Assembly: GCF_003999195.1 (NCBI RefSeq)
Contig: NZ_RJVR01000309.1
Span: forward strand, 1-64,000
Length of the DNA: 64,000 nt
Origin: Streptomyces soli
GTDB lineage: Bacteria > Actinomycetota > Actinomycetes > Streptomycetales > Streptomycetaceae
Direction: 5' to 3'
Shown here: positions 1-64,000 of the stretch, one piece after another
How the letters are laid out: every line of letters begins with the position of its first letter
Numbering within the stretch: position 1 is the stretch's first letter
The notes under the pieces: model-generated
The model's input: only the letters and a program-made list of their open reading frames with translations
Database searches by the model: none
Told to the model about the DNA's origin: nothing
Translations under genes and position numbers: made by a program

Positions 1-1182
1 CTGCCGGAGCTGCCACCCGAGCCGGCCGCGCCGGCCGGCCCGCTGCCGCCCGCGCCCCCCGCCGCCCCAATGCCGGAGCCGGCCGAGCTGACCGCCTACA
101 ACCACAACACCCTGCGCTCCCTCCTCGGCGCCTGGGCACTGACCGCCTGCTCCCGCGACGAGGCCGCCGCCGTCGAGATGCACCTCGGCGACTGCGCCTC
201 CTGCGCGGGCGAGGCTCTGCGGCTGCGCGACGCCGTCGGCCTGCTGCACCAGGAGGAGTCCCTCGAGCTCGATCCGCTGCTACGGGCCCGGGTCCTGGAG
301 AACTGCCTCGGCCGCCGCCCGGCGCGGATCCCCGTCCCCGAGTGGGCCGCGCCCTACGACGCCGAAACCGCCCGGCTCGACGCACTCCTCGGCGACCTCG
401 GCATCCCCGAGTGGGAAGTGCCGATCAAGCTCACCTGGGCCCGCGGCGAACGCACCCTCACACTGTGCGGAGTGCTGGCCCACCTCGGCTCGGTGGACGG
501 CATCGTCGCCACCTCCCTCGGCCTGGACGACCCGCTCGGATCCGGCGCGCCCCGCACGATGCTGGACCGTACGAACGCGGCGGTCGACCGGTGCAGGGAA
601 CACCCGAAGGACTTCGTACGGAACAAGTGGCGCAACCAGACCCGCAACATCGTGCGGACGCTGTCCTTCGCGGGCTCCTCGACCGGCGGACTGCCCGTCG
701 GCTTCACCGAGTTCGACGTGCCGATGCGCGACGCGCTCATCGACCGGGCCTTCGAGTGCTGGATCCATGCCGAGGACATCGCCAACGCCCTCGACTACCC
801 GGAGTACGGACCGCCGGCCCCGCGCCACCTCAACCGGATGATCGATCTCGCCGCCCGCATGCTGCCCACGGCGATAGCCGAACGGCGCCGGGCGGGACTC
901 GCCGCCTCAGCCACCCGCCTGGTCGCCGCGGGCTCCCCGGGCCGGGCACTGCATCTCCATGTCGAGGGCCCCGGCGGCGGCCACTGGAACATCTCACTCG
1001 ACTCCCCGGGCGCAATGGCCTCCGAGGAGAACATCGTCGCGGAAATCGCCGTCGACCAGTTGGACTTCTGCCAGCTCACCGCCGGCCATCTCGCACCCGA
1101 GCGGATCGCCGCAGGCCAGCAGGGCGATCGGGCCGCGATCCGGGACGTGCTGTTCGCCGCGGCGAACCTGTCGCGGCTCTGA
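1..1182 (+). CDS. Zinc-finger plus maleylpyruvate-isomerase-like (MDMPI) domain protein, probably 5'-truncated by the window edge
   Basis: The reading frame is open from base 1 and its first 23 codons are proline/alanine-rich, so the true start probably lies outside the window; the first Met inside it is at 70. Counting from that Met, residues 38-45 form H-x3-C-x2-C, the zinc-binding pattern of anti-sigma-factor zf-HC2 domains. The remainder resembles the DinB/MDMPI fold: an N-terminal helical part containing the AHLGSVDG segment, then a region with the WIHAEDIANAL signature typical of the family. Such Streptomyces proteins are usually soluble and thiol- or redox-linked, sometimes acting as anti-sigma factors. 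No sigma-factor gene is visible downstream, so the role is unresolved. It ends 10 bp from the convergent purU gene. Confidence 0.75.
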   Translation: MPELPPEPAAPAGPLPPAPPAAPMPEPAELTAYNHNTLRSLLGAWALTACSRDEAAAVEMHLGDCASCAGEALRLRDAVGLLHQEESLELDPLLRARVLENCLGRRPARIPVPEWAAPYDAETARLDALLGDLGIPEWEVPIKLTWARGERTLTLCGVLAHLGSVDGIVATSLGLDDPLGSGAPRTMLDRTNAAVDRCREHPKDFVRNKWRNQTRNIVRTLSFAGSSTGGLPVGFTEFDVPMRDALIDRAFECWIHAEDIANALDYPEYGPPAPRHLNRMIDLAARMLPTAIAERRRAGLAASATRLVAAGSPGRALHLHVEGPGGGHWNISLDSPGAMASEENIVAEIAVDQLDFCQLTAGHLAPERIAAGQQGDRAAIRDVLFAAANLSRL

Positions 1183-1192
1183 GCAGCAGGCC

Positions 1193-2062
1193 CTAAGCGA
1201 AGACGACCGTACGGCGGCCGTTGAGCAGCACGCGGTGCTCGCTGTGCCACTTCACGGCCCGCGCCAGCGCCTGGCACTCGACGTCGCGGCCGACGGCGAC
1301 CAGCTGCTCGGGCGTGACCTCGTGCCCGACGCGCTCGACCTCCTGCTCGATGATCGGGCCCTCGTCGAGGTCGGCGGTGACGTAGTGCGCGGTGGCGCCG
1401 ATCAGCTTCACACCGCGAGCGTGCGCCTGGTGGTAGGGCTTGGCGCCCTTGAAGCTCGGCAGGAAGGAGTGGTGGATGTTGATGATCTTGCCCGACAGCT
1501 CCTTGCAGAGGTGGTCCGAGAGCACCTGCATGTAGCGGGCGAGCACGACCATTTCGACGCGCTCCGCCTCCACCAGCGCGAGCAGCTCCGCCTCCGCCTC
1601 CGCCTTGTTCTCCTTCGTCACGGGGATGTGGCGGAAGGGAACACCGTAGGAGCCGACCAGCTCCTCGAAGTCCGTGTGGTTGGAGACCACCGCGGCGATC
1701 TCGATCGGCAGCGCGCCGATCCTGGTGCGGAACAGCAGATCATTCAGGCAGTGCCCGAACTTGCTGACCATGAGGACGACCCGCATCCGCTCCTCGGCGA
1801 GGTGGATCTGCCAGTCCATGTGATACGAGTCACCGATCGCCGCGAAGCTGGCCCGCAGCTTGTCCGCGGTCACCGGAGCATCGGCCGAGAAGTGCACCCG
1901 CATAAAGAACAGACCCGTGTCGTGGTCCCCGAATTGCTGGCTGTCCTCGATATTGCAGCCGGTCATGAAGAGGTAGCTCGACACGGCGTGCACGATGCCC
2001 TTCTTGTCGGGGCAGGACAAGGTCAGGACGTACTGCTCGGGCTTGGGCTGCGACTCGTTCAC
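1193..2062 (-). CDS. purU: Formyltetrahydrofolate deformylase
   Basis: PurU hydrolyses 10-formyl-tetrahydrofolate to formate and tetrahydrofolate, balancing the one-carbon pool and feeding formate to purine synthesis. The 289-aa length is normal for the family. An N-terminal ACT domain (about residues 10-90) precedes a formyltransferase-fold catalytic domain. Catalytic elements are visible: INIHHSF at 194-200, followed by LPSFKGA, and the DLDEGPI loop at 231-237, which holds the conserved Asp. The gene is convergent with the zinc-finger protein and stands alone on the minus strand. Confidence 0.95.
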   Translation of the reverse strand: MNESQPKPEQYVLTLSCPDKKGIVHAVSSYLFMTGCNIEDSQQFGDHDTGLFFMRVHFSADAPVTADKLRASFAAIGDSYHMDWQIHLAEERMRVVLMVSKFGHCLNDLLFRTRIGALPIEIAAVVSNHTDFEELVGSYGVPFRHIPVTKENKAEAEAELLALVEAERVEMVVLARYMQVLSDHLCKELSGKIINIHHSFLPSFKGAKPYHQAHARGVKLIGATAHYVTADLDEGPIIEQEVERVGHEVTPEQLVAVGRDVECQALARAVKWHSEHRVLLNGRRTVVFA

Positions 2063-2107
2063 GAAGCTAGCGTCGCATACCGCGTGTGCCCCGGACCAAG
2101 CCGTCCG

Positions 2108-2545
2108 TCAGGCGGAACGTGTATAGATCTTCAGCACGTCCAGCGAACGCGGCGGCGTGTCCGGGTCCTCCCCGTCGGCCGTCGCGAGGCGTACGTGGGC
2201 CTCGCGCGCGGCCCGCACGGCCTCCGGCCACGCGTGATGCTCCAGGTATGTGGCGACCGGGGCGTCGGCGCCGACCTGGTGCAGGATCTTCAGCACACGC
2301 AGCACCGCGAGATCGACCAGCGCGGCCTCCTGCGAGTCACGGAAGATCGTCCCGACGTATTTCTCGGCGGACCAGTTGTCGAGCCAGGTGTCCTCGACGA
2401 GCCGGTAGACCGCGTCCGTGACGTCCCCGTAGCCCGGCAGGCCGGCCAGCCAGCACTCCTGCTGGAAAACCAGGTCGCTGATCATGTGCAGCGCCGAGCG
2501 CACATTGCTGCGCCAGCGCCACCAGGGCATGTCATTGAGGGGCAT
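2108..2545 (-). CDS. Conserved Streptomyces hypothetical protein, tryptophan-rich N-terminus
   Basis: A soluble protein of 145 aa starting MPLNDMPWWRWRSN. The Met at 2545 was chosen because GGGTGGC sits just upstream and the start fits what I recall of orthologues; the alternative Met at 2554 would add three residues. The sequence is acidic and helical, with no signal peptide or membrane segment. The central block LVEDTWLDNWSAEKYVGTIFRDS looks strongly conserved, but I know no function for it. It ends 45 bp upstream of the purU start on the same strand, so co-transcription is possible. Confidence 0.75.
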   Translation of the reverse strand: MPLNDMPWWRWRSNVRSALHMISDLVFQQECWLAGLPGYGDVTDAVYRLVEDTWLDNWSAEKYVGTIFRDSQEAALVDLAVLRVLKILHQVGADAPVATYLEHHAWPEAVRAAREAHVRLATADGEDPDTPPRSLDVLKIYTRSA

Positions 2546-2679
2546 GCCACCCATCGTGGATGAGCGGGCGCCTCGACGGGAAGACTTTTGCGGACTCTGC
2601 ACGATGCACGATCGTACGTGCCTGTGGATCCGGCCCCGCAGGCACAGCCTGTTCACCGGAAGGTGACCCTCTGTTCCCC

Positions 2680-2863
2680 TCCACTCACCCAAGCGTTGAG
2701 TCCGGCGCGGAATCTTCACTTGCCAGGGGCGACAGGCGCGAGGGGCGCGACCGCCGTAAGCGCAAGGCCGTACTGCTCGGCATCGCCATGGCCAGTGCCG
2801 CGCTACTCAGCGGCTGTGGTGTGGTCCCGGGGGGCGCGGGGGGCTCCCCGGCGCCAATCACCG
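2680..2863 (+). pseudogene. 5' remnant of a substrate-binding lipoprotein gene
   Basis: In frame 1 the sequence reads as basic residues (GRDRRKRK), a hydrophobic stretch AVLLGIAMASAALLSG, then a cysteine: a typical lipoprotein signal with lipobox LLSGC. After about 15 further residues (VVPGGAGGSPAPITAL) the frame runs into a terminator hairpin and then antisense through the 3' end of the neighbouring minus-strand gene. Branched-chain amino-acid type ABC substrate-binding lipoproteins start this way and continue for some 400 residues, so this looks like the stump of one deleted after its N-terminus. The upstream limit is approximate because no convincing start codon is seen. Confidence 0.5.
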
Positions 2864-2890
2864 CCCTGGCCCCCGGGCCAGGGGCCAGGG
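2864..2890 (-). terminator. Hairpin terminator of the proline-rich membrane protein gene
   Basis: CCCTGGCCCC at 2864-2873 and GGGGCCAGGG at 2881-2890 form a perfect 10-bp stem with a 7-nt loop. It begins 9 bp after the minus-strand stop codon at 2899, as expected for an intrinsic terminator in a high-GC genome where U-tracts are often absent. Confidence 0.7.
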
Positions 2891-2898
2891 CCCTGGGC

Positions 2899-4212
2899 TC
2901 AGAGCTGGGTGTACGAGCGCTGGGTCAGGCCGTACTTCTTGGCGATGGTGTTCCAGAGCCGGACGGCGGTCTTCTTGTTCTGCGAGGCGGTGCCGCTGGC
3001 CTTGGTGCCGGCGGAGGTCTGGCCGGTGTTGCGGGCCGAGCCGTGCTTGCAGTACTTCTTGCCGTCGTTCGCGACCTGGTCGCCCCAGGCCGCGTAGTGG
3101 GTGTCGGCCTCGGCGGAGGCGTTCCACGCCTTGGTGAGGGCGTCGGTGAGCGCCTGGTGGTTCGGGAGCTGGTCGACCGAAAGGGTGCCGAGCTGGGTGA
3201 CCAGGCTCTTACGCTGGGTAGCGGCCGACCGCAGGTCGGAGGCGGCCGTGCCGGCGTTCTGGCAGGACTGAATGCTCGCCACGGCGCTGATCACGGACGC
3301 CCGGCTGCTGCCGCTCGTCTTGAGCAGCGCGTCCAGCTTCTTCGCCTGCTCCTCCGCGGCGCTCGCGCCGCTGCCCGAGTCCGCCGCCGTGGACGTGCTC
3401 GCCGCCGCCGACGGTGAGCCTGTCGGCGTCGCCTGCGCGCCGCCCCCGCCGCCGCTGAGCAGGGCGCCGGCCAGGAGGCCCGCGACAGCGCAGCCGGCCA
3501 CCACGATGCCGATCACCGCGGCCGGGGACAGCTTCTTGCGGCCGGCCGGCGGCGGGGCATACGGGGGCTCGTAGGACTGCTGCTCGTAGGACTGCTGCTG
3601 GTACGGCTCCTGGTAGGGCGCCGCCTGGGGAGCGGGGGGCGCCGGCGGGGCACCGTCCTGCCGGTAGAGGTGCGCGAAGGCGTCCTGGGGCTGAGGCTGG
3701 GCCTGCTGGGGCTGGGCCTGAGGCCCCCCGTAGCCGTAGTCGTCGAAGCGCGGCAGGTGCTGGGTCGGCTCCGCGTCGCCGGGCGCACCCGGCCGTATCG
3801 CGAACGGCGCCGCCTCCGGAGGCAGCTCCGCCGGCACCGGCCGCAGGATCTGCGTGGCGTCCGCCACGGGAGGCATGGTCTGCGGCATGCCCTGCGGGTA
3901 CGGAGGCAGCATCTGCGTCGCGTCCGCCGCCACGTGCGCCGGCGCCGGGGCCTGCGGATAGGGCGGGAAGAGCTGCGTGGCGTCGCTGTCCGGCAGCGGC
4001 GGCGGGGACTGCGGCTGCGGGGGGTACAGGGGCTGCGGCTGCTGTACGTAGCCGCCGTCGAAGGGCGAGTACGAACCCTGCGGCAGCTGCTGCGGCGGCT
4101 GGCCCCAGGGCTGGCCGCCTACCGGCGCCACGTCCCACGGCTCGCTCTGCGCGGGCAGCACCACACCCTCACGCACCTCCGGCGTCTCCTCGTCGCGCCC
4201 GTTGTGCATCAC
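2899..4212 (-). CDS. Proline/glutamine-rich single-pass membrane protein with an extracytoplasmic domain
   Basis: 437 aa. Residues 1-225 are a low-complexity P/Q/Y-rich cytoplasmic region with short repeats of DATQ followed by PPYPQ (around residues 77, 96 and 118, degenerate at 147). A basic GRKK stop is followed by one membrane helix at about 231-253 (AAVIGIVVAGCAVAGLLAGALL), a Ser/Ala/Thr linker and a helical C-terminal domain of about 150 aa with two cysteines (near 317 and 388) that may form a disulfide outside the cell. The DATQ-type repeats resemble phosphothreonine/FHA-type signalling linkers, but that is a guess. No known family name recognised. A strong hairpin terminates the gene. 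Confidence 0.75.
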   Translation of the reverse strand: MMHNGRDEETPEVREGVVLPAQSEPWDVAPVGGQPWGQPPQQLPQGSYSPFDGGYVQQPQPLYPPQPQSPPPLPDSDATQLFPPYPQAPAPAHVAADATQMLPPYPQGMPQTMPPVADATQILRPVPAELPPEAAPFAIRPGAPGDAEPTQHLPRFDDYGYGGPQAQPQQAQPQPQDAFAHLYRQDGAPPAPPAPQAAPYQEPYQQQSYEQQSYEPPYAPPPAGRKKLSPAAVIGIVVAGCAVAGLLAGALLSGGGGGAQATPTGSPSAAASTSTAADSGSGASAAEEQAKKLDALLKTSGSSRASVISAVASIQSCQNAGTAASDLRSAATQRKSLVTQLGTLSVDQLPNHQALTDALTKAWNASAEADTHYAAWGDQVANDGKKYCKHGSARNTGQTSAGTKASGTASQNKKTAVRLWNTIAKKYGLTQRSYTQL

Positions 4213-4349
4213 CGGAACTCCTGCCTCAACCCCACGTACGGAATCGTCAGCTCACGCTACCCGGTGCCGTTCGCGCCCGACCACGCCGCATGGTGAGGGT
4301 GGGACGGCGTGCGTCCCGATCGCTCTGCATATCCGCCCAATTGGGCTGG

Positions 4350-4371
4350 CCGGGGCGCCGCGACGCCCCGG
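4350..4371 (-). terminator. Hairpin downstream of the TPR regulator gene
   Basis: CCGGGGCG (4350-4357) and CGCCCCGG (4364-4371) form an 8-bp GC stem with a 6-nt loop, 27 bp beyond the minus-strand stop codon at 4399. Confidence 0.5.
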
Positions 4372-4398
4372 TGTCGGTCCCGTAACGATTCCGGATGA

Positions 4399-5781
4399 CT
4401 AGGCCGCTGCGTCCAGTTCCTCCAGCCGGGAGCCGAATTCGCGGACGACGGGCTCCCGGGCGTAGGGCTCGAGGCGCTGGCGGAAGTCGTCGAGATATTC
4501 GGCGCCGCGGGTGGAGCGGAGGCCGGAGAGGAGTTCGACGGCCTGGGTGCCGGAGTGGCAGGCCTGCTCGATCTCGCGTTGCTGAACCTGGGCCTGGGCG
4601 AGGACCAGGAGGCCGATGGCGCGGCGCCGCGCCTTCGTGGGGCCGTGACCGGCTAGGGCTTCCTCGGCGCGGCGGACGGCGAGGGCGGACTGGGCGAGAT
4701 CGCGGTGGCAGTGGGCGAGTTCGTCGGCGAGGTAGGCCTGGTTGAAGTGGGCGATCCAGTCGGGGTCGTCGTCGGGGGTGGCGCGTTCCAGGGCCTCGAC
4801 TGCCTGGCCGGCGACGGCGGTACAGGCACGGGCATCGCCGAGCAGCGCATGGCCGCGGGCCTCGGCGGCGTAGAACATGGCCTGGGCGGTGGGAGTTACC
4901 TGCCCTCGGGTGCCTTCCTGGGCGGCACGGGCGAGTTGGGCGATCTCCCGCGGATTGCCGAGCTGGGCGGCGAGGTGACTCATCCCGGCGGCGAGCACGT
5001 ATCCGCCGTAGGCGCGGTCGCCGGCGGCCTGGGCGAGGCGGAGGGCCTGGATGTAGTAGCGCTGGGCCAGGCCGGGTTGGCCGGTGTCGACGGCCATGTA
5101 ACCGGCGAGTTCGGTCAGGCGCGCGACGGCGCCGAAGAGTTGACGGCCCGTCGACTCACGGTAGGAGCCGGCGAGCAGCCCGGAGACGACACTGTTGAGG
5201 TAGTGCACGACGACGGGCCGCACATGGCCGCTGCCGAAACGGTGGTCGAGGTCGGTCAGGGCCTGGGTGGTGGCCTGCACGGCGGCGACGTCCGACATGC
5301 CGACCCGCGGCCCGCCGGTGCGGGCGACAGCCGCGTCGGTACGGGTGATCAGCCAGTCCCGGCTGGGCTCGACGAGGGCGGAGGAGGCGACGGTCGAGCC
5401 GGTGAGGAAGTCACGGCGGCCAACGTCGCTGCGCCAGAGCTCGCAGACCTGCTCGATCGCGCCGAGCACGGTCGGCGCGAAGTGCAGGCCGACGCCGGTG
5501 GCAAGGTTCTTGCCGTTGGCCATGCCGATCTCGTCGATGGTCACCGTACGGCCCAGCTTGCGACCGATCGCCTCGGCGATGACGGCCGGGGCGCGCCCGC
5601 GCGGCTGCTGGCCGCGCAGCCAGCGGGCTACGGAGGTCTTGTCGTAGCGGAGGTCGAGGCCGTGCTCCGCGCCGCACATGTTGACCCGGCGGGCCAGTCC
5701 GGCGTTGGAGCAGCCTGCCTCCTGGATCAGCGCCTGCAGCCGTTCGTTCGGCTGCCGGGCCACGAGTGGACGTGCGGCCAT
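4399..5781 (-). CDS. TPR-domain transcriptional regulator, NsdA/NsdB-like
   Basis: 460 aa from the ATG at 5781, which has AGGGGG just upstream; the frame stays open far beyond it, but that extension is antisense to other genes. The N-terminus (NERLQALIQEAGCSNAGLARRVN, then SVARWLRGQQPRGRAP) is an unusual helix-turn-helix-like module. The C-terminal 300 residues consist of tetratricopeptide-like helices (for example AQRYYIQALRLAQAAGD). This layout matches the NsdA/NsdB family of Streptomyces proteins that repress differentiation and antibiotic production. Divergent from the primase-like gene, sharing a 230-bp promoter region. Confidence 0.8.
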   Translation of the reverse strand: MAARPLVARQPNERLQALIQEAGCSNAGLARRVNMCGAEHGLDLRYDKTSVARWLRGQQPRGRAPAVIAEAIGRKLGRTVTIDEIGMANGKNLATGVGLHFAPTVLGAIEQVCELWRSDVGRRDFLTGSTVASSALVEPSRDWLITRTDAAVARTGGPRVGMSDVAAVQATTQALTDLDHRFGSGHVRPVVVHYLNSVVSGLLAGSYRESTGRQLFGAVARLTELAGYMAVDTGQPGLAQRYYIQALRLAQAAGDRAYGGYVLAAGMSHLAAQLGNPREIAQLARAAQEGTRGQVTPTAQAMFYAAEARGHALLGDARACTAVAGQAVEALERATPDDDPDWIAHFNQAYLADELAHCHRDLAQSALAVRRAEEALAGHGPTKARRRAIGLLVLAQAQVQQREIEQACHSGTQAVELLSGLRSTRGAEYLDDFRQRLEPYAREPVVREFGSRLEELDAAA

Positions 5782-6012
5782 GGGATCCCCCTCATCACTG
5801 CCGCGGCTGGCATCTTCAAGATCCATGCCCGGTGCGCGGCATCCCAATTCGCCATAATCGCGTTTATTTGCGGCTGGATGTACGTCTACGCACCCAAGGG
5901 TGATTACCCGGATCACGGGGCCAAGCCTCACGCGCGCCCCCGTTCGTGCATCCGTGCGCCCGCCATGAGACCGGAAGTTCGCCGCGCATCGGCGCGTAGC
6001 TGCCCGTAACCC

Positions 6013-6684
6013 ATGCTGTACGCCGGAGTTGTGAAGGTCGTGGACGACACCATCACGACCGGCGGCCAACTGCTCGACGCGGCGGTCCGATACGCCGAGG
6101 AGCGGCACTGGGACGTGCTCCCCGGCGCCTGGCTCGAAGACGGCCCCGGCACCGGCGCGCTCTGCTCCTGCGGCGAGCCGCGCTGCGGGGCGCCCGGCGC
6201 ACACCCCAACCGCCCGGACTGGGCCAGGCAAGCGGGCGGCAGCGTGATGGCCGTGCGCCGGATGTGGACCAGGGAACCGCGCGCCTCGATCCTGCTGCCC
6301 ACCGGGCGGACCTTCGACGCGATCGATGTGCCCGAGGTCGCGGGCTGCCTGGCGCTGGCGCGGATGGAACGGATGGACCTGCCACTCGGCCCCGTCCTGG
6401 GCACCCCCGCCCGCCGGCTGATCTTCCTCGTCCTCCCCGGCGCGTCGGTCAAGGTCCCCGACCTCCTGCGCCGCCTCGGCTGGCCGCCCGCGTCCCTCGA
6501 CCTCACGGTGCACGGCGAGGGCGGCTACGTACCGGCCCCGCCGACCCGGCTGGCGGGCGGGGCCTCGGTTCAGTGGGCGCGCCGGCCGACCGCCCTCAAC
6601 CGCTGGCTGCCGGACGTGGAGGAGCTGCTCAGCCCGCTGGCGTACGCGTGCGGGCGCGAGGCGGCGGGAGCGCGCGGCCGGTAA
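6013..6684 (+). CDS. Bifunctional DNA primase/polymerase (prim-pol) N-terminal domain protein
   Basis: 223 aa. It contains the CSCG...RCG...PGAHP pattern followed by RPDWARQA and later the LPTGRTFDAIDVP segment, which characterise the stand-alone prim-pol-like proteins common in Streptomyces. True archaeo-eukaryotic primases use clustered acidic residues; here only part of that set is obvious, so catalysis is doubtful. ATG at 6013 was kept although no good ribosome-binding site precedes it; GTG at 6040 with an upstream GGAG is an alternative. It lies just upstream of the ABC exporter genes but is probably independent. Confidence 0.75.
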   Translation: MLYAGVVKVVDDTITTGGQLLDAAVRYAEERHWDVLPGAWLEDGPGTGALCSCGEPRCGAPGAHPNRPDWARQAGGSVMAVRRMWTREPRASILLPTGRTFDAIDVPEVAGCLALARMERMDLPLGPVLGTPARRLIFLVLPGASVKVPDLLRRLGWPPASLDLTVHGEGGYVPAPPTRLAGGASVQWARRPTALNRWLPDVEELLSPLAYACGREAAGARGR

Positions 6685-6732
6685 CGACCACCGGCAGTCG
6701 GCTTGGTCATACGGCAGTCGTACGCTGGGCGC

Positions 6733-7566
6733 GTGTCTGACGATGTGGTGGCGGAGGCGGACCCTGCGGTCCGGGTGCACGGGCTGTGGAAGCGGTTCGG
6801 GCAGCAGGTAGCGGTGGCCGGGATCGACCTGACGCTGCCCGCCGGGCGCTTCGTCGGCCTGGTCGGTCCCAACGGTGCCGGGAAGACCACGACCCTGTCG
6901 ATGGTCACCGGGCTGCTCCGCCCGGACGACGGCACCGTCGAGGTCCGGGGCACGGACGTGTGGCGGGATCCGGTGGCGGTGAAGGCGCGGATCGGCGTAC
7001 TGCCCGAAGGGCTGCGGCTGTTCGAACGGCTCAGCGGCCGCGAGCTGCTCGCGTACACCGGCAGGCTGCGCGGCATCCCCGGCGCGGAGACCGACCGCCG
7101 CGCCGCCCAGCTGCTCGACGTACTCGACCTGACGGCGGACCGGCACAAGCTGGTGGTCGACTACTCGACCGGCATGCGCAAGAAGATCGGCCTCGCGGCG
7201 GCGCTGCTCCACAACCCCGAAGTGCTGTTCCTGGACGAGCCGTTCGAAGGTGTCGACCCGGTCTCGGCGCAGGTCATCCGGGGTGTACTCGAACGCTATA
7301 CGCAGTCCGGGGCGACCGTCGTCTTCTCCTCGCACGTCATGGAGTTGGTGGAGAGCCTCTGCGACTGGGTCGCGGTGATGGCGGCCGGCCGGATCGTCGC
7401 GCAGGGCCCGCTCGCGGAGGTACGCGGTGCCGCGCCGAGCCTGCAGGACGCCTTCCTGACCCTGGTCGGCGCGACCGGACGCGGCAGCGGCCAGGACCTG
7501 GACTGGCTCGGCAGCGGGGGCGTCAACGGCGGAGGCAACGGCGGCCGACCGAGCGGAGCGAAGTGA
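6733..7566 (+). CDS. ABC transporter ATP-binding protein
   Basis: 277 aa from the GTG at 6733 (an upstream in-frame ATG at 6703 is possible but less likely). A complete nucleotide-binding domain is present: Walker A GPNGAGKTTT at about residues 45-54, signature region YSTGMRKKIGLAAAL, Walker B VLFLDEPFEGVDP and an H-loop SSHVMEL. The subfamily is that of ABC-2 type exporters. A Gly/Asn-rich tail follows the domain. It overlaps the permease gene by 4 bp (GTGA), so the two form a translationally coupled exporter operon. The substrate cannot be told from sequence. Confidence 0.93.
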   Translation: MSDDVVAEADPAVRVHGLWKRFGQQVAVAGIDLTLPAGRFVGLVGPNGAGKTTTLSMVTGLLRPDDGTVEVRGTDVWRDPVAVKARIGVLPEGLRLFERLSGRELLAYTGRLRGIPGAETDRRAAQLLDVLDLTADRHKLVVDYSTGMRKKIGLAAALLHNPEVLFLDEPFEGVDPVSAQVIRGVLERYTQSGATVVFSSHVMELVESLCDWVAVMAAGRIVAQGPLAEVRGAAPSLQDAFLTLVGATGRGSGQDLDWLGSGGVNGGGNGGRPSGAK

Positions 7567-9146
7567 CCGGCACCTTCGTCCGGCTGAAGCTGGCCATCAT
7601 CCGCAACGGCCTGCGCCAGTCCACCGGCCGCACCGTCGGCTGGGTCCTCGGCACGGTCTTCTCGCTGCTCTACGCACTCGGCGCGGCCGCCGGGATGATC
7701 GTGCTGCGCGGCAACGACCACGCGCCGTCCGTCGCCGTCGGTCTCGCCGTCGTCCTCGTCCTCGGCTGGGCGGTGATGCCGCTGTTCCTCTTCGGCGGCG
7801 ACGACACCCTCGACCCGACGCGCCTGGCCATGCTGCCGCTGCGCCCTCGCCCGCTGGTCACCGCCCTGCTGGTGTCGTCGCTGGTCGGCGTCGGCCCGCT
7901 GGTCACGCTGCTGGTGACGGTGGGCGCGGCCGTCGCCCTCACGGGCGGTGCGGCGTCGGTGGTGGTGGCGGTGGTGTCCGTACCGCTGGTGCTGGTGCTG
8001 TGCGTCGCGCTGTCCCGGGCCGTGGCGGCGGCCAATACGCGGCTGCTCACCAGTCGCAGGGGCCGCGATCTGGCCATCCTCAGCGGGCTGTTCGTCGCAG
8101 TCGGCGTGCAGCTGGTCAACCTCGCCGTGTCCTCGTTGTCCTCCTCCGGCGGCCTGGACCGGGTCGCCTCCATCGCCTCGGTGCTGCGCTGGGTCCCGCC
8201 GGCCCCGGCGCTGGACGCCGTGCGGACGGCGGCGCACGGCTCGTACGGGGAGGCTGTGGCCCAACTCGCGTACGTGGGCGTGGTGCTGGGTGCCGTGCTG
8301 GTGTGGTGGTACCGCAGCCTCTACCGGCTGATGGTCGTGCCGGACGCCTCGACGCTGCCGGCCGCCGAGGGACGGGACCGGTCCGGCCGCTCGACCGGGC
8401 TGCACCGGCTGCTGCCCGCCGGGCGCACCGGCACCGTGATGGAGCGGCAGTTCCGCTACGCCTGGCGTGACCCCCGCTCCAAGGCCGCCTGGGCGTCCGC
8501 CCAAGCGGTGGGACTGCTGCTGCCGGTGGTATCCGCCGTGCAGCACGGCAGCGTCTACTCCTCCTGCTGGGCGGCCGGGCTGCTCGGCCTGCAGATGTAC
8601 AACCAGTTCGGCGTCGACGGCTCAGCCTTCTGGACCGTCGCGGCGACCGTCGCCACGCGCGACGACGCCCGGGCCGAGCTGCGTGGGCGGGCGGCCGTCA
8701 TCGCGTCCGTCGCCGTCCCGTACGTGGTGCTGGTGACCGTCGGCGCGGCCCTGCTGCTGCATCGCGCCGCCGCCGTTCCCGAGGTGCTGGGGCTTTCGTT
8801 CGCGCTGCTGGGCGCGCTGATCGGCACCGGTGCGTACGCGAGCGTCCGCTTCCCGTACTCCATGCCGCAGGAGACCCGCTTCGGCGGCGGCTCGGCGGCC
8901 CCCGGCCAGGGCGGACTGGCCGCGCTCAGCCTCTTCGGCGGCGGCCTGCTGGGCGCCGCGCTGATCGTGCCCGTACTGGTGCTCGTCGTCGCCCTGCATG
9001 TCACCGGGCGGTACGGACTGCTGTGGCTGGTCCTCCCGGCCGGCCTGGCTTACGGCGCCGGGCTCGCGGCGGCCGGGCTGCGCTTCGCCGCGCCCCGGCT
9101 GACCCGTCGGCTGCCGGAGATCCTGACCGCGGTCAGCCGGGGCTGA
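7563..9146 (+). CDS. ABC transporter permease
   Basis: 527 aa from the GTG overlapping the stop codon of the ATPase gene. Multiple hydrophobic segments are visible: two near the N-terminus (TVGWVLGTVFSLLYALG and VAVGLAVVLVLGWAVM), a further pair around residue 115-150, and a cluster in the C-terminal third. The polytopic pattern with a long central cytoplasmic stretch (residues about 265-300) fits the ABC-2 family permeases of actinobacteria. It probably forms a homodimer with two copies of the upstream ATPase. Its 3' end overlaps the convergent hydrolase gene by 14 bp. Confidence 0.9.
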   Translation: MTGTFVRLKLAIIRNGLRQSTGRTVGWVLGTVFSLLYALGAAAGMIVLRGNDHAPSVAVGLAVVLVLGWAVMPLFLFGGDDTLDPTRLAMLPLRPRPLVTALLVSSLVGVGPLVTLLVTVGAAVALTGGAASVVVAVVSVPLVLVLCVALSRAVAAANTRLLTSRRGRDLAILSGLFVAVGVQLVNLAVSSLSSSGGLDRVASIASVLRWVPPAPALDAVRTAAHGSYGEAVAQLAYVGVVLGAVLVWWYRSLYRLMVVPDASTLPAAEGRDRSGRSTGLHRLLPAGRTGTVMERQFRYAWRDPRSKAAWASAQAVGLLLPVVSAVQHGSVYSSCWAAGLLGLQMYNQFGVDGSAFWTVAATVATRDDARAELRGRAAVIASVAVPYVVLVTVGAALLLHRAAAVPEVLGLSFALLGALIGTGAYASVRFPYSMPQETRFGGGSAAPGQGGLAALSLFGGGLLGAALIVPVLVLVVALHVTGRYGLLWLVLPAGLAYGAGLAAAGLRFAAPRLTRRLPEILTAVSRG

Positions 9147-10017
9147 GCCCGGCCGTCTCGGCGAGGAAGCGCTCGACCACCTCGTACCAGGCCTCGGGCT
9201 GGTCCCAGGGCACGAGATGCCCGGCGTCGGGGATCTCGGCGTACGAACCCCGGGGCAGCACGCGGACCATCTCCTGGGCCTCGGCGCGGCCGAGTTCGCC
9301 GTCCCAGCCACGGACGACGAGGGCGGGGCAGCGGACCTGGGACAGCTCCTCCCAGTGCGAATCGGAGACCCAGGGCTCGCGGGAGCGGAGCATGTGGCGG
9401 CGGGCGAAGACGGGACGCCAGCCGTCGCCGCGCTCCTCCATCAGCTCGGCGAAGAAGGCACCGCGCGTGGGCCGGGGCTGTTCGAGCACCCAGGCGTCGT
9501 CCTCGGCGAACCAGCGGCGTACGTCGTCGAGCGAGGCGAAGGGCAGCGGCCAGCTCTTGAACCAGGCCTCCCAGGCGCGCTGGCTCTCCTCGCCCAGCGC
9601 CGAGGCCCGCATGTCGCAGATGACCACCGCACTGACCAGGTCGGGCCGGCGGGCGGCGAGCTGCCAGGCGGTGAGGGCACCCATGGAGTGGCCGATAAGG
9701 ACGGCGGGGCCGAGGCCCAGCTGTTCGATTACCGCCTCGGCATCCGAGACGTACGCCTCGCGCGAGTACGGCCCCTCGGGCTTGCCGCTGGCGCCGTGGC
9801 CGCGCTGGTCGAGGGCGACGGCGCGGTAGCGGGGGGCGAGCCGGCGAACGATGCCGGCCCAGTGCGAGGCGCGGCCCATCAGGCCATGCAGGAAAAGGAC
9901 TCCGGGCAGGTCGGAGAGGGTCCCGGGGGCTGGCTGAGGGGGCACCGGGGCGGCGGTGTGATCCCACGTGACCAGCGGAACGGCGCCCGCTCCGGTGACC
10001 TCGACGCGCCTGGCCAT
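9133..10017 (-). CDS. Alpha/beta-fold hydrolase, probably SOS-inducible
   Basis: 294 aa. The fold is supported by the oxyanion segment LFLHGLMG, the strand-turn DQRGHGASGKP, the nucleophile elbow GHSMGA and a late catalytic His in GHLVPW. The ATG at 10017 is preferred over that at 10035 because GGGGG lies 9 nt upstream and because a -10-like TAGAAC (10039-10044) would put the transcript start near 10032. A perfect SOS box sits 15 bp further upstream, so DNA damage should induce the gene. The substrate is unknown; epoxide hydrolases, esterases and haloperoxidases share this pattern. Confidence 0.88.
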   Translation of the reverse strand: MARRVEVTGAGAVPLVTWDHTAAPVPPQPAPGTLSDLPGVLFLHGLMGRASHWAGIVRRLAPRYRAVALDQRGHGASGKPEGPYSREAYVSDAEAVIEQLGLGPAVLIGHSMGALTAWQLAARRPDLVSAVVICDMRASALGEESQRAWEAWFKSWPLPFASLDDVRRWFAEDDAWVLEQPRPTRGAFFAELMEERGDGWRPVFARRHMLRSREPWVSDSHWEELSQVRCPALVVRGWDGELGRAEAQEMVRVLPRGSYAEIPDAGHLVPWDQPEAWYEVVERFLAETAGLSPG

Positions 10018-10057
10018 GTGCCGCACCCCCTTCATGACGTTCTAGGCTGTCACGTTA

Positions 10058-10073
10058 TCGAACTCAGGTTCGA
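10058..10073 (-). promoter_or_regulatory. LexA SOS box upstream of the alpha/beta hydrolase
   Basis: TCGAAC-N4-GTTCGA, a perfect match to the actinobacterial LexA-binding consensus known from mycobacteria and Streptomyces. It overlaps or directly precedes the likely promoter of the minus-strand hydrolase gene. No plus-strand gene follows it, so the hydrolase is the only plausible target. Confidence 0.75.
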
Positions 10074-10108
10074 GACTCCTCTTCACACACGCAACACCGC
10101 TCTTTCGA

Positions 10109-11023
10109 GTGACAACGCTCAAGGATTGGCAGCCTGCGCCGAGGGGAGGACTCCAGCGGGACGCAGCCCGGCGGGGAAGACGGGCAGCGGGGAGCCACCC
10201 GGAAAGCTCGGGGTTCCGGGTGCCTCCTGGGGAGCACCAAGGGGGGCAGGGGGAGGAGGGCCCCGGCGCCGAAAAGCGCCGGGGCCCTCAACCCCGATGG
10301 AGGCCATCGAGCCGTGCCGCCCCCGGTCCCTGCCTACCGCTTGGCCACGAACACGTGCGAGGCGACCCCCGAGCTCAACTCCGCCGCCTCTCCCCCGCTG
10401 CCGACCAGCACACCACCGGCCGACTGCGTCACGCTCACCACCGCGCCCGGCTGCACACCGGCCCGCCGCAGCGTGTACATCAACTGCGCGTCCGTCTGAA
10501 TCGGCTCCCCGATCCGCCGAACGACGACGCTCGATCCGGCCGGCCCCGGGTCCAGCTCGGACAGGCTGACCATGCCCTCGTCCAGGAAGGGATCGGCGCC
10601 GTCCTTCTCGCCCAGCTCCTCCAGGCCCGGGATCGGGTTCCCGTACGGCGACTCGGTCGGGTGCCGGAGCAACTCGAGGACGCGGCGCTCGACCGCCTCG
10701 CTCATCACGTGCTCCCAGCGACACGCCTCGGCGTGCACCTGTTCCCATTCCAGGCCGATCACGTCGACCAGGAGGCATTCGGCCAACCTGTGCTTACGCA
10801 TCACCCGCGTCGCGATCCGGCGCCCCTCATCCGTCAGCTCCAGATGGCGGTCGCCCGCGACGTGCACAAGCCCGTCACGCTCCATCCGCGCAACCGTCTG
10901 GCTGACCGTCGGGCCGCTCTGATCCAGCCGCTCGGCGATTCGGGCGCGCATGGGGACCACACCCTCCTCCTCCAGCTCCAGGATGGTGCGGAGATACATC
11001 TCCGTAGTGTCAATGAGTCCTGA
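10109..11023 (+). CDS. Antiparallel open frame over dmdR1, possible adm counterpart
   Basis: A plus-strand frame of 304 codons covers the whole dmdR1 coding region. Long antisense frames are expected by chance in such GC-rich DNA, and its composition (Arg, His, Pro, Gln) is that of a shadow frame. It is listed only because an antiparallel gene called adm, overlapping dmdR1 and affecting siderophore and antibiotic production, has been described in S. coelicolor. I see no good ribosome-binding site, and the correct start is unknown. Confidence 0.15.
   Translation: MTTLKDWQPAPRGGLQRDAARRGRRAAGSHPESSGFRVPPGEHQGGQGEEGPGAEKRRGPQPRWRPSSRAAPGPCLPLGHEHVRGDPRAQLRRLSPAADQHTTGRLRHAHHRARLHTGPPQRVHQLRVRLNRLPDPPNDDARSGRPRVQLGQADHALVQEGIGAVLLAQLLQARDRVPVRRLGRVPEQLEDAALDRLAHHVLPATRLGVHLFPFQADHVDQEAFGQPVLTHHPRRDPAPLIRQLQMAVARDVHKPVTLHPRNRLADRRAALIQPLGDSGAHGDHTLLLQLQDGAEIHLRSVNES
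10256..10289 (-). terminator. Strong hairpin terminator downstream of dmdR1
   Basis: GAGGGCCCCGGCGC (10256-10269) pairs perfectly with GCGCCGGGGCCCTC (10276-10289); the loop is CGAAAA. It follows the minus-strand stop codon at 10334 by 44 bp. The rest of the 10036-10333 gap holds only the SOS box and hydrolase promoter. Confidence 0.8.
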
Positions 11024-11026
11024 CAT
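10334..11026 (-). CDS. dmdR1: DtxR-family iron-dependent transcriptional regulator (DmdR1/DesR type)
   Basis: 230 aa starting MSGLIDTTEMYLRTILELEEEG, the hallmark N-terminus of DtxR/IdeR proteins. A winged helix (residues about 1-65; recognition region QSGPTVSQTVARMERDGL) is followed by the dimerisation/metal-binding domain containing HRLAECLLVDVIGLEWEQVHAEACRWEHVMS, with Cys, Glu and His ligands in the right spacing, and a C-terminal SH3-like domain. With Fe2+ it represses siderophore and iron-uptake genes. In S. coelicolor the orthologue is DmdR1 (also DesR). It is divergent from the SIS gene over 112 bp. Confidence 0.93.
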   Translation of the reverse strand: MSGLIDTTEMYLRTILELEEEGVVPMRARIAERLDQSGPTVSQTVARMERDGLVHVAGDRHLELTDEGRRIATRVMRKHRLAECLLVDVIGLEWEQVHAEACRWEHVMSEAVERRVLELLRHPTESPYGNPIPGLEELGEKDGADPFLDEGMVSLSELDPGPAGSSVVVRRIGEPIQTDAQLMYTLRRAGVQPGAVVSVTQSAGGVLVGSGGEAAELSSGVASHVFVAKR

Positions 11027-11138
11027 GCGTGCCCCTCGATGGCTGGTGCGTGGCCCTGCCCCAATTCTGACGCATCGCGCGGACAACCGGCCCCAGCATG
11101 GTTGACAGCGGGCCCGGCAGCCCTTCATGGTCCTCGGC

Positions 11139-11900
11139 ATGAGCGATCCGGCAGGGCACTTCGCAGGGCGGTACCTCGACGCCGCCATCACCTTGCTCCA
11201 GCGTGTACGGGACGAGGAGGGCGGCCCCATCGCCGCCGCCGGCGCCGCCATCGCCGACACCGTGGCCGCCGGTGGACGGATCTTCGCCTACGGCGCCGGC
11301 CACTCCTCGCTGGCCGCGCAGGATCTCGTCTACCGCGCGGGCGGGCTGGCTCTGGTCAACCTGCTCGTCGTCCCCGGCACCGTCGGCGTCGACGTCATGC
11401 CCGCCACCCTCGGCTCCGCCCTGGAACGGGTCGACGGCCTCGCCCGCGTCTGCCTCGACGCGTCACCGGCCCGGGCCGGTGACCTGCTCATCGTCATCTC
11501 CCTGTCGGGCCGCAACGCCCTGCCGGTGGAGATGGCCCAGCACGCACGGACCCTCGGGCTCACGGTCATCGGCGTCACCTCGGCCGCGTACGCGAAGGAG
11601 ACGACGCCGCGCAATCCCTCCGGGACCTTCCTGAAGGACCACTGCCACGTCGTGCTGGATTCCAAGATCGCCCTCGGCGACGCGGAGCTCACGGCGCCGG
11701 AGATCCCGGCGCCGTTCGCCCCCGCGTCGACGGTCGTGACGTCCGCCCTGCTCCAGGCCGTCATGGCGACCGCCGCGGTCAGCCTCGCGGAGCGTGGTTT
11801 CGCGCCGCCCATGCTGCGCTCCGGCAACGTGGAGGGCGGCCTCGAGTGGAACGCGGAAATCGTCGAGCGGTACGCGGACCGCGTGTTCTGGCGGCAGTGA
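11139..11900 (+). CDS. SIS-domain phosphosugar-binding protein
   Basis: 253 aa from the ATG at 11139 (MSDPAGHF). A single SIS domain covers most of the protein: FAYGAGHSSLAAQDLVYRAGG near residues 50-70 and the phosphosugar-binding loop LLIVISLSGRNALPVEMA around 115-130, with the characteristic Ser-x-Ser-Gly. It resembles the stand-alone UPF0309-type SIS proteins thought to bind or isomerise amino-sugar phosphates. Neither an isomerase partner nor a DNA-binding domain is present. Convergent with citrate synthase, separated by a hairpin. Confidence 0.85.
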   Translation: MSDPAGHFAGRYLDAAITLLQRVRDEEGGPIAAAGAAIADTVAAGGRIFAYGAGHSSLAAQDLVYRAGGLALVNLLVVPGTVGVDVMPATLGSALERVDGLARVCLDASPARAGDLLIVISLSGRNALPVEMAQHARTLGLTVIGVTSAAYAKETTPRNPSGTFLKDHCHVVLDSKIALGDAELTAPEIPAPFAPASTVVTSALLQAVMATAAVSLAERGFAPPMLRSGNVEGGLEWNAEIVERYADRVFWRQ

Positions 11901-11922
11901 TACGCGGCGAGTAGGTCGGCTT

Positions 11923-11954
11923 CCGGCCGACGGCGGTTACCCGCCGACGGCCGG
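11923..11954. terminator. Bidirectional hairpin between the SIS gene and citrate synthase
   Basis: CCGGCCGACGGCGG (11923-11936) and CCGCCGACGGCCGG (11941-11954) pair with one A/A mismatch around a TTAC loop. It lies between two convergent stop codons. Confidence 0.6.
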
Positions 11955-11984
11955 ATCAGCCCCGATTCAGCCGGATCAGCCCGA

Positions 11985-13085
11985 TCAGTGCTTGATATCG
12001 CCGAAGCCCTCAACATCGCGCGGGCTGCGCGACCCGGGGCCGATGTAACGGGCCGACGGCCGTACGAGGCGACCGGTGCGCTTCTGCTCCAGGATGTGCG
12101 CGGACCAGCCGGCGGTCCGCGCACAGGTGAACATGGAGGTGAACATGTGCGCCGGGACCTCCGCGAAGTCCAGGACGATGGCCGCCCAGAACTCGACGTT
12201 CGTCGCCAGCACCCGGTCCGGGCGGCGGGCGTGCAACTCGTCCAGGGCCGCCTTCTCCAGGGCCTCGGCCACCTCGAAGCGGGGGGCGCCCAGCTCCTTG
12301 GCCGTACGGCGCAGCACGCGCGCCCGGGGGTCCTCGGCGCGGTAGACGCGGTGGCCGAAGCCCATCAGGCGCTCGCCCTTGTCGAGCGCCTGCTTGACGT
12401 ACGCGACCGCGTCGCCGGTGCGCTCGATGTCCTCGATCATGCCCAGCACCCGCGAGGGCGCCCCGCCGTGCAGCGGCCCCGACATCGCGCCCACGGCGCC
12501 CGAGAGAGCGGCCGCGACGTCGGCGCCGGTGGAGGCGATGACGCGGGCGGTGAAGGTGGAGGCGTTCATGCCGTGCTCGGCCGCCGACGTCCAGTAGGCG
12601 TCCACCGCCGCGACATGCTTCGGGTCGGGCTCGCCGCGCCACCGCACCATGAAGCGCTCGACGATCGAGTGGGCCTTGTCGATCTCGCCCTGCGGCACCA
12701 TCGGCAGCCCCTGCCCGCGCGCGGACTGGGCGACGTACGAAAGTGCCATCACAGCCGCCCGCGCCAGATCGTCGCGGGCCTGCTCGGCATCGATGTCGAG
12801 CAGCGGTTTCAGGCCCCACACCGGCGCGAGCATGGCCAGCGCGGACTGCACGTCCACCCGGATGTCACCGGAGTGCACCGGGATCGGGAAGGGCTCGGCA
12901 GGCGGCAGGCCGGGGTTGAAGGCGCCGTCCACGAGAAGGCCCCAGACGTTCCCGAAGGAGACGTGCCCCACAAGCTCCTCGATATCGACGCCTCGATAGC
13001 GGAGGGAGCCGGCTTCCTTGTCGGGTTCGGCGATCTCCGTTTCGAACGCGACGACTCCTTCGAGTCCGGGTACGAAGTCGGACAT
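11985..13085 (-). CDS. citA2: Citrate synthase, short type II-like isoform
   Basis: Citrate synthase condenses oxaloacetate and acetyl-CoA. The 366-aa length fits the shorter Gram-positive type rather than the roughly 430-aa hexameric enzyme. Conserved parts include EHGMNASTFTARV with its catalytic His, GPLHGGAPSRV, the GFGHRVYR motif holding the second catalytic His, and a C-terminal Asp region. The N-terminus FVPGLEGVVAFETEIAEPD is the usual small-domain start. Streptomyces carry several synthases; this one corresponds to the second. A palindrome lies 110 bp upstream, between it and the divergent pdxH. Confidence 0.93.
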   Translation of the reverse strand: MSDFVPGLEGVVAFETEIAEPDKEAGSLRYRGVDIEELVGHVSFGNVWGLLVDGAFNPGLPPAEPFPIPVHSGDIRVDVQSALAMLAPVWGLKPLLDIDAEQARDDLARAAVMALSYVAQSARGQGLPMVPQGEIDKAHSIVERFMVRWRGEPDPKHVAAVDAYWTSAAEHGMNASTFTARVIASTGADVAAALSGAVGAMSGPLHGGAPSRVLGMIEDIERTGDAVAYVKQALDKGERLMGFGHRVYRAEDPRARVLRRTAKELGAPRFEVAEALEKAALDELHARRPDRVLATNVEFWAAIVLDFAEVPAHMFTSMFTCARTAGWSAHILEQKRTGRLVRPSARYIGPGSRSPRDVEGFGDIKH

Positions 13086-13195
13086 CAGGCGGCTCCTCTT
13101 GATGCGGTCGACGTGCCTGGCCTTCCGGGTGATGCCCCGCGGGAGTGAAGGTCACCCTGCTCCATCCGGGCCAGGATCCGGGGAAGAAACGATAT

Positions 13196-13211
13196 CTCTT
13201 GATGTCAAGAG
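13196..13211. promoter_or_regulatory. Palindromic operator candidate between citA2 and pdxH
   Basis: CTCTTGA-TG-TCAAGAG: perfect 7-bp arms around a 2-bp centre, in a small AT-rich island in the divergent intergenic region, 22 bp before the pdxH start. The shape suits a homodimeric MarR/GntR-type repressor or an extended promoter element. The binding protein is unknown. Confidence 0.5.
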
Positions 13212-13232
13212 TCAATAGGGCAAGATGGCCGG

Positions 13233-13892
13233 GTGCAGCACCTCCGTGATGAAGCCCACGACCCCGCCGCCATGCGCAAGCAGTACCGCGCCCAGGGCCT
13301 GGCCGAGGCAGACCTCGCCGCCGATCCGTACACGCAGTTCGCGCACTGGTTCGCCGACGCGGTCAACGGCGGCATCACCGAGCCGAACGCCATGGTCGTC
13401 TCCACCGCGGACCCCGACGGCCGGCCCAGCTCGCGCACCGTGCTCCTCAAGAGCTACGACCACCGCGGGTTCGTCTTCTACACCAACTACGAGTCCCGGA
13501 AGGGCCGGGAACTCGAGGCCAACCCGTACGCCTCGCTGCTCTTCCCCTGGCACCCCATCGCCCGCCAGGTGATCGCCTGCGGCCCCGTGGAGCGCGTCTC
13601 CCGCGAGGAGACCGAGGCTTACTTCCGCAGCCGCCCCCACGGCTCCCGCCTGGGCGCCTGGGCCAGCGCCCAGTCCCGCCGCGTCGCCCGCGAGGAGCTG
13701 GAGCGGGCGTACGAGGAGCTGGCCGCGCGCTACCCGGATGGCTCGGACGTGCCGGTGCCGCCGCACTGGGGCGGCTTCCGGGTCCGGGCGGACCGCGTGG
13801 AGTTCTGGCAGGGGCGGGAGAACCGGCTGCACGACCGGCTGCGGTACGAGAACGGCGACGGAAGCTGGTCCGTACAGCGGCTGGCTCCGTAA
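13233..13892 (+). CDS. pdxH: Pyridoxamine 5'-phosphate oxidase
   Basis: PdxH oxidises pyridoxine or pyridoxamine 5'-phosphate to PLP with FMN and oxygen. 219 aa with a GTG start at 13233. FMN- and substrate-binding segments typical of the family are present: [39 protein letters not shown], then [13 protein letters not shown], and the C-terminal signature [15 protein letters not shown]. It is divergent from citA2 and shares the palindromic intergenic site. Its 3' end is opposed by the small minus-strand RNA unit described below. Confidence 0.95.
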
Positions 13893-13930
13893 CAGGCCTC
13901 CAGTACGCCTCCAGAAATACTCATCCGGAA

Positions 13931-14021
13931 CGCAGACGACCCGCGGGCTGCTCCCCGGAGCGACGAGCGCTCCGAGCACCGGCCGAACGAATCCGGCGAG
14001 CCCGCGGGTCGGATGACTGCG
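13931..14021 (-). ncRNA. Structured RNA candidate downstream of a 12-codon ORF
   Basis: Nested inverted repeats: CGCAG/CTGCG (13931-13935 and 14017-14021), a perfect 12-bp stem GACCCGCGGGCT/AGCCCGCGGGTC (13938-13949 and 13999-14010), and inside it a perfect 7-bp hairpin CGGAGCG-ACGAG-CGCTCCG (13956-13974) plus a weak CCGG/CCGG stem (13979-13996). Together these make a branched fold. On the minus strand it follows a promoter and tiny ORF and points into the 3' end of pdxH. It may simply terminate both transcripts, but the multi-stem architecture is richer than a terminator needs. Confidence 0.45.
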
Positions 14022-14068
14022 TTGGATTTGGCCCGTCGCGCACAGCGCCACAGGCAAGGTGCGCGGCC

Positions 14069-14107
14069 TTAGCCCGCAGCCACCTCACGCGTCCGAGTGC
14101 TACTCAT
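14069..14107 (-). CDS. 12-aa small ORF with an extended Shine-Dalgarno sequence
   Basis: ATG at 14107 reads MSSTRTREVAAG and stops at TAA (14069-14071). AAAGGAGGTGG at 14116-14126 matches the 16S rRNA anti-SD almost completely, with 8 nt to the start codon, which is unusual for this genome. A consensus-like promoter lies just upstream. The peptide has no obvious function; it could be a leader peptide whose translation controls folding of the downstream RNA. Confidence 0.45.
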   Translation of the reverse strand: MSSTRTREVAAG

Positions 14108-14140
14108 TCTCGGGACCACCTCCTTTCGTGTGTGCTCGAC

Positions 14141-14169
14141 AGCCTAAGAAGGTGTCCCGCGCATCACAA
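14141..14169 (-). promoter_or_regulatory. Housekeeping-type promoter of the small ORF/RNA unit
   Basis: On the minus strand TTGTGA (14164-14169), a 17-bp spacer and TAGGCT (14141-14146) match the sigma-HrdB pattern (TTGACA-N17/18-TAGGAT-like). The predicted transcript start, near 14134, is just before the extended Shine-Dalgarno. The region to 14254 must also carry the promoter of the divergent PAS gene; I could not define it. Confidence 0.55.
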
Positions 14170-14254
14170 GCGATTTAAGCCACCCGTCACCAATAGGCAT
14201 CGATTTTCCCGAAGGACGTGTGTCCTGGGTCACATCGGAGTTGAATGGTTCGAC

Positions 14255-15601
14255 GTGCAGTCATTCGATGCGACGCCGCTCAGTGACGGCGGCGAGCAGC
14301 TGCTCGCCGCCCTCCTCGACGGTATGGAGGCCGGTCTGTGCGCCTTCGACCGCGACGGGGTCATCACGCACTGGAACTCCGAGGCCGCCCGCATCCTGGG
14401 CTGGTCCGCCGAGGAGGCCGTCGGCCGCCACGGCTTCTCCGGCTGGGCCGCGCGCAGTGCCGACGCGACCGAGGTCCAGGAGCGGTTGCTGGGCGTCATG
14501 GACGGGCCCGGGCGTCAGGTCCATGAGTTCGCCCTGCTGACCAAGGACGGTCGGCGGGTCCTCGTACGGACCCAGTCCGCGGCCGTCCAGTCGGCCGGGG
14601 GACAGCCGGTCGGCGTCTACTGCGCCTTCTCCGAGGTGCACGCCCAGATCGACCTGGAACGGTCCATCGCGCTCAGCGAGGCGCTCTTCGACGACGCCTC
14701 GTCGGGGGTCGTACTGATCGACGCCGACCTACGGCCCGCCGTCGTCAACGCCTACGCCGCCCGCGTCCTGCACAGCAGCCGTGACGCCCTGCTCGGGCGG
14801 CCGCTCGGCGACCTCCTCGACCAGGGCGTCGAGGAACTGGAGACCGTCCTCCAGCACGTCCTGGCCGAGGGCGCCCCGCCCGCCCCCTCCGACCTGTGGA
14901 TCAGCCTGCGCGGCGACGACGGGGGCCACCGCTACTGCTGGCGCAGCGGCTTCGTACGCCTCGGCTCCCCTCTTGGTGAGGAGCCGGTGCCCTTGGGGGT
15001 CGGCTGGCTCTTCCACGACATCACCGACGCGAAGCTCGCCGAGCAGGAGGCGTCGCTGCTGCGCTTCCGTACGAACCAGCTGCAGCGCGCGGCCCGGGCC
15101 GCCGCCGAGTGCGCGGTGCCGATGGAGGCGGCGACGACCTACGTCGACTTCGCGCTGGCCGGCTTCGCCGAGCACGCTCTGCTCGACATGGTCTCCGCCT
15201 CCGACTCCGGCAAGCTCGTACGCATCGCCGCCACCCCCACCGGCGGTGCGGCCGGCCCCTGCCTCCCCGTCCCCGGCGCCATCCCCGTCCGCTACACCGA
15301 GGGCCACCCCGCCCTCCAGGCGGTCGAACGCTGCGGCGCGATCCGCGCCAGCTTCGGCGCCGAACCCCCCACCTCCCCCGCCCAGGTCGACGCCTGGGCC
15401 GCCGCCCGCCGCTGGCCCGACGGCACCATGCACGGCCTCTGCGTCGTCCTCCGCAGCCGCGGCCGCACCCTGGGCGCCCTCACCTTCCTTCGGGGCGCCG
15501 GACGCCGCCAGTTCGACCGGGGCGACGCCGCCTTCGCCGAGGACGTGGCCCTGCGGGTGTCCGCTGCGCTCGACCTGGGCGAGGCGACCCGTGCCTCATG
15601 A
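14255..15601 (+). CDS. PAS-domain sensor protein without an output domain
   Basis: 448 aa from the GTG at 14255; the frame is open further upstream but that part is AT-richer and intergenic in character, so the start is uncertain. PAS domain 1 spans roughly residues 10-130 (GLCAFDRDGVITHWNSEAARILGW), PAS 2 roughly 140-270 (GVVLIDADLRPAVVNAYAARVL). A GAF-like C-terminal region follows (PVRYTEGHPALQAVERCG to GALTFLRG). There is no histidine kinase, GGDEF or PP2C domain, although in Streptomyces such modules usually precede a PP2C phosphatase. It may have lost its output domain or act by protein interaction. Confidence 0.75.
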   Translation: MQSFDATPLSDGGEQLLAALLDGMEAGLCAFDRDGVITHWNSEAARILGWSAEEAVGRHGFSGWAARSADATEVQERLLGVMDGPGRQVHEFALLTKDGRRVLVRTQSAAVQSAGGQPVGVYCAFSEVHAQIDLERSIALSEALFDDASSGVVLIDADLRPAVVNAYAARVLHSSRDALLGRPLGDLLDQGVEELETVLQHVLAEGAPPAPSDLWISLRGDDGGHRYCWRSGFVRLGSPLGEEPVPLGVGWLFHDITDAKLAEQEASLLRFRTNQLQRAARAAAECAVPMEAATTYVDFALAGFAEHALLDMVSASDSGKLVRIAATPTGGAAGPCLPVPGAIPVRYTEGHPALQAVERCGAIRASFGAEPPTSPAQVDAWAAARRWPDGTMHGLCVVLRSRGRTLGALTFLRGAGRRQFDRGDAAFAEDVALRVSAALDLGEATRAS

Positions 15602-15668
15602 GACGGCCCTGCACCCGACACGTCTCATCGGGTGGACCCCGCCTCGAAACCCGCCCGTAACGGATTAG

Positions 15669-16796
<1,128 letters not shown>

Positions 16797-16818
16797 CACA
16801 GACGTACGCCTCCGGCCG

Positions 16819-16857
16819 AGGGGCCCGGCACGCGCACGACGCGCGTACCGGGCCCCT
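16819..16857 (+). terminator. serC terminator hairpin
   Basis: AGGGGCCCGG-C-ACGCGC pairs with GCGCGT-A-CCGGGCCCCT around an ACGAC loop: 16 base pairs with one mismatch, 23 bp after the serC stop codon. Confidence 0.8.
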
Positions 16858-16864
16858 GGCCACT

Positions 16865-17107
16865 CAGAGCCTGTCGGATGACCTCTGATCGGGCGGCCAC
16901 GCCTCCCCCAGCCTGGCGGCTGGGTGGGGGTACCCCCGGCCGAAGGCTGGTGGGGGCACCTCCCAGACGGAGTCTGGGGGAGAGTGCCCCCAGGCACGCA
17001 CGCTTCCCGCGTTGCCGAAATGCCCTAGTAGCTCTCCCCCAGTGCCTTGGAATCGCACGCACCAGACCGCGTACGCTCTCCGATCGAAGGTCACCCGACA
17101 GGCTCTC
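16865..17107. repeat. Composite inverted-repeat element, copy 1
   Basis: Terminal inverted repeats of about 27 bp flank the element: left AGAGCCTGTCGGATGACCTC (from 16866) and right GGTCACCCGACAGGCTCT (to 17106), about 24 of 27 bp pairing. Inside are tandem G-rich hairpin modules (CCCCCAGCCTGGCGGCTGGG, GGCCGAAGGCTGGTGGGGG, GACGGAGTCTGGGGGAGAG). It lacks an ORF of its own. The right end overlaps the stop codon of the minus-strand gene at 17106. The same family recurs at 35672-35887 and, as bare arms, at 56898-56953. It fills the 16858-17105 gap. Confidence 0.7.
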
Positions 17108-18116
17108 AGCGGCCCCGCCGCAACCGCCGCGCCGCCACCAACACCGCCACAACCGCCGCCAGGGTGACCGCGCCGACCGTGAAGTTCCGGGTCGACGTGC
17201 CGTCGGAGGCCGACGGCTGGGACGGCGACGATCCGGACGCGCCCGTACCGGCAGGAGCCGATGCCGAGGCCGACGTCACGGAGTCCGGCAGGTCGTCCCC
17301 GCTCAGGTTCTTCCGCGTCACGTCGCTGTCCTTGCCCTCGCTGCCGTACATCAGCGCGCGGCCGTCCGGCGTGAAGGACACCGACTCGCCCTGCTGCTGG
17401 ATGGGCACGTCCAGGTCGTCGATCTTGTGCGGGGCGCCGCCCGACCAGCGGTACATCAGCCCGCCGAAGTAGCCGCGCACCGCCAGCCGGGTGCCGTCCG
17501 GCGAGAAGGCGGCGTCGGTCGCCCACAGCGGGATGTCGGCGATCCGGCGGAAGATGTTGACCCCGCTGGCGCTGAGCTTCTGTGGTCCGGCGTACAGGCC
17601 GCCGCCGTTCTCGTTCTTGCTGATGATGTAGGCCCGGCCGGTCTTGGGGTCGATCATCAGCGACTCGGCGTTGCGCGCGCCGTCCTGGTAGCGGACGACG
17701 TACTGCGTGGCGGTGACCGTCATGTCCTTGAGCTGGGACGGCTCCGGGAAGCGGTAGATCCAGACGTGGTCCCAGGCGCCGTCCAGGTTGTCGCCGATGT
17801 CGCCGACGTAGATCTGGTCGTCCGGGCCGATGGAGATCGCCTCGACGTCGCGCGGGGTGCCGACGCCGCGCATGGTGACGGTCGCGACGGTCTTGCCGGT
17901 CGCCGAATCGACGGCGTAGATGTACGGGCCGTCGCCGCTGTCGTTGTGCGTCCAGTAGACGCCCTTGTGGAGGTGGCTGGCGGCGAGCCCGCTCGATTCC
18001 TTGATCCGCGAGTCGGTGATCGTAAAGGAGGACGGCGAACCGTCGTCGGCCATGGCCGGACCCGCGACGAAGCAGGCCATGAAGAGGGCGACGGCAACGG
18101 CCGTAAGGTGGCGCAT
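17106..18116 (-). CDS. Secreted or membrane-anchored beta-propeller protein
   Basis: 336 aa. A Sec signal peptide at residues 1-23 (HLTAVAVALFMACFVAGPAMA) is followed by repeated beta-strand blades such as VYWTHNDSGDGPYIYAVDS, DQIYVGDIGDNLDGAWDHVWIYRF and ATDAAFSPDGTRLAVRGYFGG. A Ser/Ala/Thr linker and a C-terminal membrane helix (TLAAVVAVLVAARRLRRGR) with basic residues anchor it with the propeller outside. Esterase-like or PQQ-type propellers share the pattern; no enzymatic residues are evident. The stop codon lies within the right arm of a repeat element. Confidence 0.8.
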   Translation of the reverse strand: MRHLTAVAVALFMACFVAGPAMADDGSPSSFTITDSRIKESSGLAASHLHKGVYWTHNDSGDGPYIYAVDSATGKTVATVTMRGVGTPRDVEAISIGPDDQIYVGDIGDNLDGAWDHVWIYRFPEPSQLKDMTVTATQYVVRYQDGARNAESLMIDPKTGRAYIISKNENGGGLYAGPQKLSASGVNIFRRIADIPLWATDAAFSPDGTRLAVRGYFGGLMYRWSGGAPHKIDDLDVPIQQQGESVSFTPDGRALMYGSEGKDSDVTRKNLSGDDLPDSVTSASASAPAGTGASGSSPSQPSASDGTSTRNFTVGAVTLAAVVAVLVAARRLRRGR

Positions 18117-18279
18117 GGGCCAAGCCTGCCATCAAGCGCTGAGGATACGGCCGTCGGCGGGGGCCGTGGCGGACCTCACGCCGCGCCGCGTGGCCCGGGG
18201 GCGTTCGGATCCGCGATGATGCAACGTGCTCCGGGCACCGGTCCCGGCGGATGGTCGACCCGGACCCGGAGGCAACACC

Positions 18280-18966
18280 GTGCGTTTCATGTTTGTCGGC
18301 GACAGCATGACGATCGGCGCCGCCGGGGACTTCACCTGGCGCTACCGCATGTGGCAGCACCTTCGCGGCAGCCTCGGCGAGCCCTTCGCCATCGTCGGCC
18401 CGCGCACCACCCTGCACGACGAGGCGGCCGACGCCCCGGTGTCGTACGACTACGCCGACCCGTCCTTCCCCGAGCGCGCCCGGCGCCACCTCGCCGGCTG
18501 GGGCGAGGGATGGCAGCACATGGCGCCGGTGATCGCGGACGAGGTGCGGGCACACCGGCCGGACATCCTGCTGGTCTCCCTCGGCCTGATCGACCTCGGA
18601 TTCTACACCAACGCCGGGCAGACGGACGCCAATCTGCGGGCCTTCATCGAGCAGGCCCGTACCGCCAACCCGGACATCGCCGCCGTCCTGCTGCCCGTCA
18701 TCCCCAACACCCGGGCGGACCTCGACCCGGACTTCGCCGGTGAGTGCGACGAGCTCAACACCCGCATGGCCAAGGCCGTCGCCGACCTCGACACCCCCGC
18801 CTCGCCGCTGCTGCTCGCCTCCCGCCCGGCGGATTACGACATCCTGCTCGACACGTACGACGGCACCCACCCCAACGCCTCGGGCGAGCACCGGCTGGCC
18901 GCCGCATTCGCGGACGCGATGCACCAGGCGTGGGGGATCGGCACGCCATACGACGCGGGAGCTTGA
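18280..18966 (+). CDS. SGNH/GDSL-family hydrolase
   Basis: 228 aa. The GTG at 18280 was chosen because GGAGG (18268-18272) lies 7 nt upstream; longer starts lack one. Block I is FVGDSMTIG with the nucleophilic Ser at the N-terminus, block III-like LVSLGLIDLGF in the middle, and block V DGTHPNASGE with the catalytic Asp and His near the C-terminus. There is no signal peptide, so the protein is cytoplasmic unless exported otherwise. Likely an esterase or acyl hydrolase. Confidence 0.85.
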   Translation: MRFMFVGDSMTIGAAGDFTWRYRMWQHLRGSLGEPFAIVGPRTTLHDEAADAPVSYDYADPSFPERARRHLAGWGEGWQHMAPVIADEVRAHRPDILLVSLGLIDLGFYTNAGQTDANLRAFIEQARTANPDIAAVLLPVIPNTRADLDPDFAGECDELNTRMAKAVADLDTPASPLLLASRPADYDILLDTYDGTHPNASGEHRLAAAFADAMHQAWGIGTPYDAGA

Positions 18967-19025
18967 TCCCTCCTGATCTGGGACCTCTTGATTCGAGTGC
19001 ACTCCAAGCGGTTGGCTTGTGAACC

Positions 19026-20021
19026 ATGGAGTACACACAACTCGGACGCACCGGTCTCAAGGTCAGCCGACTCGTACTGGGGACCATGAACTTCGGTCCG
19101 CAGACGAACGAGGACGACAGCCACTCGATCATGGACTCGGCGATCGACGCCGGCGTCAACTTCTTCGACACCGCCAATGTCTACGGCTTCGGTGAGAACA
19201 AGGGGCGCACCGAGGAGATCATCGGCAGCTGGTTCGCCAAGGGCGGCGGCCGACGCGAGAAGACTGTCCTGGCGACCAAGGTCTACGGCAACATGAGCGC
19301 CGAGGGCTCGTCCTGGCCCAACGAGGACAAGCTGTCCGCCCTCAACATCCGCCGGGCCGCCGACGCCTCGCTCAAGCGCCTGGGCACGGACTACATCGAC
19401 CTCTACCAGTTCCACCACATCGACCGGGCCACGCCCTGGGACGAGATCTGGCAGGCGATCGACGTCCTGATCCAGCAGGGCAAGATTCTCTACGCGGGAT
19501 CTTCCAACTTCAACGGCTGGGGCATCGCCCGCGCCAACGAGGCGGCCGCCCGCCGCAACTCCCTCGGCCTGGTCAGCGAGCAGTGCCTCTACAACCTCGC
19601 CGAGCGCCGCGCCGAGCAGGAGGTCATCCCGGCCGCCCAGGTCTACGGCCTGGGCGTCATCCCCTGGTCCCCGCTGCACGGCGGCCTCCTCGGCGGCGCG
19701 CTGCGCAAGGAGCGCGAGGGCGGCGGCGCCCGCTCGACCTCCGGCCGCAGCGCCGACGCGCTCAAGGACACCGCCCTGCGCAAGCAGGTCCAGGCGTACG
19801 AGGACCTGGTCGACAAGCACGGCCTGGAGCCCGGTGACGTGGCCCTGGCCTGGCTGCTGGCCCAGCCCGGCGTGACCGGCCCGATCGTCGGCCCGCGTAC
19901 GCAGGAGCAGCTGGACTCGGCCCTGCGGGCGGTGGAGTTGAAGCTGTCGGAGGAGTTCCTGGCCTCCCTGGACGAGATCTTCCCCGGCACCGGTCCGTCC
20001 CCGGAGTCCTTCGCCTGGTGA
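19026..20021 (+). CDS. Aldo/keto reductase (YajO/potassium-channel-beta-like)
   Basis: 331 aa (beta/alpha)8 NADPH-dependent reductase. The tetrad is visible: Asp and Tyr in FFDTANVYG, Lys in VLATKVYG and His in QFHHID. NADPH-binding segments GPIVGPRTQEQL and WSPLHGG occupy the usual C-terminal positions. The start is preceded by a plain context without a strong Shine-Dalgarno. It overlaps the broken GNAT gene by 4 bp (GTGA), so the acetyltransferase was once translationally coupled to it. Confidence 0.92.
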   Translation: MEYTQLGRTGLKVSRLVLGTMNFGPQTNEDDSHSIMDSAIDAGVNFFDTANVYGFGENKGRTEEIIGSWFAKGGGRREKTVLATKVYGNMSAEGSSWPNEDKLSALNIRRAADASLKRLGTDYIDLYQFHHIDRATPWDEIWQAIDVLIQQGKILYAGSSNFNGWGIARANEAAARRNSLGLVSEQCLYNLAERRAEQEVIPAAQVYGLGVIPWSPLHGGLLGGALRKEREGGGARSTSGRSADALKDTALRKQVQAYEDLVDKHGLEPGDVALAWLLAQPGVTGPIVGPRTQEQLDSALRAVELKLSEEFLASLDEIFPGTGPSPESFAW

Positions 20022-20251
20022 GTGAGAACGCCGAGATAACCATCCGCCAGGGTGACGAGGACGACCTCCCCGTCATCCTGGCGATGCTCGATGGCGCCGT
20101 GGAATGGCTGGTCGCCAACGGCCACGAGGGCCAGTGGGGCACCGAGCCCTGGTCCGCGCGGCCGAAGGCTGCCGCACGCGTGCTGGAGCTGGTGCGGACC
20201 GGGACGCCGTGGATCGCGGAGATCGACGGCGTCCCCGCCGGGACCGGCTAG
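20018..20251 (+). pseudogene. Truncated GNAT-family acetyltransferase
   Basis: 77 codons only: a GNAT N-terminal half (ITIRQGDEDDLPVILAMLDGAVEWL ... VLELVRTGTPWIAEIDGVPAGT) ends abruptly in TAG. GNAT proteins run to 150-180 aa, and the acetyl-CoA-binding motif A (R/Q-x-x-G-x-G/A) lies after this point, so the fragment cannot bind cofactor. No continuation is found in the other frames of the following DNA, which instead holds a 28-codon gene on the opposite strand. It looks like a 3' deletion. Confidence 0.75.
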
Positions 20252-20254
20252 CGG

Positions 20255-20341
20255 CTAGCGGAAGACCGACGCGATCACCACGACTGCCAGCAACAGCACC
20301 AGCGCGGCGGTCATCACTCGGGTACGGGTCTTCGGGTCCAC
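20255..20341 (-). CDS. 28-aa single-span membrane microprotein
   Basis: GTG at 20341 reads MDPKTRTRVMTAALVLLLAV and continues with a few hydrophobic residues to SVFR, then TAG at 20255. Composition is that of a real small membrane protein: a short basic N-terminus, one 17-residue hydrophobic helix, and an Arg at the end. Similar tiny proteins (xPKTRTRVM...) are conserved in Streptomyces as I recall. It sits directly between the GNAT fragment and the thpR gene, 34 bp upstream of which it ends in the same direction. Confidence 0.55.
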   Translation of the reverse strand: MDPKTRTRVMTAALVLLLAVVVIASVFR

Positions 20342-20375
20342 GTACCGAGACTAACCGCAGGGCGTCGGCGTCCCG

Positions 20376-20939
20376 TCAGCGCCCCAGCGGGCAGGTCCGC
20401 AGCGCCTCGTAGCGCGGTTGAGCCCCCGGCACCCCGGGGGCCGGGGGGTGGCTGCGTACGAGAGTGATCGCGCCCGCCGTCCACGGCGTGCCGGCGAAGC
20501 CGCTGAGCTCGTCCGCGAACGGCCGCAGCGCGACGCTGCCGTGCGGGCGCTGCCGGGCCAGCGTGAGGTGGGCGTGGAAGCCGTGCTCGGCGGTGATCTC
20601 CACTCCGGCCTTCCGGGCCGCCGCCCCCGCCGAACCGGCCAGCCGACGCAGATCGCCGCCGGTCAGCCCGGCCCAGAGCGTACGGTCGCCGAACCTCCCG
20701 CCGCCGGCCAGCCCGAGGTCGTACGGCTCGTGGCGGCGGGCCGCGCGGTCCAGGCGCTCGCCCAGCTCGGGGAGCAGCGCCTCCGGCACCTCGCCGAGGA
20801 AGGCGAGGGTGAGGTGCCACCCCGCCCGCTCCGTCCAGCGCAGCTCGTCGGCGCCGGGCAGCCCGCGCAGCCCGCGTGCGGCCTGCTCCAGCTCGCGCAG
20901 GGCGTCCTCCGGCGGCACCACTGCCACGAACAGCCTCAA
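20376..20939 (-). CDS. thpR: RNA 2',3'-cyclic phosphodiesterase (2'-5' RNA ligase family)
   Basis: 187 aa 2H-phosphoesterase. Both catalytic H-x-T motifs are present: HLTLAFLGE near residue 43 and HLTLARQ near residue 123, each followed by the expected strand. MRLFVAVVPPEDALREL is the standard start. The enzyme opens 2',3'-cyclic phosphate ends of RNA. It is the downstream partner of the lipoprotein gene with a 4-bp ATGA overlap. Confidence 0.9.
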   Translation of the reverse strand: MRLFVAVVPPEDALRELEQAARGLRGLPGADELRWTERAGWHLTLAFLGEVPEALLPELGERLDRAARRHEPYDLGLAGGGRFGDRTLWAGLTGGDLRRLAGSAGAAARKAGVEITAEHGFHAHLTLARQRPHGSVALRPFADELSGFAGTPWTAGAITLVRSHPPAPGVPGAQPRYEALRTCPLGR

Positions 20940-21727
20940 CGCTGCGACCGCAGCGTGAGGTGGTGCCCGGGGTGGAGAGCCTGCCGCTGCACCCGGCGCC
21001 CGAAGCCGGACAGCAGCGGCGTCACCTTGACCCGGGACAGCACCACTTCCTGGCGCCCGGCCGACGCAAGCGCCACCGTGCCCTGGTCGAAGGTCGCCAC
21101 CAGGGAGCCGTTCTCCGCGAACGCCAGGTTGTTCAGCGTGTGCACGCGAGCGGCCGGGTCGTCGAGCGCCGCGTGTGCGGCATTGGGGTCGGCACCCTTC
21201 CGGTGCATCAGCGCCGTCTCCACCATCTCCGCGAACCGGTCCGCTGACCCCTCCGCGATCATCCCGAGGGCCGGCACCACCCTGCCGGTCCTGCCGTCGT
21301 ACCAGAAGGTGGCCAGCGTCATGCCGTCCGTGGCCGCCGTCTCGTCCAGCGCCGTGGTCTGCACCCCGATCACCTCCCCCGCGGCCACCAGAAAGTCGAA
21401 GCTGACGTTCAGCCCGGAGTCCCCCGCACCGCCCGAACCGCAGTCCGCGTCGAAAGACCTGCGCCGCGCCTCCACGTCATGCCGCACGGCCTCCGTGAGC
21501 GCTTTCGCCACCGGGATGGACGGATAGCTCGTCGTCCAGCGGCATGCCTTGCCGCCGCTGGACCGGACGACCCGCAGCCCGCCGATCCACGTCGGTAGTA
21601 CCGTCCTGACGTTGCCGGATGCCCTGGTGGGCACACTGCCGCTCACAGCCGCTTCACCGCTCGAGTCGCAAGCGGCGGCGAGCAGCGCGGTGGCGGCGGC
21701 AAGCCCGATGGCAATACGGCGTTTCAT
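20936..21727 (-). CDS. Lipoprotein of unknown function (RsiV/DUF3298-like C-terminus)
   Basis: 263 aa from the ATG at 21727; the frame continues upstream without a plausible site. Lipoprotein signal MKRRIAIGLAAATALLAAAC with the lipobox LAAAC at residues 16-20. The body contains TLATFWYDGRTGRVVPALGMIAEGSADRFAEMVETAL, a pattern like the ligand-binding part of RsiV/DUF3298 anti-sigma or lysozyme-responsive proteins, but similarity is weak. It overlaps thpR by 4 bp. Confidence 0.75.
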   Translation of the reverse strand: MKRRIAIGLAAATALLAAACDSSGEAAVSGSVPTRASGNVRTVLPTWIGGLRVVRSSGGKACRWTTSYPSIPVAKALTEAVRHDVEARRRSFDADCGSGGAGDSGLNVSFDFLVAAGEVIGVQTTALDETAATDGMTLATFWYDGRTGRVVPALGMIAEGSADRFAEMVETALMHRKGADPNAAHAALDDPAARVHTLNNLAFAENGSLVATFDQGTVALASAGRQEVVLSRVKVTPLLSGFGRRVQRQALHPGHHLTLRSQR

Positions 21728-21816
21728 GAGAGGGACATTAAGCGGACCACAGGACAATCGTTCATCCCTGGAAGCAGCCACCACACATTTGTTACGGAAC
21801 GGCGACTCGGTCCGTC

Positions 21817-22428
21817 CTAGTCCCCCCGGACCTCGCTGGCCACCACGTCGAACTCCTCGAGTCCGGTCACGGTCACATGCGCCTTCGCCGAGCCTTCGTG
21901 CCGCGCCGACGCCTGTCCCGCGCGTGACGCCGCGAGGGCCTTGCGGTCGGTGAAGATCACGCCCACCAGACCCCGGCCCTGCGCCTTGTCGAGCATGAGG
22001 GTCGCCCTGGCGATCCCCGGCAGCGTCTCCAGCTTCGGCAGCACCGTGCCCCCGAAGGTGTCGGCGAACAGCTCAGCGTCCGACGGGTCGAACTCCACCT
22101 GGGTCATCCGCATCGCCGCGCCGGTGCCCGGCTGCTGGGCCTCGTGGAAGACCACGGCCTCGTAGTTGTCCACCGCCACCGTCGCCGCGAACGGCTCGAG
22201 GATCTCCGCGCGCCGCTGCCGCAGCCGCTCGTTGCTGCCCTCCCTGGCGTCCTCGGTCTCCCACCAGGTCGACACCAGCAGCTTCCCGAGATCCCGGTCC
22301 ACGAAGATCCCGAACCCCCGGTACCCCGGCTGGTCCGCCAGCAGCCGCCGGCCCTCGGTGTTCAGCCCTTCGGCGGCCTTGTCGATCTTTCCCGGGTCAC
22401 CCGTCGCGTAGACGATGCGTACGAACAT
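21817..22428 (-). CDS. Dimeric alpha/beta-barrel (antibiotic-biosynthesis-monooxygenase-like) protein
   Basis: 203 aa with two related halves. The first, FVRIVYATGDPGKIDKAAEGLNTEG ... PGYRGFGIFVDRDLGKLLVSTWWETEDA, is a clear ABM-type ferredoxin-like domain. The second, from MRMTQVEFDPSDAELFADTFGG, repeats the pattern (IARATLMLDKAQGRGLVGVIFTDRKAL). Such duplicated domains bind small hydrophobic ligands or heme. No membrane segments; cytoplasmic. Function unknown. Confidence 0.7.
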   Translation of the reverse strand: MFVRIVYATGDPGKIDKAAEGLNTEGRRLLADQPGYRGFGIFVDRDLGKLLVSTWWETEDAREGSNERLRQRRAEILEPFAATVAVDNYEAVVFHEAQQPGTGAAMRMTQVEFDPSDAELFADTFGGTVLPKLETLPGIARATLMLDKAQGRGLVGVIFTDRKALAASRAGQASARHEGSAKAHVTVTGLEEFDVVASEVRGD

Positions 22429-22519
22429 GACGCCTCCCAGAAGCGGGCGCGTACAAACCTGACAACGGCCAGTCTTCTACCGGGTACAAACCGGAGCAAT
22501 AGGGCCTGGATGTCCCGTT

Positions 22520-23878
22520 CTAGGCCGCCGGAGCCAGCTCGCCTTCAATCTTCTCCTCGCGGGGGACGAAGGTGATGAAGCGTCGGTCTTTTCCCCGGTG
22601 CAGGTCGATCTTCAGACGCAGGCCGCCGACGTGGGCCAGGACCAGGGCGACGCCGAGCGAGGCCGCCGCGGCGATCAGGCCGCCGCTGAGGAAGCCGACG
22701 CGGGCGCCGTAGGTGTCGGTGACCCAGCCCATGATCGGGCCGCCGATCGGGGTGCCGCCCACGAAGACCATCATGAACAGGCTCATGACGCGGCCGCGCA
22801 TGATCGGGTCGGTGGCGAGCTGGACGCTGGCGTTGGCGGTCGTGTTGAAGGTCAGGCCGAAGATGCCGATCGGGGCGAGCAGCAGCACGAACATCCAGTA
22901 CGCGGGCGCCAGTGCGGCCACGGCCTCCAGCATCCCGAAGGCGAACGCGGCGGCGACGAGCAGCCGCAGCCGGGTCTTGCCGCGGCGGGCGGCCAGCAGC
23001 GCGCCGACGACCGAGCCGACGGCCATGAGGGTGTTGAAGAGGCCGTACATGCCGGCGTCGCCGTGGAAGACGTTGGAGACGAAGGCGGAGAGCCAGATCG
23101 GGAAGTTGAAGGCGAAGGTGCCGACGAAGCCGACCAGGACGATCGGCCAGATGAGCTCGGGGCGTCCGGCGACGTAGCGCAGGCCTTCGCGCAGCTGGCC
23201 CTTGCCGCGCGGGGCGCGTTCGACGACGTGCAGTTCGGAGGCGCGCATGAGCAGCAGGCCGGCCAGCGGAGCGAGGAAGGACAGACCGTTGAAGAGGAAG
23301 GCCCAGCCGCTACCGACCGCAGTGATCAGCACACCGGCGACGGCGGGACCGATGAGCCGGGCGGACTGGAAGTTGGCGGAGTTCAGCGAGACCGCGTTGC
23401 GGACGTCGGACGGGCCGACCATCTCGACCACGAAGGCCTGGCGGGTCGGGTTGTCGACGACGGTGACCATGCCGAGCCCGAAGGCGATGGCGTAGACGTG
23501 CCACACCTGGACCTGACCGCTCAGCGTCAGGACGGCCAGGATGAGTCCAAGGGCGCCCATGACGGCCTGGGTGAAGAGCAGGAGCGTCCGCTTCGGGTAG
23601 CGGTCGGCGATGACGCCTCCGTACAGCCCGAAGAGCAGCATCGGCAGGAACTGCAGAGCGGTGGTGATGCCGACCGCGAACGACGAGTGCGTAAGACTCA
23701 GCACCAGCCAGTCCTGGGCGATACGGGACATCCAGGTGCCGGTATTGGATATGAGGCCGCCCATGGCGAAGAGACGGTAGTTACGGTTCTTCAGCGAGCT
23801 GAAGGTCCCTCTACGACTTGGGGTGGCCTGGGCGGTGTTCGGTTCGGGTGCGGCGTCTGATGCGGCTGCCGAACTCAA
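22520..23878 (-). CDS. MFS transporter (drug/efflux type)
   Basis: 452 aa with a TTG start at 23878, preceded by GAGGAGG at 10 nt. About 12 hydrophobic helices. Motif A after helix 2 is GLYGGVIADRYPKRTLL, as in drug-proton antiporters of the enterobactin/EntS-like group. A cytoplasmic basic C-terminus (RLKIDLHRGKDRRFITF) and acidic tail follow. It lies 54 bp downstream of the MarR gene on the same strand, forming a regulator-efflux operon. Confidence 0.9.
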   Translation of the reverse strand: MSSAAASDAAPEPNTAQATPSRRGTFSSLKNRNYRLFAMGGLISNTGTWMSRIAQDWLVLSLTHSSFAVGITTALQFLPMLLFGLYGGVIADRYPKRTLLLFTQAVMGALGLILAVLTLSGQVQVWHVYAIAFGLGMVTVVDNPTRQAFVVEMVGPSDVRNAVSLNSANFQSARLIGPAVAGVLITAVGSGWAFLFNGLSFLAPLAGLLLMRASELHVVERAPRGKGQLREGLRYVAGRPELIWPIVLVGFVGTFAFNFPIWLSAFVSNVFHGDAGMYGLFNTLMAVGSVVGALLAARRGKTRLRLLVAAAFAFGMLEAVAALAPAYWMFVLLLAPIGIFGLTFNTTANASVQLATDPIMRGRVMSLFMMVFVGGTPIGGPIMGWVTDTYGARVGFLSGGLIAAAASLGVALVLAHVGGLRLKIDLHRGKDRRFITFVPREEKIEGELAPAA

Positions 23879-23932
23879 TCGGGGTTCGCCTCCTCGGGAG
23901 GGACGCTCGTGGGGGAACGTCGGGGGTCTTCC

Positions 23933-24367
23933 TTACAGTTGTGCGAGCTTCTCCAGGACGGGCGCGGCCTCGCGAAGCACCGCGCGCTCCTCATCGCTGA
24001 GGCGCTCGGTGAGCTGTGCCAGCCAGGCGTTCCGTTTGCGGCGGCTCTCGCTCAGCATGGCCTCGGCCTGCTCGGTCTGCCTTACGACGACCTGGCGACG
24101 GTCGTCCGGATGAGGGTCCCGGCGGACCAGGCCCTTGGCTTCGAGCATGGCCACGATGCGGGTCATCGACGGCGGCTGCACGTGCTCCTTGCGGGCCAGC
24201 TCCCCGGGGGTGGCGGAGCCGCAGCGGGCGAGGGTGCCCAGCACCGACATCTCGGTCGGGCTGAGCGATTCGTCCACTCGCTGGTGGCGCAGTCGTCGCG
24301 ACAGCCGCATCACGGCGGAGCGCAGTGAGTTCACTGCGGCGCGGTCGTCCTCGGACAGTTCAGTCAC
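23933..24367 (-). CDS. MarR-family transcriptional regulator
   Basis: 144 aa winged-helix protein. The start was taken as the GTG at 24367 (VTELSEDDRAAVNSLRSAVM) rather than the ATG 12 bp upstream because it aligns with the family. The winged helix spans residues about 40-105: SPTEMSVLGTLARCGSATPGELARKEHVQPPSMTRIVAMLEAKGLV, with the wing DPHPDDRRQVVV. Likely represses itself and the downstream efflux pump; a 17-bp imperfect palindrome overlies its promoter. Confidence 0.9.
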   Translation of the reverse strand: MTELSEDDRAAVNSLRSAVMRLSRRLRHQRVDESLSPTEMSVLGTLARCGSATPGELARKEHVQPPSMTRIVAMLEAKGLVRRDPHPDDRRQVVVRQTEQAEAMLSESRRKRNAWLAQLTERLSDEERAVLREAAPVLEKLAQL

Positions 24368-24385
24368 GATAGTTAGCATAGCTCA

Positions 24386-24402
24386 TTACCTACCCTAAGT
24401 AA
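24386..24402. promoter_or_regulatory. Probable MarR autoregulatory operator
   Basis: TTACCTACCCTAAGTAA: arms TTAC-x-TA and TA-x-GTAA around a 5-bp centre. It is an AT-rich island 19-35 bp upstream of the chosen marR start, where a homodimeric winged-helix repressor would block the promoter. Confidence 0.5.
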
Positions 24403-24530
24403 ACCGCTCGGAGCAGCGGCTCAGCAGTGGCGCCGTGACCCAAACGCATCTGTGCCCGAACTCACCCGTCCGAGTGATTTCGCCCTGGAAAGAGCCGCAC
24501 GGTGGGGTATGGGGGTCGGACTCTGGCTCC

Positions 24531-24743
24531 ATGGCTACGAGAGTGCTCAGCGTGCGCATCGACGGGGAGCTGCTGGACCGGCTCCGTACACACGCCGCCA
24601 AACGCGGAATGAGCGTCCAGGACTACATAGTCCGGACGCTCATCCGCGATGACTTCGACGAGCGGCTCAAGGCCTCGGTCGACGAGACGGAACGTTTCTA
24701 CGAGGAGGTCTACGAGGCCAGGCCCAGCGCCGGCATCAGGTAG
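24531..24743 (+). CDS. Ribbon-helix-helix (CopG/Arc-like) protein
   Basis: 70 aa from the ATG at 24531. TRVLSVRIDGELLDRLRTHAAKRGMSVQDYIVRTLIRDDF is a canonical RHH module: a short DNA-binding strand (VLSVRID) followed by two helices with the G-MSVQDY turn. The remaining 25 residues are acidic. In Streptomyces this protein occurs alone, so it is more likely a small transcription factor than an antitoxin. Its end overlaps the convergent NCS2 permease gene by 34 bp. Confidence 0.8.
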   Translation: MATRVLSVRIDGELLDRLRTHAAKRGMSVQDYIVRTLIRDDFDERLKASVDETERFYEEVYEARPSAGIR

Positions 24744-26167
24744 TAGAAGGCGAAGACCGCCGCCACCGCGTAGAGCGCCACCGGCACCTCGCGGCCCCGC
24801 CCGGCGGCCAGCCGCAGCACGCAGAAGACGATGAAGCCGATACCGATGCCATTGGTGATCGAGTACGTGAACGGCATCAGCAGCATGGTCAGGAACGCCG
24901 GGATGGCGATCGTGAAGTCGCTCCAGTCGATGTCCCGGATGCCGCCCGCCAGGATCAGGAAGCCCACCGCGACCAGAGCCGGCGTCGCCGCCTGGGCCGG
25001 GACCATGGTGGCCACCGGCGTGAGGAACAGCGCGACCACGAACAGCAGCCCGGTGACGATCGAAGCCAGGCCGGTGCGCGCACCCTCGCCCGCCCCGGCC
25101 GTGGACTCGGCGAAGCAGGTGTTGGCGGAGCTGGAGGTGAAGCCGCCGGCGGCGGTCGCGATGCCGTCCACCATCAGCACCTTGCTCATGCCGGGCAGGT
25201 CACCGTTCTTGTCCAGCAGATGCGCCTCGTCACTGACGCCGAGGATCGTGCCCATCGCGTCGAAGAAGCAGCTCAGCAGCACCGTGAAGACGAACAGCAC
25301 CCCGGTCAGGAAGCCGACCTGATGGAAGCCGCCGAAGAGGCTGACCTTGCCGATGAGCCCGAAGTCCGGCGACGAGACCGGGTTGCCCGGCCACTGCGGC
25401 ACCGTGAGGCCCCACGCGGCGGGCTTGATGTCAGCGAGCGTGTTGATGATCAGCGCCAGCACGGTCATCGAGACGATGCTGATCAGGATCGCTCCCGACA
25501 CCTTGCGGATGATCAGGATCAGGGTCAGCAGCGTGCCCAGGATGAAGATCAGCACCGGCCAGCCGGTGAGGTGACCGTCCGACCCGAGCTGCACCGGGAC
25601 GGTGGTGTGCGCGGCGTCCGGCATCCGGCTGACGAAGCCGCCGTCGACCAGGCCGATCAGCATGATGAACAGGCCGATCCCGATCGCGATCGCCTTCCGC
25701 AGGCCCAGGGGCACGGCGCTCATCACTCGCTCCCGCAGCCCCGTGGCCACCAGGACCATGATCGCGAAGCCGGCCAGTACGACCATCCCCATCGCGTCCG
25801 GCCAGCTCATCTTCGGCGCGAGCTGCAGCGCGACCACGCTGTTCACGCCAAGACCGGCGGCGAGCGCGATCGGGACGTTGCCGATCACGCCCATCAGCAG
25901 CGTGGTGAACGCGGCGGTGATGACGGTGGCCGTCACCAGCTGGCCGTTGTTGAGGTGGTGACCGAACTTGTCGGTGCCCGAGCTGAGGATGATCGGGTTC
26001 AGCACGATGATGTAGGCCATCGCGAAGAAGGTCGCCAGGCCGCCGCGGACCTCCCGGGCGACGGAGGATCCGCGCTCGGAGATCTTGAAGTAGCCGTCGA
26101 GGGCGTTCTTCGGCGGCTTGGAGGGCAGCTTGGCAGCGTCGACCGACGCGGTGGCCGAGGGGGACAT
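24710..26167 (-). CDS. NCS2-family nucleobase permease (guanine/hypoxanthine, AzgA/PbuG-like)
   Basis: 485 aa with about 12-14 membrane helices. Family features: REVRGGLATFFAMAYIIVLNPIILS near the N-terminus, GLGVNSVVAL, the SANTCFAESTAGAGEGARTGLAS stretch that carries the substrate-contacting Glu in helix 10, and WSDFTIAIPAFLTMLLMPFTYSITNGIGIGF at the end. It imports purine bases by proton symport. No purine riboswitch is visible in the 140-bp leader. Confidence 0.92.
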   Translation of the reverse strand: MSPSATASVDAAKLPSKPPKNALDGYFKISERGSSVAREVRGGLATFFAMAYIIVLNPIILSSGTDKFGHHLNNGQLVTATVITAAFTTLLMGVIGNVPIALAAGLGVNSVVALQLAPKMSWPDAMGMVVLAGFAIMVLVATGLRERVMSAVPLGLRKAIAIGIGLFIMLIGLVDGGFVSRMPDAAHTTVPVQLGSDGHLTGWPVLIFILGTLLTLILIIRKVSGAILISIVSMTVLALIINTLADIKPAAWGLTVPQWPGNPVSSPDFGLIGKVSLFGGFHQVGFLTGVLFVFTVLLSCFFDAMGTILGVSDEAHLLDKNGDLPGMSKVLMVDGIATAAGGFTSSSANTCFAESTAGAGEGARTGLASIVTGLLFVVALFLTPVATMVPAQAATPALVAVGFLILAGGIRDIDWSDFTIAIPAFLTMLLMPFTYSITNGIGIGFIVFCVLRLAAGRGREVPVALYAVAAVFAFYYLMPALGLAS

Positions 26168-26307
26168 TACGGGTCCTTGCGGGTGCGGGTTCAGATGTTT
26201 CTACGAATGATTCCGGTCAGACCCGGAGCGTTTCAGTATGAACATATGAACGGCTTAAACGCTATCTCCGCGCGTAGATGACTGGCTGGAGCGCATACCC
26301 TGTGCAC

Positions 26308-26592
26308 ATGCGACTGAGCCAGTGGACGACGCCGGAGCGCGAGGCGCCCGAGCCCTTGGAGGCGAACGACGTCGCGACCGTCACGATCGGCACGATCGTG
26401 TGGTTCGCCCTCTTCGTCGTCCAGGTGCCCTTCTACGGCTGGTACGCCGCCCACGGCCACGCCTGGTGGATCTGGACCTGCCTCGCCGGCGCCGGCCTCG
26501 GCCTCATCGGCCTGCGCTACGTACGCGCCCGGCGCGACGCACTACGCCGCGCGGCTGCCAAGGACGACACCTCGGATCAGCCTCAGGAATGA
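26308..26592 (+). CDS. DUF2530 membrane protein
   Basis: 94 aa from the ATG at 26308 (RLSQWTTPEREAPEPLEANDV). Two hydrophobic helices (TVTIGTIVWFALFVVQVPFYGWY and WWIWTCLAGAGLGLIGLRYV) are joined by a short HGHA loop; a basic stretch RARRDALRR follows. Length and pattern match the DUF2530 family. It stands between the divergent NCS2 gene and the P-type ATPase, with no known function. Confidence 0.8.
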   Translation: MRLSQWTTPEREAPEPLEANDVATVTIGTIVWFALFVVQVPFYGWYAAHGHAWWIWTCLAGAGLGLIGLRYVRARRDALRRAAAKDDTSDQPQE

Positions 26593-26667
26593 CACCGACC
26601 CCGAGATCTCCCGCACAGCAGGGGGCTCGGAAGGTGCCGGGGCGATTCCGCACGTACCGTCGAATTC

Positions 26668-29064
26668 ATGACGGATCGCGTGGAGCTCGAGGTCATTCCA
26701 CAAGCCGGGCTGAACGCGGCGCAGGTCGCGGAGCGGGTCGCGCGTGGGGAGGTCAACGACGTACCGGTGCGTTCGTCGCGCTCGCTGGCGGAGATCGTAC
26801 GGTCCAACGTCTTCACGCGGTTCAACGCGATCATCGGTGTGCTGTTCCTGATCATTCTGGCCGTGGGGCCGATCCAGGACGGTCTGTTCGGCTTCGTCAT
26901 CGTCGCCAACACCGCGATCGGCATCATCCAGGAGTGGCGCGCCAAGCAGACCCTCGACAGCCTCGCCGTCATCGGCGAGGCGAAACCCACGGTCCGCAGG
27001 GACGGGGTCGCCGCGCCCGTGGCGACCTCCGAGATCGTCCTCGACGACGTCATCGAGCTCGGCGCGGGCGACAAGGTCGTGGTCGACGGTGAGGTCGTGG
27101 AGGCGGAGAGCCTCGAGATCGACGAATCCCTGCTCACCGGCGAGGCGGACCCGGTCGTCAAACGCCCCGGCGACAGCGTGATGTCGGGCAGCTTCGTGGT
27201 CGCCGGCAGCGGCGCCTTCAGGGCCACCAGGGTCGGCCGGGAGGCGTACGCCGCACAGCTCGCCGAAGAGGCAGCCCGGTTCACGCTGGTCCACTCCGAG
27301 CTGCGCAGCGGTATCAGCCAGATCCTGAAGTACGTGACCTGGATGATGGTGCCAACCGCCATCGGGCTCATCGTCAGCCAGCTCGTCGTCGAGCGGCACA
27401 ACTGGCGCGAGGCCGTCCTGCGCATGGTCGGCGGCATCGTGCCGATGGTCCCGGAAGGACTGGTCCTGCTCACCTCGGTCGCCTTCGCGATCGGCGTCAT
27501 CCGGCTCGGCCGCAAGCAGGTCCTGGTGCAGGAGCTGCCCGCCATCGAGGGGCTGGCCCGGGTCGACGTGGTCTGCCTGGACAAGACCGGCACCCTGACC
27601 GAGGGCGGCATGGACGTCACCGACCTGCGGCTGCTCAGCGGCGCCGACGAGGAGTACGTCAAGCGGGTCCTCGGCGCCCTCGGGGCCGCCGACCCGCGCC
27701 CCAACGCCAGCCTGCGGGCGATCATCGCCACCTACCCGGACCCCTACTGGCGCTACACCGAATCGCTGCCCTTCTCCTCCGCCCGCAAATACAGCGGCGC
27801 CACCTTCAACGACCCCGACGGCGACACCAGTACGTGGCTGCTCGGCGCCCCCGACATCCTCCTGCCGGCCGGCGATCCGGCACTGCGCGAGGTCGATGAG
27901 CTCAACGACCAGGGCCTGCGCGTCCTCCTCCTCGCCCGCGTCCACAACAGCCCAGGCCGCATCGAGCTGTTCGACCCGGCGGTCGCGAACGGCGCCACGC
28001 CGACTGTCCTGGTCGTCCTGGAGCAGCGGCTGCGCCCCGACGCCGCCGACACGCTGCGCTACTTCGCCGAGCAGGACGTCCACGCCAAGGTCATCTCCGG
28101 TGACAACGCGGTCTCCGTCGGCGCCGTCGCCGCCAAACTCGGCCTCCCCGGAGCCGAACAGCCGGTAGACGCACGCCAGTTGCCCGCCGACCCGCACACC
28201 ATGGCGGCGGAACTCGACAAGGCCGCCGTCTTCGGCCGAGTGAGCCCGCAGCAGAAGCGGGAGATGGTGGGCGCGCTCCAGACCCGTGGCCACACGGTCG
28301 CGATGACCGGCGACGGCGTCAACGACGTACTGGCCCTGAAGGACGCCGACATCGGCGTCGCGATGGGCTCCGGCAGCGAGGCGACCCGGGCCGTGGCCCA
28401 GATCGTCCTGCTCGACAACAGCTTCGCCACCCTGCCGTCGGTCGTCGCCGAGGGCCGCCGCGTCATCGGCAACATCACGCGCGTCGCGACCCTCTTCCTG
28501 ACCAAGACCGTCTACTCGGTGCTGCTCGCCATCCTCGTCGCCATCTGCCAGGTGCCCTACCCCTTCCTGCCCCGCCATCTGACGCTGCTCTCCACGCTCA
28601 CCATCGGCGTGCCCGCCTTCTTCCTGGCCCTGGCCCCCAACAAGGAGCGCGCCCAGCCCCACTTCGTACGCCGCGTGATGCGCTACTCCATGCCGGCCGG
28701 CGTGATCGCGGGCGCCGCGACCTTCGTGACCTACCTGCTGGCCCGCCACCACTACCAGGGCCCCGGCGCCCTCGACGCCGAGACGAGCGCGGCCACCCTG
28801 ACCCTCTTCCTGGTCTCGATGTGGGTCCTGGCCATCGTGGCCCGCCCCTACACCTGGTGGCGGATCCTCCTGGTCCTGGCCATGGGCGCCGCCTTCCTCG
28901 TTGTCCTCGCCACACCCGGGCTGCAGACCTTCTTCGCGCTCAAGCTGGTCGGCACGCAGGGGCCCTGGACCGCCGTGGCGGTGGCGGCGGCCGCGTCCGT
29001 CCTCCTGGAGGTCGCGTGGCGCCGGGCCGCCGTGGCAGACGGCAACCCGGCGCGGAGCGCGTGA
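26668..29064 (+). CDS. HAD-IC family P-type cation ATPase
   Basis: 798 aa. All P-type landmarks are in order: actuator motif [10 protein letters not shown], phosphorylation site [12 protein letters not shown] (around residue 310), hinge [25 protein letters not shown], and about ten membrane helices. There is no N-terminal heavy-metal-binding domain and no CPC motif; helix 4 instead contains [22 protein letters not shown], as in CtpE-like/class II Ca2+ or Mg2+ ATPases. An outwardly directed divalent cation pump is likely; the ion is not certain. Confidence 0.93.
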
Positions 29065-29075
29065 ACTTACGTGAA

Positions 29076-29596
29076 TTACCGAACATCGACGAAGTCGCCG
29101 GCCGTTGTCTTCGCCGCCGTGGTCGACGTGCCCGCGAAGCTCCAGCGCCAGTAGCGGTCGGCGGGAGCAGTGACGTTGGTCTTCAGCGCCCCCGTGCTGC
29201 TGGACTTCACCGTCTTGACGGTGCTGTACGTCGAGCTGCCCTTCTTGCGGAACTGCAGCTTCACGTCTCGCTTGCCGTAGGGCGTGTACTTGTTGGTGCC
29301 GGACCAGCTCGCGCGGGTCAGCTTGCCCTTGACGGTGAGGGTCCGGCCCTTCTTCACCGGCTCCGGCGAGGCATCGACGCCCAGCTTCGTCGCGCGCTTC
29401 ATCTTGACGGTGCCGTAGTAGTCGCCGTAGATGTCACCGTCCTTGCCCGTGGCCTGGGCGTGGACCTTCCAGTCGTCCGCGTATGCGTTCTTGAAGACCT
29501 CCTCCCGGGGGTCGATGGTGATCGTCGCCTTGCAGGTGTACCTATGACTGCCGGCGGAAGTGCACGTCGCCGCGTGCCAGTAGTAACAAGCCGGGG
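29076..29596 (-). pseudogene. N-terminally truncated secreted calcium-binding-like protein
   Basis: The frame encodes a C-terminal part only: YYWHAATCTSAGSHRYTCKA, VFKNAYADDWKVHAQATGKDG, VDASPEPVKKGRTLTVKGKL, VKLQFRKKGSSTYSTV and AAKTTAGDFVDVR at the end. These are blocks of the secreted Ig-like/calcium-binding proteins of Streptomyces, which normally have an N-terminal signal peptide and about 90 more residues. Here the frame is entered directly behind a stop codon and no start codon or signal is found. The upstream half is missing. Confidence 0.7.
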
Positions 29597-29629
29597 CTAC
29601 CGCACGACGACGTAGTCGCCCGTCGGATT
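29597..29629 (-). pseudogene. C-terminal stub of a second copy of the same secreted protein
   Basis: In another frame, ten codons read NPTGDYVVVR followed by TAG. This equals the C-terminus expected for a paralogue of the adjacent truncated gene (which ends TAGDFVDVR). The arrangement suggests a tandem pair in which a deletion removed nearly all of the first gene and the start of the second. Confidence 0.45.
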
Positions 29630-29635
29630 CGCTTG

Positions 29636-32600
29636 TCAGTCGAACCAACGGTCCCGCGCCAGCTCCTCGGTCCGGGTCGGATCCTCCAGCAGCGCGGCGA
29701 CCTCGAAGCGCCGCTGCCACTGCCCGGCCGCCCACGCCAGACCGGCCGCGACGCCCTCCAGGGTGGCGGCGTGGAGGACGCCGTCGACCCAGCGCCAGTC
29801 GAGTTCGATGTCGCCTTCAACCAGCAGTTCTTCGTGCTCGATGTACGTGAGCGGGGCGCCCGGCAGCAACTCCCTGACGGAGTCCGGGACATCGCGCGGT
29901 TCGCCCTGGGACGTGACCGGTGCGGCGTAGGCCTCGCTGAGCCGGCTCACCTGGAAGAGCTCGGCCAGCTCGGCCGCGCGGAAGGGCGGGACGGGGAGGA
30001 GGGGGCGGCCGGTGGCGAGGGGAAGGAGGTCGGGGGCGTCGGCGACGAGGGCGTCGGGGGCGTCGACGACGGTCACGTTTCGGCCATCGACGACGGCCCG
30101 GAGCTCGTCGGGGAGGGTGACCTGCTCGGGGTCGAGGGCGGCCAGCTCCGCGTAGAGCCGGTGCAACTGGGCCGGGGTGACCGGGCGGTCGGGGTCGGCG
30201 AGGCGGGCCAGCACCTCGGCGGCGCCGCCGGGCTCGTCGAGGAGGGCGGCGACGGAGGTGCGTACACCGAGAGCGCGCAGGACCTGCTCGTCGGCGGCGC
30301 CCGCCTCGACCTCGTCGTACAGCCCGGCGAGCAGCGAGTCCCCGCCGGCCGCGCGGAGACCGACGGGGTGACGGCCGTCGAGGACGGGGTGGTCGCGCAG
30401 CCACCAGGCGGCGTAGGAGCGTACGGATTCGGTGGTGCCGTCGGGCAGCAGGACGCGCAGCGGCTGGGTGATCGCGTCGCGCAGCGGCGGCCGGGACAGC
30501 ATGGCCAGGGCTTCCGGCCAGGCGTCGTCGTCGACCAGGTCGAGGTCGCGGACGGCGATGATCTCGGTGGCGACGGGCGGCACGTCGGTCTCCGGGAGGT
30601 GGTCCAGGACGTCCTCGCACCACACGTCGACGGCGTCCAGCAGACCCACGTCGTCCGGCTCTGCCCAGTCGCTCTCGCGCGGCTCCAGCTCGTCCGGGTC
30701 GAGGACCACATCGGCGGCACGGACGAGCGCGAAGGTGGCCAGGACGCCGACGGCGGTCAGCGGCTGCTCGCCCCAGCGGTCGGCCAGGTCGGCGTCCACG
30801 GCGCCGAGTTCACCCTCGCGGATGACCCGTTCGAAGGCGCTGCCGGGCAGGACCAGCTCACCGGCGGGGGCCAACTCGCCCTCGTCGTCGGGAAGGGCCA
30901 GGGCGCCGAGCCAGGGCTCGTCACCGGGGGCGAGGTTGGCGGCCCGTACGAGACCGAGCACGACCTCGGCCAGTTCCTCGGCGTCCAGGGCGGCGCCCCC
31001 GGCGTCGCCGTCGTCCCAGGACTCGTCGGCGTCCAGCGAGCCGGCGACGGCCGCCCGCACCTGCGGGGTGGTCAGCACGGCCCGGGGGGTCGCCGGGGTG
31101 GCGCCCAGCTTTTCGAGCAGGGGGTGCGCGGCCTCGGGGTGCGCCACCTTCAGGCCGAGCCGGGCCAGTTCGGCGGCGGCGGGCAGCGCGTCACGGGCGG
31201 CGGGGTCGGAGTCCCCGTACACCGTGTCCATCTCGGGCAGCGGAAGCAGGATCTGGCGGGGCCCGACCACGGTCCGGCCGTCGGCGAGCGGCACGGGGAG
31301 CCCGCTGAGCCGGTCGGGGTCGGTGCCGGCGAGGGAGTCGTAGAGCCGCCGCCACCAGGGCGCGGGGCGCTCGGCCCCGCCCAGGCGGTCGATCGCCTCG
31401 CCCAGCGGCAGCCGCGCCACGCCGAGGACGCGCAGTTCGGGGCGCCGCTCGAGCCCGGAGGGCAGCAGGGTCGGGAAGACCTCTGCCAGCACCTCCACGG
31501 TCGCCGCGCTCGCGCCCTCCAGCACCTCGGCCTCGACCGGCCGCAGCGCCTCCGGGTCGCCCTCCTCCGCCGCCACCGCCCGGGGCAGGAACGCGGTGCG
31601 GGGCAGCGCGGCGACCACGTGCCGGCGCAACTCCGCGTCCAACTCGCCCTTGCCCAGCGGCCCGGGAACCAGATCCACGATGCCTGGGCCGACCGGCCGC
31701 CATTCGCGCAGCAGCTTCACGTAGGCCTCGGCGGCCCGCTCGATCAGGAAGTCGGTGAGCGGGCCCGGCGCGGCGTGGCGCCGGGTCGGGTCCAGCGGCA
31801 GCGAGGCGATCAGCAGGGCGGGCAGGCCGAGCGGCTCGTCCGTCGGCGTCGGTGCGTGCACGACCGGCGTCGTCCGGGGGCGCTCCGGCGCACCCTCCGC
31901 CGCCACCGGCACCGCCCAGGTCAGCGACCACACCGGCCGCAGCCGCTCCTCCACCGGCCGGTCGGCCAGCAGCGCCGCGTCGAGCCGGCCGGCCTCGGTG
32001 ACGGTGCGCCAGCGGGTCGTACCGCTCGCGCTGTCCTCGATGACGACCGCCTCGTCGTCCTGGCGGCGGGTCAGCGTCCGTACACCCTCCGGCGTGTCGA
32101 CGACCACCTCGTCCAGGCCGGTGAGCGTCAGCAGCAGCGCGTCGTCGATCCCGGCGAGCAGATGCTGTACGAGATCCTCGGCCGCGCCGTCGCGCAGCGG
32201 CAGCACGACCACGGTGTCGTACCCCTCCGGCGCGGTGCCCTCGGCGGGCAGCGGCAGGCGCAGGAGCGGGACATGGCCGTCACGGCGCCGCAGCTCGTCC
32301 TCGAGCGCCGGGACATGCGCGGCCAGATCGCGGGCCTCGGCCAGGGACCAGCGCACGCCGCCGGTACGGCTCACAACGGCGGGCTCGTCACTGACGGCCA
32401 GTACAGCGGAGAAGCCGACGCCGAAGCGGCCGACCGTCTCCTCGGTGTCCTCCCGCTTGGCGCTCGCGCGCAAGGTCGAGAGCGACTCCACGGCTGCCGC
32501 GTCGAGCGGTGCGCCGGTGTTGGCGGCGGCGAGCACGCCCTCACGGAACGTCAGCCGCAGCCGGCCCGGCGTCTTGGCCCGTACGGCGGCATCTGCCGCG

Positions 32601-32791
32601 TTCTGGGCCAGCTCGATGACCAGCCGGTCCCGGTAGCCGCCCAGCGCGAGGTCCTCCTCGGCGTTCGCGTCCTCCCGGAACCTCGCCGGCGACGCACCCC
32701 ACGCGTCCAGCACGCCCCGACGCAGCCGCGCGGTCCCGAACGGATCAGCCCCGCCCTCCGGCTCCCGCCGCACCACTCCCGTGCCGCTCAC
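29636..32791 (-). CDS. Large Hsp90/sacsin-like ATP-binding protein
   Basis: 1051 aa from the GTG at 32791 (AGGGAG upstream). The N-terminal 250 residues form a GHKL ATPase like that of sacsin and Hsp90: LVIELAQNAADAA (N-box), TLRFREGVLAAANTGAPL, and ETVGRFGVGFSAVLAVSD (lid and G2 box). The following 800 residues are rich in Leu, Glu and Asp with repeated helical segments but no known domain. It is cytoplasmic. Proteins of this kind are conserved next to the DUF3027 gene in Streptomyces; a chaperone role is assumed only from the ATPase. Confidence 0.8.
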   Translation of the reverse strand: MSGTGVVRREPEGGADPFGTARLRRGVLDAWGASPARFREDANAEEDLALGGYRDRLVIELAQNAADAAVRAKTPGRLRLTFREGVLAAANTGAPLDAAAVESLSTLRASAKREDTEETVGRFGVGFSAVLAVSDEPAVVSRTGGVRWSLAEARDLAAHVPALEDELRRRDGHVPLLRLPLPAEGTAPEGYDTVVVLPLRDGAAEDLVQHLLAGIDDALLLTLTGLDEVVVDTPEGVRTLTRRQDDEAVVIEDSASGTTRWRTVTEAGRLDAALLADRPVEERLRPVWSLTWAVPVAAEGAPERPRTTPVVHAPTPTDEPLGLPALLIASLPLDPTRRHAAPGPLTDFLIERAAEAYVKLLREWRPVGPGIVDLVPGPLGKGELDAELRRHVVAALPRTAFLPRAVAAEEGDPEALRPVEAEVLEGASAATVEVLAEVFPTLLPSGLERRPELRVLGVARLPLGEAIDRLGGAERPAPWWRRLYDSLAGTDPDRLSGLPVPLADGRTVVGPRQILLPLPEMDTVYGDSDPAARDALPAAAELARLGLKVAHPEAAHPLLEKLGATPATPRAVLTTPQVRAAVAGSLDADESWDDGDAGGAALDAEELAEVVLGLVRAANLAPGDEPWLGALALPDDEGELAPAGELVLPGSAFERVIREGELGAVDADLADRWGEQPLTAVGVLATFALVRAADVVLDPDELEPRESDWAEPDDVGLLDAVDVWCEDVLDHLPETDVPPVATEIIAVRDLDLVDDDAWPEALAMLSRPPLRDAITQPLRVLLPDGTTESVRSYAAWWLRDHPVLDGRHPVGLRAAGGDSLLAGLYDEVEAGAADEQVLRALGVRTSVAALLDEPGGAAEVLARLADPDRPVTPAQLHRLYAELAALDPEQVTLPDELRAVVDGRNVTVVDAPDALVADAPDLLPLATGRPLLPVPPFRAAELAELFQVSRLSEAYAAPVTSQGEPRDVPDSVRELLPGAPLTYIEHEELLVEGDIELDWRWVDGVLHAATLEGVAAGLAWAAGQWQRRFEVAALLEDPTRTEELARDRWFD

Positions 32792-32897
32792 GTCGTCTCT
32801 CCCTCTGCGAATGTTCTGCCGAACCCTTGTCCGGCGAAGGTACCCCGCGCACGCGGGCCGCCGCCCCGGGGCCTTTTCGCCCACCCACCCTCCCGTT

Positions 32898-33085
32898 ACC
32901 GGGTTGTGGGAGAACGTTCCGCTGGGGGTGGGGGCACTCTCCCCCAGACTCCGTCCGGGGGGACCCCCACCAGCCTTCGGGCGGTGGGGGCACTCCCCCA
33001 GCCTTCGGCCGGGGGGACCCCCACCCAGCCGCCAGGCTGGGGGAGGACCCCCACCCAAAGGAAGCTTTGGGGGGCTGACACAACC
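32898..33085. repeat. G-rich palindromic mosaic between the Hsp90-like and DUF3027 genes
   Basis: Five or six short modules follow one another: GGGTTGTGGGAGAACGTTCC, CTCTCCCCCAGACTCCGTCC, GACCCCCACCAGCCTTCGG, CCCCCAGCCTTCGGCCGGG, CCCACCCAGCCGCCAGGCTG and GGGGGAGGACCCCCACCC. Each can form a hairpin, and several equal modules of the elements at 16865-17107 and 35672-35887. This is most of the 32792-33204 gap, which otherwise holds nothing I can recognise apart from promoter sequence. Confidence 0.6.
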
Positions 33086-33204
33086 CGGCCACCGGCGGAA
33101 AGCCGCCGACGCACCCGCAACCGTCCAACTGCCCAAGCGCACCGGGCGAAGCCCGAAAGGCTCTCGGGGGCTGGGGCCGAACCGAGTGCGGACGGCGCCG
33201 CAGG

Positions 33205-34098
33205 CTAGGAGTGGCCCAACTCCTCCGCCGGCCCGCCGTCCTCGACGGAGCCGTGGCGGTCGGGGTGAAGAGGAAGCGGCTCGACGGCGGTCTCGTCGAG
33301 AACGGGCGGCGCCGGCCGCGGAGGCTTCGGCATGACCGCCGCCTCCGAGTGCCCCCCGCAGCCGTACGCGAGCGAGACGACGTGCCCGTCGGCCGGCGAG
33401 AACTCGTTCGCGCAGACACCGAAGGCCTGCCGCAGGGAGCCCGCCAGGGGGACGAGGAAGCCGCAGGTGATGCAGGGCGCCGGGGCGGCCTGGGCCATGG
33501 CGGTCTTGGGGCCGAACTTCTCCTCCCAGCGGTCGGCGGCGGCGTGCAGCCCGTAGCGCGAGAGGACCCGGGGCCGGCCCATGCCGATTTCCAGGGCGAC
33601 CGCCCCGATCGTGCCGACGGCCGGCAGATCGGTGGATTCGAGGGCGACGTCGTCCTCGCCGACCGTCTCCGCGAGCTCGGCGACGACGGAGTTCGGCGGC
33701 GGGGTGTCCTCGCCGGTCCAGCCAGGTTCCAGCCGAAGATCCTCGGCCTCGGTCGGCAGAAGATCGCCGGGGCCCATGTCACCCGGACGGAGTCGCTCGC
33801 TCCAGGGAACCCACTCGGGCGCGAGCACCGCCTCGGGGCCGGGCAGCAGGACGGTCTCGTCCAGGGTGACCGCCTTGGCGCGCGCCGCGCGGGTGATTGT
33901 CACCGCCCAGCGCCACCCCCGGTAGGCCGGCTCACGGCACTCGAACAGGTGCGTGACGACGCGTTCTCCCTCGGCCACCGCCCCGAGGTGGTCCCCGACC
34001 GCGTCGGCCCCGAAGGCCTCCTCGGCCGCCGAGAGAGCGACATCGACGGCCTCGGCGCACAGGCGGTCAGGGGTACGGCTTCGCATCGCAGCACTCAC
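33205..34098 (-). CDS. DUF3027 family protein
   Basis: 297 aa from the GTG at 34098 (an ATG at 34086 is the alternative). Conserved blocks RTPDRLCAEAVDVALSAAEEA, HLFECREPAYRGWRWAVTI, WVPWSERLRPGDMGPGDLLP and the cysteine pair PCITCGFLVPL with AYGCGGHSE near the C-terminus identify the family, which is restricted to actinobacteria. The C-x2-C and C-x-x-H-like residues could bind zinc. Cytoplasmic; function unknown. Divergent from the MFS gene. Confidence 0.85.
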   Translation of the reverse strand: MSAAMRSRTPDRLCAEAVDVALSAAEEAFGADAVGDHLGAVAEGERVVTHLFECREPAYRGWRWAVTITRAARAKAVTLDETVLLPGPEAVLAPEWVPWSERLRPGDMGPGDLLPTEAEDLRLEPGWTGEDTPPPNSVVAELAETVGEDDVALESTDLPAVGTIGAVALEIGMGRPRVLSRYGLHAAADRWEEKFGPKTAMAQAAPAPCITCGFLVPLAGSLRQAFGVCANEFSPADGHVVSLAYGCGGHSEAAVMPKPPRPAPPVLDETAVEPLPLHPDRHGSVEDGGPAEELGHS

Positions 34099-34311
34099 AA
34101 GAATCGATTCTCTCCTACGCCGTTTCACGCGTGCGCCGACCGGAGGGCGGGCGGTGGCGGAGCGGACCGTAGGACCGCGTCGACGCCACCTTCCGGACAA
34201 CCTCGGGCGCACCTGTTGACACTATTCTGCGGGATCGCACGCTATCGGTGCGCACCGCATGCGCAAAGGATGGGGTGTGGATCGGGTAGAGATGCCGTCC
34301 CGTGGGGCAGT

Positions 34312-35673
34312 ATGGCCTGCGTGGCACGCACGGTGACGTCCGGACCCGGACCGATTCGCAAAGCGGGGCTTGCCGTCGCGCGCGCCGCGCACCGCAGCGG
34401 TAGCGCGACGCGCCACCGCATCCGCCGCCATACCCACGCGGGCGGCGCGGGCGAGTCCGGCCTGGCGAAACTCATCGAGCTGCACGCAGTGAACTCCGCC
34501 GGTGACATGCTGATCACGATCGCGCTCGCCAGCACGATCTTCTTTTCGGTCCCGACCGGTGAGGCCCGCGGCCGAGTCGCCCTGTACCTGCTCGTGACGA
34601 TGGCCCCCTTCGCGCTGCTCGCGCCCGTGGTCGGTCCGCTGCTCGACCGGATCCCGCACGGTCGGCGCGCCGCGATGGCGGTGTCCATGCTGGTCCGGGC
34701 GATCCTCGCCTGGACGATGGCGAGTGTCGTGTCAACGGCCGGCTTGGAGCTGTATCCGGCCGCGCTGGGCGTGCTGGTCGGGTCGAAGGCGTACGGAGTC
34801 GTACGGAGCGCGGTCGTGCCGCGGCTGCTCCCGGCCCGTACGACCCTGGTGAAGGCCAATTCCCGGGTCACCCTGGCCGGGCTGCTGGCGACGGCGGTCG
34901 CGGCGCCGTTGGGCGGCCTGCTGCATCTGATCTCGCCGGGTGCGCCGCTCTACGGGGCGTTCGTGATCTTCGTGGGCGGCACGCTGCTGTCCTTCTCGCT
35001 GCCGCACAAGGTCGACTCCTCGAAGGGCGAGGCCCGGGCGGAGCTCAGCTCCGGTGAGTATCTGGGCGCCGACGGCCCGGCGAAGGGGCTGCGGAGTGTC
35101 GGACCGGCGGTCCTCAGCGCGCTCGGGGCGAATGCGGCGCTGCGGTTTCTGTCGGGGTTCCTGACGCTGTTCCTGGCGTTTCTGCTGCGCGAGCACCCGC
35201 TGGGCGGGCTGAGTGCGGCCTTCTCGCTGGGTGTCGTGGTCGTGGCGGCCGGGGTCGGCAATGCCTTCGGCACGGCGCTCGGCTCGTGGCTGCGGGCCCG
35301 CCTCCCCGAGAAGATCATCGCCACGGCGCTGTTCTGCGCGCTGACCGCCGCCGCCGCGGCCGCCGCTTGGTACGGGACGCTGACCATCGCTCTGGTCGCC
35401 GCCGTGGCGGGCATCTCCCAGGCCCTCAGCAAGCTCTCGCTGGACTCCACCATCCAGCGCGACGTTCCCGAGCAGTCCCGCACCTCCGCCTTCGCCCGCT
35501 CCGAGACCGCCCTCCAGCTCGCCTGGGTCATCGGCGGCGCCCTCGGCATCGTCCTCCCCCTCAACGGCACGGTCGGCATGTCGGTCGCCGCCACCGTCGT
35601 CGCCCTCGGCTTCGTCGTCGCTCTGCGCGGCCTGAGCGGCCCGACCCGCGCGCCCCATACCCGCGCGGCGTAG
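34312..35673 (+). CDS. MFS transporter
   Basis: 453 aa with about 12 helices. ATG at 34312 has GGGG 5 nt upstream; GTG at 34321 is also plausible. After a basic N-terminus the helices begin at LIELHAVNSAGDMLITIALASTIFF; a motif-A-like loop PLLDRIPHGRRAAMA follows. The cytoplasmic loop between the halves contains DSSKGEARAELSSGEYLG. The family is that of the DUF3027-linked MFS proteins of Streptomyces; substrate unknown. The TAG stop codon overlaps the left end of a composite repeat. Confidence 0.85.
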   Translation: MACVARTVTSGPGPIRKAGLAVARAAHRSGSATRHRIRRHTHAGGAGESGLAKLIELHAVNSAGDMLITIALASTIFFSVPTGEARGRVALYLLVTMAPFALLAPVVGPLLDRIPHGRRAAMAVSMLVRAILAWTMASVVSTAGLELYPAALGVLVGSKAYGVVRSAVVPRLLPARTTLVKANSRVTLAGLLATAVAAPLGGLLHLISPGAPLYGAFVIFVGGTLLSFSLPHKVDSSKGEARAELSSGEYLGADGPAKGLRSVGPAVLSALGANAALRFLSGFLTLFLAFLLREHPLGGLSAAFSLGVVVVAAGVGNAFGTALGSWLRARLPEKIIATALFCALTAAAAAAAWYGTLTIALVAAVAGISQALSKLSLDSTIQRDVPEQSRTSAFARSETALQLAWVIGGALGIVLPLNGTVGMSVAATVVALGFVVALRGLSGPTRAPHTRAA

Positions 35674-35887
35674 GGCCTGTCCGGCCGATCTCCGCGGCGT
35701 CGCGTGCCTCCCCCAGCCTGGCGGCTGGGTGGGGGTCCTCCCCCTGGCTTCGCCGGGGGCACCCCCACCGGCCGAAGGCTGGTGGGGGTCCCCCCGGACG
35801 GAGTCTGGGGGAGAGTGCCCCCACCGCCTTGCGATCGCAGGCGCCAGTCCCCGCTCCTTCTCCCACGGAGATCCGCCGGACAGGCCC
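35672..35887. repeat. Composite inverted-repeat element, copy 2
   Basis: Left arm AGGGCCTGTCCGGCCGATCT (from 35672) and right arm CGGAGATCCGCCGGACAGGC (to about 35887) are inverted repeats of about 23 bp. Between them lie G-rich hairpin modules including CCCCCTGGCTTCGCCGGGGG, GGCCGAAGGCTGGTGGGGG and GACGGAGTCTGGGGGAGAG, and the CCTTGCGATCGCAGGCGCCAG segment that has a counterpart in copy 1. It begins inside the stop codon of the MFS gene. A module of this element recurs inside mqnD. Confidence 0.7.
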
Positions 35888-35963
35888 TGGGCGGGAGGCG
35901 TCGAAACCGGAACACGCGCACCCGGGCGCGGGCGGGCGGTGGCCGCCGGGTAGCCTCACCACC

Positions 35964-36446
35964 ATGAGCATTCGCCGCCGTGCCGCCGTCATCGGTGCCG
36001 TGTCCCTCGGGCTGGTCGCCCTCTCCGCGTGTGAGAAGCCGACCCCGCTGGCGACCGTCACCGTGGGCGACAAGACAGTGACCACCGAGGCCAACACCAA
36101 GTGCTACGGCAATGGCAAGGACCTCACCACCACCGCCTTGACCGCTTGCCTGAACATGGTCAAGCCCACCAAGACGATCACCGTTGGCGCGGGTGACGAG
36201 GTGCATATCGGCGTCGACCCGGCCGTCGCCAAAAAGGGCTGGCTGGTGGCCGCGGGGCTGACGCCGAAGACGAACGTGCTGACAAACAAGACCTACTGGT
36301 CGCTCGGTGAGCAGGACGCGCTGTTCACCGACGCGTCGACCGGCGCCAGCACCAACAGCGTCACCCTGAACATCATCGAGACAGCCGGGGCGAACGCCAA
36401 GGCCTACCTCGGCGTCTGGCAGGTCAAGCTCGTCAAGAAGGACTAG
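35964..36446 (+). CDS. DUF2771 lipoprotein
   Basis: 160 aa. The lipoprotein signal RRRAAVIGAVSLGLVALSAC ends in the lipobox LSAC at residues 20-23. The remaining sequence is a beta-rich secreted domain (TVTVGDKTVTTEANTKCYGNG; VHIGVDPAVAKKGWLVAAGL) with two more cysteines, likely a disulfide. Pattern and length fit DUF2771, found upstream of the futalosine hydrolase gene in Streptomyces. It overlaps mqnB by one base (TAGTG), so it is probably co-transcribed with the menaquinone genes. Confidence 0.8.
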   Translation: MSIRRRAAVIGAVSLGLVALSACEKPTPLATVTVGDKTVTTEANTKCYGNGKDLTTTALTACLNMVKPTKTITVGAGDEVHIGVDPAVAKKGWLVAAGLTPKTNVLTNKTYWSLGEQDALFTDASTGASTNSVTLNIIETAGANAKAYLGVWQVKLVKKD

Positions 36447-37219
36447 TGCCCATCCGCGTGCTCATCGTGACCGCCGTGGCGGCGGAGGCCGACGCCGTCG
36501 CCACCGGGCTGTTGCGCACGCTCGCGCCGGTCCAGGCCCCGGACCTGCCGGGATACGTCCTGAAGCGCGCCGCGTACCTCGGCCCGCCGCCCGGCAGCCG
36601 CTCCGGGTCGGCCGGCCAGGGCTGCGTATCGGCCGCCGACATCCTCGCCGCCGGGGTCGGCCCGGCAGCCGCCGCGGCCGGTACCGCCACCGCGCTGGCG
36701 ATCGCGGCGGCCGAGGACCGGCCGTACGGGCTGGTGATATCGGCCGGAATCGGCGGCGGCTTCCCGTCGGCCGCGCCCGTCGGGTCGGTCGTCGTCGCGG
36801 ACGCGATCGTCGCCGCCGACCTGGGCGCGGAGACGCCGGAGGGCTTTCTGCCCATCGACGAACTCGGCTTCGGGCGTGCGACCCACCTCCCGCCCGAGAA
36901 GCTGTCGCGGACGATCGCCGAGGCCCTCGGGGCCGCGTACGCCCCCGTCCTCACCGTCTCCACCGTGACCGGCACCGCCGCCCGCGCCGCCGAGCTGACG
37001 GTACGTCACCCACGGGCGGCCGCCGAGGCGATGGAGGGCTTCGGAGTCGCCGAGGCCGCGGCCGCCCACGGCATCCCGGTCCTCGAGATCCGCGCGATCT
37101 CGAACCCGGTCGGGCCCCGCGACCGCTCGGCATGGCAGATCGGCCGCGCCCTGACCGAGCTGGCGCACGCGTTCCGTGCCGCCGCCCCCGTACTCGACGC
37201 CTGGGAGGCTCAACCGTGA
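36446..37219 (+). CDS. mqnB: Futalosine hydrolase (menaquinone synthesis)
   Basis: MqnB cleaves adenine or hypoxanthine from futalosine in the alternative (futalosine) menaquinone pathway used by Streptomyces. 257 aa with a GTG start. It has the nucleoside phosphorylase/MTAN fold: LIVTAVAAEADAVA, a substrate loop YGLVISAGIGGGFP, VVADAIVAADLGAE and the purine-binding end EAMEGFGVAEAAAAHGIPVLEIRAISNPVGPRDR with the catalytic Asp. It overlaps mqnD by GTGA. Confidence 0.93.
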   Translation: MPIRVLIVTAVAAEADAVATGLLRTLAPVQAPDLPGYVLKRAAYLGPPPGSRSGSAGQGCVSAADILAAGVGPAAAAAGTATALAIAAAEDRPYGLVISAGIGGGFPSAAPVGSVVVADAIVAADLGAETPEGFLPIDELGFGRATHLPPEKLSRTIAEALGAAYAPVLTVSTVTGTAARAAELTVRHPRAAAEAMEGFGVAEAAAAHGIPVLEIRAISNPVGPRDRSAWQIGRALTELAHAFRAAAPVLDAWEAQP

Positions 37220-38118
37220 CCGAGGCACTGCGGATGGCACACTCCCCGTGCCCCAACGACACGTTCGCCTTCCACGCGTGGTCGCACGGCCTGGTGCCCG
37301 GCGCGCCCGAAATCGACGTGACGTTCGCGGACGTCGACATCACCAACGGCATGGCCGAGCGCGGCGAGTTCGACATCCTCAAGGTGTCGTACGCGGTCCT
37401 GCCGTACGTCCTCGACGAGTGGACGCTGCTGCCCTGCGGCGGAGCCCTCGGCCGTGGCTGCGGCCCGCTCGTACTCACCTGCGAGCCGGGGACGGCGGAC
37501 GACCTCGCCGGGAAGACGGTCGCCGTGCCGAGCGAGCGCTCGACCGCGTACCTCCTCTTCCGCCTCTGGGCGGCGGCCTCCGTCGGCCCCCTCCCTTCGG
37601 CGGTGGGGGTGCCCCCGGCGAAGCCAGGGGGAGGACCCCCAGCCGGGATCGGCAAGATCGAGGTGCTGCCGTTCGACGAGATCATGCCGGCGGTCCGCGA
37701 CGGCCACGTGGACGCGGGACTGGTCATTCACGAGGCCCGCTTCACCTACCAGAACTACGGCCTCCACAAGCTGGCCGACATGGGCGAGCACTGGGAGGCC
37801 ACGACCGGGCTGCCGATCCCGCTCGGCGCGATCATCGCGAAGCGCTCGCTCGGCGAGGCCCGGCTACATGATCTCGCGGCGGCGGCCCGGCAATCCGTAC
37901 TGATGGCGTGGGACGAGCCCGAGGCTTCGCGCTCGTACGTCCTCGACCACGCCCAGGAGATGGACCCGGCCGTCGCGGACCAGCACATCGGGCTGTACGT
38001 CAACGAGTTCACCGCCGCCCTCGGGGACGACGGCTACGCGGCGGTGCGCGGGCTGCTCACACGTGCGGCGGCCGAGGGACTGGTACCGCCCCTCGGCCCG
38101 CACGCACTCGAATTCTGA
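37216..38118 (+). CDS. mqnD: 1,4-dihydroxy-6-naphthoate synthase, with an in-frame repeat insertion
   Basis: MqnD makes 1,4-dihydroxy-6-naphthoate from cyclic dehypoxanthinyl futalosine. 300 aa, about 18 longer than I expect for the family. It is a periplasmic-binding-protein-like fold: MAHSPCPNDTFAFHAW, LKVSYAVLPYVLDEWTLLPCGGALGRG, ERSTAYLLFRLWAA, then VDAGLVIHEARFTYQNYGL and the C-terminal VADQHIGLYVNEFT. Between FRLWAAASV and GIGKIEVLPF lies a Pro/Gly-rich stretch absent from typical MqnD, encoded by a repeat module at 37591-37640. Whether the enzyme is active is unclear, but both ends are intact. Confidence 0.93.
   Translation: MTEALRMAHSPCPNDTFAFHAWSHGLVPGAPEIDVTFADVDITNGMAERGEFDILKVSYAVLPYVLDEWTLLPCGGALGRGCGPLVLTCEPGTADDLAGKTVAVPSERSTAYLLFRLWAAASVGPLPSAVGVPPAKPGGGPPAGIGKIEVLPFDEIMPAVRDGHVDAGLVIHEARFTYQNYGLHKLADMGEHWEATTGLPIPLGAIIAKRSLGEARLHDLAAAARQSVLMAWDEPEASRSYVLDHAQEMDPAVADQHIGLYVNEFTAALGDDGYAAVRGLLTRAAAEGLVPPLGPHALEF
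37591..37640. repeat. G-rich repeat module inside mqnD
   Basis: Positions 37594-37640 read as the reverse complement of 35733-35777 in composite element copy 2, with a single C missing. It adds about 50 bp to mqnD while keeping the frame. It can form a stem of CCCCC/GGGGG blocks around a GGCGAAGCC core. Confidence 0.8.
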
Positions 38119-38140
38119 CGCCCGACCGGACGTCCCAGGG

Positions 38141-38524
38141 CTACACGTCCAACTGGTCGGCGACCACCCTCAGCACGGAAGCGATCTTGTTGCCGTGGGC
38201 CTTGTCGGGATAGCGGCCGCGCTGCAGCGAGCGCGCGACGTCCTCGAGGAGCGTCGTCAGATCCTGGACGATCGGGAGCAACTCGTCCGGCTTGCGGCGC
38301 TGCGCGGCCGCGACCGAGGGTGCCGGGTCGAGGAGGGTCACCGAGAGTGCCTGGTCGCCGCGCTGGCCGGCGACGACGCCGAACTCCACGCGCTGGCCCG
38401 GCTTGAGCGTGGCCACCCCGTCAGGGAGCACGGAGGAGTGCACGAAGACGTCGCCGCCGTCGTCGCGGGAAAGGAAGCCGAAGCCCTTCTCGCTGTTGAA
38501 CCACTTGACCTTGCCGGTAGGCAC
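38141..38524 (-). CDS. Cold-shock domain protein with a C-terminal extension
   Basis: 127 aa from the GTG at 38524. Residues 1-66 form a cold-shock domain: [17 protein letters not shown] contains RNP1, DVFVHSSVL contains RNP2, and [20 protein letters not shown] closes the barrel. The extra 60 residues ([28 protein letters not shown]) are helical and not found in classical 67-aa CspA proteins, as in the longer paralogue common in Streptomyces. It binds single-stranded RNA or DNA. A 7-bp hairpin lies in the leader at 38570-38591. Confidence 0.9.
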
Positions 38525-38569
38525 GTCCGACCTCGTCCTCAGATGTAGTGAAAGGGGGTGAAACCGAAG

Positions 38570-38591
38570 GCGGGTCCATCCGTAGACCCGC
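38570..38591 (-). promoter_or_regulatory. Leader hairpin of the long cold-shock gene
   Basis: GCGGGTC (38570-38576) and GACCCGC (38585-38591) form a 7-bp stem in the presumed 5' untranslated region, 46-67 nt ahead of the GTG start. Such leaders often hold temperature-sensitive structure in csp mRNAs; this is inference. Confidence 0.35.
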
Positions 38592-38692
38592 TGCCCATAG
38601 GCTAATGGCCCCGGGGCGTGTGTCCAGACGCTGTGATGCCTCTCATTTGGCCAATGCGCTGCGGTTTCCTGGACGCGACCTACCCTTGTCGG

Positions 38693-38914
38693 GTGACGCA
38701 TGAAACCAACAACGCGGGCGATCTGCTGGTCCGCGCCGGCGCGGTCGTCTTCATCATCGGCGCGCTCGGCACACTGGCCACCATCGCCCCGCTCTTCCTC
38801 GGCTCGGACCCGCTTCCGACGGCCGCGTACCTGGTGTCGATGCTGATGGCGGTCGGTTTCGCGCTGGCCCTTGCCGGGCTGCTGCGCTCGGCTCAGGCCG
38901 CTTCCCGCAAGTAG
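38693..38914 (+). CDS. Small two-helix membrane protein
   Basis: 73 aa from the GTG at 38693. An N-terminal polar segment THETNNAGD precedes two hydrophobic helices ([27 protein letters not shown] and [22 protein letters not shown]), ending RSAQAASRK. It resembles a small conserved Streptomyces membrane protein found in this position next to a cold-shock gene. Function unknown. The end overlaps the convergent HAD gene by 22 bp. Confidence 0.75.
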
Positions 38915-39531
38915 CCCTCGAACCACTCCGGGAACTCCGTCAGGTCCGCCAGCACCACATCCGCGCCCGCCGCGCGCAGTTCCGCTGCGCTGACCGGCCC
39001 GGTGGCCACCGCGACGGACAGCGCACCCGCCGTACGGGCTCCGCGCACATCGCCGATGTGATCGCCGACGTAGACCGTGGCTCCGTACTCGATCAGCGCG
39101 GCGCCCTTGCCCTCGGCCCACAGGTCGCCCACCACCGCGTCCGCGGCGATGCCCAGGTGCTCCAGGTGGCGTTCGGCGTTGGCCTGGTACTTGGCGGTGA
39201 CGACCACGGCCATGCCGCCCACGCTGTGGATCACCTCGACGGCCTCCCGGGCGCCGGGCAGGGCGAAGGTGCCGGTGATGGCGTGGACGGGGTAGATCTC
39301 CTGCCGGTACACCTCGGAGATGGCCGGGATGTCCTCGGCGGGGAACCAGTGCGCCAGCTCCTCCGCCAGCGGCGGCCCGAGCCGGGTGGTAGCCAGGTCG
39401 GCGTCCACGTACACGCCGGTCGCGGCGGAGAGCGCCTCGAAGGCGGCCTTGATGCCGGGGCGTGAGTCGATGAGGGTCATGTCGAGGTCGAAACCGACGG
39501 TGAGTGCGGATTGCATGGCCATAGCAGCCAT
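38893..39531 (-). CDS. HAD-superfamily phosphatase (PGPase-like)
   Basis: About 212 aa. Motif [15 protein letters not shown] holds both catalytic Asp; motif [10 protein letters not shown] contains the Thr; motif III/IV is [24 protein letters not shown]. The helical cap insertion after motif I is of the small phosphoglycolate-phosphatase type. Start uncertain: several Met codons lie within 36 bp; the one at 39531 was taken. Likely hydrolyses a small phosphomonoester. Convergent with the small membrane protein gene. Confidence 0.85.
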
Positions 39532-39548
39532 TCTCGCAGAGCCCCGTT

Positions 39549-40499
39549 TCACCGACGGCTCCGCCAGACCAGGAAGGCCGCCGACGCGACCGCCGCGACC
39601 CGCACCACCACCGGGAACGCGTCGCCGATCGCCGTACCCATATGCCCCTGCGCAATCGGCTCACCCCAGCGGTGGTCGAACCGGCCCCACAGCCACACCA
39701 GGGCGCCGCCCGCCACCAGCCCCGGCAGGGTCAGCGCGGCGAACTTCGCCTCCCGGCGCGACAGCGTCGGCGAGTAGTACGCGATGAGCCATCCCGCGCC
39801 CAGGGCCAGCCACGAGCCGATCACCGCCCCCGCCACGAGCAGCACCGCGGCCAGGATCTCCAGCCACGCCGCCCGGCGCCGCGGCGCCGCCGTGACGACG
39901 ACCTCCTCGGCCTCCTCGACGACCGGCCGCCGCCGCTCCCGCAGCCTCCGCCACCGCGACGACCGCTCCGGCTCCGACTCCTCGGCTTCGTCCTCTTCCT
40001 TCGCGTCCTCGGCTGCCTTGGTCTTCCTGGCCTCCTCGGCCTCCAGTTCCTCGGCCGACGGGATCGTCACGCCGCCCGTCATCCCGCGGAGCCCCTCCAG
40101 CTCCTCCCCCGGCAGCATCGGCCGCCGCAGCGACTGCGGCCCATTGAGCCGCCACCACTCCTCGTCCTCCAACGCCTTCGCCTGGCGCGGCACTTCCGCC
40201 CGGGCCGCCTCCCTCGGCCCCGGCTGCGGCTGCGGCGCCTCCTCCTGCGGCTGCGCCGCCCCCGCCGCGGCGCCCACCACCTCATCCGGCGACCCCAACC
40301 TGCCCAGAATCCGCCGCACCGCCGCCGGGCTGTCGCTCCCGCTTCTGCTGCGCTGCCGGTCGATGTCACTCCGCAGCTGCGCCACGAGCCGCATCCTCTG
40401 GGCGGCGGGCAACGCGGTCTGGGCCAGGTCGCCGACCCGGCTCAGATAGTCGTAAATCAGGTGATCACTCTCAACGCCCACGGGTCGATTCTGGCCCAT
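39549..40499 (-). CDS. Membrane protein with an N-terminal helical (permease-prefix-like) region
   Basis: 316 aa from the ATG at 40499 ([24 protein letters not shown]). The first 65 residues form a short helical domain [31 protein letters not shown] of the kind that precedes sensors and permeases. A long acidic/basic linker ([25 protein letters not shown]) follows, then three membrane helices ([70 protein letters not shown]). Conserved Streptomyces protein without known function. Confidence 0.75.
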
Positions 40500-40638
40500 G
40501 CCGGGTGGGCTTCCCAGGCCTTTGGTGCGGCCGGTGCGTTGAATCCCCCACCCCGCCCACGGACCCACAGGCGCCAACGCAACCCCAGCCACTCACCCAG
40601 CAAGGGCGCGGCGGCAGCCCCGGCACGGCGGAGGGGGC

Positions 40639-40697
40639 ACTCTCCCCCAGACTCCGTCCGGTGGGGGCACTCCCCCAGACGGTGTCTGGGGGAGAGT
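40639..40697. repeat. G-rich hairpin repeat upstream of the helicase-associated gene
   Basis: ACTCTCCCCCAGAC (40639-40652) pairs perfectly with GTCTGGGGGAGAGT (40684-40697); a second CACTCCCCCAGAC lies within. The module GACGGAGTCTGGGGGAGAG is shared with the composite elements. It may act as a terminator or insulator. The rest of the 40500-40833 gap contains no gene I can support. Confidence 0.6.
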
Positions 40698-40833
40698 CCG
40701 ACGCAGCCGTCCCGAAGCCCGGGAGGCCCCCAAGGGCCGAACGGCGCGAGAGGCGCGGGACAAGAGGGGGACCGGCGCCGGACAGGGCATGCTCAGGCCC
40801 GCACCCGGCACCGGCGCGGCTAATGTGGATGGG

Positions 40834-43275
40834 ATGAGCAGCACGCAACGGCCCCGCACGCTCGCGGAGGCTCTCCGCGCCCGGGGTGACGACGCCCTGC
40901 GGGCGCTCCTGCAGGCACGCCCTGACCTGCTCAATCCGGTGCCGAATGACCTGACGCAGTTGGCGACCCGCGCGGGCACGCGCGCTTCCGTAGTCCGGGC
41001 ATTGGAGAGACTCGACCGGTTCACGCTGCAGACAGCGGAGGCGCTGGCGATCGCGCCGGACGACTGCACGTACGAGACGTTGCGCGGCCTGATGAGGGGC
41101 GACGACGCGGAGGCGACGGACGCCGCGCTGCCCCACGCAGTGGACACGCTCCGCGGGCTGGCGCTGCTATGGGGGGATGAGCGGCTGCGGCTGATCCGGA
41201 CGGCCAGAGACCTGCTGGCGCCGGCCGCGGGGGCGCCGTCGCCCACGGGGCTGGGGCCGACGGTGTCCGAGGCGACGGCTGCGGTTCCCCATGCCGCAGG
41301 CCAGGGGCGGATGTCGCCGGGGAGGCTGCAGCAGCTGCTGGCGGATGCGGGGTTGCCGCCGACGCATGACCCGGTGAGCGCGGTCGCGTCGCTGACGGAG
41401 CTGTTCCAGGACCGCGAACGCCTCGGGGCCGTGCTCGCGGAGGCGCCGGAGCAGGCCGCGGCAGTCCTGGCGAGGCTGACGTGGGGGCCGCCGTACGGCG
41501 AGGTCACCGACGTCACGGCGACGCAGGCGCACATCCGCTGGCTGCTGGACCGGGCGCTGCTGCTGCCCTCCGGCCCGAAGAACGTCGTGCTGCCCAGGGA
41601 AGTGGCCCTGCACCTGCGTGGTGGCCGGGCGCACCGCGACACCGAGCCGACGCCGCCCCCGGTGACCCCCACGCCGCACGATCCACAGGCTGTGGACGGA
41701 ACGGCGGCCGGCCAGGCCTTCGCGGCCGTACGGACCACCGAGGAGCTGCTGAAGCACCTGGAGCTCAACAGCCCGCCCGTCCTGCGCGCCGGCGGCCTGA
41801 GCGTGCGCGACCTCAAGCGCATTGCGGCGACCCTCGACGTACCGGAGAACCTGGCCGCGTTCTGGCTGGAACTGGCCTACGCGGCCGGGCTGCTGGCGAC
41901 CGACGGGGAGCTGGACGAGGCGTACGCGCCCACGCCCGCGTACGACGACTGGCTGAGGCTGCCCACCCAGGAGCGGTGGACCGCCCTGGCCACTGCCTGG
42001 CTCGCCGCGACCCGCACGTCGGGGCTGGTCGGCGGGAAGGACGCGAAGGGCCGCGCCCTGGCCGCGCTCGGGCCGGAGCTGGACCGCTCGCTGGCCCCCG
42101 AGGTGCGGCGCCGGGTCCTGGAACTGCTCGCCGGGCTGCCGGGCGGCGCCTCCGCCACCCCGGACGCGCTACTGGAGCGCGTGCGCTGGGAGCGGCCGCT
42201 GCGCGGCAACGCGGGGCCGGACAGCCTGCGCGCCGACCTCGTCCGGTGGACGGTCACGGAGGCTGAACTCCTCGGCCTCACCGGCCGGGGCGCCCTGGCC
42301 GAGCATGCCCGCCGCCTCCTGGAGGCCGGCACCCCCGTGGAAGCCGCCGCCGCGACGCTCGCGCCGCTCCTGCCCGCGCCGCTGGACCACGTACTCCTGC
42401 AGGCGGACCTCACCGCGATCGCCCCCGGCCCGCTGCAGCCCCACCTCGCCGAGACCCTCAATGTGCTGGCCGACATCGAGTCGAAGGGCGGCGCGACGGT
42501 CTACCGCTTCACGCCCGGCTCCGTACGCCGTGCCCTGGACGCGGGCCGGACCGCCGCCGAGCTGCACGAATTCCTCGCCGCGCACTCCCGGACCCCGGTC
42601 CCGCAGCCCCTCACCTACCTGATCGACGACGTGGCCCGCCGCCACGGCCGGCTCCGGGTGGGCGCGGCATCGGCGTACGTACGCTGCGACGACGACGCCC
42701 TGCTCAGCGAGCTGCTGGCCGACCGCCGCGCGGCGGGGCTGGGCCTGCGCCGCCTCGCGCCGACCGTGCTGGCCGCGCAGAGCGATCCGTCAGCGCTGCT
42801 GGAGAAGCTGCGCGCGATGGGCTTCGCACCGGCCGCCGAATCCGCCGACGGGGACGTCCTGATCACCCGCGCCGATGCCCGCCGCACCCCGCCCCGGTCC
42901 GCGCCCACCCCCGTCAACGACGGTCCGCCGACGCCCGCCGCAACGCTGCTCGGGGCGGCCGTGAGGGCGATCCGGGCCGGCGACCGGGCCTCGACGGCGG
43001 TCCACCGGCCGACCGTCCCGGCGCCGGCGACGAACGGGCTCCCCCGCAGCGCCGCCGCCGAGACCCTGGCCACCATGCAGGCGGCGGTCCTCACCGGCGA
43101 GTCCGTCTGGATCGGCTACGTCAACGCGGACGGCGCCGCCAGCCAGCGCGTCATCGGCCCGGTCCGGGTCGAGGGCGGCTTCGTGACCGCGTACGACCAC
43201 ACCGCCGAAGAGGTTCGCACCTTCGCCCTGCACCGCATCACGGGCGTTGCCGAGCTGGCTGACGACCCCGCCTGA
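40834..43275 (+). CDS. Helicase-associated (Helicase_C_3) and WYL-like domain protein, partner of XPB
   Basis: 813 aa. The N-terminal third has helical winged-helix-like segments (TLAEALRARGDDALRALLQARPDL; PNDLTQLATRAGTRASVVRALERLDRFTLQ). Residues about 517-610 (LLQADLTAIAPG ... ESKGGATVYRFTPGSVRRALDAG ... HSRTPVPQPLTYLIDDVARRHGRLRVG) are the Helicase_C_3 region and match the N-terminal domain of the neighbouring XPB. The last 70 residues (GESVWIGYVNADGAASQRVIGPVRVEGGFVTAYDH) look like a WYL fold. There is no Walker A motif, so it is not itself a helicase. Probably a DNA-binding partner in repair. Confidence 0.8.
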   Translation: MSSTQRPRTLAEALRARGDDALRALLQARPDLLNPVPNDLTQLATRAGTRASVVRALERLDRFTLQTAEALAIAPDDCTYETLRGLMRGDDAEATDAALPHAVDTLRGLALLWGDERLRLIRTARDLLAPAAGAPSPTGLGPTVSEATAAVPHAAGQGRMSPGRLQQLLADAGLPPTHDPVSAVASLTELFQDRERLGAVLAEAPEQAAAVLARLTWGPPYGEVTDVTATQAHIRWLLDRALLLPSGPKNVVLPREVALHLRGGRAHRDTEPTPPPVTPTPHDPQAVDGTAAGQAFAAVRTTEELLKHLELNSPPVLRAGGLSVRDLKRIAATLDVPENLAAFWLELAYAAGLLATDGELDEAYAPTPAYDDWLRLPTQERWTALATAWLAATRTSGLVGGKDAKGRALAALGPELDRSLAPEVRRRVLELLAGLPGGASATPDALLERVRWERPLRGNAGPDSLRADLVRWTVTEAELLGLTGRGALAEHARRLLEAGTPVEAAAATLAPLLPAPLDHVLLQADLTAIAPGPLQPHLAETLNVLADIESKGGATVYRFTPGSVRRALDAGRTAAELHEFLAAHSRTPVPQPLTYLIDDVARRHGRLRVGAASAYVRCDDDALLSELLADRRAAGLGLRRLAPTVLAAQSDPSALLEKLRAMGFAPAAESADGDVLITRADARRTPPRSAPTPVNDGPPTPAATLLGAAVRAIRAGDRASTAVHRPTVPAPATNGLPRSAAAETLATMQAAVLTGESVWIGYVNADGAASQRVIGPVRVEGGFVTAYDHTAEEVRTFALHRITGVAELADDPA

Positions 43276-43942
43276 AGCGGTCCTTGACGCGGTCCGCCAG
43301 CGGCCGCTGCTTGACGCGGGCCTTTGCCGGGGCCTTCGCGGGGGCCTTGGCGGGGGCCTCAACCGGCGCCTCCGGTACCCGATGCACCTTCCGCCCCAGC
43401 CACCTGCCCAGCACCACGTACCCCAGCAGCGCGCCGGTCGTGTTGAGGATGACGTCATCGATGTCGAAGGCCCTCCCCGTCACGATTGCGCCCTGCACCA
43501 GCTCGACCAGCAGCATCACCACAGCCGTGGTGAGCAGCACGCGGAACACGCCCCGCGCCTTCGGCGCCAGCACCGGCAGCAGCACCCCGAAGGGCACCCC
43601 CAGCAGCAGATTCCCGCCGACCTGGCGGAGTGCGCCCATGACGGTGTACTGCTGGAAGTACTGGCGCAGCGAAGCGCCGGGGTGCACGTTGGAGTGGGCG
43701 ATGCCCTTGGAGGCGTACGAGGGCTCGAGCGTCGCTCTGGCGAGGAGGGCGGCGAAGGCCACCATCAGGGCGAAAGCCACCGCCATCGACAGCCATCGCG
43801 CAAGTGCCGCCAGCGGTGATCGCCGGGCGGGCCCGGGCGTCCGGGACTTCCGGGTGGTCTTGCCGGCACCTGACGCCGGCTTTTCTCTTCGGACTCGCAA
43901 GGCTTGACGTGTCACGGGCAGACGACTACCCGCCCCCAACAT
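43238..43942 (-). CDS. VanZ-family membrane protein
   Basis: 234 aa from the ATG at 43942, which has GAGGTG 7 nt upstream. Helices include WLSMAVAFALMVAFAALLARATL, LRQVGGNLLLGVPFGVLLPVLAP, VFRVLLTTAVVMLLVELVQGAIV and VILNTTGALLGYVVLGRWLG. The GNLLLGVPFGVLLP and ELVQ...R.FDIDDVILNTTGALLGY blocks are VanZ signatures. The tail is a basic repeat APAKAPAKAPAKARVKQRP. Overlaps the helicase-associated gene by 38 bp at the convergent ends. Confidence 0.85.
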   Translation of the reverse strand: MLGAGSRLPVTRQALRVRREKPASGAGKTTRKSRTPGPARRSPLAALARWLSMAVAFALMVAFAALLARATLEPSYASKGIAHSNVHPGASLRQYFQQYTVMGALRQVGGNLLLGVPFGVLLPVLAPKARGVFRVLLTTAVVMLLVELVQGAIVTGRAFDIDDVILNTTGALLGYVVLGRWLGRKVHRVPEAPVEAPAKAPAKAPAKARVKQRPLADRVKDRFRRGRQPARQRP

Positions 43943-44040
43943 CCATACGCACCTCACGGGCCTCCGCCGATGGTGGACACTGGAGGCTTGTCCCGAATCG
44001 CGCGCACCGAGCGCAAACCGGAAACCGGAAGGGCGGCGGC

Positions 44041-45681
44041 GTGAACAACGGGCCCCTCATCGTCCAAAGCGACAAGACGCTACTTCTGGAGGTCGACCAC
44101 CCCCAGGCGGACGCCTGCCGCCGCGCCATCGCGCCCTTCGCCGAGCTGGAGCGTGCCCCCGAGCACATCCACACCTACCGGGTGACCCCGCTCGGCCTGT
44201 GGAACGCCCGCGCCGCGGGCCATGACGCCGAGCAGGTCGTCGACGCCCTCGTCGCGCACTCCCGCTACCCCGTCCCGCACGCCCTGCTGGTCGACGTCGC
44301 CGAGACGATGTCCCGCTACGGCCGCCTCACCATCGCCAAGCACCCCACCCACGGCCTGGTCCTGACCTCGACCGACCGCCCGGTGCTGGAGGAGATCCTC
44401 CGCTCGAAGAAGATCATCCCCCTCGTCGGCGCCCGGATCGACGCCGACACCGTCGCCGTCCATCCCTCCGAGCGCGGCCAGATCAAGCAGACCCTCCTCA
44501 AGCTCGGCTGGCCCGCCGAGGACCTCGCCGGTTACGTCGACGGGGAGGCCCATCCCATCGAGCTGGCCGAGGACGGCTGGGCCCTGCGCCCCTACCAGCA
44601 GCAGGCCGTCGAGGGCTTCTGGCACGGCGGCTCGGGCGTCGTGGTGCTGCCCTGCGGCGCCGGCAAGACGCTGGTCGGGGCGGGCGCGATGGCCACCGCC
44701 AAGGCCACGACCCTGATCCTGGTCACCAACACCGTCTCCGCCCGCCAGTGGAAGCACGAGCTGGTCAAGCGCACGTCACTCACCGAGGACGAGATCGGCG
44801 AGTACAGCGGTACGAAGAAGGAGATCCGGCCGGTCACCATCGCCACGTACCAGGTCCTCACCACCAAGCGGAAGGGCGTCTACTCGCACCTGGAGCTCTT
44901 CGACTCCCGCGACTGGGGCCTGATCGTCTACGACGAGGTGCATCTGCTGCCTGCCCCCGTCTTCAAGTTCACCGCCGATCTGCAGGCCCGGCGGCGGCTC
45001 GGCCTGACCGCGACCCTCGTACGCGAGGACGGCCGCGAGTCGGACGTCTTCTCGCTCATCGGGCCCAAGCGCTTCGACGCCCCCTGGAAGGAGATCGAGG
45101 CGCAGGGCTACATCGCGCCCGCCGACTGCGTCGAGGTCCGCGTCAATCTGACCGACGCGGAGCGGCTGGCGTACGCGACCGCCGAGACCGAGGAGAAGTA
45201 CCGCTACTGCGCCACGACGGCGACCAAGCGGAAGGTCACCGAGGCGCTGGTCGCCAAGCACATGGGCGAGCAGACGCTGGTCATCGGCCAGTACATCGAC
45301 CAGCTCGACGAGCTCGGCGAGCATCTGAACGCGCCGGTCATCAAGGGCGAGACCTCCAACGCACAGCGCGAGAAGCTGTTCGAGGCCTTCCGGCAGGGCG
45401 AGATCTCGGTGCTGGTCGTCTCGAAGGTCGCCAACTTCTCCATCGACCTGCCCGAGGCGACCGTCGCCATCCAGGTCTCCGGCACCTTCGGGTCCCGGCA
45501 GGAGGAGGCCCAGCGCCTCGGCCGTGTCCTGCGTCCGAAGGCCGACGGCCATGAGGCCCGCTTCTACTCGGTGGTCGCCCGCGACACCATCGACCAGGAC
45601 TTCGCCGCCCACCGGCAGCGCTTCCTGGCCGAGCAGGGGTACGCCTACCGGATCGTGGACGCCGACGAGCTGCTGGCCTGA
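44041..45681 (+). CDS. XPB/Ssl2-type DNA repair helicase
   Basis: 546 aa from the GTG at 44041 (GGAAGG upstream). A damage-recognition/Helicase_C_3-like N-terminal domain (residues 3-100) is followed by an SF2 core: RPYQQQAVEGFWHGGSGVVVLPCGAGKT (Q motif and Walker A), VYDEVHLLP (motif II, DEVH), GLTATLVREDG (motif III) and EEAQRLGRVLRPK (motif VI). It is a 3'-5' DNA translocase of the archaeal/actinobacterial XPB type. No Bax1-type nuclease gene adjoins it; the neighbour at 40834 shares its N-terminal domain instead. Confidence 0.93.
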   Translation: MNNGPLIVQSDKTLLLEVDHPQADACRRAIAPFAELERAPEHIHTYRVTPLGLWNARAAGHDAEQVVDALVAHSRYPVPHALLVDVAETMSRYGRLTIAKHPTHGLVLTSTDRPVLEEILRSKKIIPLVGARIDADTVAVHPSERGQIKQTLLKLGWPAEDLAGYVDGEAHPIELAEDGWALRPYQQQAVEGFWHGGSGVVVLPCGAGKTLVGAGAMATAKATTLILVTNTVSARQWKHELVKRTSLTEDEIGEYSGTKKEIRPVTIATYQVLTTKRKGVYSHLELFDSRDWGLIVYDEVHLLPAPVFKFTADLQARRRLGLTATLVREDGRESDVFSLIGPKRFDAPWKEIEAQGYIAPADCVEVRVNLTDAERLAYATAETEEKYRYCATTATKRKVTEALVAKHMGEQTLVIGQYIDQLDELGEHLNAPVIKGETSNAQREKLFEAFRQGEISVLVVSKVANFSIDLPEATVAIQVSGTFGSRQEEAQRLGRVLRPKADGHEARFYSVVARDTIDQDFAAHRQRFLAEQGYAYRIVDADELLA

Positions 45682-45851
45682 CGCTGCGGGTGTGTGCCGT
45701 CGGCGCCGAGCAGGACGACGCGGAAGACGGTGTCGGCGAAGATGCCTATCGCCCGGAGTGCGGTCCCGAGAAGGTGGGCGAGGTGGTGGCGGGCAGATTC
45801 CGGCCCGAGGGCCGAGCTGCCCCTTACGGGGGGAGTCATTGCGCTAGCCAT
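45645..45851 (-). CDS. Small conserved hypothetical protein with an amphipathic helix
   Basis: 68 aa from the ATG at 45851 (GGAG just upstream). ARHHLAHLLGTALRAIGIFADTVFRVVLLGADGTH is a convincing protein-like stretch, similar to other Streptomyces small proteins with a TAxRxIGxFxxxxFxVVxLG core. The C-terminal Ser-rich part overlaps the end of the convergent XPB gene by 37 bp and could be fortuitous. Function unknown. Confidence 0.45.
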   Translation of the reverse strand: MASAMTPPVRGSSALGPESARHHLAHLLGTALRAIGIFADTVFRVVLLGADGTHPQRQASSSSASTIR

Positions 45852-46115
45852 GTCTCCAATGTAGGAATTCGCCAGGTCCGAGCACATCCGTCCATGGGGG
45901 TAAAGACCGGTGCCCACTGCATCAGCCCATAGTCGGACAAGCGAAGGACCGGGATCAGCCTCAGGTCCACCCCGGAAAACCATTCGCTTATGCCGGGCCT
46001 GCCCGCGTAAGCTCTTCCGTCTTGCCGCCTCCCCTGCACGGGAGCGCCACCGACCGGACGGAAACCGGCCGGCTTCCCCGCCAGACCGCCATCGCGTACC
46101 GCCGGAGGCAAAGCC

Positions 46116-48209
46116 GTGCCCTCGCACGCCCCCACGTCCACAAGCACCGACGACCCAGCCGACCCCCTCGCCCGTGAGCGCGCCCATCTCTTGGGGTCGC
46201 GGGCCGCGCTGCGCGCGATGCGCGAGGACGCCGAAGCACTCGACATCCGGGATGTGACGGCGGGCTGGGTCGCCGCCGAGGTTCTGCAGCACCAGATCGA
46301 ACTGCGGATCAAGGCGCTCGCGGACCTCTCCCACACGCCGCTCTTCTTCGGCCGGCTGGACTACGTCCTTCACGACGCCGGCAACCGTTTCTACATCGGG
46401 CGGCGCCATGTCCACGACGCCGAGGGCGACCCGATGGTGGTCGACTGGCGCGCGCCGGTCTCCCAGCCCTTCTACCGGGCGTCCCGCAAGGATCCGCAGG
46501 ATGTCGCCTTGCGCCGCCGGTTCGGCTACACCAGCGGTGAGCTGACCGCGTACGAGGACGAGCACCTCACCGACCCGGCGGAGGCGGACACGACGAGCGC
46601 GCTGCTCCAGACGGAGATCGAGCGGCCGCGCGTCGGCCCGATGCGGGACATCGTGGCGACGATCCAGCCGGAGCAGGACGAGATCGTGCGTGCCGGTATC
46701 GGCGGCACGGTCTGTGTCCAGGGCGCCCCCGGCACCGGGAAGACGGCGGTGGGCCTGCACCGGGTGGCGTATCTGCTCTTCGCACACCGCGAGCGCCTGG
46801 CGCGCACCGGGACGCTGGTCATCGGTCCGAACGCGTCGTTCCTGAACTACATCGAGCAGGTGCTGCCCGCTCTCGGTGAGATCGGCATCAAGCAGGCCAC
46901 CGTCGACGACCTGGTCGCCCACGTGCCGGTCGGGGGCAGGGACACCGTGGCCGCCGGGCGCATCAAGGGCGACGCCCGGATGGCGGAGGTGCTGCGCAGG
47001 GCCGTACGATCCGGGATCCGGATGCCCACCGAGCCGGTGGTCGTGGTGCGCGGCTCACGACGCTGGCGCATCCCGGCGTACGAAATCGAGGAACTGGTCC
47101 GCGAGATGATGGACCGTGACATCCGCTACGGGGCCGCCCGCGAGGCGCTGCCGCAGCGGATCGCCCACGCCGTGCTCGTACGGATGGAGCAGTCCGGCGA
47201 GGCGCCCGACGACCGCGTGCAGGACGCGGTGGCCCGGAACGCGGCGGTGAAGGCCGCGGTGAAGGCGGTCTGGCCGCCGGTCGACCCGGCAAAAACGGTG
47301 CTCCGGCTGCTCTCCGACGCGGACTTCCTGGCGGAATGCGCGGACGGGATCCTCACCGAGGAGGAGCGGAAGGAGATCCTCTGGGCCAAACCGGCCAGAG
47401 GCCTGGCCTCCGCGCGCTGGTCCGCCGCCGACGCGGTGCTGGTCGACGAGGCGACGGATTTGGTCCAGCGCACGCACTCCCTCGGCCATGTCGTGCTCGA
47501 CGAGGCCCAGGACCTCTCGCCGATGCAGTACCGCGCCGTCGGCCGCCGCTGCTCGACGGGCTCCGCGACCGTCCTCGGCGACATCGCGCAGGGCACCACC
47601 CCCTGGGCCACCGCCACCTGGGAGGAGGCCCTCGCCCACCTCGGCAAGCCCGGCGCCGCTGTCGAGGAGCTGACCCGTGGCTTCCGCGTCCCGCGCTCCG
47701 TCATCGCGTACGCCTCCCGGCTGCTGCCCGCCATCGCCCCCGGCCTGACCGAGGCCACCTCCGTACGCGACAGCCCCGGCGACTTCTCCGTACGCGCCGT
47801 CCCCGTCGACGGCCTCGACGCGGCCGTCCTCGACGCCTGCCGCGACGCCCTCCGCCACGAGGGCTCCGTCGGCCTCATCGCCGCCGACGCCCGCATCCCC
47901 GCCCTCGCCGAAGCCCTCGCCGCCGAAGGGCTCGCCTGCCTCGCCCCCGGCGAGGAGACCTCGGCCGAGGCCCGGCTCACCCTGGTCCCCGCCACGCTCG
48001 CCAAGGGCCTCGAGTACGACTACGTCGTCCTGGACGAGCCCGCCGCCGTCGTCGACGGCGAACCCGACGAGCGCACCGGCCTGCGGCGCCTCTACGTCGC
48101 CCTCACCAGGGCCGTTTCCGGCCTCGCGGTCGTCCACGCCGCGCCGCTACCGGAGCAACTCAGCAACCTCAACGCGGCGGCCGACGGGGAGCCGGGCACG
48201 GCGGTGTAG
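46116..48209 (+). CDS. HelD-family RNA-polymerase-associated ATPase/helicase
   Basis: 697 aa with a GTG start at 46116 and GGAGG 8 nt upstream. The N-terminal coiled coil (DPLARERAHLLGSRAALRAMREDAEALD) inserts into RNA polymerase in HelD proteins. Next comes a UvrD/Rep-like core: Walker A QGAPGTGKTAVGLHR (around residue 209), Walker B HVVLDEAQDLSPMQYRAVGRR and motif VI LYVALTRAVSGLAVVHA. HelD removes RNA polymerase from DNA and recycles it; a Streptomyces member (HelR) also confers rifamycin tolerance. I see no rifamycin-associated element upstream. Confidence 0.9.
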   Translation: MPSHAPTSTSTDDPADPLARERAHLLGSRAALRAMREDAEALDIRDVTAGWVAAEVLQHQIELRIKALADLSHTPLFFGRLDYVLHDAGNRFYIGRRHVHDAEGDPMVVDWRAPVSQPFYRASRKDPQDVALRRRFGYTSGELTAYEDEHLTDPAEADTTSALLQTEIERPRVGPMRDIVATIQPEQDEIVRAGIGGTVCVQGAPGTGKTAVGLHRVAYLLFAHRERLARTGTLVIGPNASFLNYIEQVLPALGEIGIKQATVDDLVAHVPVGGRDTVAAGRIKGDARMAEVLRRAVRSGIRMPTEPVVVVRGSRRWRIPAYEIEELVREMMDRDIRYGAAREALPQRIAHAVLVRMEQSGEAPDDRVQDAVARNAAVKAAVKAVWPPVDPAKTVLRLLSDADFLAECADGILTEEERKEILWAKPARGLASARWSAADAVLVDEATDLVQRTHSLGHVVLDEAQDLSPMQYRAVGRRCSTGSATVLGDIAQGTTPWATATWEEALAHLGKPGAAVEELTRGFRVPRSVIAYASRLLPAIAPGLTEATSVRDSPGDFSVRAVPVDGLDAAVLDACRDALRHEGSVGLIAADARIPALAEALAAEGLACLAPGEETSAEARLTLVPATLAKGLEYDYVVLDEPAAVVDGEPDERTGLRRLYVALTRAVSGLAVVHAAPLPEQLSNLNAAADGEPGTAV

Positions 48210-48345
48210 GTGACCCATACGTCGAGTATCGCCCGGGCCCAGCCTGGTACTGGCAGACCCCGGCTGGACCGGGCCTGGTCCGTGCGGCCTCGGGAGGGAA
48301 GTGTGATGCTCGAAGCATCTGCTCCCGACGGAGGAAGATCACGAA

Positions 48346-49359
48346 ATGAAGCGCAGGATTCTGGGCGGCACCGGCATCTCGGTGAGCGAGTACGCGCTCG
48401 GCGCGATGATGTTCGGCCCGTGGGGCAATCCGGACCACGACGACTCGGTGCGGATCATCCATACGGCCCTGGACGCTGGCATCAACTTCGTCGACACGGC
48501 CGACATCTACAGCGCGGGCGAGTCCGAGGTGATCGTCGGCAAGGCGCTGAAGGGCGGCCGGCGTGACGGCGTCGTCCTCGCCACGAAGTTCCACAACCCC
48601 ATGGGCGAGGACCCCAACACCGGTGGCAACTCCCGGCGCTGGATCATGCGGGCGGTCGAGGACAGCCTCCGCCGCCTCGGCACCGACTACATCGACCTCT
48701 ACCAGGTCCACCGCCCCGACCCCACCACCGACATCGACGAGACCCTCTCCGCTCTCTCCGACCTCGTACGGTCCGGCAAAGTGCGCGCCATCGGCTCCTC
48801 CACCTTCCCCGCCGACCACATCGTCGAGGCCCAATGGACAGCCGAACGGCGCGGCCACATCCGCTTCCGCACCGAGCAGCCGCCGTACTCCATCCTCGCC
48901 CGCGGCATCGAGGCCAACGTCCTCCCCGCCGCCCAGCGCTACGGCATGGGGGTCCTAACCTGGGGCCCCCTCAGCGCCGGCTGGCTGTCCGGCCGCGACG
49001 TCACCGCCGGCACGGGGCGCTCCGCGCTGGAGCAGCAGAAGTTCGACGTGACGGTGCCGGAGAACGCACGCAAGCTTGAGGCTGTCGCCGGGCTCAAGAA
49101 GGTCGCGGCGGATGCGGGGCTTCCGCTCACCCATCTCGCCACCGCCTTCGTCCGTGCCCACCCCGCCGTCACCTCCGTCATCATCGGCCCCCGCACGGCC
49201 GACCAACTCACCGACCTCCTCGCCGGAGCCGACGTCACCCTCGACTCCGCCACCCTCGACCGCATCGACGCCATCGTCCCTCCCGGCACCGACCTCAACC
49301 CCGCCGACAACTACTACGTGCCGCCGGCGTTGAGCGACGCGTCGCAGCGGCGCCGTTAG
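48346..49359 (+). CDS. Aldo/keto reductase
   Basis: 337 aa. GGAGG lies 11 nt upstream of the ATG. The AKR tetrad is present: Asp/Tyr in NFVDTADIYSAGE, Lys in VVLATKFHN and His in YQVHRPDP, although the last is QVHRPD rather than the usual QxHxxD spacing. NADPH segments SVIIGPRTADQL and LTWGPLSAGWLSG follow. The fold is closest to general stress-type reductases. It is separated from convergent murQ by a G-rich hairpin. Confidence 0.92.
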   Translation: MKRRILGGTGISVSEYALGAMMFGPWGNPDHDDSVRIIHTALDAGINFVDTADIYSAGESEVIVGKALKGGRRDGVVLATKFHNPMGEDPNTGGNSRRWIMRAVEDSLRRLGTDYIDLYQVHRPDPTTDIDETLSALSDLVRSGKVRAIGSSTFPADHIVEAQWTAERRGHIRFRTEQPPYSILARGIEANVLPAAQRYGMGVLTWGPLSAGWLSGRDVTAGTGRSALEQQKFDVTVPENARKLEAVAGLKKVAADAGLPLTHLATAFVRAHPAVTSVIIGPRTADQLTDLLAGADVTLDSATLDRIDAIVPPGTDLNPADNYYVPPALSDASQRRR

Positions 49360-49413
49360 CGAAGGTTTGGGGAAGAGCCCCCTGGTTTCGGGAAGGGGCG
49401 GGGTGGTGGGGGT

Positions 49414-49473
49414 CCTCTCCCCCAGACTCCGTCCGGGGGGGACCCCCACCCAGACGAAGGTCTGGGGGAGAGG
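49414..49473. terminator. G-rich repeat hairpin between the reductase and murQ
   Basis: CCTCTCCCCCAGAC (49414-49427) and GTCTGGGGGAGAGG (49460-49473) form a 14-bp perfect stem; the inner part holds GGGGGACCCCC. It ends directly at the murQ stop codon and comprises the same repeat modules as elsewhere, here apparently serving as a bidirectional terminator. Confidence 0.65.
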
Positions 49474-50385
49474 TCAACGCACCGCGGACGCCAGCGCGGC
49501 CCGCAGATGGCCACCCGCGTCCGCCAGCAGACGCGCGGCCGTGGGGCCGTCAACTCCGCCCAGGACAACCAGGATCGCCGGCTTGACCTCACCGCCCGTG
49601 GCGGCGAGCGCCGCCTCGACGGCCTCCGCCCCCGCCCCCGTCGCGAGGGCGACAATCCGCCGCGACCGGGCCCGAAGCTTCTCGTTGGAGGCCCGCACGT
49701 CGACCATCAAATTCCCGTACGTCTTCCCCAGCCGGATCATCGTGATGGTCGAAAGCATGTTGAGGACCAGCTTCTGCGCCGTTCCGGCCTTCAACCGCGT
49801 TGACCCCGTGAGGAATTCGGGCCCGACGACGACCTCGATGCCGTGCTCGGCGGCAGCCGCCAGCGCGGAGCCCGCGTTGCACGAAACCCCCACCGTCAGA
49901 GCGCCGAGGGCGCGGGCGTGCTCGACGGCGCCGACGGCGTAGGGCGTGCGGCCGGACGCGGCGACGCCGACGACCGTGTCGTCGGGGGTCAGCTTGAGCT
50001 CGTCGAGGTCGGCGGCGGCGAGCGCCTTGCTGTCCTCGGCTCCTTCGACGGAGGAGACCATGGCGGAGGGGCCGCCCGCGATGAGCCCGAGGACCTGCTC
50101 GGGCGGGGTGTTGAAGGTGGGCGGGCATTCGCTCGCGTCGAGGACGCCGAGGCGGCCCGCCGTGCCGGCACCGGCGTAGACGAGGCGGCCACCGCGGGAC
50201 ATGCGGGCGGCGATGGCGTCGATCGCGGCGGCGATGGCGGGGAGTTGCGCGGCGACCGCGGCCGGGACGCCGGCGTCCTCGGCGTTCATGAGGCGGGCGA
50301 TCTCCAGCGTGGGCTGCCGGTCGATCTCGGCGAGCTCGGGGCGGAAGGCCTCGGTGGTCAGGGCGGCGAAGGCGTCGTCCGTCAT
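49474..50385 (-). CDS. murQ: N-acetylmuramic acid 6-phosphate etherase
   Basis: MurQ removes lactate from MurNAc-6-phosphate to give GlcNAc-6-phosphate in cell-wall recycling. 303 aa. The SIS domain carries GGRLVYAGAGTAGRLGVLDASECPPTF, with the conserved catalytic Glu, and VVGVAASGRTPYAVGAVE. The start overlaps the RpiR gene (ATGA). The first codons MTDDAFAALTTEAFRPELAEIDRQPTLEI are typical. Preceded by its own regulator, it forms a two-gene operon. Confidence 0.94.
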   Translation of the reverse strand: MTDDAFAALTTEAFRPELAEIDRQPTLEIARLMNAEDAGVPAAVAAQLPAIAAAIDAIAARMSRGGRLVYAGAGTAGRLGVLDASECPPTFNTPPEQVLGLIAGGPSAMVSSVEGAEDSKALAAADLDELKLTPDDTVVGVAASGRTPYAVGAVEHARALGALTVGVSCNAGSALAAAAEHGIEVVVGPEFLTGSTRLKAGTAQKLVLNMLSTITMIRLGKTYGNLMVDVRASNEKLRARSRRIVALATGAGAEAVEAALAATGGEVKPAILVVLGGVDGPTAARLLADAGGHLRAALASAVR

Positions 50386-51293
50386 CGGGCGTGGTTCCTC
50401 CGGGGGGTGTGGCGGTGCGCCAGCGCTTCGTACGACGCGGACAGGGCCGGGGCCGCGGTGTCGTACGTGCGCTGCGCGACGCCGATGAACAGGCAGTCCA
50501 CGACCAGGAGTTGGCTGGTCCGGCTGGACATGGCGGCCGGCCGCAGCTCGCTCTCTCGGGAGGTGGAGGTGGTGAGGACGTGGTCGGCGTACTGGGTGAC
50601 CGCGCCGTCGGGGCGGCCGGTGACGGCGATGGTGGTGGCGCCGTGGTCGAAGGCGACGCGCAGCGGCTCGATGACGTCGTGCGTGTTGCCGGAGTGGGTG
50701 ATCGCGACGGCGACGTCCCCCGGCCGGAGCTGCACGGCGTTGGTGACGGCGAGGTGCGGGTCGTTGTGCGCGTGGGCTATCCGGCCGATCCGCAGCAGCT
50801 TCTGGACCAGGTCCTGGGCGACGAGGCTGGACGCGCCGATGCCGTAGACGTCGGTGCGGCGTGCAGTGGCCAGGGCGCCGACGGCCGCTTCGAGCTGGGC
50901 GAGGTCGAGCTGGGCGGCGGTGTCGGCGAGGCACTGCTGCTCGTCGTGGGCCAGCTTGGCCACGACGCTGGGCAACGGGTCGTCCACGGCTATGTTCGCC
51001 GTGACGGCGGCCGGCGCGCCCGCCGCCTGCTGGGCGGCCAGTGCGGCGAGGGCGAGCCGCAGATCGCGGTAGCCGGGGTAGCCCAGCAGCCGCGCGGTGC
51101 GCACGACGGTCGCCTCGCTGGTGCCGGTGCGGGTGGCGAGGGCGGTGACGGTCAGCTTCGCGCAGCCGGCCGGGTCTCCGGCCACGGCCTCGGCGACGCG
51201 GTGCATCGAGCGGGTCATGGACGGCGCGAGCGTCCGGAACTTGGCGGCCAGCGCCCCACTGCCACTGAAGGTTTCCTTCATGAGCTCAGTCAC
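50382..51293 (-). CDS. MurR/RpiR-family transcriptional regulator
   Basis: 303 aa with a GTG start at 51293. An N-terminal HTH_6 domain (MTRSMHRVAEAVAGDPAGCAKLTVTALATRTGTSEATVVRTARLLGY) is followed by a SIS sugar-phosphate-binding domain (VYGIGASSLVAQDLVQKLLRIG; AITHSGNTHDVIEPLR). It probably senses MurNAc-6-P or GlcNAc-6-P and controls murQ, which it precedes with a 4-bp overlap. Confidence 0.93.
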   Translation of the reverse strand: MTELMKETFSGSGALAAKFRTLAPSMTRSMHRVAEAVAGDPAGCAKLTVTALATRTGTSEATVVRTARLLGYPGYRDLRLALAALAAQQAAGAPAAVTANIAVDDPLPSVVAKLAHDEQQCLADTAAQLDLAQLEAAVGALATARRTDVYGIGASSLVAQDLVQKLLRIGRIAHAHNDPHLAVTNAVQLRPGDVAVAITHSGNTHDVIEPLRVAFDHGATTIAVTGRPDGAVTQYADHVLTTSTSRESELRPAAMSSRTSQLLVVDCLFIGVAQRTYDTAAPALSASYEALAHRHTPRRNHAR

Positions 51294-51344
51294 AGGGTGA
51301 AAGATATTTTCGAAGGCCCGCGAGCGTCAAGGGACAATGGAGGC

Positions 51345-51704
51345 ATGAACCTGGACGGCGCACCGGAACGCGCTCTGCACACCGCCCGCGCACTCATCCT
51401 GGCCGACCTCGCCGCGGCGGACGTCGCCGACGCCGAGGTCGTCTCGCTGGTCGAGGACGCTGTCGCGCAGCGACGCTGGTGGGTCGAGCAGTGGCCGGAC
51501 GGCGCGGAATTCGTCGCCTCCCTGATCGCACAGGACGTACAGGACGCCCTCCTGGAGCGGTACGGCCGCTGGCCGGTCTGCCCGCTCTGCGAGAGCCCGC
51601 ACGCGCTGGCCGTCGAACCCGAGCTGGGCCCGGACCCGCACTGGGTGTGCGAGGCGGCCGGGGCGGTCGTCGCGCCCGTGGGCGCCCTGAAGGGGGCCCT
51701 GTAA
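51345..51704 (+). CDS. Conserved hypothetical protein with a C-x2-C pair
   Basis: 119 aa from the ATG at 51345, with GGAG just upstream; the frame is also open upstream but that part is antisense to the regulator. Helical N-terminal 75 residues (ARALILADLAAADVADAEVVSLVEDAV) are followed by RWPVCPLCESPHALAVEPELGPDPHWVCEA, a CPxCxxxxH ... C zinc-ribbon-like end. It is co-directional with the DUF4031 gene 5 bp downstream. Function unknown. Confidence 0.7.
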   Translation: MNLDGAPERALHTARALILADLAAADVADAEVVSLVEDAVAQRRWWVEQWPDGAEFVASLIAQDVQDALLERYGRWPVCPLCESPHALAVEPELGPDPHWVCEAAGAVVAPVGALKGAL

Positions 51705-51709
51705 AGCCG

Positions 51710-51985
51710 ATGGCCCTGTACATCGATCCGCCGACCTGGCCCGGCCACGGCCGGATGTGGTCACACCTCGTCAGCGACGTCTCGTACGACGAGCTGCACG
51801 CCTTCGCCGCCCGCATCGGCGCGCCCCGCAGGGCCTTCGAGCGCGACCACTACGACGTGCCGAGCGACCGCTACGTCACCGCCGTCGCCGAGGGCGCGAT
51901 CGAGGTCGGCAGTAAGGAGCTGCTGCGCAGGCTCACCGAGGCGGGACTGCGCCGCCCCAAGCGGGACTTCTTCCCCCGGGCCTGA
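51710..51985 (+). CDS. DUF4031 family protein
   Basis: 91 aa: MALYIDPPTWPGHGRMWSHLVSDVSYDELHAFAARIGAPRRAFERDHYDVPSDRY is the conserved signature, with a DPPxWPxHGRxWSHLxSD start and a HYDVP motif. Found in many actinobacteria as a short soluble protein; the conserved His and Asp may bind a metal. Only 5 bp separate it from the preceding gene. Confidence 0.85.
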   Translation: MALYIDPPTWPGHGRMWSHLVSDVSYDELHAFAARIGAPRRAFERDHYDVPSDRYVTAVAEGAIEVGSKELLRRLTEAGLRRPKRDFFPRA

Positions 51986-52080
51986 ACCGGACCTGACGAC
52001 CCCAATCCGAGCCGCATACCGCGGTGCACGCCACCCGGCCCGACGACGAGGAGATCGATCTGCTCGCGGGCCGCCGCTGC

Positions 52081-52110
52081 CCCCGTCTCGCACAACGCCG
52101 CGAGACGGGG
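52081..52110 (+). terminator. Terminator hairpin after the DUF4031 gene
   Basis: CCCCGTCTCGC (52081-52091) pairs perfectly with GCGAGACGGGG (52100-52110) around an 8-nt loop. It lies about 95 bp after the DUF4031 stop codon. An in-frame run here of 50 codons (from 52024) has no other support. Confidence 0.65.
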
Positions 52111-52187
52111 CTCGCCTCCATCGTCCAGAAGGGCCTGCACCGCGACCCCACCGGCATCGACGGCGGCAGTACGCGAGCGGGCCGGCC

Positions 52188-52820
52188 TCAGGCCGTGAGC
52201 AGCTCCAGCTCCGTGCCGAGGTTGTGGCGGGCGGTGCGCTCCCAGCGGTCGTAGCCCTCGGGCGTACGGAAGAGCCGGGGCAGCGCCAGCAGCTGGCGCA
52301 GGACGTCGGCGCGGCCCGCGCGGAAGAGGCCGTCGGGCACGAAGCCGTACTCCTGGCGGACGGCTGCCGCATAAGCGGCGTACGCGGCCGGGCCGCCGGC
52401 CAGCACCGCCAGGTCGGCGTCGCACAGCACCTCGCCGTTGTGGTCGCCCTCGGCCGGATCGTGGCTGACCGTGAGCCGCACCAGGCGGGCGACCTCGGCG
52501 GTGACGGCGGCTGGGACCCCCGCCTCCGGGAGAGCGCGCTCGGCCAGCCGCGCGCTGCGCTCCTCGTTGCTGGAGCGGTCCGGCAGATAGACCACGTCGT
52601 GGAACCAGGCCGCCAGCCGGACCGCGTCCGCGTCGTCGGCATACCCGGCCAGCTCGTCGACCCGGTCCAGGACCGCGCCCAGGTGATCGGTGGTGTGGTA
52701 CCGGCGCTGCGGCTCCGCCCAGCGGGCGAGCAGGTCCCGGCCGTACGGGGTCGGGTCCACGTCTTCGGTCTGCACTCGGCGCAGAAGCTCGGACCAGCGC
52801 TCCGGGAGGGTGGCAGTCAT
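52188..52820 (-). CDS. HD-domain phosphohydrolase
   Basis: 210 aa. The metal-binding set of the HD superfamily is visible: YHTTDHLGAVL (His), LAAWFHDVVY (HD pair, residues around 71), SNEERSARLA, and VSHDPAEGDHNGEVLCDADLAVLAG for the distal Asp. This is the predicted metal-dependent (YfbR/COG4339-like) family acting on nucleotides or small phosphates. Divergent from cutC over 25 bp. Confidence 0.85.
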   Translation of the reverse strand: MTATLPERWSELLRRVQTEDVDPTPYGRDLLARWAEPQRRYHTTDHLGAVLDRVDELAGYADDADAVRLAAWFHDVVYLPDRSSNEERSARLAERALPEAGVPAAVTAEVARLVRLTVSHDPAEGDHNGEVLCDADLAVLAGGPAAYAAYAAAVRQEYGFVPDGLFRAGRADVLRQLLALPRLFRTPEGYDRWERTARHNLGTELELLTA

Positions 52821-52845
52821 ACGTCCAGTGTGGCAGGCTGGCCAC

Positions 52846-53550
52846 ATGTCTAGACCAATTTTCGAGGTGATCGCTCTCGGCGCGGACGACGCCGTCGCGG
52901 CGGAGGCCGGCGGCGCGGACCGCCTTGAGCTGGTCACCGACATAGCCGCCGACGGTCTCACCCCCGCCCGCGAGACGTTCGCGGCCGTGCGGGCGGCTGT
53001 CGCCATCCCCATCCGGGTCATGCTCAGAGCCACGGACGGCTTCGCCGCCGGTTCCGCCGCTGGCCTGGACGCCCTCTGCATCGCCGCCGACGGCCTGTGC
53101 TCCGAGGGGGCCGACCAATTCGTGCTCGGCTTCCTCAACCCCTCCGGCGGCCCCGACCTCCCCGCCCTCCACACCCTCATCGACGCGCTCGGCCCCGGCG
53201 CCCGCTGGACCTTCCACCGCGCCATCGACCACTCCGCCGACCGCGCCGCCTTGCGGGCCGCCCTTCTTGGTCTCCCCGGCCTGGACACCTACCTGACGGC
53301 CGGCTCCGCACGGGGCGTCGACTCCGGCCTCCCCACCCTTCTGGCCGAAGCCGCCCTCCCCTCCTCCCAGCCCCAACTCATGGTCGGCGGCGGCCTCCGC
53401 CAAGACCACCTCCCCGCTCTCCTCTCCTCCGGCCTCACCGCCTTCCACGTCGGCGGCGCCGTCCGCTCCACGGGATGGTCCGGCCCGGTGGACCCGGACG
53501 CCGTCCGCGCCTGGCGCGACACGCTCGACGCGCCCGTCACCGTGCCGTAG
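52846..53550 (+). CDS. cutC: CutC-family copper homeostasis protein
   Basis: 234 aa TIM-barrel protein. Family signatures: FEVIALGADDAVAAEAGGADRLELV at the N-terminus, IPIRVMLR, ADQFVLGFLNPSGGPD and ARWTFHRAIDHS in the middle, and QLMVGGGLRQDHLPALLSSGLTAFHVGGAVR at the end. Despite the name, a direct role in copper export is doubtful. It is immediately divergent from the HD hydrolase gene. Confidence 0.88.
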   Translation: MSRPIFEVIALGADDAVAAEAGGADRLELVTDIAADGLTPARETFAAVRAAVAIPIRVMLRATDGFAAGSAAGLDALCIAADGLCSEGADQFVLGFLNPSGGPDLPALHTLIDALGPGARWTFHRAIDHSADRAALRAALLGLPGLDTYLTAGSARGVDSGLPTLLAEAALPSSQPQLMVGGGLRQDHLPALLSSGLTAFHVGGAVRSTGWSGPVDPDAVRAWRDTLDAPVTVP

Positions 53551-53668
53551 CTCCGCCTCAACCGGGTTGGGGGTAGGCCGCCCGCCTTGCGGAACGTTCT
53601 CCCACAACCCCCTGGGAAGGGGTCCAGGGGCGGGGTGGGGGACGAATCCCCCGGCCCCGCCCACGGGG

Positions 53669-54778
53669 TTAGCGGAGGACGCTGAGCGCCTCCGGGGTGA
53701 AAGGCGTGAGCTCGGCCGTGCGCCCCGCGAGGGTCTTGGCGGCCCAGTCGGGGTCACCGAGGAGCGCGCGCCCGACCGCGACGAGGTCGAACTCATCCCG
53801 CTCGAGCCGCTTGACGAGCCGGTCGATCGCCTCAACGCCAGACGACGCCCCACCAAAAGTCGCGATGAACTCCCCGTCCAGCCCGACCGACCCGACCGTG
53901 ATCGAAGCTTTACCGGAGAGCTTCTTCGCCCACCCCGCCAAGTTCAGCTCCGAGCCCTCGAACTCCGGCAGCCAGTAGCGCCGCGTAGACGCGTGGAACG
54001 CGTCGACCCCCGCCGCCACCAGCGGAGCGAGCACCGCCTCGAACTCCTCCGGCGTGTCGGCGAGCCGGGCGTCGTAGTTCTTGGACTTCCACTGCGAGAG
54101 CCGGAAGATGACGGGGAAGTTTGGCGAAACGGCCGCCCGTACCGCCGCGGCGATCTCCGCCGCGAAACGCGCACGCGACACGGCGTCACCCCCATAAGCG
54201 TCGGTACGCCGATTCGTGCCGGCCCACAGGAACTGGTCGATCAGGTAGCCGTGCGCGCCGTGCAACTCGACGCCGTCGAAGCCGAGCCCTTCCGCCGACG
54301 CGGCGGCCTCCGCGAAGCCCCGCACCACATCGTCGAGGTCGTCGAGGGTCATCGCGTGGCCCGCGCCCGCCGTGCCGTCGAGGGCGATGCCGGACGGCCC
54401 GACCGGCGGGGCGTCAACGACCGGCGGGGAACCGGCCTCGCGGGCCATGCCGACGTGCCAGAGCTGCGGCACGATCTTGCCGCCGGCCGCGTGGACGGCC
54501 TCTGCGACGCGGGCCCACCCGGCGAGGGACTCCTCGCCGTGGAAGCGGGGGACGCGGTCGCTCTGACCGGCCGACGGGTGGTCGATGTACGTGCCCTCGG
54601 TGATGATCAGGCCGACCCCGGCGGCCGCCCGCCGGGCGTAGTACTCGGCGACGTCCGCGCCGGGCACCCCCTCGGGGGAGAAGTTCCGGGTCATCGGCGC
54701 CATCGCAATGCGGTTCCGGACAGTGAGGCCGTTCAGCGCGAACGGGCGGGACAGCGTCTCCTCAATACGGTTTCCCAC
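53669..54778 (-). CDS. Old-yellow-enzyme-type NADH:flavin oxidoreductase
   Basis: 369 aa. GTG at 54778 was chosen because AAGGAG lies 9 nt upstream; the upstream extension lacks a site. Typical OYE blocks: RNRIAMAPMTRNFSPEG, PQLWHVGMA, DGVELHGAHGYLIDQFLW, RTDAYGG with the phosphate-binding region, and DLVAVGRALLGDPDWAAK at the C-terminus. FMN-dependent ene-reductase reducing activated C=C bonds. Upstream is an AT-rich stretch with direct repeats that may be a regulator site. Confidence 0.92.
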   Translation of the reverse strand: MGNRIEETLSRPFALNGLTVRNRIAMAPMTRNFSPEGVPGADVAEYYARRAAAGVGLIITEGTYIDHPSAGQSDRVPRFHGEESLAGWARVAEAVHAAGGKIVPQLWHVGMAREAGSPPVVDAPPVGPSGIALDGTAGAGHAMTLDDLDDVVRGFAEAAASAEGLGFDGVELHGAHGYLIDQFLWAGTNRRTDAYGGDAVSRARFAAEIAAAVRAAVSPNFPVIFRLSQWKSKNYDARLADTPEEFEAVLAPLVAAGVDAFHASTRRYWLPEFEGSELNLAGWAKKLSGKASITVGSVGLDGEFIATFGGASSGVEAIDRLVKRLERDEFDLVAVGRALLGDPDWAAKTLAGRTAELTPFTPEALSVLR

Positions 54779-54856
54779 AGCGGGCGTCTCCTTGCTGGAA
54801 CTCGAAAGGACATACATCCGCCCAGGTCAACTGCCGCACCCAGCAATAATATTCCG

Positions 54857-54880
54857 GTACACATAATGCACGTACACATA
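54857..54880. promoter_or_regulatory. Direct repeats upstream of the ene-reductase gene
   Basis: GTACACATA occurs twice (54857-54865 and 54872-54880), 15 bp apart, in an AT-rich stretch unusual for this DNA, about 80-100 bp ahead of the minus-strand start. On that strand they read TATGTGTAC. Tandem sites on one helix face could bind a repressor such as a TetR or HxlR regulator; none is adjacent. Confidence 0.4.
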
Positions 54881-54888
54881 TACAACGC

Positions 54889-54927
54889 CCGAGGGCGGCA
54901 CCCCCGCGATGGGAGTGCCGCCCTCGG
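54889..54927 (-). terminator. groEL terminator hairpin
   Basis: CCGAGGGCGGCAC (54889-54901) and GTGCCGCCCTCGG (54915-54927) form a 13-bp perfect stem 27 bp after the groEL stop codon. Confidence 0.85.
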
Positions 54928-54953
54928 TCAGGTACTGCCGATCCGCAAGCGGA

Positions 54954-56729
<1,776 letters not shown>

Positions 56730-56738
56730 CGCCAATGA

Positions 56739-56765
56739 TTAGCACTCGACCCCAGAGAGTGCAAG
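56739..56765 (-). promoter_or_regulatory. CIRCE operator 1 of groEL
   Basis: On the minus strand CTTGCACTC-N9-GAGTGCTAA: right arm perfect, left arm seven of nine. It overlaps a plausible promoter, TTGCAC-N17-TAATCA. HrcA repressor binding here would control heat-shock induction of groEL. Confidence 0.75.
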
Positions 56766-56831
56766 CGGCCCGAAGGGTCTCGATGAGGGGTGGCGGTCGG
56801 GCGACGGGCGGGCGCAAGCGCCAGAGCAAGC

Positions 56832-56870
56832 GTCAGGGCCCGCATCCCGGGATGGGATGCGGGCCCTGAC
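56832..56870. terminator. Long perfect hairpin between groEL and the cold-shock gene
   Basis: GTCAGGGCCCGCATCCC (56832-56848) and GGGATGCGGGCCCTGAC (56854-56870) form a 17-bp perfect stem with a 5-nt loop. It insulates the groEL promoter from read-through of the upstream cold-shock gene. Confidence 0.75.
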
Positions 56871-56897
56871 GTGTGAGCGATGAGCGTTGAGCGTGTT

Positions 56898-56953
56898 TAG
56901 GGCCCGTCCGGCCGATCTCCGCGACGTCGCGGAGATCGGCCGGACAGGCCCTA
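56898..56953. repeat. Bare palindrome equal to the terminal arms of the composite elements
   Basis: AGGGCCCGTCCGGCCGATCT plus CCGCGAC (56899-56925) is followed directly by its near-perfect reverse complement ending GGCCGGACAGGCCCT (56952); 26 of 27 positions pair, with no loop. The arms are those of the composite element at 35672-35887, without any insert. It sits just after the cold-shock stop codon and probably works as a terminator. Confidence 0.7.
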
Positions 56954-56988
56954 GTGTCGAGCGTGTCTGTTGGCCGATGCCGCGCCGG

Positions 56989-57192
56989 TCAGACTGCGAG
57001 ACGGACCATGTCCGCCTGCGGCCCCTTCTGACCCTGCGAGATTTCGAACTCGACCCGCTGGCCTTCTTCGAGGGTGCGGTAGCCGTCCATCTGAATCGCG
57101 CTGTAGTGCACGAAGACGTCCGCACCACCGTCGACCGCGATGAAGCCGTAACCCTTCTCCGCGTTGAACCATTTGACGGTGCCCTGAGCCAT
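56989..57192 (-). CDS. Cold-shock protein, CspA type
   Basis: 67 aa from the ATG at 57192 (AGGGG upstream), a classical single cold-shock domain: [20 protein letters not shown] holds RNP1, [12 protein letters not shown]2, and the last strands are [18 protein letters not shown]. The adjacent groEL2 is a conserved neighbour in Streptomyces. RNA chaperone; likely abundant. A leader of 200-300 nt may precede it. Confidence 0.93.
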
Positions 57193-57530
57193 CCCTAACT
57201 CCCCTATTACTGGCCCTTCGCAGACCCGCACCTCGCGGACCCGGGTCAGACCTCACCCCCTACAGCCCAGGGGGCGTGCGCCGGAACGCGTCGACCGCCG
57301 CCGAATGTATCTGCCCGGATGCCCTCTGCAACAGGTCAATCGGACGAGAATTCTGGGCACGCGCGAACGGGAAAAAGAAGGGAATTGATCGTAATCCGGG
57401 GCAACTCGGACCGGACATAACTGACCAACGCGACAATCATCGCGTGAATTTGGCGATAAATCGCCGTCAGTGGGTATCGGTTGCGCGGGACTCTGCGGCT
57501 ACTGTACCGCCATTCAACTACCGCTCAGCA
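57193..57530. other. Intergenic region between the cold-shock gene and the sulfur-carrier gene
   Basis: 338 bp without a supported gene. It is AT-richer than its surroundings in the middle (57340-57500; for example GAATTTGGCGATAAATCGCC, which contains the palindrome GGCGATAAATCGCC at 57452-57465). It must hold the cold-shock promoter. A CCCCCTGGGCTGTAGGGGG hairpin lies near 57255-57274 in the leader. Confidence 0.5.
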
Positions 57531-57572
57531 CACAGGTGCCCCGCCCTCCCCACGGAGGACGGGGCACCTGTG
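57531..57572 (-). terminator. Terminator of the thrC-sulfur carrier operon
   Basis: CACAGGTGCCCCG (57531-57543) pairs with CGGGGCACCTGTG (57560-57572), and inside CCTCC pairs with GGAGG. It lies 30 bp after the sulfur-carrier stop codon. Confidence 0.8.
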
Positions 57573-57601
57573 ACGAAGCTGTGGCGTGGCTGTGAGGTGG
57601 C

Positions 57602-57880
57602 TCAGCAGCCGCCGGCGACCGCCGGGATGATCGAGACGCTGGAGCCCTCGGTGACGGCCGTCTGGAGGCCCTCGGAGAAGCGGACGTCGTCGTCGTTCAC
57701 GTACACGTTCACGAAGCGGCGCAGCTTGCCCGTGTCGTCGAGCACGCGGGCCGAGATGCCCGGGTGGTTCTTCTCCAGCGAGTCGATGACCTCGGCCAGC
57801 GTCGCGCCCTCGGCGGGAACCTCGGCCTGTCCGCCGGTGTACGTACGAAGGATGGTCGGGATGCGGACGGATGCACTCAT
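57602..57880 (-). CDS. MoaD/ThiS/CysO-type sulfur-carrier protein ending in Gly-Gly-Cys
   Basis: 92 aa beta-grasp (ubiquitin-like) protein: SVRIPTILRTYTGGQAEVPA, LAEVIDSLEKNHPGISARVLDD, LRRFVNVYVNDDDVRF, then VTEGSSVSIIPAVAGGC. It closely resembles mycobacterial CysO, which ends in AVAGG and carries sulfide as a C-terminal thiocarboxylate for cysteine synthesis. Here a cysteine codon follows the Gly-Gly before the stop. The start overlaps the thrC stop codon by 4 bp, so it is cotranslated with thrC. No activating E1-like or JAMM protease gene is near. Confidence 0.85.
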   Translation of the reverse strand: MSASVRIPTILRTYTGGQAEVPAEGATLAEVIDSLEKNHPGISARVLDDTGKLRRFVNVYVNDDDVRFSEGLQTAVTEGSSVSIIPAVAGGC

Positions 57881-59157
57881 ACGAGGCCAGCCTCTCGGAA
57901 CGCGGCAAGGGTCGGACGGATGATGGCGGACGGGCCGGTGGTCGGCGCGACGGCGTCAAGGGTCTTGAGGCCGTCGCCGGTGTTGAGGACGACGGTCTCG
58001 GCGGCGGGGTCGAGCTGACCGTTCTCGATGAGCTTCTTGAGTACGCCGACCGTCACGCCGCCCGCCGTCTCGGCGAAGATGCCCTCGGTGCGGGCCAGCA
58101 GCTTGATCGCGTCCACGCACTGCTCGTCGGTGACGTCCTCCACCGCGCCGCCTGTGCGGCGGGCGATGTCGAGGACGTACGGGCCGTCGGCCGGGTTGCC
58201 GATGGCCAGCGACTTGGCGATGGTGTCGGGCTTCTGGGGGCGTACGACGTCGTGGCCGGCCTTGAAGGCGGTGGAGACCGGGGAGCAGCCCTCGGCCTGG
58301 GCACCGTAGATCTTGTAGGCCTTGTCGGGCACGAGGCCGAGCTTGATCAGCTCCTGCAGACCCTTGTCGATCTTGGTGAGCTGCGAGCCGGAGGCGATCG
58401 GGATCACGATGTTGTCCGGGAGCCGCCAGCCGAGCTGCTCGGCGATCTCGTACGCGAGCGTCTTGGACCCTTCGCCGTAGTAGGGGCGCAGGTTGACGTT
58501 GACGAAGCCCCAGCCCTCGCCGATCGGGTCGCCGATCAGCTCGCTGCAGAAGCGGTTGACGTCGTCGTAGTTGCCCTCGATGCCGACCAGGTCGCCGCCG
58601 TAGACCGCGGCCATGACGACCTTGCCGGCCTCCAGGTCGTGCGGGATGAACACGCAGGAGCGGAAGCCGGCCCGGGCGGCCGCAGCACCCACCGCACCGG
58701 CCAGGTTGCCGGTGGAGGAGCAGGACAGGGTGGTGAGGCCGAAGGTGCGGGCGGCCTCCAGGGCGATGGCGACGACCCGGTCCTTGAAGGAGTGGGTCGG
58801 GTTGCCGGAGTCGTCCTTGATGTGCAGGCCGCCGGTGATGCCCAGCTCGCGGGCCAGGTTGTCGGCCTTGACGAGCTTGGTGAAGCCGGGGTTCAGGTTC
58901 GGCTTCTCGGCCACGTCCGCCGGGACGGGCAGCAGCGGCGCGTACCGCCAGATGTTGTTCGGCCCGGCCTCGATCTGCTTGCGCAGTGCCTCGGGATCGC
59001 CGGTCGGGAGGTCGTACGCCACTTCCAGCGGCCCGAAACATTCCTGGCACGCGAAGATCGGCGTCAGTGGGAAACGCTCACCGCATTCGCGACACGACAG
59101 GGCGGCGGCGGGGCCGAAGGCGCTGTCGGCGGCAGTGGCAATGGTCTGCAAAGACAT
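57877..59157 (-). CDS. thrC: Threonine synthase
   Basis: ThrC converts O-phosphohomoserine to threonine with PLP. 426 aa. The N-terminus has two C-x2-C-like pairs (LSCRECGERFPL; IFACQECFGPLEV), the zinc-ribbon-like feature of one bacterial class. The PLP lysine is in DDSGNPTHSFKDRVVAIAL and the phosphate cup is [15 protein letters not shown]. Upstream is an S-box riboswitch; downstream a sulfur-carrier gene overlaps by 4 bp. The two-gene operon thus links threonine and sulfur metabolism. Confidence 0.95.
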   Translation of the reverse strand: MSLQTIATAADSAFGPAAALSCRECGERFPLTPIFACQECFGPLEVAYDLPTGDPEALRKQIEAGPNNIWRYAPLLPVPADVAEKPNLNPGFTKLVKADNLARELGITGGLHIKDDSGNPTHSFKDRVVAIALEAARTFGLTTLSCSSTGNLAGAVGAAAARAGFRSCVFIPHDLEAGKVVMAAVYGGDLVGIEGNYDDVNRFCSELIGDPIGEGWGFVNVNLRPYYGEGSKTLAYEIAEQLGWRLPDNIVIPIASGSQLTKIDKGLQELIKLGLVPDKAYKIYGAQAEGCSPVSTAFKAGHDVVRPQKPDTIAKSLAIGNPADGPYVLDIARRTGGAVEDVTDEQCVDAIKLLARTEGIFAETAGGVTVGVLKKLIENGQLDPAAETVVLNTGDGLKTLDAVAPTTGPSAIIRPTLAAFREAGLV

Positions 59158-59173
59158 GGAGGCGAGGCCCTTT

Positions 59174-59300
59174 CCTCATCTTCCCCGCGACGCATTTCGC
59201 CGCGAGACGGAATTGGCACCTTCCCCACCTGGACCTCGCGGTCGGCGGGAGGGTTGCCGGGGCTTCAACGGGCCGTTCCCTCTGCCCCTCTGGATGAGCG
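59174..59300 (-). ncRNA. SAM-I (S-box) riboswitch of thrC
   Basis: On the minus strand the S-box core is plain: P1 5' strand CTCATC (near 59299), CAGAGGGGCAGAGGGAACGG, TGAAGCCCCGGCAACC, AAGGTGCCAATTCC, and P1 3' strand GATGAG (near 59175). All conserved blocks of the class appear in the right order. The last P1 bases lie immediately upstream of the AAAGGG Shine-Dalgarno, 17 nt from the thrC ATG, so translation is probably the step controlled. The rest of the 59301-59505 gap holds the thrC and gpgS promoters. Confidence 0.9.
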
Positions 59301-59505
59301 GTATGGCGGTGGCATATCGTCACCGCATTTGTCGTTCGTCCGTCACCGACAAACGTAACAAGGCGTGATCATCGAGGACATACGATGGTCATGTCTCGTG
59401 TTCAAGACTGTAACCGACGACCCCGAACCTGGTCATAGGTAGTCCGTCCACCGAGACAGACCGCCCTGCCGGAGGGGGGACACTTCCGACAGATCGGAGC
59501 CGCAC

Positions 59506-60471
59506 GTGCTCGACGAGGTAGCCCGCTGGCTGCAGCGCCGGTCATGGTCAGCCGACCGCCGCCCGCTTTCGACTCTGCTCACCGCCAAGCGTTCGGCGGG
59601 ACCGAACGGCACGGTGAGCGTCGTCCTGCCCGCGCTCAACGAAGAAGCCACGGTCGGAAGCATCGTGGAGACGATTCGCCGCGAGCTGATGAGCGATGCC
59701 GTGCCCCTGGTCGACGAGCTGGTGGTCATGGACTCCGGCTCCACGGACCGCACCGCCGCGATCGCAGAGGCCGCAGGCGCGACGGTCGTCCACCGTGACG
59801 ACGTCCTCCCCCGGCTACCGGCCCTGCCCGGCAAGGGTGAGGTGCTCTGGCGTTCCCTGCTCGCGACGAGCGGCGAGATCGTCGCCTTCGTCGACGCCGA
59901 CCTCCGCGACTTCGACTCCCGCTTCGTGTCCGGCATCATCGGCCCGCTCCTCACCGACCCCGGCGTCCAGCTGGTCAAGGCCATGTACGACCGCCCCCTC
60001 GAAACCGGCGGCACGGTCGTTCCGGCGGGCGGCGGCCGCGTGACGGAGCTCGTCGCCAGGCCCCTGCTCAACTTGCACTGGCCCCAGCTCGCCGGCTTCG
60101 TCCAGCCCCTCGGCGGCGAATACGCCGCCCGGCGCTCCCTGCTCGAACAGCTCCCCTTCCCCGTCGGCTACGGCGTCGAGATCGGCATGCTCATCGACTC
60201 CCTCAACACCGTCGGCCTCGATGCTTTGGCCCAAGTCGACGTCGGCGTCCGCCACCACCGCCACCAAGACGGCCAAGCCCTCGGCCGCATGGCCGCCACG
60301 ATTTACCGCACCGCCCAGCTTCGGCTTGCGCGGGGCCACCTCGTCCGTCCCGTCCTCACCCAGTTCGACCGCACGGACGACGGCTTCACGCCACGTATGC
60401 ACGACGTCGCCACGGAAGAGCGCCCCCCCATGCTCACGGTCCCCGAATACGCCAAACGCCGCGCCGCCTAA
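59506..60471 (+). CDS. gpgS: Glucosyl-3-phosphoglycerate synthase
   Basis: 321 aa GT-A (GT81-like) glycosyltransferase with a GTG start at 59506. It transfers glucose from NDP-glucose to 3-phosphoglycerate, the first step to glucosylglycerate and, in mycobacteria, methylglucose lipopolysaccharide. Motifs: SVVLPALNEEATVGSIVETI, VVMDSGSTDRTAAIA, the metal-binding FVDADLRDF and PLGGEYAARRSLLEQLPFPVGYGVEIGMLID. It is followed by otsA. Confidence 0.92.
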   Translation: MLDEVARWLQRRSWSADRRPLSTLLTAKRSAGPNGTVSVVLPALNEEATVGSIVETIRRELMSDAVPLVDELVVMDSGSTDRTAAIAEAAGATVVHRDDVLPRLPALPGKGEVLWRSLLATSGEIVAFVDADLRDFDSRFVSGIIGPLLTDPGVQLVKAMYDRPLETGGTVVPAGGGRVTELVARPLLNLHWPQLAGFVQPLGGEYAARRSLLEQLPFPVGYGVEIGMLIDSLNTVGLDALAQVDVGVRHHRHQDGQALGRMAATIYRTAQLRLARGHLVRPVLTQFDRTDDGFTPRMHDVATEERPPMLTVPEYAKRRAA

Positions 60472-60487
60472 GGCTCCGCCCCGCCCC

Positions 60488-60515
60488 CTCCCGGGTCGGT
60501 GCCGCCACCCGGGAG
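60488..60515 (+). terminator. gpgS terminator hairpin
   Basis: CTCCCGGGT (60488-60496) pairs with ACCCGGGAG (60507-60515) around a 10-nt loop, 16 bp after the gpgS stop codon. Otherwise the 60472-60632 gap holds only a GGTTGGGGGTAGGCCGCG string that also occurs at 53566. Confidence 0.6.
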
Positions 60516-60632
60516 CTTCGCCCCCTCGCCCCCGAGCCAACCGGGTTGGGGGTAGGCCGCGGGGCGCGGGGCGGAGCCCCGGACGGCCTGCGCCAACGTT
60601 TGGCGCCGCGCCTGCGCGGCTAGGCTGGCGAC

Positions 60633-62090
60633 ATGGTCGCCTCACACGCCGCACGAGTGCTGGTCGCTTCGAACCGGGGACCGGTGACGTACGCCCTCCA
60701 CAAAGAGGACGGCTCGCTGACCGCGAAGCGCGGCGGAGGAGGCCTGGTCTCAGGCCTGAGCGCCATCGGCCCGGACGCGGACGCCGTCTGGGTCTGCGCA
60801 GCCCTGAGCGAGGGCGACCGAGCAGCCGTAGAGCGCGCCGCAGGCGAAAGGCTGGACCCCGCAGACAGCGGCGGCCAGCACGTACGGATGCTCGACATCC
60901 CGGAGGAGATCTTCACCGGCGCCTACAACGGCATCGCGAACTCCGTCCTCTGGTTCATCCACCACCTGCTCTTCCAGACCCCGCTCGAGCCCATCTTCGA
61001 CGAGGACTTCCGCAGCGACTGGGCCGCCTACGAGGCCTACAACGCCGCCTTCGCCGACGCGCTGGCCGAGGAGGCCGCAGAGGGCGCCGCCGTCCTCATC
61101 CAGGACTACCACCTCACCCTGGTCCCGAAGCTGCTGCGCGCGCGGCGGCCGGACCTCAGGATCGGCCACTTCTCGCACACGCCCTGGGCGCCGCCGGACT
61201 ACTTCCGGATCCTGCCCGACGACGTCGCCGCCGACGTCCTCACCGGCATCCTCGGCTCCGACCGTGCCGCCTTCCTGACCCGGCGCTGGGCCGACGCCTT
61301 CGCCGACTCCTGCGCCGCCGTGCTCGGCGCCTCCGTCATCCGCGACGCGGGAGCCCTCACGGTCACGTACAAGGGCCGTACGACCCGCATCGGGGTCCAC
61401 GGCCTCGGCGCCGACGCCGACTTCCTGCGGGAGCGGTCCCGGCAGCCCGATGTCGAGGAGCGGCTGGCCGACCTCCGCGACGCGGTCGGCGGGCCGGACG
61501 TGAAGGTGATCGTCCGCGTGGACCGGACCGAGCTGTCCAAGAACATCGTGCGGGGGCTGCTTGCGTACGGGCAGCTGCTGCGGGACCACTCGCAGTGGCA
61601 CGGCCGCGTCGTCCACGTCGCCTTCGCCTACCCCTCGCGGCAGGACCTGTCCGTGTACGTCGAGTACACCGACGAGGTGCAACAGGTCGCCGAGGAGATC
61701 AACGAGGAGTTCGGCACCCCCGGCTGGAAACCGGTCCTCCTGCACGTCAGGGACGACTTCGCCCGCTCCCTCGCCGCTTACCGCCTGGCCGACGTCGCCC
61801 TGGTCAACCCCATCCGCGACGGCATGAACCTGGTCGCCAAGGAGGTCCCGGTCGTCTCCGACGAGGGCGTCGCGCTCGTCCTCTCGCGGGAGGCGGGCGC
61901 GTACGAGGAGCTGGGCAACGACTCCTTCGTCGTGAACCCGTACGACCTCCGCGCCACCGCCCGCGCCCTGCACGAGGCGCTGACCCTGCCGTTGCACGAG
62001 CGGGCGGAGCGCAGCAAGCGGCTGGCGGCGGCAGCGACCGCACTGCCGCCGCAGCAGTGGTTCCTGGACCAACTGGCCGCGCTGGGCTGA
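60633..62090 (+). CDS. otsA: Trehalose-6-phosphate synthase
   Basis: 485 aa GT20 enzyme making trehalose-6-phosphate from (G/U)DP-glucose and glucose-6-phosphate. ASNRGPVTYALHKEDG is the sugar-phosphate loop; VLIQDYHLTLVPKLLRARRPDLRIGHFSHTPWAPPDYFRIL is the acceptor region; VDRTELSKNIVRGLLAY and RDGMNLVAKEVPVVSDEGVALVLSREAGAYEEL the donor site. Adjacent gpgS also makes an osmolyte precursor, so the locus is a compatible-solute/glucoside module. No otsB phosphatase follows. Confidence 0.95.
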   Translation: MVASHAARVLVASNRGPVTYALHKEDGSLTAKRGGGGLVSGLSAIGPDADAVWVCAALSEGDRAAVERAAGERLDPADSGGQHVRMLDIPEEIFTGAYNGIANSVLWFIHHLLFQTPLEPIFDEDFRSDWAAYEAYNAAFADALAEEAAEGAAVLIQDYHLTLVPKLLRARRPDLRIGHFSHTPWAPPDYFRILPDDVAADVLTGILGSDRAAFLTRRWADAFADSCAAVLGASVIRDAGALTVTYKGRTTRIGVHGLGADADFLRERSRQPDVEERLADLRDAVGGPDVKVIVRVDRTELSKNIVRGLLAYGQLLRDHSQWHGRVVHVAFAYPSRQDLSVYVEYTDEVQQVAEEINEEFGTPGWKPVLLHVRDDFARSLAAYRLADVALVNPIRDGMNLVAKEVPVVSDEGVALVLSREAGAYEELGNDSFVVNPYDLRATARALHEALTLPLHERAERSKRLAAAATALPPQQWFLDQLAALG

Positions 62091-62092
62091 CC

Positions 62093-62500
62093 TCACGGCG
62101 TGGCGACGTGCCGTCGGCTCACGCCGAGCCGGAGCCGGGCCGACAGCGTGGTCGCGGCGACGTACGCCTCGACCGCGTCCCGGTCCGCGCCCCGGGCCAG
62201 CGGCTCCAGACCGACCAGGATCGCCGCCGGGCCGCCCGCGTCCACGAACGCCGACCACCGCTCCCCCACGGCCAGCTCCATGGCGTGCGACGCGCCATCG
62301 AGCCGGACCCCGATCCGGCCCGGGTGCAGGACGGTGATCCGCCCGCCGATGTCCGACAGCCGCGCCCCCGGATCCGCCAGCCCCAGCGCCGCCGCCACCG
62401 CCTCGCCGTCCGTCGGCACGAGCAGCAGGAACGCCACCGGCCCGAACCCCGTGTCGTCCAGCCACGACCACGCGGCCGTGTCCACGATCAGCCGGCTCAC
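62093..62500 (-). CDS. Hypothetical protein downstream of a truncated ATPase gene
   Basis: 135 aa from the GTG at 62500 (overlapping the stop of the preceding gene as GTGA). The sequence SRLIVDTAAWSWLDDTGFGPVAFLLLVP ... ADPGARLSDIGGRITVLHPGRIGVRLDGASHAMELAV is soluble, beta-rich, with no motif I can place. Coupling to an anti-sigma-type ATPase gene suggests a role in an AbaA-like regulatory cassette. Confidence 0.65.
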   Translation of the reverse strand: MSRLIVDTAAWSWLDDTGFGPVAFLLLVPTDGEAVAAALGLADPGARLSDIGGRITVLHPGRIGVRLDGASHAMELAVGERWSAFVDAGGPAAILVGLEPLARGADRDAVEAYVAATTLSARLRLGVSRRHVATP

Positions 62501-62799
62501 CGCAGCACCGCCCACACCTGCTTGCCGGTGGGCGTGAGGTCGGTGCCCCAGCGCTCTGCGGTCGCGGCCAGCAGGAGGAGCCCCCGGCCCGTCTCGGTCC
62601 ACGGCTGCGGGGCGCTGGGCGTCGGGAGCGCGCCGCACTGGTCACTGACGGCGAGCCGTACACCCTCCCCGGCCCCGGGAAGGCGGTCGAGGGTCAACTC
62701 GCATTCCGGGGAGCCCGCGTGGCGGTGCACGTTCGCCAGCATCTCGGTCGCGCAGAGCGTCGCCGCGTCGGACAGGTCCTCGCCCCCGCCCAACTTCAT
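62497..62799 (-). pseudogene. N-terminally truncated HATPase (anti-sigma-type) protein
   Basis: About 100 codons from the ATG at 62799: MKLGGGEDLSDAATLCATEMLANVHRHAGSPECEL holds the N-box (N with HAG), VRLAVSDQCGA the G1 region, and TGRGLLLLAATAERWG the G2 region. Stand-alone Streptomyces HATPases of this kind have about 35 more residues at the N-terminus; these are absent, and the upstream DNA is instead the body of a divergent gene fragment. The coding part that remains is uninterrupted and may still be translated. Confidence 0.65.
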
Positions 62800-63100
62800 C
62801 GAGAAGGCGGTGGCCGTACTCGGGACCGGCGAGGTGCTGAGCAGGGCGGCCCGGGATTTGGAGCGCGGCGACTTCCCGTCGTGGTTCAAGGAGTACGCGG
62901 AGCTGGAGGCGAAGGCAGTCAGCCTGTACACGTACAGCACGCTCGTCCTCCACGGGCTATTGCAGACCGAGGAGTACGCACGTGCCATGTTCGGCCTCCG
63001 CTGCCCAGTGCTGGACGCGGAGGAGACCGAGCGCCGCGTACAAGCCCGAATCGCGAGGCAATCACTGCTGACTCGGAGCCCGGCCGCACAGCTCGCCGGG
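62783..63100 (+). pseudogene. 5'-truncated helix-turn-helix/DUF5753 regulator fragment
   Basis: The frame PPNFIEKAVAVLGTGEVLSRAARDLERG ... FPSWFKEYAELEAKAVSLYTYSTLVLHGLLQTEEYARAMFGLRCPVLDAEETERRVQARIARQSLLTR is the start of a DUF5753 ligand domain of XRE-type Streptomyces regulators, but the whole DNA-binding region that precedes it in intact proteins is missing, and the frame degrades after SLLTR. After it another frame gives a short tail LPGPALARAGIVRRRLPRIPLGLAV ending at 63180. Confidence 0.65.
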
Positions 63101-63248
63101 CCTGCCCGGCCCCGCCCTGGCCCGCGCAGGCATCGTCCGCCGCCGCCTCCCGCGCATCCCGCTGGGGCTGGCGGTGTAGCGGGGCCGTCTCAGCGAGGTA
63201 TTTTCAGGAAAGGCTGCCCCGACCGTGCTCAAGCTTCTGGAGGCGCAG

Positions 63249-63602
63249 ATGGGCGCACAGCCCGCACATCACGACGGCCCGAGCATTCCCCGGCCGGACC
63301 GCGCTCCCGACGCGCTGAGGGAAGCCATCGCCCGCGTCGCGCCCCACCGCCTGTCGGAGATGGAGAAGGAGAAGAACGAGACGCTGGCACTGGCGGTCCA
63401 GGAAAACTCCATCGGTCCCATTCACATGTTTCTTCTGCGGTGGGCTGTCGCCGTGGAGATCGAGCGTTTCCCGGAGACGTCCAAGCGCCTGCACAGGGCT
63501 GAACAAGTGGCAGCGGAATCCGCCGATGCAGATCTGGCCCGTAGGGCCGTTCGGGAGGCGGCAGAGATCATCCGCGCGGCATACCGGGAACTCGGCGCGT
63601 GA
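63249..63602 (+). CDS. DUF6247 family protein, antitoxin-like
   Basis: 117 aa from the ATG at 63249, with GGAGG (63239-63243) 5 nt upstream. A polar N-terminus with a Pro/Asp segment (SIPRPDRAPDALREAIARVAPHRLSEMEKEKNETLALAV) precedes a helical C-terminus (VAVEIERFPETSKRLHRAEQVAAES). Pattern matches DUF6247 proteins that precede small partner proteins in Streptomyces. It overlaps the next gene by GTGA, so they are a coupled pair. Confidence 0.75.
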   Translation: MGAQPAHHDGPSIPRPDRAPDALREAIARVAPHRLSEMEKEKNETLALAVQENSIGPIHMFLLRWAVAVEIERFPETSKRLHRAEQVAAESADADLARRAVREAAEIIRAAYRELGA

Positions 63603-63826
63603 CCTTGGCCTGGGAGTACGAACCGGACGCGACGCACGTCGTCGGCGAGGCCGACCCAGGATTTGCCGCGGAGGTCGAGAAGAAGGCCGACGAGTTGGTC
63701 CGCGCAGCCTCAGCGCTGTATCTCGACGGCAGCTCATACCAGGGGATCGGTCCCGGCGTCGCCACGGCTTACGTCCCGGGAGGCATGTTGGAATACCTCA
63801 CTGCGGTCCGACAGGAACACCTTTAG
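63599..63826 (+). CDS. Small protein coupled to the DUF6247 gene, toxin-like
   Basis: 75 aa from the GTG at 63599: TLAWEYEPDATHVVGEADPGFAAEVEKKADELVRAASALYLDGSSYQGIGPGVATAYVPGGMLEYLTAVRQEHL. The alternation of strands and helices with a single small domain resembles RelE/ParE-like partners of DUF6247, but there are no diagnostic catalytic residues. Short interval (4-bp overlap) supports a two-component module. Confidence 0.65.
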   Translation: MTLAWEYEPDATHVVGEADPGFAAEVEKKADELVRAASALYLDGSSYQGIGPGVATAYVPGGMLEYLTAVRQEHL

Positions 63827-63879
63827 GTGCTCCAGGTCACGCAGTACTGAGCGCCTCCGTCGGGACCTGTCGGTCTCCG

Positions 63880-64000
63880 TCACGTACGTCGTGAAGTGAG
63901 CCACCCGAACGCCCCAAGCCCCACCGGGTCCGTCAGCTCGGCGGCGTCCGAGGCGCCCGCCAGGGCGCGGACGTACGCGGTGGGGTCGGTGGAGGCCAAG
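63880..64000 (-). CDS. SAM-dependent methyltransferase, C-terminal part (5' end beyond window)
   Basis: Forty codons to a TGA at 63880-63882: LASTDPTAYVRALAGASDAAELTDPVGLGAFGWL. The A-ELTDPxGLGxFGWL end is the usual C-terminus of the Streptomyces class I methyltransferases carrying a ...WL(V/T) tail. Only this tail lies inside the window, so the substrate class cannot be told. Confidence 0.55.
   Translation of the reverse strand, partial: LASTDPTAYVRALAGASDAAELTDPVGLGAFGWLTSRRT

Follow-up and report, generated by a model that had tools for sequence, protein, structure and literature searches.

A Streptomyces copy of the Ms_IGR-5 small RNA carries a conserved mini-ORF and may be gated by its translation

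The 64,000-nt stretch of Streptomyces soli DNA analysed here (the window) contains, on its minus strand, a short transcription unit that is, by its covariance-model match, a copy of the Ms_IGR-5 sRNA (Rfam RF02471). The element scores 79.7 bits in a cmscan of the 64 kb (gathering cut-off 45, E 5.5e-16) and is present as a single copy in the genome. Comparison with relatives leads us to favour a free-standing, translation-gated sRNA whose peptide is a by-product, a reading to which we assign a probability of about one half. The near-universal occurrence of a mini-ORF behind a strong Shine-Dalgarno (SD) sequence, combined with a changeable peptide, indicates that translation itself is probably what switches the RNA. 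A translated regulatory sRNA was among the options raised in a preliminary description of the unit, and this option is now well supported by the known family, by an ORF that is kept across the phylum and beyond, and by the footprints reported from mycobacteria.

The promoter, the extended SD sequence, the 12-codon ORF and the GC-rich branched stem are all present on the minus strand as first described (Table 1). The mini-ORF consists of the codons ATG AGT AGC ACT CGG ACG CGT GAG GTG GCT GCG GGC TAA. The terminal hairpin P5 is terminator-like and has no U tract in the window copy; several distant relatives finish with a GC stem and a U run. The 3′ strand of P3 is an anti-SD-like CACC in most relatives, and the AAUCC bulge ahead of it, which has no known partner, is conserved in the window and in relatives. 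A promoter of the form TTGnnn-N16-19-TAnnnT lies at a near-fixed distance upstream of the SD sequence in 98 of 98 distinct Streptomycetaceae elements and in 10 of 11 Mycobacteriales-like elements. The Rfam match, the promoter at its near-fixed distance and the ORF conserved in relatives make it unlikely that the unit is noise, as had been argued from its ribosome-binding site. The RF02471 family shares with the window element the 5′ end, the SD-like block and the terminal hairpin; its Rfam entry describes an sRNA gene with a first helix, to which the present analysis adds the ORF and helices P1–P3. Elsewhere in the window, a SAM riboswitch (RF00162, 83.6 bits) is found at 59,173–59,300 on the minus strand.

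Table 1. Features of the Ms_IGR-5 unit, in window coordinates
Feature	Position	Strand	Basis
Promoter −35, TTGTGA	14169–14164	minus	sequence
Promoter −10, TAGGCT, 17-nt spacer to −35	14146–14141	minus	sequence
Predicted transcription start	~14134	minus	
Ms_IGR-5 family sRNA (Rfam RF02471)	14133–13931	minus	cmscan, 79.7 bits, and alignment
SD1, extended Shine-Dalgarno AAAGGAGGTGG, running on into TCC (14115–14113)	14126–14116	minus	
Mini-ORF MSSTRTREVAAG and stop, ATG to TAA, 12 codons	14107–14069	minus	conservation in relatives
SD2, GAGGTGG, second SD-like motif, within the ORF, 8 nt upstream of the stop	14086–14080	minus	
P1 5′ strand, CACG; partner CGTG at 14089–14086	14130–14127	minus	covariation
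P1 3′ strand, CGTG; ORF codon 7 plus the first nucleotide of codon 8	14089–14086	minus	covariation
P2 5′ strand, GTCC; partner GGAC at 14094–14091; start codon in the loop	14116–14113	minus	covariation
P2 3′ strand, GGAC; codons 5–6	14094–14091	minus	covariation
P3 5′ strand, GGTGGCTGC; ORF codons 8–11	14084–14076	minus	covariation
P3 3′ strand, GCAGTCATC; directly before the terminal hairpin	14020–14012	minus	covariation
Conserved AATCC, bulge between the P4 and P3 3′ strands	14028–14024	minus	column conservation
P5, branched GC-rich hairpin, GACCCGCGGGCT...AGCCCGCGGGTC	14010–13938	minus	sequence, Rfam alignment

RF02471 matched 34 of the 35 genus genomes and 117 of the 121 family genomes; in a sample drawn from the phylum it matched 70 of 396. 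R1, a covariance model made for the present analysis from the 5′ domain, matched 148 of the same 396 genomes. One genome (G258) has two strong R1 matches (C207 and C163) and 7% contamination. A pattern scan of named genomes returned many Actinomycetota among the matches listed. The same listed matches include a coherent set of Acidobacteriota loci from Bryobacterales/Solibacter (e.g. L189, L223, L230, L257, L269, L270 and L272), further Acidobacteriota loci (L248, L280, L281 and L284) and, by title, single matches in Tectomicrobia (L292), Eisenbacteria (L232) and Truepera (L202). Only the Eisenbacteria locus reached the Rfam cut-off for RF02471 when eleven loci were tested, so six Acidobacteriota loci among them fall below it. 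Judged by sequence, family members occur in Acidobacteriota and probably in other phyla too, which is likewise new relative to the literature searched. Three loci titled Acidobacteriota or Chlamydiae (L190, L219 and L224) carry actinobacterial-type elements, and these MAGs, going by their titles, may be mis-binned. The pattern scan of viral sequences gave no copies.

The mini-ORF was followed through about 300 relatives, namely 152 Actinomycetota elements, 115 pattern matches among the matches listed and 40 later members. An ORF was counted in the 152 set when a start codon 4–10 nt after GGAGGTGR ran in frame to a stop 8–22 nt after the start of GAGGTG. This window was fixed after inspection of the first loci, the first listing having used a wider start window, and windows and start lists differ slightly among the three sets. 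With ATG, GTG and TTG as starts, 134 of the 152 distinct Actinomycetota elements have the ORF, against a mean of 16.6 and a maximum of 30 for shuffled loops, and with CTG and ATH added the figure is 151 of 152, against a mean of 34.5 and a maximum of 52; as the sequences are phylogenetically related, these shuffle counts are not readable as probabilities. Among the pattern matches listed, 108 of 115 distinct elements have it; the sequences of the seven exceptions show an in-frame ACG in six and an ATG at spacing 11 in one (L244). All 40 loci newly found by R1 have the ORF when eight start codons including ACG and a spacing of 4–11 are used (shuffled, 11.1, maximum 20), and 37 do so with ATG, GTG and TTG only (shuffled, 4.8, maximum 12); R1 was trained on related sequences, and this result is therefore a test on new members that is not fully independent.

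Across members the mini-ORF is 10–17 codons long, and its start codon drifts among AUG and near-cognates between lineages. At the stop position, +15, TAG is found in 184, TGA in 46 and TAA in 21 of 258 distinct elements (the 152 set and the pattern matches listed), and TGG is absent from these 258. One locus (L129) has CAG at the usual stop followed by TAG, which lengthens the ORF by one codon. The check on relatives put forward in the preliminary description was run, and ORF, SD sequence and stem are conserved in them. The mini-ORF appears to be conserved from start to stop in the Ms_IGR-5 family, a feature that is new relative to the literature searched; an ORF in Ms_IGR-5 is described nowhere in that literature, the family's original paper lying outside the search.

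The conserved feature does not appear to be the peptide, which is likewise new with respect to the literature searched. Most members have the C-terminal end E-V-x-x-x-stop, and E-V is found in all 251 elements of Actinomycetota and Acidobacteriota with a stop at +15 (the pattern part among the matches listed). In the same 251 distinct elements, again with the pattern part from the matches listed, GAGGTG is invariant and GAG GTG has no synonymous variant; elements were located by means of GAGGTG, one mismatch at most being allowed, so the apparent invariance is inflated, partly by selection. Within codons 2–4, 10 of 38 single-base differences are synonymous (0.26 versus 0.20 expected), with no clear amino-acid constraint. 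One lineage has its stop at +14, reads the same RNA motif as GG (SGGxxS, then stop) and has its start re-phased along with it. This lineage comprises four loci of the 152 set (L102, L107, L108 and L111), at least two pattern matches (L197 and L206) and seven of the 40 later members (L337, L351, L355, L358, L364, L366 and L367). Start, stop and phase are thus kept where the peptide is not.

These data bear on a dual-function sRNA of the SgrS/SR1 type, in which the 12-aa peptide would be the product and the RNA may act separately. The ORF conserved in nearly every element and the E-V shared by all 251 members with a +15 stop (pattern part among the matches listed) are in its favour. However, the lack of synonymous variation in GAG GTG is what an RNA constraint predicts, one lineage retains start and stop while reading the motif in another frame, the N-terminal codons are under no clear amino-acid constraint and ORF length is variable; we consider this explanation unlikely. 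Because E-V is kept in most members, a nascent-chain role is possible in those lineages. The peptides of the dual-function sRNAs SgrS/SgrT and SR1/SR1P are conserved and functional. Ms_IGR-5 resembles these systems as an sRNA with a short ORF that is apparently translated, but conservation is stronger for its start, stop and frame than for its peptide.

SD1 is nearly invariant across the aligned relatives and complements the free 3′ tail of 16S rRNA almost completely, over a stretch of about 13 nt that includes one wobble. The sequence of this tail is established knowledge; a scan of the genomes searched for a 16S 3′-end pattern gave no match, perhaps because rRNA is masked. The 9.4-Mb genome contains just two copies of AAGGAGGTGRTCC; the one outside the unit (L178, G000:C261:1929–1941, minus strand) lies upstream of an ORF beginning ATGGCGGACTTC.

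The homologues are transcribed in S. lividans (SLIV_16488; PMC8079986) and, as an sRNA unit, in S. avermitilis (PMC8780764), and in M. smegmatis IGR-5 was detected overlapping ncMSMEG15794c (PMC10454040). Ribosome-protected reads were reported on MS_IGR-5 homologues of M. abscessus and M. smegmatis, with the caution that footprints also arise on classical non-coding RNAs (PMC4974804). In the part of a M. tuberculosis Ribo-seq study that was consulted, annotated sRNAs, not given by name, have coverage consistent with sORF translation (PMC9094748). Ms_IGR-5 has no assigned function in the literature searched. The protected reads of PMC4974804, together with the near-invariant SD1, its 13-nt match to the 16S tail and the near-cognate starts of many lineages, would also be expected of a ribosome decoy or 30S sponge, in which a looped, near-perfect SD captures 30S subunits and a weak start and short ORF release the ribosomes. 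Such a decoy would be the counterpart of 6S/Ms1 RNA on the ribosome side. An open frame with a fixed stop would, however, be superfluous for a pure decoy, and this explanation too seems improbable to us.

Three helices, P1, P2 and P3, are supported by covariation, another feature that is new relative to the literature searched. Covariation over P1, P2 and P3 is 0.295 in 55 diverse sequences (alignment A1), versus 0.133 ± 0.009 after shuffling and at most 0.082 for slid registers. In a second alignment, which includes Acidobacteriota, P1 and P2 give 0.299 versus 0.093 ± 0.015. The core of P3 was recovered by RNAalifold unaided, and when partners were permuted among the sequences, P1, P2 and P3 paired less than observed in every permutation. 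The registers of the helices were picked by eye from the loci, and alternative registers were tabulated. SD1 is located between P1 and P2, in a proposed internal loop, the start codon in the P2 loop and the last ORF codons in P3. The first helix drawn by Rfam (GGUGGU/GCUGCC) has a covariation of 0.180 versus 0.181 shuffled and no two-sided change, which questions the drawn structure and leaves membership, based on score, untouched. A pairing of SD1 with the 3′ strand of P3 was rejected as a candidate: it is possible in 82.7% of cells, and its covariation does not exceed that of the shuffles, SD1 itself hardly varying. Single sequences were folded both freely and with the stop region blocked over the width of a ribosome; only some members (L292 and, partly, L038) gave the P1–P3 fold, which the sequence of the window copy did not. 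By eye, the 5′ CACUG of five Acidobacteriota loci (L189, L223, L230, L248 and L257) seems paired with a distal CAGUG and not with the strand preceding SD2.

Because P1–P3 overlap the ORF, part of the ORF conservation is structural, as a stable sRNA acting by structure only, with an incidental SD and ORF, would predict. Yet the starts agree in frame with the stop despite their place in the P2 loop, whose length varies, and three stop codons are in use. We give little weight to this possibility, or to its variant, a cis-antisense RNA to pdxH. The pdxH ORF occupies 13,233–13,892 on the plus strand and the family match ends at 13,931, 38 nt short of it, so that the two units are convergent, tail to tail, and do not overlap. 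In Streptomycetaceae pdxH is usually convergent, with a citrate synthase gene beyond, and several members have other genes in its place (e.g. L047, L050 and L076). No pdxH was found within the ~1.5-kb flanks of the mycobacterial and deeper copies examined. Mycobacterial copies adjoin other genes (in L032, from their appearance, presumably a pabC-like and an Rv0813c-like gene), and many Thermoleophilia copies lie downstream of a gyrA-like gene, named by translation. The antisense role against the 3′ end of pdxH that was proposed from the window alone is rejected on two counts: there is no overlap, and the linkage is not kept in the relatives examined outside Streptomycetaceae, which have the RNA without pdxH nearby. 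The term antisense would apply only given transcriptional read-through.

A coarse survey of the flanks, partly disturbed by shadow reading frames, found no co-directional downstream gene common to the lineages; some Acidimicrobiia may have one. A classical leader-peptide attenuator, or a transcribed leader of a downstream gene, is the least probable explanation and the leader peptide first proposed a poor fit: the short ORF, strong SD and ensuing ribosome-openable helices are attenuator-like, but the next gene in the window, pdxH, is convergent, the flanks vary by lineage without a shared downstream family, and P3 lies clear of the terminal stem.

For the translation-gated sRNA, we infer the following cycle, including the gating itself and the nature of the targets. 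A 30S subunit would load on SD1, and translation of the mini-ORF would open P1, P2 and P3. A ribosome at the stop codon would mask the 5′ strand of P3 (SD2); AAUCC and the 3′ strand of CACC type would thereby be released and become available for pairing with target mRNAs or for folding back onto SD1. When initiation is scarce, the P1–P3 fold would persist. In this scheme the RNA would report ribosome or initiation status. In attenuators of the trp and erm type, the position of the ribosome on a mini-ORF selects between RNA helices. The proposed selection of helices in Ms_IGR-5 is similar, whereas Ms_IGR-5 is free-standing, is closed by a terminal hairpin and has no shared co-directional gene that we could find.

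The drift of start codons among near-cognates suggests, speculatively, sensitivity to initiation stringency, and on further speculation would point to IF3. The infC gene has a non-AUG start and is autoregulated by IF3. Some Ms_IGR-5 lineages have AUU/AUC/CUG-type starts; unlike in infC, the Ms_IGR-5 start varies by lineage and is AUG in the window. With 6S RNA and Ms1, Ms_IGR-5 would share, in its proposed role, the engagement of a core machine by an sRNA, but the proposed partner here is the ribosome, whereas Ms1 is a mycobacterial sRNA that binds the RNA polymerase core (PMC4191392).

Ms_IGR-5 is a widespread actinobacterial sRNA family and would, in addition, be a conserved regulatory RNA that Actinomycetota and Acidobacteriota have in common. 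Tentatively, and with less confidence than in the gated sRNA itself, the family may constitute a class of free-standing regulatory RNA, spread over several phyla, in which translating the RNA's own mini-ORF is the switch, whatever the peptide, and which senses free ribosomes or initiation stringency. If translation of the mini-ORF is required, a supposedly non-coding RNA depends on the passage of a ribosome, and mutants in the start, the stop and the helices offer a direct test of the family.

Follow-up and report, generated by a model that had tools for sequence, protein, structure and literature searches.

A putative MetO sulfur carrier of Streptomyces soli is encoded with a single cysteine after its terminal Gly-Gly

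The 64,000-nucleotide stretch of Streptomyces soli DNA analysed here (hereafter the window) carries a gene, metO, whose predicted sulfur-carrier product has a cysteine encoded directly after its terminal Gly-Gly. As the best explanation of the whole, to which we give a probability of roughly 0.6, we propose that this MetO-Cys is a pro-form that would be trimmed by the JAMM protease Mec, charged by MoeZ and used by the enzyme MetM, trimming by Mec and the reason for keeping the cysteine being the parts that we infer. The proposal draws on gene order, riboswitch, enzymes and the distribution and conservation of the cysteine, all observed here, and on published accounts for the MetM/MetO reaction and the action of Mec on CysO-Cys.

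Results

The metO gene and its partner metM

The coordinates of the genes and of the riboswitch are collected in Table 1. The 3' end of metO reads GTC GCC GGC GGC TGC TGA, and the only cysteine in its translation, MSASVRIPTILRTYTGGQAEVPAEGATLAEVIDSLEKNHPGISARVLDDTGKLRRFVNVYVNDDDVRFSEGLQTAVTEGSSVSIIPAVAGGC followed by the stop, is the C-terminal one, right after Gly-Gly. The product matched the ThiS family (Pfam PF02597, E 1.2e-19) and its best PDB match was M. tuberculosis CysO (3dwg_C, E 2.4e-30), which stops at AVAGG. An earlier note on this DNA had described an AVAGGC end with TGC immediately before TGA; we confirmed this at exactly 57602-57880 and add that the gene lies on the minus strand, which had not been stated. 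Its view that translation yields a form equivalent to a carrier-cysteine adduct such as CysO-Cys is likewise supported by our reading of metO.

Table 1. Location of the metM-metO features in the window.
Feature	Position	Strand	Basis
SAM riboswitch (RF00162, 83.6 bits), ending 15 bases upstream of metM	59173..59300	-	
metM, PLP enzyme annotated as threonine synthase, 426 aa, lysine motif SFKDR; likely phosphohomoserine-dependent homocysteine synthase	57877..59157	-	profile and literature description
metO, sulfur-carrier protein of ThiS/MoaD fold, 92 aa, ending AVAGGC	57602..57880	-	
Extra Cys codon TGC and stop TGA, straight after the Gly-Gly codons	57602..57607	-	sequence and comparative data

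The metO gene lies directly downstream of metM, the threonine-synthase-like gene controlled by the SAM riboswitch, and the TGA of metM overlaps the ATG of metO (ATGA). The riboswitch was present at metM in 16 of 16 relatives tested. The translational coupling to a thrC-like gene that had been claimed before thus holds for the window, where the overlap exists, but not as a general feature, because only some of 80 relatives share it. PMC12172450, with reference to Hasebe et al. 2024, describes the MetM of S. albulus as a homocysteine synthase that uses O-phosphohomoserine, has a SAM riboswitch upstream and is accompanied by a carrier gene, metO. Since the window has the same gene order and riboswitch, and since the genome holds a separate thrC in a hom-thrC-thrB cluster and a separate carrier gene, cysO, between mec and cysM on another contig (C304), we assigned the pair, by analogy with that account, to homocysteine/methionine synthesis as MetM-MetO, and not to cysteine or threonine synthesis. 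For this pair thrC and CysO are misleading names, and metO of the window does not sit beside mec and cysM, the neighbours by which a CysO gene is recognised.

Taken at face value, the annotation would make the pair an additional threonine synthase and a CysO-like protein serving cysteine synthesis. MetM does score above the TIGR00260 (thrC) cut-off (267 vs 167 bits) and MetO does resemble CysO, but the thrC between hom and thrB encodes a protein just 36% identical to the metM product, cysteine synthesis has its own cysO with mec and cysM, control is by SAM and not by threonine, and the function published for the S. albulus pair, as given in PMC12172450, is a different one; we regard this alternative as highly improbable. 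The tie to the methionine/threonine branch put forward in the earlier note was therefore right, and, judged by the same account, understated: the neighbour matches metM, and it is the other thrC that stands with hom and thrB. MetY with MetX and a MetB-like enzyme are also encoded in the genome (contigs C195 and C10), so the MetM route may be redundant or non-essential in this strain.

Elsewhere in the window, a 56-base near-perfect loopless palindrome (28-nt arms, 96% complementary; 56898-56953) lies in the interval that separates groEL from a cold-shock gene, next to a terminator-like hairpin of 18 nt (56831-56871), and positions 13931-14133 of the minus strand match Ms_IGR-5, an sRNA family of actinobacteria (79.7 bits).

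Distribution of the terminal cysteine among relatives

Among 80 metO orthologues, 39 encoded a GGC end and 39 a GG end, with one GGA and one GGAGA. As these loci had been ranked by likeness to the query, less biased counts were sought in a pattern scan of 395 Streptomycetaceae genomes, 309 of which had the metO motif, the ends being counted in the 150 matches listed. GGC ended 100 of these and GG 49, with 1 ending otherwise; tail-free genes thus made up about a third of the matches listed, and the Cys codon was TGC in all 100 GGC ends among them, as it was in the 39 orthologues ending GGC. The distribution was uneven between genera: among the matches listed, sequences with and without the cysteine numbered 62 vs 3 in genus g14 and 11 vs 0 in genus g3, and 12 vs 18 in genus g9 and 4 vs 24 in the window's own genus. 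More distant MetO-like proteins either lacked a tail or had A, C or a longer one. A single g3 genome (G149) gave two metO-pattern matches, both GGC, which suggests a duplicated metO. We rejected a sequencing error as the source of the Cys codon, since the same codon occurs in three further genomes of the window's genus.

The closest relatives of the window's pair (metM 89% identical in DNA, 95% in protein) end in bare GG. The possibility raised earlier, that close relatives would conserve only the GG end and the cysteine be a chance addition in this strain, was thus borne out in its first part; the second did not stand, as the cysteine turns up repeatedly, is conserved throughout a different genus and is no accident of one strain. 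On a tree of metM DNA (81 rows) the label switches between C and GG 11-12 times, at least 10 of these being forced by well-supported branches, and a metM protein tree gave 12 switches. The window falls in a supported set of four on the DNA tree, and the other three members end GG.

The two kinds of end, GGC TGA and GGC TGC TGA, differ by one unit of a 3-base tandem repeat. We considered whether GG ends had come from a point mutation turning the Cys codon into a stop, and rejected this because TGATGA occurred in 0 of 39 GG rows; with no such remnant, the switch looks like an indel and not a point change. The pattern of switches fits the insertion or deletion of a single 3-base unit (GGCTGA to GGCTGCTGA).

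Such slippage at the stop invites a simpler account, in which the cysteine is an incidental codon, removed by Mec or any carboxypeptidase and having no role of its own. The switches on the metM tree, the GG ends of the nearest kin and the lack of a tandem TGATGA in GG rows all speak for it, as does the fact that duplicating the pre-stop bases yields Cys solely after a final Gly codon GGC, the codon present in 137 of 149 GG and GGC sequences among the matches listed. Against it, 62 of 65 sequences of genus g14 (among the matches listed) keep the cysteine without any substitution, the tail of CysO varies in the same genus, and other residues are rare at this place (1 Ala and 1 AGA among the 80 orthologues). 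We consider this account unlikely, although it is the one among the alternatives that deserves most attention.

Selection on the Cys codon in genus g14

The retention in g14 was compared with the background of change in the same genes. By parsimony on the metM tree, the three positions of the Cys codon had undergone 0 changes in the 57 Cys-bearing g14 genomes, whereas fourfold sites averaged 4.8 changes in metO and 5.3 in metM, and the base after the metO stop had changed 10 times. The codon TGT accounts for 16% of the Cys codons in the same genes of this set. When fourfold sites were resampled, three random sites were all unchanged with a frequency of 0.002. Tails of CysO in g14 were AR (27), MK (16), SR (6) and others among the matches listed. 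The absence of codon changes against some five at fourfold sites, with the CysO tail varying freely, suggests that the terminal cysteine is held by selection in g14, though its full loss is tolerated elsewhere; the test is a modest one, made in one genus on parsimony counts.

Enzymes for trimming and charging, and the tails of CysO

The earlier note had advised searching the genome for mec/JAMM, cysM and MoeZ genes, and all were present. Family searches of the genome gave one JAMM protein, with its HSHx7SxxD motif intact (HSHTATEAYPSRTD), within mec-cysO-cysM, and one clear E1, MoeZ with a rhodanese domain. Mec of M. tuberculosis opens CysO-Cys, and activation requires that the enzyme responsible can reach the carrier's C-terminal glycine (PMC3227635). 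A JAMM protein was encoded in 50 of 50 related genomes, those with GG and with GGC alike; we looked for JAMM loss as a correlate of GG ends and found none among these 50, so the two kinds of end are not explained by whether Mec is present.

Residues after Gly-Gly are also common in the other carrier. CysO had them in 148 of the 150 Streptomycetaceae matches listed, mostly as two residues (AR, MA, MR, MK) and sometimes as 8 or more, and in the window's strain the CysO tail has 20 residues and overlaps the start of cysM (C304; L088:3424-3756). Given that CysO tails are nearly universal and that the E1 acts on a terminal glycine (PMC3227635), a trimming activity must already exist in these bacteria. 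A tail consisting of Cys alone was never seen in CysO among the 150 matches listed; Mec, if it trims those tails, therefore needs no cysteine, which weakens the idea that the residue of MetO is there to mimic a substrate.

Discussion

Under the reading that we prefer, MetO would be made as the pro-form MetO-Gly-Gly-Cys, and its Gly-Cys bond would be hydrolysed once by the chromosomally encoded Mec to leave the Gly-Gly end. MoeZ would then adenylate and thiocarboxylate the trimmed end, and MetM would combine the thiocarboxylate with O-phosphohomoserine to give homocysteine; a MetO-homocysteine adduct, which Mec could open as well, may be an intermediate. Plentiful SAM would turn metM-metO off through the riboswitch. 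A tail of one codon would be easily gained and lost; where there is a tail, Cys would be favoured, a plausible reason being its likeness to the carrier-Cys or carrier-homocysteine adduct on which Mec naturally acts.

A very different use of the residue can be imagined, in which the cysteine is kept: an N-to-S acyl shift at Gly-Cys would form a thioester for conversion by sulfide into the thiocarboxylate, or the cysteine would carry a persulfide, charging being free of MoeZ or triggered by a signal. This would fit the position of the sole cysteine of MetO, exactly one residue past Gly-Gly, and its selective retention in g14, and the chemistry is the known step of CysO-Cys formation run backwards; but close relatives lack the cysteine while sharing the gene order, and the genome encodes MoeZ. 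We rate it as very doubtful, and still slightly more so its specific form, in which MetO of the Cys-keeping lineages would charge itself once or sense sulfide, releasing free cysteine as sulfide makes the thiocarboxylate. The suggestion made earlier that the protein delivers cysteine upon activation is also weak, there being one cysteine per chain and none in the nearest kin. As to the pro-form, a search of the openly accessible literature on carrier-tail processing returned no statement on a terminal cysteine of MetO, which proves little.

Carriers whose genes extend past Gly-Gly, and whose extra residues are first cut off by a JAMM protease, are known from QbsE/QbsD of thioquinolobactin synthesis in Pseudomonas and from HcyS/HcyD of Wolinella. 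The tail is Cys-Phe in QbsE and Ala in HcyS, the JAMM gene lies within the same cluster, and HcyS also serves homocysteine synthesis. MetO resembles these carriers in having an encoded residue after Gly-Gly and a JAMM protein of intact motif in the genome, and differs from them in that its tail is a single Cys and the JAMM gene is located elsewhere, beside cysO-cysM. With CysO, Mec and CysM of M. tuberculosis the window's strain shares the carrier fold, the JAMM protease and the E1 MoeZ, and the CysO-Cys adduct is chemically like the encoded MetO-Cys; in M. tuberculosis, however, CysO ends in GG, the cysteine is added by an enzyme and the acceptor is phosphoserine, whereas the metO gene itself specifies the cysteine, and phosphohomoserine is the probable acceptor. 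Closest is the S. albulus MetM-MetO pair (Hasebe et al. 2024), from the same bacterial family, which, going by its description in PMC12172450, has in common with the window the SAM riboswitch, the threonine-synthase-like enzyme and the adjoining carrier gene. The MetM-MetO system and JAMM-trimmed carrier pro-forms were thus already known; new are the one-residue Cys tail, which toggles often and yet is fixed in one genus, and the near-universal tails of CysO.

These observations suggest that both amino-acid sulfur carriers of the Streptomycetaceae are often encoded as pro-forms, MetO with Cys or nothing and CysO with a short and varied tail. If this is true, Mec is predicted to have a second job in carrier maturation, besides the release of cysteine; carriers expressed without Mec would be inactive, and the synthesis of cysteine would be tied to that of methionine through Mec.
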